From: a virus | DNA length: 20,183 nt | IMG/VR virus record: IMGVR_UViG_3300022931_000038 | Span: 1-20,183 of that record | Reading direction: 5' to 3' (one strand) | In this document: one piece after another, positions 1 through 20,183 of the stretch | How the letters are laid out: the number at the start of each line of letters is the position of its first letter | Position numbering within the stretch: position 1 is the first letter of the stretch | The notes under the pieces: generated by a model | Database searches by the model: none | Seen by the model: the letters and a program-made list of their open reading frames with translations, nothing else | Told to the model about the DNA's origin: nothing | Made by a program: the position numbers and the translations under genes

Positions 1-18
1 GCGGATTATTGGTGATAG

Positions 19-282
19 TTAAATAACTCTTACCTTTCCGTAACCTGTTCGCATGAGTTCGTCACGATAATGTACGTCGTTGAAGTTACGACCCATAAAA
101 TCATAGACGGCTTTTATTACGGTGCCTTTTGAATGCATCGCAGTATCCGAAGTTTCCATAGTGACAACTGTGACTATGAGTGAAGCGTCTGTAGTAAGGC
201 TCACGATTTGTGGCTCACTACCGCCGCCCGCCGCAAAGACATCATCTAAAACGTACTTCAGTGCTTTATGCTGGTTGTTCAT
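19..282 (-). CDS. Hypothetical 87-aa protein, last gene of the leftward arm in view
   Basis: I do not recognise the family. The protein is small and soluble-looking, with a Gly-rich turn near residue 20 (AAGGGSEP), a Thr/Val-rich beta-type middle and a basic C-terminus ending KVRVI. No signal peptide or membrane segment is seen. The start is well supported: a strong Shine-Dalgarno AGGAGGA lies just upstream of the ATG on the minus strand, immediately after the stop of the NADAR gene (8-nt gap), so the two are almost certainly co-transcribed and this is the downstream member. The tandem arrangement suggests a small early phage accessory protein, but no role can be read from the sequence. Confidence 0.75.
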   Translation of the reverse strand: MNNQHKALKYVLDDVFAAGGGSEPQIVSLTTDASLIVTVVTMETSDTAMHSKGTVIKAVYDFMGRNFNDVHYRDELMRTGYGKVRVI

Positions 283-290
283 AAATCCTC

Positions 291-707
291 CTACGGATTG
301 GTGATAGATAGGGCATCTGCAGTTAGTTTTGCTATACGCAGCAGTCGCGGGAATTCTTCCTTCCAGATACCTCGGTCCTGGGTATGGCTAAACTCTACGT
401 CGTGCGGGAGATCTTGAAGCGTTTCTCGGAACCAAGCATTCTGTGATAGTGAACGGAGTATCAGCCGTCCCATTAGCTTAATGTTCCAGTTGTCCACGGT
501 TCGCGCTCTACGGCCTACGAACTTACTTCCGTCTCTCCAAGGCTTAGAGTAAGTAACTTGGTCGAAGGAACCGCTCTTCCAAGATTGGTAAGCATGTTCT
601 ACGGACCGGTACAGGCGTCCATTTTCATCTTCGAACTCTCGGTGCGCGAGGTTGCTAAGCCAAGCGTTTTCATTAGTCCCATGCCATACATTTAACACGG
701 TGTTCAT
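291..707 (-). CDS. NADAR / YbiA-family (DUF1768) protein
   Basis: A single-domain 138-aa protein matching the NADAR family. Visible family motifs in order: LSNL at 17-20, SVEHAYQ at 35-41, FVGRRAR at 63-69, W74 with K77, LSQN at 87-90, and E105 followed by D111-RGIW to W115, the equivalent of the E...D..WG end motif. Length is slightly below typical YbiA (about 160 aa). Family members cleave N-glycosidic bonds of ADP-ribose or riboflavin-pathway intermediates, and some NADAR domains remove ADP-ribose from guanine as antitoxins to DarT1-type toxins. A standalone phage copy could therefore counter host ADP-ribosylation defence or change NAD metabolism; that is inference. The start has AAAGGA 8 nt upstream. 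A 23-bp dyad (728-750) and the composite element at 757-812 lie upstream and probably control it. Confidence 0.85.
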   Translation of the reverse strand: MNTVLNVWHGTNENAWLSNLAHREFEDENGRLYRSVEHAYQSWKSGSFDQVTYSKPWRDGSKFVGRRARTVDNWNIKLMGRLILRSLSQNAWFRETLQDLPHDVEFSHTQDRGIWKEEFPRLLRIAKLTADALSITNP

Positions 708-727
708 AATGCAAATCCTTTAATGAT

Positions 728-750
728 AGTGAAGGAATCATTCCCTCACT
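728..750. promoter_or_regulatory. 23-bp near-perfect dyad, operator candidate upstream of the NADAR gene
   Basis: The sequence reads AGTGA-A-GGAAT-C-ATTCC-C-TCACT. Both outer and inner half-sites are exact reverse complements, with one mismatched pair (733/745) and a single central base. A one-base centre makes a protein-binding dyad more likely than an RNA hairpin. It begins 21 bp upstream of the ATG at 707. A weaker dyad with the same outer half-site (AGTGA to TCAC, 2268-2281) lies 20 bp upstream of the start at 2248, so both leftward units may share a regulator. Confidence 0.45.
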
Positions 751-756
751 TATTAA

Positions 757-812
757 GTAACCCGACGCGCAACGAGGTACGAGTTGGGCTGTTTATGGGT
801 CGATATCCGTGG
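757..812 (-). promoter_or_regulatory. Composite upstream element, copy 1
   Basis: It contains a 20-bp box at 761-780 (CCCGACGCGCAACGAGGTAC) and a 12-bp box at 801-812 (CGATATCCGTGG). The same two boxes recur in the same order at 2298-2317 (18/20 identical) and 2365-2376 (12/12 identical) upstream of the other leftward unit. The distance from the 20-bp box to the start codon is similar (about 73 and 69 bp). Conservation in non-coding DNA at matched positions points to a promoter or regulator site for the leftward genes. No classical -35/-10 pair could be assigned. Confidence 0.5.
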
Positions 813-842
813 TTAGCGGTTACTAACATGGTACACATTGGC

Positions 843-880
843 CAAAGTTGGTACACATTAGGGGGTGTGTACCAACTTTG
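843..880. repeat. 15-bp perfect inverted repeat with 8-bp spacer
   Basis: CAAAGTTGGTACACA at 843-857 is the exact reverse complement of 866-880. The arms carry one array word each, extended by a conserved AAAGTT/AACTTT flank that also follows the copy at 930-943. The structure may be a paired binding site or a hairpin at an origin. Confidence 0.85.
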
Positions 881-882
881 AA

Positions 883-921
883 AATCGCTACAGACCAGTA
901 AGAACGTGGGCTGTAGCGATT
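883..921. repeat. 11-bp perfect inverted repeat with 17-bp spacer
   Basis: AATCGCTACAG at 883-893 pairs with CTGTAGCGATT at 911-921. Its sequence is unrelated to the GGTACACA word. It sits between the first dyad and the tandem pair at 921-937, so it is a second, distinct dyad within the array. Confidence 0.8.
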
Positions 922-1093
922 GTGTACCATGTGTACCAACTTTATATCAGTCAAATTCAATTTTGGACGATATTAGAATTAGTTAACATCCTATTTGGAG
1001 ATGCTAAAAAAGGTGGTACACATGGTACACATGGTACACAACGCTCTAAGTCTATGATAGTTAACGTAAAAGTGTGTACCAAGTTCAGTTTTG

Positions 1094-1125
1094 AAACTGG
1101 TACACAGACCAATGTGTACCAGTTT
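1094..1125. repeat. 13-bp perfect inverted repeat with 6-bp spacer
   Basis: AAACTGGTACACA at 1094-1106 pairs with TGTGTACCAGTTT at 1113-1125. The flank is AAACT rather than the AAAGTT of the dyad at 843-880. A third arm (1073-1085, TGTGTACCAAGTT) lies just upstream. Confidence 0.85.
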
Positions 1126-1170
1126 GCCCAGTGAGCACGGGTGTTGACCGTGGAGCGCGAATCGTGGTCA

Positions 1171-1326
1171 TTAGAGCCGCAATGTTTGATGTTCGTGGGC
1201 CTTGAACCGTGCTTCGCGCTCATCGAACCCCATGCGGAGGTAACGATGATAGAGAACCATGAACTCGGCGCGATGTTTCTCGGAGCCGATACGTGGTCGT
1301 CTGGTACGTGGTGTTGAATACCTCAT
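1171..1326 (-). CDS. Small basic 51-aa protein, translationally coupled
   Basis: The ATG at 1326-1324 overlaps the stop of the upstream gene as ATGA, with GGGAGG on the minus strand (1334-1339) 7 nt before it. The reading frame runs 51 codons to TAA at 1171-1173. The protein is very rich in Arg and His: the first 20 residues carry RTRRPR, followed by EKHRAEFMVLYHRYLRMGF and DEREARFKAHEHQ. No family is recognised. The strong ribosome site and exact stop-start coupling argue that it is real; its basic charge would suit nucleic-acid binding, which is inference. It is the last gene of the unit reading toward the iteron array, with its stop about 45 bp from the last repeat arm. Confidence 0.65.
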   Translation of the reverse strand: MRYSTPRTRRPRIGSEKHRAEFMVLYHRYLRMGFDEREARFKAHEHQTLRL

Positions 1327-1607
1327 GCGTCATCCTCCCAGTCTTTGTCGGAATCGTCTTCTACAGCTAGAAGCCGCAGCTTCCGATAAGGCAGCAACGA
1401 GTTCTCCTCCCAGCCTTTGTAGGGGGCGTCGAGCATATCTCCGACGTATCTACGCTCGGCCACGACAGCGTCCAAGGCAGCTTTGATCCACTCGACGTTC
1501 ATAGCACCTTGCTTGACGTACAGAGCTTCCAGCGCGTCGGCTTTGCGCGCCTTCGCGAGGTACAGAGCTTCCAGCGCGTCCCAATCGCCAGCAAGCGCAT
1601 CACACAT
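1323..1607 (-). CDS. Hypothetical 94-aa protein, shortened paralogue of the upstream gene
   Basis: The proposed start is the ATG at 1607 (MCDALAGDWDALEALY); the frame is open further upstream, but that region overlaps the preceding gene. From the start on, the protein aligns with the C-terminal half of the gene at 1631-2248: CDAL, WALEAL/WDALEAL, KxRKA, a KQG turn, a VEW/EEW motif, VVAER/VVEAER, and an acidic tail ending in DDSDKDWEDDA versus DDADSAW. It contains an internal near-repeat of DALEALY encoded by a 21-bp DNA repeat. Function is unknown; both proteins look alpha-helical and acidic at the C-terminus. The ribosome site is weak, but the start falls on the same CACTATCATG context used by the upstream paralogue. 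Confidence 0.65.
   Translation of the reverse strand: MCDALAGDWDALEALYLAKARKADALEALYVKQGAMNVEWIKAALDAVVAERRYVGDMLDAPYKGWEENSLLPYRKLRLLAVEDDSDKDWEDDA
1518..1580 (-). repeat. 21-bp direct repeat, 42-bp period, inside the paralogue gene
   Basis: GTACAGAGCTTCCAGCGCGTC occurs at 1518-1538 and again at 1560-1580. A 16-bp relative (1837-1852) lies in the upstream paralogue. The repeat encodes DALEALY on the minus strand and records internal duplication of a helix-forming segment. Confidence 0.8.
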
Positions 1608-1630
1608 GATAGTGAACTGGCCAAAGCAGC

Positions 1631-2248
1631 TCACGAGTTCGCCTCCCATGCACTGTCGGCATCGTCGTCTTGACAAGGCATCAACGAGATGGCGTAGTCG
1701 CGCTCGGCCTCGACAACGTCCAAGACACGTTGTATGCGGTCGCGCTCTTCGAACCATTCTTCGTTAACAACGCCTTGCTTGTCGAAGGCAGCGAGGGCGG
1801 CTTTATACTTAGAAGCTTTGCGTTCCTTTGTGGTGTGCAGAGCTTCCAGCGCCCAGTGATCGCCTTTGTTGTCAAGCGCATCACACTTGGCTTTGAACTG
1901 GTCAAGGATGCGGAAGCGCGGTGCGACTGGGTCTGCCCCCATCAGCGGCTTGCGCATAGCGAGGTGATAGTGATCAAGTGGAGATGATAGAGACGCGGCG
2001 CGCAGATCTGCGTCGGTCATGCCTTTCTCGTCGTCGGGTATGCCAGGTGTTATCGCGCGCTTCTCGACCTTGGTCCAGTTCTTCAGGTGGATCTTGCCAG
2101 CTGCCTTGATGTCAGCGATGAGGCTCGGCACCTTGGCGGGATCACAGTTCCCGTTGAGGCGGTACACGTTCTTGTTCGTGATGCGTGCATAGATGGTGGA
2201 TGGATCGGTCTTGCCAGCTGCTACTTCCTTTGGGATTGCAATGCTCAT
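1631..2248 (-). CDS. Hypothetical 205-aa protein, parent copy of the tandem pair
   Basis: I do not recognise the family. The start at MSIAIP (ATG 2248-2246) is preferred over the longer frame from 2290 because AGGAG lies 7 nt upstream. The N-terminal half (to about residue 100) has a compact basic region with a DPAKVPSLIADIKAAGKIH segment. The C-terminal half is a predicted helical stretch rich in Ala, Glu and Lys, duplicated in the next gene, followed by an acidic tail (CQDDDADSAWEANS). A 23-nt gap separates it from the downstream paralogue, which fits co-transcription. Upstream it has copy 2 of the composite element. It is likely an early or accessory phage gene; no catalytic motif is visible. 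Confidence 0.75.
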   Translation of the reverse strand: MSIAIPKEVAAGKTDPSTIYARITNKNVYRLNGNCDPAKVPSLIADIKAAGKIHLKNWTKVEKRAITPGIPDDEKGMTDADLRAASLSSPLDHYHLAMRKPLMGADPVAPRFRILDQFKAKCDALDNKGDHWALEALHTTKERKASKYKAALAAFDKQGVVNEEWFEERDRIQRVLDVVEAERDYAISLMPCQDDDADSAWEANS

Positions 2249-2293
2249 GATAGTGCTCCTGTATGCGAGTGAATCAGTCACCCGCTTCAAGAA

Positions 2294-2376
2294 TCACCCC
2301 GACGCGCGACGCGGTACGCGGAGTGCGTGCCTTTGACTTTGGTTTTCGGGACAAGGTTCCATGGCGATATCCGTGG
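2294..2376 (-). promoter_or_regulatory. Composite upstream element, copy 2
   Basis: The box at 2298-2317 (CCCGACGCGCGACGCGGTAC) and the exact 12-mer CGATATCCGTGG at 2365-2376 match copy 1 at 761-812, with 47 rather than 20 bp between the boxes. The element lies upstream of the leftward gene starting at 2248, in the divergent region between the two transcription arms. Confidence 0.5.
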
Positions 2377-2387
2377 ACAAGGTTCCA
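2349..2387. repeat. 13-bp direct repeat in the divergent control region
   Basis: GGACAAGGTTCCA occurs at 2349-2361 and 2375-2387, a 26-bp period, flanking the 12-mer of the composite element. A spacing of about 2.5 helical turns suits a bound dimer or a regulator site. The rest of 2388-2480 shows no structure I can name. Confidence 0.6.
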
Positions 2388-2485
2388 GATCCGCGATCCG
2401 GGGTTTGGGTCCGCTGTTAGGGCAGGGGGGGAGATAGTCGATGAGGGATATAGACCAGGAACTGAAATCTTTTTTATTTAAAAAT

Positions 2486-2515
2486 TTTTATAAAAAATAA
2501 TACAGTGCTAATATT
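2486..2515 (+). promoter_or_regulatory. Promoter P1, upstream of the HNH gene
   Basis: The -10 box is TAATAT at 2509-2514, with a poor -35 (TTTTAT, 2486-2491) at 17 bp. The shared ATAATAC box is at 2497-2503. A long A/T tract (2468-2500) could act as an UP element and compensate for the weak -35. The -10 ends 6 nt before the ATG at 2521. Confidence 0.6.
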
Positions 2516-2520
2516 CGCGG

Positions 2521-2979
2521 ATGAAAGGAACCAAAGAATGCACCTCGTGCCACAAAGTCCTGCCGCTAGCCGCTTTTGTCAAACCGAGCAACATATGTGC
2601 TGTTTGTAAGCAGCAGAATAAAGAAGCGCGGATCTCGAACACGTACCATAGTTACCTCAACAACCTATTCAACCAGAGCAGATCCACTAACAAAAAGACC
2701 CGGCAGTTGGAATGGCAGATCACGCTCGATGACCTCCTAGAAATGTGGGAGAAGCAGGGTGGGCGGTGCGCGATTAGCGGAGTATTCCTAACGCACCATA
2801 AAGACGGGTCTGGGACAAAGGAGTGGAACGTAAGCATTGACCGTATCGTTAATACGCGCGGGTACATCCCCCAAAATACCCAGCTTGTTTGTCATCGAGT
2901 GAACCTCATGAAGCACACATTATCTGAAGATATGTTCTATTGGTGGGTCAAGACAATCAACGATTTCACTTGCGATTAG
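2521..2979 (+). CDS. HNH endonuclease with N-terminal zinc finger
   Basis: A 152-aa protein. A four-cysteine knuckle comes first (C7, C10, C26, C29), then a linker and the HNH-type core: GRCAISG at 81-87, SIDRI at 105-109 with D107, GYIPQN at 114-119, LVCHRVNLMKH at 122-132 with C124, H125 and N128, and a final helix SEDMFYWW. This layout is typical of small phage HNH enzymes next to terminase genes, where some are needed for terminase cleavage of packaged DNA and others act as homing nucleases. Position immediately before the terminase genes favours the packaging role. There is no Shine-Dalgarno site; the ATG sits 6 nt after a -10 box, so a leaderless message is predicted. Confidence 0.85.
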   Translation: MKGTKECTSCHKVLPLAAFVKPSNICAVCKQQNKEARISNTYHSYLNNLFNQSRSTNKKTRQLEWQITLDDLLEMWEKQGGRCAISGVFLTHHKDGSGTKEWNVSIDRIVNTRGYIPQNTQLVCHRVNLMKHTLSEDMFYWWVKTINDFTCD

Positions 2980-2999
2980 ATAATACCCACGCTAATATT
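2970..2999 (+). promoter_or_regulatory. Promoter P2, upstream of the gene at 3005
   Basis: TTGCGA (2970-2975), 17 bp, then TAATAT (2993-2998), with the ATAATAC box at 2980-2986. The -35 overlaps the last codons of the HNH gene. It aligns with P3 at 10653-10682 over the whole element. Confidence 0.7.
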
Positions 3000-3004
3000 A
3001 ATCC

Positions 3005-3277
3005 TTGGCAGAAGATATCCAACTTTTAGCCGTGGGCGGCTTAGACGGGGCACTCATTGGGTCAGCTATGGCTAATGGTGAGGAAGTGCTTGTTTATGAC
3101 TATGACAAATGCGTTGAAATTATCATTGGCGCGGGTTGCGACGTTGGTTACGCAGAAAACTATGTTTTTGAGTTATCTAAGGCGACTACTAAAGGCATCC
3201 CCATTTTTGTGCATTTTAATAACAGTCTAGAATATTATGGAGAACCTCCCAGCGTCGGAGCAAACATCGTTCACTGA
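3005..3277 (+). CDS. Conserved phage hypothetical protein, 90 aa (YDYDKCVEI motif)
   Basis: A small soluble protein with the recurring phage pattern LDGALIG...VYDYDKCVEIIIGAGCD...AENYVFEL...GIPIFV. I recall similar proteins near many phage packaging genes, but their function is not known to me. The start is probably TTG at 3005: an in-frame stop lies only 3 nt upstream, and the next ATG (3069) would remove the conserved N-terminal LDGALIG segment. No Shine-Dalgarno site is present, and the TTG lies exactly 6 nt after the P2 -10 box. The 3' end overlaps the terminase small subunit gene by 41 nt, so translation of the two is probably coupled. Confidence 0.65.
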   Translation: MAEDIQLLAVGGLDGALIGSAMANGEEVLVYDYDKCVEIIIGAGCDVGYAENYVFELSKATTKGIPIFVHFNNSLEYYGEPPSVGANIVH

Positions 3278-3755
3278 TCCTGTCAGCGAACACACAGAAT
3301 TTCAGTCGCATATGCCCTACATGGGCTTATCACGCGGCGAACTTACGATGCAGCAAGAAAAACTCGTCTCGCTCATTGCTTCGGGAATGACAGTCGCGGC
3401 TGCGGGCCGTGGAGCGGGGTACGCGAGTCCCTCAACCGCTTATCAAGCGGCAAAAGTCGAGGCGGTTCAGAAAGCGATTGAATATTTCCGTCAGGAGATG
3501 CGTGAAGAGGTGAAGTACACCAATAAGCACGCACACATGATGTATATGGAAGCGTACAACTCCAGCGCTAACGCGACCGAAATGAAGAACACCACCGATT
3601 CTCTGGTCAAGCTGCACGGTTTGGCGACAGCGGAAAGCGTTCCGCAGGTAAACATCAACATTAACGGCACCAAGCAGCTTGAACGGATGACCGACGAAGA
3701 CCTGTTGAAGATCGCGGGTAAAGACATCGACTACTTAGAACCTAAAGGAGATTAG
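3237..3755 (+). CDS. terS: Terminase small subunit
   Basis: The DNA-recognition subunit of the packaging motor, which binds the phage DNA and loads the large subunit. Residues about 38-72 form a helix-turn-helix of the terminase type (MQQEKLVSLIASGMTVAAAG then GYASPSTAYQAA). Residues 94-129 hold the oligomerisation helices, with the family pattern of YTNKHAHMMYMEAY, a region where EM precedes a helix, and VKLHGLA. The last 40 residues (INGTKQLERM to the end) are an acidic tail likely to contact TerL. The length of 172 aa is normal. Its position after HNH and ahead of TerL supports the call, although six genes separate it from TerL, which is unusual. The start is uncertain because no clear ribosome site precedes it; coupling with the overlapping upstream gene is likely. 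Confidence 0.85.
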   Translation: MENLPASEQTSFTDPVSEHTEFQSHMPYMGLSRGELTMQQEKLVSLIASGMTVAAAGRGAGYASPSTAYQAAKVEAVQKAIEYFRQEMREEVKYTNKHAHMMYMEAYNSSANATEMKNTTDSLVKLHGLATAESVPQVNININGTKQLERMTDEDLLKIAGKDIDYLEPKGD

Positions 3756-3757
3756 TT

Positions 3758-3868
3758 ATGGCTTTAATTAAAGCAAACAAACAGCCACGTAAGCCAAAAC
3801 CAAAACCAAAACCAAAACCAAAGCCTAGAGTGGGGGCACGGAAACCAAGACGGTCAAGGGCATACTAA
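3758..3868 (+). CDS. 36-aa Lys-Pro repeat peptide
   Basis: A very short gene with an excellent ribosome site: AAGGAG at 3745-3750, 7 nt before the ATG. The product starts MALIKANKQPR, continues with a run of alternating Lys-Pro (KPKPKPKPKPKP) and ends with RVGARKPRRSRAY. The net charge is strongly positive with no acidic residue. The stop overlaps the next start as TAATG, so it belongs to the same operon. Such KP-rich tails resemble DNA- or RNA-binding extensions of larger proteins, but here it is a free peptide. The repeat DNA is a six-base unit (AAACCA-type), so its length may vary between relatives. Function unknown; the signals make expression likely. Confidence 0.65.
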   Translation: MALIKANKQPRKPKPKPKPKPKPRVGARKPRRSRAY

Positions 3869-4062
3869 TGAAAACACTAAGCGCGACGTTAGCGGTCTTT
3901 TTGGTGCTGGTGGGCTGTGGTTCAATGCCCGCGAACCCCAAAACCATTGCAGCGGGTGCTCCGGGTCAAATCGACTACTGTGTCACTGCGCTAGGCACGA
4001 ACCTTTTTTGTATTAATGCCACGAGGAAGATGGCAACTGTAGAAGCGCCTGATGCCGAGTAG
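3868..4062 (+). CDS. Small lipoprotein, 64 aa
   Basis: The N-terminus is a classical bacterial lipoprotein signal: a positive start (MK), a hydrophobic core ATLAVFLVLV, and a lipobox LVGC with Cys17 as the predicted lipid-modified residue. The mature part is about 48 aa with two further Cys (YCVTALGTNLFC), possibly a disulphide in the periplasm. The start overlaps the previous stop (TAATG) and the end overlaps the lipase start by 11 nt. It is probably anchored in the host outer or inner membrane. An outer-membrane spanin or a superinfection factor are both possible; the sequence does not decide. Confidence 0.7.
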   Translation: MKTLSATLAVFLVLVGCGSMPANPKTIAAGAPGQIDYCVTALGTNLFCINATRKMATVEAPDAE

Positions 4063-4654
4063 CCATCTCGACTGTGCGTTGCTATCAGCGCGTGTCTATA
4101 AAGAGTGGCATGCCGAGTCGGCGGGCATAGAAGTTCTTTTTAGCGAGGACAAGAAGACGGTTGCTTTTGCGGGCACCAACATCAGACAGCCGAGGGACGT
4201 GTTTCGCGATATGCGAATTTTCCCGCTATGGAGTCCCAGTTTGGGACTCTGCCCCGCTGGTTTCTTAAAGGCGAGCCGTAGATTGGGCTACGTGGTACTC
4301 GATCACCTAGCAGATAACGACCTAGCGTCGGTAACGTTGACAGGCCATTCGTTAGGTGGGGCTTGCGCCTTGATAACGGCTGCACTAATCCAACGGGAAA
4401 CGGGTGATGGCGAGAAAATTGACCAGATCGTGACGTTTGGTGCGCCGAGAGTGGGTAGATTGAAGGTATTGACCCGCCCAATCAGCCAGTATCGCTTCCA
4501 GAACGACTTTGCGACAAGCCTCCCGCCTTTTATGGGGAGTCCAAGCGAGTTGTTGCCACTTGGGAAGCGTAATACCAAGGGTAATTGGGTCAATGATCAC
4601 TCAATGATCAACTACGTCAAAGCACTGAGGGGCGATAATGCTCTACACGTATAA
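4052..4654 (+). CDS. Class 3 lipase family enzyme
   Basis: An alpha/beta hydrolase of the Lipase_3 family, 200 aa. The nucleophile elbow TGHSLGGA (97-104) places Ser100; the region IVTFGAPRVG (126-135) is the strand-turn after it; NDFATSLPP (151-159) carries the catalytic Asp152, the match of the fungal D.VP.LP motif; NDHSMINYV (181-189) carries His183. An early strand with TVAFAGT (36-42) holds the usual oxyanion-region residues. No signal peptide is present, so the enzyme acts in the cytoplasm until lysis, or is exported by another route, or rides in the virion. Likely substrates are acyl lipids or lysolipids. Neighbours are small lipoproteins and other hydrolases, suggesting a degradation or lysis cassette. 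The ribosome site is weak; coupling to the preceding gene is likely. Confidence 0.85.
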   Translation: MPSSHLDCALLSARVYKEWHAESAGIEVLFSEDKKTVAFAGTNIRQPRDVFRDMRIFPLWSPSLGLCPAGFLKASRRLGYVVLDHLADNDLASVTLTGHSLGGACALITAALIQRETGDGEKIDQIVTFGAPRVGRLKVLTRPISQYRFQNDFATSLPPFMGSPSELLPLGKRNTKGNWVNDHSMINYVKALRGDNALHV

Positions 4655-4979
4655 GGTGGCAAAGGTCCACTCCGTTTATGACGGCGATACATGCACCGTG
4701 GATATTGACCTTGGCTTAAATACAATTCGCTACAAAGAGAGGGTCAGATTGTACGGTATTGATACGCCAGAACTGCGGGGCGTGGACCCCGAAACGAAAG
4801 TAAAGGGCCTTGAAGCGCGAGACTGGCTCCGCGATCAGCTAGATGGGGCGGATGAGGTGCTGGTTCGCACGCACAAAGACAAAACCGGTAAATATGGGCG
4901 GCTGTTGGGCGAACTTTTTGCAGATGGTGTGAATTTGAACGAGACGCTTGTTGAGCTGGGTATGGCGGTGGAGATGTGA
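4638..4979 (+). CDS. Staphylococcal nuclease-like (thermonuclease) protein
   Basis: A compact SNase domain of 113 aa. Key signature segments are VYDGDTCTV (13-21) with D15 and D17, VRLYGIDTPE (36-45) with R37, D42 and E45, and TGKYGRLLGELF (83-94) with R88, matching the calcium ligands and the catalytic Arg/Glu/Arg set of micrococcal nuclease. The family cleaves DNA and RNA with calcium. No signal peptide is seen, so it would act inside the cell, perhaps on host nucleic acid, unless carried in the virion. The start has GAGGGG upstream and lies inside the last 17 nt of the lipase gene. It is shorter than secreted nucleases (about 150 aa), consistent with a minimal domain. Confidence 0.88.
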   Translation: MLYTYKVAKVHSVYDGDTCTVDIDLGLNTIRYKERVRLYGIDTPELRGVDPETKVKGLEARDWLRDQLDGADEVLVRTHKDKTGKYGRLLGELFADGVNLNETLVELGMAVEM

Positions 4980-5104
4980 GGGTGCTTTTCACACTGCTGA
5001 TGTTGTGTGGCTGCGAGACTGTGCCAACGCCGTTTGAGACTGGGCCAGAGGTTGCCCCGCCGCTAGGCTGCATTGAGGGTAGGGAGCGCGGCGTTGACTG
5101 TTGA
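4976..5104 (+). CDS. 42-aa Pro-rich prolipoprotein, o-spanin candidate
   Basis: A tiny gene with GTG start overlapping the nuclease stop (GTGA). The product begins MRVLFTLLMLCGCETVP: a positively charged start, a hydrophobic run and a lipobox-like LCGC with Cys13 (or Cys11) as candidate lipidation site. The mature part is only about 30 aa and Pro-rich (TPFETGPEVAPP). Small Pro-rich lipoproteins of this kind, like lambda Rz1, act as outer-membrane spanins; however, no inner-membrane spanin partner is seen beside it, so the role is uncertain. The end overlaps the next gene by 11 nt. Confidence 0.55.
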   Translation: MRVLFTLLMLCGCETVPTPFETGPEVAPPLGCIEGRERGVDC

Positions 5105-5486
5105 CAAGGCTGACCTTCAGGCGATCAGTGACTATGTGCAATGGCGATTTAATTACACATCTGATATTGAGCAACGAGGTGTCCCTGAGCACTGGGTTTC
5201 CTCAGGCGAACTTGAATCACTGGATGAGGCCCAGAAAGGCACATTCAAAGACGACTGCGACGGCTTCGCGCTGGCCTGTAGGCATCAGTGCCACAAGGTG
5301 TCGATTCCTAATCGACTGGTCTTTTGTCAAACAGAGACGGGCGGATACCATCTCGTTTTAGAAGTCGAGGGATGGATTCTGGACAACCGCAGAAAATGGG
5401 TTATTGCTAGGCACCAAGCAGGCTACAAATGGGTCAAAATCAGTGGGTATGAGCGGGGTGACCCGTGGCACGAGGTTCATTCGTGA
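5094..5486 (+). CDS. Transglutaminase-like cysteine peptidase family protein
   Basis: A 130-aa protein from the TTG at 5094, chosen because AGGGAG (5081-5086) lies 7 nt upstream; a TTG at 5073 would add 7 residues. The catalytic pattern of the bacterial transglutaminase-like cysteine protease fold is clear: DDCDGFALAC with Cys55, GGYHLVLEV with His86, and ILDNR with Asp97, in the right order and spacing. Such small phage enzymes occur near structural and lysis genes. They may cleave or cross-link proteins or act on peptide cross-bridges; the substrate is not known. No signal peptide is present. The 3' end overlaps TerL by GTGA. Confidence 0.75.
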   Translation: MTVDKADLQAISDYVQWRFNYTSDIEQRGVPEHWVSSGELESLDEAQKGTFKDDCDGFALACRHQCHKVSIPNRLVFCQTETGGYHLVLEVEGWILDNRRKWVIARHQAGYKWVKISGYERGDPWHEVHS

Positions 5487-7132
5487 CTTCTATTGAAGCC
5501 GCCAAGATCGAGTGCATCAGGTGTAAGAACCTGCATCCTGAAACGTTGTACGCGGGCCTGGATCACGTATGCGTCTACTGCAAAGCCGATATTGCGGAGC
5601 AAGCACCGCTTCCTGCCAGCGCTCAACCAGAAGAGCCAAGACAGGACACGGTTGAAGAGAAGGCGCGGGCTGAATTAGCGATGCGGTTCTTGACGCGGAA
5701 GCGGCTGTTGCCGTTTGTTGAGCGGTTTAACCCTGACTACCAAGCGGGCTGGGTACACAAAGATATTTGTCAAAGACTAGAGGAGTTCTCCAGAGATGTT
5801 GCTGAAAAAAAGAGTCCAAGACTTATGCTCTTCATGCCGCCCCGACACGGTAAAAGTACACTTGCGTCAGTGGCATTCCCAGCTTGGCATCTGGGTAGAA
5901 ACCCAAACCATGAGTTCATCTCGTGCAGCTATTCGGGTTCGCTTGCGATGGCTTTCAGTCGAAAAGTCCGTGGCCTTTTACGTGAAGACGGCTACAAGTC
6001 AGCCTTCAAAACTCGTCTCGACCCTCAGAGCCAGAGCGCAGAAGCTTGGCTTACAACAACGGGCGGCGGCTATGTGGCAGCAGGTGTCGGTGGTGGTATT
6101 ACAGGTAAAGGCGCACATGTACTCGTTATTGACGACCCGGTAAAGAACCGGGATGACGCTGAGTCTTCAAACGCACGCGAAAGCACATGGGATTGGTACA
6201 CCTCGACGGCTTATACGCGGCTTGCCCCCGGTGGCGGCGTTCTTGTCATTCTTACTCGCTGGCACGATGACGACCTTGCAGGACGGCTTCTTAAAGCAGC
6301 CGCTGATAACGGAGAGCAGTGGGAGGTTGTTAACTACCCCGCACGAGCCGAAGTCGATGAAGAGTTCAGAAAAGCCGGTGAGGCGCTCCATGCTGAGCGA
6401 TACGATGAGTCGGCTCTAGCCAGAATTGAAAAAGCCGTTGGCCCACGCGATTGGTCGGCGCTGTATCAGCAGAACCCTGTCGCAGATGATGGTGATTACT
6501 TCACCCGCGACATGATTAATTACTACGACCGTGACGACATTGACCATGACCGCATGAAGTTCTATTGCGCGTGGGACTTAGCAATTGGTAAAAACGACCG
6601 CAATGACTATACGGTAGGTATTGTTGTTGGCGTTGACGAGCAGGATCAGCTGTACGTGGTTGACATGGTGCGCGGGCGGTTTGATGGTTTTGAAATTGTA
6701 GAGCGGATACTGGATCTTTATGAAATATGGAAGCCCAACATAATTGGTATTGAGAAAGGCCACATCGAGATGGCCCTTGGGCCATTCCTAGAGAAGCGGG
6801 TCCGTGAGCGCGGGTTGTACGAGGCGTACTTCAAAGATCTTAAAACTGGCCGTAGAGATAAAGAGGCGCGTGCTAGAGCAATTCAGGGTCGGATGCAGCA
6901 GGGCATGGTGTTCCTGCCAAAAGAAGAACATTTTACTGGCCCCTTGGTTGCAGAGCTGCTGCGGTTTCCAAACGGCGTGCATGACGACCAGGTAGACGCA
7001 TTGAGCTGGATTGGCTTGATGATGACTGAGTTTTCGACGTTTGTTGAAAGAATTGAACATATTCCCAGTTGGCGAGACAGATTACCGGCACTACTAAAAA
7101 GTGACCGGTCCAAATCAGCAATGAGCGCATGA
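5483..7132 (+). CDS. terL: Terminase large subunit (ATPase and nuclease)
   Basis: The motor and nuclease of DNA packaging, 549 aa from the GTG at 5483, which overlaps the previous stop as GTGA with AGG 7 nt upstream (a GTG at 5465 is the alternative). Residues 11-33 hold a zinc-ribbon-like CxxC...CxxC (C11, C14, C30, C33). The ATPase follows: Walker A PPRHGKST at 119-126, Walker B VLVIDDP at 213-219, and the coupling motif LTRWHDDD at 257-264. ALYQQNP at 327-333 is the usual linker. The RNase H-type nuclease has D365 in CAWDLA, E424 in GIEKG, and D501/D502 in HDDQVDALSW. The length is normal. It lies directly ahead of the portal gene, its partner at the vertex. Confidence 0.95.
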   Translation: MTSIEAAKIECIRCKNLHPETLYAGLDHVCVYCKADIAEQAPLPASAQPEEPRQDTVEEKARAELAMRFLTRKRLLPFVERFNPDYQAGWVHKDICQRLEEFSRDVAEKKSPRLMLFMPPRHGKSTLASVAFPAWHLGRNPNHEFISCSYSGSLAMAFSRKVRGLLREDGYKSAFKTRLDPQSQSAEAWLTTTGGGYVAAGVGGGITGKGAHVLVIDDPVKNRDDAESSNARESTWDWYTSTAYTRLAPGGGVLVILTRWHDDDLAGRLLKAAADNGEQWEVVNYPARAEVDEEFRKAGEALHAERYDESALARIEKAVGPRDWSALYQQNPVADDGDYFTRDMINYYDRDDIDHDRMKFYCAWDLAIGKNDRNDYTVGIVVGVDEQDQLYVVDMVRGRFDGFEIVERILDLYEIWKPNIIGIEKGHIEMALGPFLEKRVRERGLYEAYFKDLKTGRRDKEARARAIQGRMQQGMVFLPKEEHFTGPLVAELLRFPNGVHDDQVDALSWIGLMMTEFSTFVERIEHIPSWRDRLPALLKSDRSKSAMSA

Positions 7133-7133
7133 C

Positions 7134-9272
7134 ATGAAAGATAAAAAGATCGCCCCCGACAAAGAAGAAGAGATCACCCGTACCCAGTGGGCGCGATACG
7201 AGCGCGCACGCGACAACGGGCATCTCGAATACGTCCACATGGCGCAGAAATGCGACGAGTACTACCAAGGCCAGCAGTGGGACGCGGACGACGAGTCTGT
7301 ATTAGAAGCCGAAGGTCGCCCAGCCCTGACGATTAATACCATACTACCCACTGTTAATACGATTCTAGGTGAGCAGTCCACACGCCGTGCAGATATCCAG
7401 TTCAAGCCGCGTCGTGGTGGTGACCAAGAAGTCGCGAACACTCTCACCAAGCTGTACATGCAGATCGCAGACAGTAACAAGCTCGACTGGGTGGAACAGC
7501 AGGTGTTCTCTGACGGCCTGATCATGGACGGGCGCGGGTACTTTGATGTCCGTATGGATTTTAGTGATCACGTCGAGGGCGAAGTTAGAATTACAGCGAA
7601 AGACCCCCTCGATGTCCTCATCGATCCAGACGCTAAAGATGCTGACCCTAAGACGTGGAACGAGGTCTTCGAAACAAAGTGGATGACATTGGATGAGATC
7701 GAAGAGTTGTACGGTAAAAAGAAAGCAGAGCGTTTGTTGTTCGTAGCAGAAAACGGCATGAGCTTTGGCCCTGACTCTGTTGAGTACCAAGAGTCCCGTT
7801 TTGGGGAGACTGAGAACGGCGACGATCATTTTGGGCCGGGAGTTCCGGGCGATGACGAATATCGGAATGTAAAGTCACTCCGTGTTGTCGAGCGTCAATA
7901 CAAGAAGTTTTCACGGGCTGATTTTTTCGTTGATCCTGATACGGGTGACCAACGACAGTGCCCCGAGGCTTGGAAAGAAGCTAAGTGCAAGAAGTTTGCT
8001 AAGCAGTACAACCTTACGCTAATAAGCAAGATGATCCGAAAGGTTCGCTGGACAGTTACTTGCGACAAAGTTGTTTTACATGACGGTTGGTCGCCTTACA
8101 ACGATTTTACAATTGTGCCATTTTTCTGCTACTTCCGCAGGGGCAAACCTTTTGGGGTTGTTCGAAACCTCCTTTCTCCGCAAGAACAGCTCAATAAAAT
8201 TGCTAGCCAAGAACTGCATATTGTTAATACCACCGCTAATAGCGGCTGGATGGTTGAGAGCGGCTCGCTGATTGGTATGACAGCTGATGACCTAGAAGAA
8301 CACGGCGCTGAGACAGGACTGGTGCTTGAATACGCTCGCGGGACTACCCCGCCAATGAAGATTACGGCTAATCAAATACCTACAGGTCTTGATCGTATCG
8401 CGCAGAAAGCTATGGCAAACGTCCAGACTATATCGGGGGTTACTGACTCAATGCTTGGCACAGATAGTGCTGAAGTATCGGGTATCGCAATCCAGGCTAA
8501 ACAGAATCGTGGCGCGGTGATGATTCAGGTGCCATTGGACAACCTGCGTAAAGCACGGCACTACTTAGCTGAGAAGGTGCTCAACCTCGTCCAGACTTTT
8601 TACACTGAGCAGCGAGTTGTACAAGTAACTAATGAAGATGATCCGCTAAAGCCTCGTGAAGAGATGCTAATCAACGCAATGACCCCCGAGGGTTTAATTA
8701 TTAACAACCTTACGCTAGGTGAGTATGACGTCATTGTTTCTACTGCTCCAGCGCGCGACAGCTTCGATGAAGTGCAGTTTGCAGAGGCGCTTAACCTGCG
8801 GCAAGCAGGCGTAGCGGTCCCAGATGACGCCATTATTGAGTACAGCCACTTAGCCAGAAAAGGTGAGCTAGCCAAGCGTATTCGCACTATGGCGGGTGTT
8901 GAGCCACCAACCCCAGAAGCGCAAGAACAGATGGCGCAGCAGCAGCAAGTTGCGATGATGGAGCTGCAGCTTGAGATTGCGAAGCTTGAGGCTGAAGTTC
9001 AGAAGATTCAATCCGAAGCCGCGCTTAATATGGCGAAAGCTCAAGGTATGAGTGAAGTTGATCCTCAGATCCGCGTTGCAGAGCTGCAGGCTAAGCTTCA
9101 GATGAATCAGGAACAGCTGGAGCTCCGCAGAGAGCTTTCATCTGCAACTAATGAGATTCGACAAGGCCAAAGCGAGACTAGTGCAGCTACCAAGATTGCA
9201 ACTACAGCTATGCAGCAAGCAAAAAACAGTATTCCCCAACCAAAACAAGAACAGGAGTTCTTAAATGAGTAA
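7134..9272 (+). CDS. Portal protein, P22 type
   Basis: A 712-aa portal of the P22-like family: the dodecameric ring at one capsid vertex through which DNA enters and leaves and to which TerL docks. The N-terminal part has the usual hydration-rich motif around residues 44-95 (YQGQQWDADD, then GRPALTINTILPTVNTILGE). The middle has RVVERQYKK and the segment NDFTIVPFFCYFRRGKPFGV that fits the portal wing and stem region. From about residue 597 a long Gln/Glu/Lys-rich helix (coiled coil) resembles the P22 barrel region. P22 portal is 725 aa, so length agrees. The start lies one base after the TerL stop; the end overlaps the scaffold start by 8 nt. Confidence 0.9.
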   Translation: MKDKKIAPDKEEEITRTQWARYERARDNGHLEYVHMAQKCDEYYQGQQWDADDESVLEAEGRPALTINTILPTVNTILGEQSTRRADIQFKPRRGGDQEVANTLTKLYMQIADSNKLDWVEQQVFSDGLIMDGRGYFDVRMDFSDHVEGEVRITAKDPLDVLIDPDAKDADPKTWNEVFETKWMTLDEIEELYGKKKAERLLFVAENGMSFGPDSVEYQESRFGETENGDDHFGPGVPGDDEYRNVKSLRVVERQYKKFSRADFFVDPDTGDQRQCPEAWKEAKCKKFAKQYNLTLISKMIRKVRWTVTCDKVVLHDGWSPYNDFTIVPFFCYFRRGKPFGVVRNLLSPQEQLNKIASQELHIVNTTANSGWMVESGSLIGMTADDLEEHGAETGLVLEYARGTTPPMKITANQIPTGLDRIAQKAMANVQTISGVTDSMLGTDSAEVSGIAIQAKQNRGAVMIQVPLDNLRKARHYLAEKVLNLVQTFYTEQRVVQVTNEDDPLKPREEMLINAMTPEGLIINNLTLGEYDVIVSTAPARDSFDEVQFAEALNLRQAGVAVPDDAIIEYSHLARKGELAKRIRTMAGVEPPTPEAQEQMAQQQQVAMMELQLEIAKLEAEVQKIQSEAALNMAKAQGMSEVDPQIRVAELQAKLQMNQEQLELRRELSSATNEIRQGQSETSAATKIATTAMQQAKNSIPQPKQEQEFLNE

Positions 9273-10299
9273 GAAAGAAGCTATGCCAGACGAAGAAAAA
9301 GCCCTTGAATTCCCAGTAATGCCGGGAGCTGATGCCCCCGAGGACGACGGTTCACCGCAGCTTGATTTGAGTTTTCCTGACATAGAAGAGGAGACAACAG
9401 AGGTTGATGAAGACACGGTTGATGAAGAGGGTACTACTCAAGAAGCGGAAGTTGAGGAAGAACCCGCAGAAGAAGAACCCGCAGAAGAAGAACCCGCAGA
9501 AGAAGACGTGGTTGATGACGAACCCCCGCTAAAAGAAGCTGCGGAATTAGAAGAGCCTGAAGCCAAGGAAAAACCAGCTAAAAAGACAATGGTGCCAAAA
9601 GCGCGTCTTGATGAAGTCTTGGCGAAGCAAAAAGCCCTCCAGAAGCAGCTAGATGATCTTAATGCAGCTAATGTAAAGCCCGAAGACGCTCCCGAAGAAT
9701 ACGACTTTGACGAAAAAGAAGTTGAGTACCAGAATATGGTGCTGGATGGTGAGACAGATAAAGCTGTCGGTCTGCGAAGGGAGATTCGTAAAGCTGAGCG
9801 AGCCACGCTTGAGTACGAGATGCGCCAAGAAATGACGCAGACTGTTACTAAAGACCGGCAGATGAATGCGTTGCAGCAGGCCGCGAATGTGATGGAAGAA
9901 ACCTATCCGGTGTTTAATAGTAATGCTGAAGAATTTAACGAGGGCTATACCAATGAGGTTGTCGAGCTAAGGGACGCTTTCATCGTACAAGGCTTCGAAG
10001 CTGTAGATGCGTTGTCAAAAGCAGTGAACTTTGTCGTGAAAGATCACGATTTGGATCAAGTGCAAGAAAGTGCGCCAAGTTTGGCTGGCAAAGCGCAAAA
10101 AAGTGTCGATGAGGTCGCAAAGAAACGCGCACAAGTGAACAAGAAGCTGAAAGCTGCAGAAGCACAGCCCCCCGAATTGCCTGGGGAGAGCAGTTCAATG
10201 CATGGTGAGAAGGGGGTAGATCTTGCAACAATGACAGAAGAAGAGTTTGCCGCTTTGCCAGAAGCCACGTTGAAACGACTGCGCGGTGATATTCTCTAG
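9265..10299 (+). CDS. Scaffolding protein (probable)
   Basis: A 344-aa, strongly acidic, helical protein in the standard scaffold position between portal and capsid. Residues about 50-110 are dominated by Glu-Pro-Ala repeats (EEPAEEEPAEEEPAEED); a basic KKTMVPKARLDEVLAKQKAL patch follows, then a long Lys/Glu/Gln-rich coiled-coil segment. The C-terminus (TEEEFAALPEATLKRLRG) resembles the capsid-binding end seen in other phage scaffolds. Scaffolds direct procapsid assembly and leave before packaging is complete. The ribosome site CAGGAG precedes the ATG, which overlaps the portal stop. No protease domain is seen. Confidence 0.8.
   Translation: MSKKEAMPDEEKALEFPVMPGADAPEDDGSPQLDLSFPDIEEETTEVDEDTVDEEGTTQEAEVEEEPAEEEPAEEEPAEEDVVDDEPPLKEAAELEEPEAKEKPAKKTMVPKARLDEVLAKQKALQKQLDDLNAANVKPEDAPEEYDFDEKEVEYQNMVLDGETDKAVGLRREIRKAERATLEYEMRQEMTQTVTKDRQMNALQQAANVMEETYPVFNSNAEEFNEGYTNEVVELRDAFIVQGFEAVDALSKAVNFVVKDHDLDQVQESAPSLAGKAQKSVDEVAKKRAQVNKKLKAAEAQPPELPGESSSMHGEKGVDLATMTEEEFAALPEATLKRLRGDIL
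9461..9505 (+). repeat. Three perfect tandem copies of a 15-bp unit in the scaffold gene
   Basis: AACCCGCAGAAGAAG is repeated three times without change (9461-9475, 9476-9490, 9491-9505), each encoding a five-residue EEPAE-type unit. Perfect identity at DNA level suggests recent slippage expansion and likely copy-number variation among relatives. Confidence 0.9.
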
Positions 10300-10324
10300 G
10301 GCTACAACATGGAGTACACGGGTC

Positions 10325-10621
10325 GTGAGCCGCTCAATAATTGCAGCGGCCATAGCGCTACCCAGTAGTGTAGCGTCAAGGGACGAATGGTTCGTAATAA
10401 ACTGTGGGTGGGAAGAAATTAGGTTTCCTGCGAAGCCTTACCCACTGGGGCTGCCACTCTCCAACAAAGAGTTATGTAGGTGTTCTAAGAGGGGGTGGAG
10501 AGGCGAACAGTGCGATATGGCTTTCTTAAACCAGCTTCTTTTCTTCGAAATGGATCGAAAAAACGATCTTATAGTAGAAAAAGTACTACAGGGGGTAAAA
10601 GAGTATCCGGTAGAACATTGA
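10325..10621 (+). CDS. Hypothetical 98-aa protein with possible signal sequence
   Basis: The frame is open from 10286, but GTG at 10325 with GGAG 10 nt upstream gives a tidy product: MSRSIIAAAIALPSSVAS, a short hydrophobic, possibly cleaved export signal, then DEWFVINCGWEEIRFP, a Pro/Leu segment, and a Cys-containing stretch LCRCSKRGWRGEQCD; four Cys in total. I do not recognise a family. It sits between scaffold and capsid genes, where phages often carry a decoration protein or an unrelated extra gene. The start is not certain, and a role cannot be inferred beyond a possible exported, disulphide-bearing protein. Confidence 0.5.
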   Translation: MSRSIIAAAIALPSSVASRDEWFVINCGWEEIRFPAKPYPLGLPLSNKELCRCSKRGWRGEQCDMAFLNQLLFFEMDRKNDLIVEKVLQGVKEYPVEH

Positions 10622-10652
10622 GTGCACACTAAATGTTCGGCAACGAAAGTTG

Positions 10653-10682
10653 TTGCATTAGGATAATACCTGAACTAATATA
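10653..10682 (+). promoter_or_regulatory. Promoter P3, driving the capsid leader
   Basis: TTGCAT (10653-10658), 17 bp, then TAATAT (10676-10681), with the ATAATAC box at 10663-10669. Aligned to P2, 10653-10682 agrees at most positions. Transcription would begin near 10688, about 207 nt before the capsid ATG. Confidence 0.7.
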
Positions 10683-10687
10683 ATTCA

Positions 10688-10894
10688 TACGTCCATCACT
10701 ACGATATGTGATCGCCTCGTAGGCGTAAAAAACGTACCTCGCCTGCACAAGGCGTAAAACCTGTCGAGGTCGCCCCTCGTTAATCCGCGCTAGTTCGTCG
10801 CCCTACGATACGGGGTAAACGGATTAGCCGCTCCAAAAGTCGGCTAATAGAGCAGCGTGTGCTGCACAAAATTTGTCTATTATTGGAGGCCATC
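10688..10894 (+). promoter_or_regulatory. Structured 5' leader of the capsid mRNA
   Basis: Stem-loops in order: ATCAC/GTGAT (10695-10712); CGCCT-CGT-AGGCG (10713-10725); CGCCT-GCACA-AGGCG (10740-10754); CGAGG/CCTCG (10765-10779); ATTAGCCG/CGGCTAAT (10823-10848, 8 bp); GCAGC-GTGT-GCTGC (10852-10865). The second and third share the same stem and a GTAAAA tail. Two pairs of helices compete: CGAGG can instead pair with 10736-10741, and CGGATTA (10820-10826) can pair with TAATCCG (10781-10787) at the cost of the 8-bp stem. This looks like a translational or transcriptional control leader. No tRNA is seen. No known riboswitch core was recognised. Confidence 0.55.
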
Positions 10895-12049
10895 ATGGCT
10901 TTAACGAACTTCGGCACCTTGACGGGTGACCAACTCCAAGCTTGGAGCAGGGACTTCTGGAAGGTAGCCCGCAACCAATCGTTCATTAACCAATTTGCTG
11001 GAACCGGCTCAAACGCTATGGTTCAGCGGGTTACTGAGCTAACTAAAAACCAAAAAGGCACCAAGGCAAACATCACGTTGCTTGCCGATATGACCGGAGA
11101 CGGTATCACTGGTGATTACACGCTGGAAGGCAATGAAGAAGCCTTGCGCGCGTATGACATCACCATCGAGCTAGATCAGCTGAGATTCGCAAACCGAATC
11201 GCTGGCCGTATGGCCGATCAGAAGACAGTAGTTAATTTTCGCGAGCAGTCTCGTGACGCACTTGCTTACGCAATGGCTGACCGTTGTGACCAGCTTGCGT
11301 TCTTGACTCTGGCGGGTGTTGCTTACACATTCAAAAACAACGGCGCACTGCGTACTGTTGTTGGCGGTGCAGTAAACGGTCAAGAACTCGTTGACCTTGC
11401 CTACGCCTCCGATGTGTCTGCTCCTACAGCTGATCGTCATCGTCGGTGGGACGCAACGTCCGGGCTTGTTGCTGGAGCCACTAACGCAATGGTTGCTGCT
11501 GACAAGATCAGCTACGAGACTATCGTTAACCTGAAAGCATACGCGAAAGATAACTACATTCGTGGTATTCGCGGTGCTGGTAACCAGGAAACGTACCACT
11601 TGTTTGTTACTCCCCAGCAAATGGCTGATCTGAAGCTTGATACAAGCTTCCTGGCTAACGTTCGTAACGCGGGTGTACGGGGTGCTGCAAACAGCTTGTT
11701 TAGTGGTTCTTCCAGCCTAATGGTTGACGGCATAATGATCCACGAGTTTCGCCATGTGTTCAACACTTCTGGCGCTACAGCGGGAACTTCCGCTAACGTC
11801 GGCGCAGCCGGTTACAAATGGGGTGCTGCTGCAGACGTAGATGGAGCGCGTGCTCTGTTCTGTGGTGCGCAGGCTCTGGCTCTGGCTGACATTGGACTGC
11901 CTGATATGGTCGAAGATACTTTCGATTATGGTAACCAGTCTGGTATATCCGTCGGTAAGATCTTCGGTATGCGAAAGCCTAAGTACAACTCTGATATCTC
12001 AGGGTCTGTACAGGATTTCGGTGTTATCTGTCTCGATACCGCGCAGTAA
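10895..12049 (+). CDS. Major capsid protein, N4-gp56 / DUF4043 type
   Basis: A 384-aa capsid protein starting at MALTNFGTL, with GGAGG 8 nt upstream. Recognised segments include the N-terminal arm and WSRDFWKVAR, the stretch LRFANRIAGRMADQKTVVNF with REQSRDAL, and ETYHLFVTPQQMADLKLD near residue 231, which is the classic surface-loop/P-domain pattern of this family. The fold is HK97-like and forms the icosahedral shell. Its position after scaffold and before the adaptors agrees. A strong terminator lies immediately downstream, so this mRNA may be made at high level separately from the genes after it. The longer upstream frame from 10859 is leader and not coding. Confidence 0.85.
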   Translation: MALTNFGTLTGDQLQAWSRDFWKVARNQSFINQFAGTGSNAMVQRVTELTKNQKGTKANITLLADMTGDGITGDYTLEGNEEALRAYDITIELDQLRFANRIAGRMADQKTVVNFREQSRDALAYAMADRCDQLAFLTLAGVAYTFKNNGALRTVVGGAVNGQELVDLAYASDVSAPTADRHRRWDATSGLVAGATNAMVAADKISYETIVNLKAYAKDNYIRGIRGAGNQETYHLFVTPQQMADLKLDTSFLANVRNAGVRGAANSLFSGSSSLMVDGIMIHEFRHVFNTSGATAGTSANVGAAGYKWGAAADVDGARALFCGAQALALADIGLPDMVEDTFDYGNQSGISVGKIFGMRKPKYNSDISGSVQDFGVICLDTAQ

Positions 12050-12057
12050 AGCTCTCT

Positions 12058-12084
12058 CCCCCTCTTCGGAGGGGGTTCTTTTTT
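12058..12084 (+). terminator. Rho-independent terminator after the capsid gene
   Basis: A perfect 7-bp G/C-rich stem CCCCCTC / GAGGGGG closed by a very stable TTCG tetraloop (12065-12068), followed by the T-rich tract TTCTTTTTT (12076-12084). It lies 9 nt past the capsid stop. Any read-through must be partial if the downstream structural genes have no promoter of their own, which fits the capsid protein being needed in much higher amount. Confidence 0.93.
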
Positions 12085-12106
12085 CCCTACCTAAAGGGTA
12101 TTAATC

Positions 12107-12472
12107 ATGAAGATCGTAAGTACAAAGTCATTACGAGTGACGACTTTAAGTGGTGGAGCAATTGTCTTTGAAGCAGGCGTTCCAATAACTGTTTCAGATG
12201 AGATCGGCTTAGTGGCGATTCAGATGGGCGCAAAAGAAGTCAGAAAACCGGCGAGTGTAGTTGAAGACTTGCCCGAAGAAGTCGTTGTAGTGGTGGCCGA
12301 AGAGCCTAACGACGACCTTGTTCAAGCCCTTGAAAAAATGATGGATGAGGGCAAACCCGATAATTTTAAAGCTGATGGCTCTCCAAAAGCTGCGGCTGTA
12401 AACAAAGCAATGGGTGAATCAATTGATTCAGACACGCGTGATGCAGCGTGGGAAGCGGTTCTTAATTCGTAG
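12107..12472 (+). CDS. Hypothetical virion-region protein, 121 aa
   Basis: Two parts: an N-terminal beta-rich segment (VTTLSGGAIVFEAGVPITVS) and a C-terminal motif of about 50 residues (LVQALEKMMDEG, then NFKADGSPKAAAVNKAMG, ending in RDAAWEAVL) that recurs in many small phage proteins beside capsid genes. A Val/Glu-rich linker joins them. I recall the C-terminal pattern as a frequent phage motif but no function is established to my knowledge. It lies between capsid and adaptor genes, so a minor head or completion role is plausible. AAAGGG is upstream of the ATG. Confidence 0.75.
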   Translation: MKIVSTKSLRVTTLSGGAIVFEAGVPITVSDEIGLVAIQMGAKEVRKPASVVEDLPEEVVVVVAEEPNDDLVQALEKMMDEGKPDNFKADGSPKAAAVNKAMGESIDSDTRDAAWEAVLNS

Positions 12473-12479
12473 GTAACGC

Positions 12480-13166
12480 ATGACAGTAACCGTCCAAAGT
12501 ATAATAGATAGAACACAAGTCATACTGCAGGACACGACGGGGGTGCGATGGCCGGTAGTTGCTGAGTTAGTGCTGTGGGTCAATGACGCGCAGCGTGAGA
12601 TTGCGCTGCAAAAACCTGATGCAACCGCAACAAATACGACAGTAACTCTGGTTACTGGCACCAAACAGTCGATTCCTGCAGCTGGTAATCGGCTGTTAAA
12701 TGTTGTTCGTAATATGTCAGCCGCAAGTAGTGGTACGGGGAAACGAGCAGTGCGCCTAGTAGACCGTACTGTCATAGACGCTCAAACACCTGATTGGCAC
12801 GACCCAGCAGCCACGGGCGGAGCTGCTCATACTACCGTCGTCAAGCATTTCGTTTACGACGAGACAAACCCGAGAAACTATTATGTCTACCCTGGTATTG
12901 CAGGCAACGCTTATCTTGAAATTGTCTATTCATCTAACCCCGCGACTGTTGCTCAGTCCGGTAATCTTTCTATCCCCGATATCTTTGCTAACGCCATTAT
13001 GAACTACGTGTTGTACATGGCCTATATGAAAGACGCAGAGTTTGCGGGTAATGCGCAACGTGCCGGGACGCACTTCCAGTTATTTACGGCGTCTGTAACA
13101 GGCAAAGCTCAAATTGACACAATAAGTAATCCGAATGCGGACTCCAGCGGGCCGAGGGGGGCATAA
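12480..13166 (+). CDS. Phage adaptor protein, DUF6682-like
   Basis: A 228-aa protein with the family's sequence landmarks: TGVRWPVVAELVLWVNDAQR at the N-terminus, the VTLVTGTKQSIPAAGNRLLNV strand set, KHFVYDE, NPRNYYVYP, and IFANAIMNYVLYMAYMKDAE with GNAQRAGTHF near the C-terminus. Related proteins sit between portal/capsid and tail genes in podoviruses and are taken to be head-tail adaptors binding below the portal ring. It follows the 121-aa gene by 7 nt, with AGGT as ribosome site. I am confident of the family, less so of the structural role. Confidence 0.8.
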   Translation: MTVTVQSIIDRTQVILQDTTGVRWPVVAELVLWVNDAQREIALQKPDATATNTTVTLVTGTKQSIPAAGNRLLNVVRNMSAASSGTGKRAVRLVDRTVIDAQTPDWHDPAATGGAAHTTVVKHFVYDETNPRNYYVYPGIAGNAYLEIVYSSNPATVAQSGNLSIPDIFANAIMNYVLYMAYMKDAEFAGNAQRAGTHFQLFTASVTGKAQIDTISNPNADSSGPRGA

Positions 13167-13169
13167 AAA

Positions 13170-13859
13170 ATGGCGGTTGCTTACGAGACGCTTCTTCCTG
13201 AGATTTTGCCGATGGTTGATGGTTGCCCTGACACACTGGTCGAAAACACGATCAGGTCAGCGGCTATCGATTTCTGTGAACGGACGGGAGCGTACCAAAC
13301 TGAGCTAGATCCGGTGACAACGGTAGCTAACATTTACGAATATGACCTAGAGGCTCCGAGTGGAACTATTGTCCATAAAGTCATGTGGGCAACTTACGAA
13401 GGCTCAGACTTAGAGCCAATATCTACCACTCTGCTAGAGCAGCGTAAACCTAAGTGGCGTGATACTGGATACGCGGGTGATCCAGAGTATTACGTGCAGC
13501 AGTCTAAAAGCGTTTTCTGGCTAGTCCCAGTACCCAACGCAACTACAGTTTCCAGCACCATAATTAGAGCACAGCTCAAGCCGTCCCACTCGTCGACTAC
13601 CTGTGACGAACAGATTATGGACGAGTACCGCGATGCTGTAGTCAATGGCACTTTATTCAGGCTTCTTAGGATGCCTGGAAAAGCATGGTCTGATTTACAA
13701 GGCGCACAGCTCTACGGAAATCTCTTCGGAGAAGCCGTTGTTAACGCTGAGCGCAGAGCAAGACACGCTAATGAAGGCGTAGCTAGGAGAGTGGTTTATG
13801 GAGGGGTCGGCAGGTCTGGATCAGGAAGACGTAATCGGTACGGACGAGAAAGGGGGTGA
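13170..13859 (+). CDS. Second head-tail connector-type protein
   Basis: A 229-aa protein 3 nt after the previous gene, with a G-rich ribosome site (GAGGGGGG). Its pattern resembles phage neck/tail connector proteins: an N-terminal helix LLPEILPMVDGCPDTLVENT followed by IRSAAIDFCERTGAY, a YEYDLEAP strand, WRDTGYAGDPEYYVQQ, and a helical C-terminus with NGTLFRLLRMPGKAWSDL. The last 35 residues are Arg/Gly-rich (GGVGRSGSGRRNRYGRERG) and overlap the next gene. The Arg-rich tail may bind DNA or be an effect of the overlap. Function by position is in the head-tail neck. Confidence 0.75.
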   Translation: MAVAYETLLPEILPMVDGCPDTLVENTIRSAAIDFCERTGAYQTELDPVTTVANIYEYDLEAPSGTIVHKVMWATYEGSDLEPISTTLLEQRKPKWRDTGYAGDPEYYVQQSKSVFWLVPVPNATTVSSTIIRAQLKPSHSSTTCDEQIMDEYRDAVVNGTLFRLLRMPGKAWSDLQGAQLYGNLFGEAVVNAERRARHANEGVARRVVYGGVGRSGSGRRNRYGRERG

Positions 13860-14256
13860 TCCTATCTACGCTTCGATCCGCGACCATTGGGATTGGGCAA
13901 AAATGGGTCTGGAAGAGATTGTCGTTGAGAACCCTCAACTGACATGTACGCCCGAAGATGTTTACGCCAGTTGTGTTAACGGGCAAGCGCATTTTTGGAT
14001 GGCTCCAGAAGGTTTTGTTATTACCACTGCGGAGGTAGATGAGTTTACAGGGGATAAGACTTTTTTTATCTGGCTCGCATGGGCCAAAGAGCGCGGCCAA
14101 AGTTGCGTCATAAAGTACTACCCGTTTTTTGAACAAGTAGCGAGAGACTTAGGTTACAAAAAGATTGAAGTGAGGACAGTAGTAAGTGTACTAGAGCCTT
14201 ATCTACTTAGCCAAGGTTGGACGAAAGAAACCGTTGTTTACACGAGAGAAATATAA
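13798..14256 (+). CDS. GNAT-like / gp13-like virion region protein
   Basis: A 152-aa protein whose start lies 62 nt inside the previous gene, with AGGAG about 9 nt upstream of the ATG. The central part (HFWMAPEGFVITTAE, FIWLAWAKERGQSCVIKY, ARDLGYKKIEVRT, then LSQGWTKETVVYTRE) has the strand-helix order of a small acetyltransferase-like fold, similar in plan to T7 gp13, which is needed for internal virion protein incorporation. No clear acetyl-CoA loop is visible, so an enzymatic role is doubtful. Position before the ejectosome genes supports the comparison. Identification is by pattern only. Confidence 0.55.
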   Translation: MEGSAGLDQEDVIGTDEKGGDPIYASIRDHWDWAKMGLEEIVVENPQLTCTPEDVYASCVNGQAHFWMAPEGFVITTAEVDEFTGDKTFFIWLAWAKERGQSCVIKYYPFFEQVARDLGYKKIEVRTVVSVLEPYLLSQGWTKETVVYTREI

Positions 14257-14870
14257 TGGGCAGCAAGCCAAAAAAAGCAAAAGCCTCCGCAGGAGAACAA
14301 GCATCTGCTGCTGTAGCAATGGCCGAACACAAATATTTTAAACAAAAGTATGGCCCACTGTTAATTAAGATGCGTGACCAATCTCGTAGTGACGACCCAA
14401 CACAGCAGCTTCGAGGCCGTGCAAATGCAGACACAATGCAGGCGCTCTCTGGGCAAAACGCCCAGCAAACTGTCCGTGGGCAAAATAGTGGCGGGGATGT
14501 AGCGAACGCTTTGACAGGCCAGCTTGGAATAGCAGGCAACTCTGGCTTAGGCATACAAAATCAAATGGGCACGAACGTTTTAGGTACTGCCCGTCAACAG
14601 GTGTCTGATGCACAAACTGGCATGGCGCAAGCGTCACGGCTGGCAACGTCTGATGCACTGGCACGCGCTCAAGCAAAAAATGAGGTATCAAACGCGAAGT
14701 TTAAGGCGGTTGGTCAAGTGGCAGGTGCTGCGCTTGCTAAGGGCTTTGGAAATATGCAGACATCAGGTAAGGATGCAGACGGCAATGCGGTACAAGGCAA
14801 GTTCTTTAGCCCTGTTAACAAAGAAGGCGAGAAGTTTGGCTTTATGAGCCAAAAAGGATGGTACGGCTAA
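14256..14870 (+). CDS. Internal virion (ejectosome) protein, first of two small ones
   Basis: A 204-aa protein starting at MGSKPKKAKA; the ATG overlaps the previous stop (TAATG), so the 13 residues encoded upstream are discarded. It is rich in Ala, Gln, Gly and Asn with many short polar repeats (GQNAQQTVRGQNSGG) and a basic N-terminus; no enzyme motif. Composition and place between the gp13-like protein and the very large proteins fit internal core proteins that leave the virion with DNA. A possible amphipathic stretch, AKFKAVGQVAGAALAKGF, may be membrane-active. I cannot assign a specific homologue. Confidence 0.65.
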   Translation: MGSKPKKAKASAGEQASAAVAMAEHKYFKQKYGPLLIKMRDQSRSDDPTQQLRGRANADTMQALSGQNAQQTVRGQNSGGDVANALTGQLGIAGNSGLGIQNQMGTNVLGTARQQVSDAQTGMAQASRLATSDALARAQAKNEVSNAKFKAVGQVAGAALAKGFGNMQTSGKDADGNAVQGKFFSPVNKEGEKFGFMSQKGWYG

Positions 14871-15445
14871 TGTATGAGGGGATAGCAGCACAATATGGTG
14901 GCTCAGCAGCAGCTGCTTCTGGTGGTGGGACTGGGCTGCCTAATGTAAGTGACCCTGATAAAGCCTTTGCGGAAATGACGCGCGCGGATTACTTGGACTA
15001 CGTTAAAGATTACCGAGGTTTTGAAGAAGAGCTAATAGATAAGGCACAAAGTGACACAACTCTTGTTGACCAAGCGCGCGAGGATATAGGAGCAGCGGGT
15101 GCTTTATCAGCAGGCGTAAACCAGCGAAACATATCGCGGTATGGAGCGGCTTTAACGCCAGCCCAGATTCAACAGCAAGGTAGAGGGCTAGCTCGGGCAA
15201 CAACGCTCGGTGGTATTCAGTCAATGAACGACGCTCGTATTGCTCAGAAAGAGCAAAACACCCGTCTTATGTCAGACCTTATTAATATTGGGCAAGGCGT
15301 AAATCGTAGCTCTTTGAGCCAAATGGGTTCTGCAGCAGCGGATGCTACCGCCCGCGAAAACCAATACACACAAGCGAAAGCAGCATCTAAAGCCCAAACG
15401 TTTAGCACGATAGGCAGTTTGGCGATGCTAGCGTTCATGATTTAA
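14870..15445 (+). CDS. Internal virion protein, gp14-like
   Basis: A 191-aa protein; the start at ATG 14870 overlaps the previous stop (TAATG), preferred to the ATG at 14858. The body shows the pattern seen in internal virion proteins of marine podoviruses: GVNQRNISRYGAALTPAQIQ, RGLARATTLGGIQSMNDAR, and an Ala-rich C-terminus finishing with a hydrophobic helix FSTIGSLAMLAFMI that may insert into a membrane. T7 gp14 forms the outer-membrane part of the DNA-ejection channel; a similar role is inferred. No enzymatic motif is seen. Confidence 0.65.
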   Translation: MYEGIAAQYGGSAAAASGGGTGLPNVSDPDKAFAEMTRADYLDYVKDYRGFEEELIDKAQSDTTLVDQAREDIGAAGALSAGVNQRNISRYGAALTPAQIQQQGRGLARATTLGGIQSMNDARIAQKEQNTRLMSDLINIGQGVNRSSLSQMGSAAADATARENQYTQAKAASKAQTFSTIGSLAMLAFMI

Positions 15446-15457
15446 CAGGGTAGGACT

Positions 15458-17857
15458 ATGGCCTTCGATAACTTTAATACAGGTAATTTCGGATCAGGCT
15501 TGGTTAGTGGGCTAACCCAAGGGCTTGGGTATGGTCAGCAACAACGAGCGCATCAGTTGGCGCGCGATAAGCTTGACGAGCAGGTACGGCAGTACGATCA
15601 AAATTATAGTTTGCAACAAGATAACTATAATCTGAATAAAACGCAGACTGATTTAAATGTGGAGGCTAATAAGCGCGCAGTAGCGCTGCAGCCTGGAGCA
15701 TTAAAGGCTCAAGAGCTTGCGAACGTTGGGATAGGCCTAGACAACCAGAAAAAGCAGATAGACTTTACTAGGGAGTCTAATGACACTTGGATAGGAAATG
15801 CTGTAGCGGGGGATGAGCAAACAGCTTGGATAACTCCTGACGATCCGACTAGATTAAATAGAGAAAACTCGCTTCGCAATGTCATAGCTGGGGGGCGGGA
15901 AAATGACTTCCTAATACTAGACACCTTCAACAGAGATCCACACCTACCGGAAGGTTTTAAATATGATCGTATTGTTAGAAAAGACGGCTCGTTAGCGATT
16001 AGTGGGACTTATACAAGCGGCCCGAAAAAAGGTCAAAAGGGTGTGCTCACTGAAGACGGTGGTATTGGTGACGACTCACAGATAGCAGCACTACCACCGG
16101 AAATGGTGGTTGGCTTAATAGACGGCGAGTATACGACGAATATTCGAGGCGCAAGTGAGGGAGGCAAATCAAGTTGGGTTGTTCAATACAAAGTAGCGAA
16201 CTATGTAGCTCAGGGTGTGTCTCAAGAAGAGGCAGAAATCCGTGCAGTAGAAGAAGTAAACACAGACACCGCGACGGCTACTTTACAGACTCAAGTCCAA
16301 GGCGAAGTTGACCGTGCGTCTGTAGACCCTGAGACGGGGGAAAAAGATGCAAGGATGTCTCGCAGTTTTAGAAGTATTTTAGCGAGTGCGGAGACTGATA
16401 CCGAGAAACTAGGAATGCTCATCGACCAAGCAGAGACGATGGGTATAGAAGTACCAGACATTCTCCAAGCTGCATTACAGCGCGGCAGCGTTGACGCTTC
16501 TCAACCTCAAACGGGAGCTACCCCAGAGGCTACGGGTCAAGCGCCTAGCGGCACCCCTCTCTGGAAGAGAAATGAAAAGGCACCAGACCCAGAGGCTGAA
16601 GTAGCTGCTTTAGATGCGGATATTGAAAAGGCAGAAGCAAGTATAAGCATTTCTGCGTCAAAAACGGGGGGGAGACAAAATCGAATAAGGGACCAAAAGC
16701 TCAAGAGAGTAGAGGAGTTAAAAGCGCAAAGAGCTGCACTTCTGGGTACTGAAGCGGGTGGACTCTCGGATATACAAAACCAGTCAGCGGAGGTTAAGAA
16801 AGCAGCGCAAGCATTAGAAACAGGCATTTTTGCTGGCATTGATGAGTTATCCCCTGAAGAAATTGAACAAAAAGCTACTTCTGGTGAATTGCAGGCTACC
16901 CCGCAAGATGAGGCAAATTTGGCAGCGGTACTTAAGGAAGCTGGCATTGAGTCTCCTGCAGATATTCCTGTGAAGTTACCCCCAAAAGCGCAGATAGCAG
17001 CCTACACATGGTTAATGACCATAGCTCCAGACAATACTGCTAGAGAAAGCATTAGAAAAGAACTACACAATCTTAGGACTAGCGGCAGAATAGATGCGTC
17101 GCGTCTTGATTTACAGACATTAGAAGTTAATAGGCAAAATGCTCTCACGTCGTGGATGAGACTTGGTCTGGACAAAGAGAGGTTTGAGCAAGCTGTAAGA
17201 CTCTATGAAGAAGTCACTCGACCGAAAGCGGCCCTTGAACTGGAACAACATTTCCTTGCGGTTGAAAAACACGATTGGGGTGTAGGCGAAGTTTATGGCA
17301 AGCGTCTCGCTGAAAGCTTTCAGCAGGCGAAGTTTGCCGTTTATGGTTCAGATGATGGGACGCCAAAAGGAAATATCAATGACACTATAAAGTTTGATAA
17401 AGCTCGCTTTTATAAAGAATATGCTGGGGCGCATGGTGCATTTACAAGAACTTACCAAGATTACCGAAAAAGCATAGGTACAGCTGCAGAGCCGCAAATG
17501 CAGCAAGCACTTAACTCGATGGTAAGCCTTGGATTTCAGGCGCTGGCAGAAAGCGAAGAGTTTGGCCCACTGTTTGCGAATTTAATGCCTGACGGAGAAA
17601 TTGACCATATTGGTAGCAGTGACATTTTCTTGAATAGGTTAGCAGTTGATAAGGTTGATGGGAGTGGTAAACCTAAAACCTTCAAAGTGATAAACCCTGC
17701 GAGTCAGTTGCAAGTCGAGGAAACTATCCCAGCCTCGGTAATAAAAAATCTATTCGGCGCGTCTGGGTATACTTATGTTGTAAACGAGATTAAAGAAGGG
17801 CCAGGTTCTTTAGCAGATAAAAACAGAAACTTAGCGTCAGCGACTTCTAGAGACTAA
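15458..17857 (+). CDS. Large internal virion protein, gp15-like (799 aa)
   Basis: A long soluble protein in the position of T7 gp15. The N-terminus (FNTGNFGSGLVSGLTQGLGY then QQQRAHQLARDKLDEQ) resembles other ejectosome proteins; residues about 50-85 are Gln/Asn-rich. From about residue 380 there is a predicted coiled coil (AEVAALDADIEKAEASI and RVEELKAQRAALLG), and a helical domain after 480. The family is known for periplasmic channel-lining proteins; no catalytic motif is visible here. AGGGTAGG precedes the ATG. It ends 1 nt before the next gene. It is likely co-expressed with the lysozyme-headed protein that follows. Confidence 0.7.
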   Translation: MAFDNFNTGNFGSGLVSGLTQGLGYGQQQRAHQLARDKLDEQVRQYDQNYSLQQDNYNLNKTQTDLNVEANKRAVALQPGALKAQELANVGIGLDNQKKQIDFTRESNDTWIGNAVAGDEQTAWITPDDPTRLNRENSLRNVIAGGRENDFLILDTFNRDPHLPEGFKYDRIVRKDGSLAISGTYTSGPKKGQKGVLTEDGGIGDDSQIAALPPEMVVGLIDGEYTTNIRGASEGGKSSWVVQYKVANYVAQGVSQEEAEIRAVEEVNTDTATATLQTQVQGEVDRASVDPETGEKDARMSRSFRSILASAETDTEKLGMLIDQAETMGIEVPDILQAALQRGSVDASQPQTGATPEATGQAPSGTPLWKRNEKAPDPEAEVAALDADIEKAEASISISASKTGGRQNRIRDQKLKRVEELKAQRAALLGTEAGGLSDIQNQSAEVKKAAQALETGIFAGIDELSPEEIEQKATSGELQATPQDEANLAAVLKEAGIESPADIPVKLPPKAQIAAYTWLMTIAPDNTARESIRKELHNLRTSGRIDASRLDLQTLEVNRQNALTSWMRLGLDKERFEQAVRLYEEVTRPKAALELEQHFLAVEKHDWGVGEVYGKRLAESFQQAKFAVYGSDDGTPKGNINDTIKFDKARFYKEYAGAHGAFTRTYQDYRKSIGTAAEPQMQQALNSMVSLGFQALAESEEFGPLFANLMPDGEIDHIGSSDIFLNRLAVDKVDGSGKPKTFKVINPASQLQVEETIPASVIKNLFGASGYTYVVNEIKEGPGSLADKNRNLASATSRD

Positions 17858-17858
17858 A

Positions 17859-20183
17859 GTGAATTATTCAGCCCTTCAAAAGGCCATGCTCCAACGGGAG
17901 TCGTCTGGTGATTACAGCGCTGTTAACAGACTTGGTTATGCGGGAGGTTACCAGTTCGGTGCTGCAGCATTAGAAGACTTAGGGTATTTAAAACCAAGAA
18001 GTTCAAAGCTGGGTAATAAAGCAGCGATGAATGACCCCGCCAACTGGACGGGAAAAAACGGCGCTGACAATTTAGATGCGTTTTTAAAAAATACGACTTT
18101 ACAAGATAAAGTGTTCCAAGAGAATTTGGATGCTAATCTCGTCCACTTAAAAAGAAGAGGCACAGTTAACTCAAATACACCCCCCGAAGATACTTTCGGG
18201 TTTTTAGCAGCGGCTCACCTTTTGGGGGCAACGGGCGCTAGTGATTTAAACAAAACTGACGCTAATGGGGTGTCAGGTAATGATTATTTTAAGCTTGGTA
18301 GTTCTGTATATGCCTCGGCTCAGTCACAACCACAACCGCAATCACAACCGCAACCTGAACGAAGAGCCGGTGCGCCGGGAACTCCTGGTTTAGTAGGTGC
18401 GTATCCCACTAGAGTAAAAGGTGCGCCTACTTATAATCCAGCTGGTAGTGCGGAAGATCTTGTGGCGTCTATGTCTCAAGAAGACGCTACTTACGATACG
18501 GCAGGTGTAACACCAGATCCTATACAAGATCTATATGCGCGGGCAGACGTAGCACCTACAGCAGTCAGGTCTAAACCGCAGCCAGCGGCACTACCTCAAG
18601 AAGAAAGAATCCGTGTCGATCCTACCGATGTTAAGGCAGCTGGCCCCAACCCTAACCCTAACCCTAACCCTAACCCTAACCCCGTACAAAGTTTATACAG
18701 GCGCACAGCAACTCGTCGGCCTGTTGACCCCAGTTCAATATTCCAGCGTCCAGATGATACTGCGGTTACCCCCGGTAGCCTTGGGGAAACTTTTGAGCGC
18801 GGCTTAGACGCGGGTCTTGCAGGGATTCGTACTGATACCGATTACTTCAAAGGAATTGTAAATACGCTCGTAGGCGACGATGAAGCTGCAGCAATTAACA
18901 TCCAAACTGCACGGGATCGCGAGGGAAGAATCGCGGAGTCGATGTCAGGTCTTGAGAACTTCGAAGAGTTTATAGATAACCCTACACTAGGTGGTTTAGC
19001 CAATCAGATTTTCAAGACCTCTGGTCAGTTAGCGCCTTATGCACTGACTACGATTGGTACAGGTGGTGCAACAGCAGCCGTAGGGATGATTGGCAAAGGA
19101 GCACTAACCGTTGCTAGCCGTCAAGTAGCAAAAAAAGTCATAAGAGACTCTATAGAACGCAGCATAAAAAAAGAGGCGACTCGAAGCGAACAAGACTTAG
19201 CAGAGCTTGCTTATCGTTTAGCCCGCCGCACTACTCTTGGCAAAACAGCACGCGCAATAACACCAACACGAGCGGCTGTTGCTGGTCAGTTGGGCGAAGA
19301 GTTTACCCTGCAGGCAGGCGCTAACTTCGGAGAGAACTTAGATGTAGAGGGGTTGTCTCCTCAACAGGCCGCGTTGCGTGCATTGACAGTGGCAGCACCC
19401 CAAGCCGCGCTTGGTGTTACTGGTGAACGCATTATTCAGAACGCCATTTTTGATGGCTTGGGGAGGGTAGCTAAAGAGCGAGCCGTCGGGGGTTCTGGTT
19501 CTCTGTTGTGGGGGCTAGGGAAAGAAATCGCCAAAGCAACAGGACGAGGCACAGTTGGCGAATCCATAACAGAAGGTATACAGGAAGGTTTGCAAGTTGC
19601 TAGCGTCATGGAAGCAGACCCAACTTATGCCAAAGAAGACGCCCTTATGCGCTTGGGCGAGTCCTTTTTCGCGGGTGCTATCGGCGGTGGAGCAATGGCT
19701 GGAGCGGGTCGAACCGCGACAGGTGCATTAGAACTTTCTGGTGGCGTTATTGGAAAAGCTGGCGAGTTTATAGAGCGTGCTCGCGAGCAACAGGTAGGTT
19801 CTCAGTTTGAACAGCAGCAGTATGGTGTAACCGGCGATGGCACCACGGCCCAAGAACCCAAGGCCCATACGAACGCACAGATAAGGTCGCTGTTAGATCC
19901 AGGCACAGAGCGTAATAGTCTGTGGGTAGCTGGTAACAAGCCAGAGTATGACGCATCTCCTGATAGCGTTAAGCAGGTAGAAATTGAAGGCGAGACGTTT
20001 TACACACGGTTTATTCCTGGTCGCGGGACTATTCTTTCAAGACATCACGATGTAGTAGAGGCTGTTGCTAACGCCGAAGCAAGCAACGAGTCTTTGCAGA
20101 TAGCGCTCGGGTATAGCAACGTCAGAACCGCAGATGCAGATGTTGTTGTCGAGGCGCGAGACGCTGAAGGTAATGTTGTGTGG
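17859..20183 (+). CDS. Very large lysozyme-headed internal virion protein, gp16-like, cut by the window edge
   Basis: An open frame of 775 codons from GTG at 17859 to the last base, with no stop, so the gene continues beyond the window. Residues 6-45 carry a lytic transglycosylase/lysozyme core: LQRESSGDYSAVN, with Glu14 as candidate catalytic acid, and GYAGGYQFGAAALEDLGYL; the region TFGFLAAAHLLGATGASDL and DANGVSGNDYFKLG completes it. A long Pro/Gln/Asn low-complexity linker follows, with QPQ runs and (NP)6. From about residue 385 come Gly/Ala-rich hydrophobic stretches (APYALTTIGTGGATAAVGMI; FFAGAIGGGAMAGAG) that may cross a membrane. Such proteins digest the wall and form the ejection conduit. 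ATG at 17886 is an alternative start. Confidence 0.75.
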   Translation, partial: MNYSALQKAMLQRESSGDYSAVNRLGYAGGYQFGAAALEDLGYLKPRSSKLGNKAAMNDPANWTGKNGADNLDAFLKNTTLQDKVFQENLDANLVHLKRRGTVNSNTPPEDTFGFLAAAHLLGATGASDLNKTDANGVSGNDYFKLGSSVYASAQSQPQPQSQPQPERRAGAPGTPGLVGAYPTRVKGAPTYNPAGSAEDLVASMSQEDATYDTAGVTPDPIQDLYARADVAPTAVRSKPQPAALPQEERIRVDPTDVKAAGPNPNPNPNPNPNPVQSLYRRTATRRPVDPSSIFQRPDDTAVTPGSLGETFERGLDAGLAGIRTDTDYFKGIVNTLVGDDEAAAINIQTARDREGRIAESMSGLENFEEFIDNPTLGGLANQIFKTSGQLAPYALTTIGTGGATAAVGMIGKGALTVASRQVAKKVIRDSIERSIKKEATRSEQDLAELAYRLARRTTLGKTARAITPTRAAVAGQLGEEFTLQAGANFGENLDVEGLSPQQAALRALTVAAPQAALGVTGERIIQNAIFDGLGRVAKERAVGGSGSLLWGLGKEIAKATGRGTVGESITEGIQEGLQVASVMEADPTYAKEDALMRLGESFFAGAIGGGAMAGAGRTATGALELSGGVIGKAGEFIERAREQQVGSQFEQQQYGVTGDGTTAQEPKAHTNAQIRSLLDPGTERNSLWVAGNKPEYDASPDSVKQVEIEGETFYTRFIPGRGTILSRHHDVVEAVANAEASNESLQIALGYSNVRTADADVVVEARDAEGNVVW
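18644..18683 (-). repeat. Telomere-like (CCCTAA)n repeat encoding Asn-Pro
   Basis: Seven C-runs of 3-4 separated by TAA/AA, a 6-bp unit repeated about five times exactly. On the minus strand it reads GGGTTA repeats with seven G-runs, enough for a G-quadruplex. The plus strand encodes the NPNPNP linker in the lysozyme-headed protein. The resemblance to a telomere repeat is coincidental in sequence terms; slippage expansion of an NP-coding unit is the simpler reading. Confidence 0.9.

Follow-up and report, generated by a model that had tools for sequence, protein, structure and literature searches.

The systems closest to the locus described here are the origin of phage P4, PICI/SaPI rep-ori, the NrS-1 primase-polymerase and the V. 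cholerae PLE. The P4 record annotates a type 1 origin repeat, reading GGTGAACA, at both ori and crr, and the origin-binding domain of the P4 alpha protein is a winged helix (Yeo et al. 2002, as given in PMC4234260). In the rep-ori regions of PICI/SaPI elements two iteron sets flank an AT-rich region, the initiator is a helicase/primase, and the origins lie directly 3′ to rep, an organization that the authors call unique to PICIs (PMC6092414, PMC7145576). The polymerase of Nitratiruptor phage NrS-1 requires an 8-nt priming site that is said to be present twice near the genome centre (PMC7102993) and is given as TTTGGTTA in PMC8718748. In the V. cholerae PLE, attack by an origin-directed nuclease is the presumed driver of origin restructuring and of the swapping of replication modules (PMC8263062).

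Here we describe an array of 8-bp words, GGTACACA, at positions 830–1120 of a viral sequence of 20,183 bases (hereafter the window, which spans the complete virus record; no longer assembly underlies it), and propose from sequence comparison that it is very probably a phage replication origin. As in P4, words of 8 bp occur in both orientations and a primase/helicase protein is encoded, here by relatives of the window, and the word of the array is identical to the P4 repeat at six of eight positions, both being TGT-anchored. It does not consist of the P4 type 1 repeat, however, and the P4 words are split over two cis sites, whereas the window derives from a large phage whose relatives carry the array far from the initiator gene. 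The two iteron sets (830–937 and 1015–1120) on either side of an AT-rich core are arranged as in P4 and the PICIs, although the window's family differs from the latter in comprising full-size phages with the array 6–14 kb from the initiator gene. NrS-1 resembles the window's relatives in its DUF5906-type helicase region and has the closest C-terminal fold, but has a different word and an array adjacent to the gene. The PLE RepA/ori system is similar in its origin and iteron diversification, there under nuclease attack, but uses an unrelated protein, a RepA_N initiator, and iterons of ∼30 bp. The kind of origin is a known one. In the literature that we found there is no account of such an origin in this setting, of so large a distance to the initiator gene, or of such turnover of the word.

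Organization of the iteron array

Exact matches to GGTACACA number 12 in the window compared to 0.43 expected, a count reached in 0 of 100 shuffles, and in 40 Markov shuffles no two-strand 8-mer ever exceeded three copies per 400 bp. Eleven of the matches lie at 830–1120, in agreement with the initial annotation, which had reported eleven words in both orientations within about 290 bp. General abundance of the word, which that annotation had named as counting against an origin, was not seen: the single copy outside the array, at 5752, is coding sequence within the TerL gene. The array is composed of two inward-facing word sets flanking an AT-rich core, with the orientations + + − − − [core] + + + − + −. 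The inner words are TGTGTACC-a-TGTGTACC on the left (921–928 and 930–937, both on the minus strand, TGTGTACC being GGTACACA read on the opposite strand) and GGTACACA-t-GGTACACA-t-GGTACACA on the right (1015–1022, 1024–1031 and 1033–1040, plus strand), the latter being the tandem trio of 9-bp period noted earlier. Six outer words flank these, at 830–837 (+), 850–857 (+) and 866–873 (−) to the left and at 1073–1080 (−), 1099–1106 (+) and 1113–1120 (−) to the right. The inner left pair is conserved, and two further blocks on the plus strand recur among aligned relatives: GGGCTGTAGCGAT (908–920), which precedes the inner left pair and reads GGG(C/T)TGTAG in most of 14 relatives, and TAAGTCTATGATA (1047–1059), which follows the inner right set and reads TAAGT..TTGATA in most of them.

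The AT-rich segment between the words, previously put at 70 bp and about 26% GC, is 77 bp in length (938–1014) with a GC content of 27.3%, compared to 49.6% for the window as a whole. It falls within the most AT-rich 0.25% of all 77-bp intervals and is a candidate DNA unwinding element. The lowest-GC stretch of the window is at 2430–2510 (minimum at about 2463), upstream of the endonuclease VII gene and outside the array. A DnaA-dependent or iteron-plasmid origin does not fit, with DnaA boxes at chance level (one match to TTWTNCACA window-wide, at 19998, and none beside the iterons), and no Rfam families were found in positions 1–3000. The expectation that GC skew switches at the array was borne out in two relatives, in which the cumulative minimum lies close to it (21.9 kb and an array at 22.0–22.3 kb in G002; 16.7 kb and an array at 17.0–17.3 kb in G004), and failed in KPP25, G003 and G006, where the minimum and the array do not coincide; because skew is confounded with gene direction, it is weakly informative.

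Genes flanking the array

The array lies within a leftward gene arm, as had been proposed, with flanking genes at 19–282, 291–707, 1323–1757 and 1631–2290 all oriented leftwards. The earlier statement that it contains no credible gene also holds, in that the overlapping ORFs at 865–1134 (plus strand) and 957–1223 (minus strand) consist of repeat sequence and look non-genic. To the right are an HNH/endonuclease VII-like gene (2521–2979), the terminase small subunit gene (TerS, 3237–3755), lipase-like, SNase and transglutaminase-like genes, the terminase large subunit gene (TerL, 5465–7132), and those for portal and capsid. The endonuclease VII-like and TerS genes, both identified by PHROG matches, and TerL are on the plus strand and served as synteny anchors, the first lying beside the array in 24 loci and TerS being found in 25. 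We note that the region separating the two terminase subunits (4052–5486) is occupied by the lipase-like, SNase and bacterial transglutaminase-like genes.

The major capsid protein has 53% identity to its counterparts in Pseudomonas phages KPP25 and phiR18, and close relatives of the window phage are present in hundreds of environmental contigs. Among 50,697 phage records there was no near DNA match to the structural genes, and a nucleotide search with the array found nothing useful. No integrase gene was identified in the 20,183-base window, and the family looks lytic. The initiator gene is absent from the window's own 20-kb record.

Arrays of the same word in other contigs

Forty viral contigs contain a match to a 17-mer taken from the array, and almost all of them have 4–12 word copies in 400 bp with the layout seen in the window: an inner pair, an AT core, an inverted inner pair, and outer words. 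About 25 of the 40 belong to the window's family and have the array in the same place beside the endonuclease VII, TerS and TerL genes, so that the GGTACACA clusters sought at the equivalent position of related phages are indeed present; further relatives carry a different word there. A DUF5906 protein is encoded by five relatives with the same array (G002, G003, G004, G006 and G010), and also by relatives with other words. It is present in 5/10, 7/10 and 11/16 of the records probed, which are partly fragmentary, with most of the 16-record set chosen for having the gene. In relatives of the window the array is ∼6–14 kb from the DUF5906 gene, and thus not immediately 3′ of it.

That adjacency is seen in Acinetobacter prophages and others. 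The Acinetobacter prophages with the array have no gene family in common with the window by clustering, and their array is ∼20 bp from the gene for a 915-residue protein with a primase zinc ribbon, a Toprim domain and a DUF5906 helicase domain, the domain composition of the P4 alpha protein. In these and other unrelated phages the array is no more than ∼100 bp from a P4-alpha-type primase-helicase gene (DUF5906, with a winged-helix C-terminus), and in L198 and L171 it adjoins the end of the DUF5906 gene. A same-word array in L197, a Ruminococcus MAG, is located at 3035–3221 directly after a Bro-N/Toprim/AAA_25 gene, so DUF5906 initiators are not the only ones with which the word occurs. In L162 and L182 arrays are present and the DUF5906 search gave no match. 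Chromosomal matches in two Bacteroidales MAGs (L191 and L196) looked unrelated to phage replication. Among the matches listed by a full-text literature search for the word there were only unrelated ones.

The association was also approached from the protein, using phages picked by tblastn with a DUF5906-type protein and disregarding repeats. In Moraxella Mcat9, Pseudomonas PG1 and KT1, Nitratiruptor NrS-1 and Halomonas H4907 the densest two-orientation 8-mer array is at the 3′ end of the DUF5906-type gene, with its own word in each phage. All but one of the DUF5906 phages examined have an array of their own, usually at this location, the exception being Aeromonas phage phiA008, in which the initiator is present and an array was sought and not found. 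In NrS-1 (L241), for which we found no published iteron-array origin, the array has 11 copies of GTTACACT at 11013–11340, after the primase-polymerase gene, and contains TAACCAAA, the complement of the priming site. KPP25, a relative of the window, lacks a GGTACACA array; its arrays, at ∼26.4 and ∼58.3 kb, follow the same design with TGTTACGA as the word, and its DUF5906 gene occupies 38.8–41.2 kb. These two same-word arrays (NC_024123, 26394–26825 and 58257–58542) are ∼32 kb apart on a 64-kb map and are reminiscent of P4's ori and crr.

The DUF5906 initiator and its winged helix

NrS-1 is the only PDB sequence match to the DUF5906-type helicase region (E = 5e-29). An AlphaFold2 model of the DUF5906 C-terminus is a winged helix whose closest fold is the NrS-1 CTR, residues 617–718 (Z = 6.5, rmsd 3.3, 96 residues). 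Residues 761–800 are the least conserved across 50 family members, and the variable stretch maps to the wing and the part that follows. A comparison of five initiators, each going with a different word, shows differences of 1.5–4.4% in the helicase domains, 5–16% in the middle, and 23–46% in the C-terminal winged helix. Equal words go with greater winged-helix similarity than the helicase similarity accounts for when near-duplicates are included (p = 0.01), and not significantly when they are removed (p = 0.14), so that co-diversification of word and winged helix is only suggestive. Many proteins of G011, G012 and G013 are variable in a proteome comparison, and variability of the winged helix alone is therefore no proof.

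We consider it probable that the array is bound by the phage's own DUF5906 protein, a prediction drawn from these comparisons. A different division of labour, in which a separate phage initiator binds the origin and the DUF5906 protein is only the primase-helicase, would accommodate both the 6–14 kb between gene and array in the window's family and a covariation that is only suggestive. It is nonetheless unlikely, given the P4 alpha precedent and the many unrelated phages in which an array adjoins the DUF5906 gene.

Turnover of the word among close relatives

Relatives whose TerL is 86–95% identical to that of the window have an equally dense array upstream of TerL with another word. These alternatives include TGTAGCAG, GTGTGCCA, GTGTGACG, TTGTGCCA, TGTGTAGC, TGTGTAAT, TCGTGCCA, TGTGTCAG, GTGTGACA, TGTGTACG and TTGGTCCA, with ∼20 in total, and most have a TGT or TGTGT anchor followed by about three variable bases; TTGTGCCA is the word of G012 and TGTGTAGC that of G013. 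The spacers can be aligned between arrays and are 67–84% identical, and nearly every copy of the word has changed together, a pattern suggesting that the start site changes in step with its cognate protein. Defining an array as at least five two-strand copies, one was called in 19 of the 25 loci that have at least 3 kb before TerL. Of the remaining six, L144 and L145 carry arrays of two words, the array of L096 is degraded or mixed, the L082 contig breaks off within its array, and the contigs of L001 and L015 may just stop before reaching one.

Hybrid arrays, in which the word differs between left and right arms, are found in L362 (G027; 1683–1970), L144 (3590–3910) and L145 (4515–4830), with the left/right pairs TGTGTCAG/TGTGTGCAG and GTGTGCCA/TGTGTGTCA. 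They may have arisen by recombination or represent transition states, and that of G027 may instead be an assembly chimera.

L123 and L125 are 97–100% identical over most of TerS and TerL and yet have different words, with a sharp recombination boundary at ∼2.1 kb: the structural arm is 97–100% identical, whereas the early arm to the left, which contains the origin, is ∼50% identical. Because DNA identity collapses left of this boundary, the word travels with the early arm.

The same pair bears on other functions for the array. Operators of an early transcription regulator would also be clustered, in both orientations, in the early arm, and would also travel with it. The initial annotation had offered a cluster of sites for a master regulator as one reading, and this has become less likely because each genome has a single such cluster rather than sites at several promoters. 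Promoter-like matches are moreover at chance level, and arrays of this design accompany replication genes in unrelated phages, leaving an operator cluster decidedly improbable. A pac- or cos-type packaging site, recognized by the small terminase encoded ∼2 kb away, draws on the location of terminase genes within a few kb of the array in most of these phages; it is very improbable, as the word does not track TerS. L123 and L125 differ by 1.8% in TerS and 0.7% in TerL while their words differ, TerS differs by up to 54% among same-word phages, and the P4 record has annotated origin repeats and no annotated terminase gene. Integrase arm-type (attP) sites or a partition site are the least credible of these. 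Short repeats to either side of a core do look like attP arms in outline, but the attP reading was dropped because in an Acinetobacter chromosome contig the prophage replication gene lies next to an array that retains both its arms, and integration would have separated the two halves of an attP core. The window is from a lytic-looking family and has no identified integrase gene.

Proposed origin function

The reading of the array as an initiator-bound origin, which the initial annotation had favoured and which comparison with other phages supports, is based on what the sequences show: an array of this layout at a conserved position, DUF5906 genes associated with it in phages unrelated to the window, and a word that changes from one relative to another. 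From these we infer protein binding, melting and origin activity at the array. The initiator would be the phage's own DUF5906 primase-helicase, with an SF3-type helicase and a C-terminal winged helix, encoded beyond the end of the fragment. Its winged-helix domain would bind the TGT-anchored words on both arms, helicase rings would assemble on the inner pairs, and the AT core would melt, with DNA synthesis primed either by the fused N-terminal part of the protein or by another phage enzyme.

In the window's family the proposed origin scaffold is an AT core with mostly TGT-anchored words to either side, and a change of word affects nearly all of the ∼11 copies. We tentatively suggest, as a reading about which we are somewhat more doubtful than confident, that this reflects an origin-specificity polymorphism with a fixed scaffold, at least ∼20 alternative words, and a winged helix that diversifies alongside. 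If so, coexisting phages or parasitic satellites would be unable to use each other's initiators. Nuclease attack, as in the V. cholerae satellites, is a possible kind of pressure on the family.

The arrays provide candidate origins for uncultured marine phages that form a widespread group, and would extend to full-size phages a layout described as exclusive to PICI satellites. They also form a natural collection in which origins of differing specificity are paired with their initiators, and a two-armed 8-mer array near a DUF5906 gene is a rule that should locate origins in many unannotated phages. Finally, they raise the question of how a multi-site origin can swap its recognition word without losing function, and whether competition or parasitism may be the driver.
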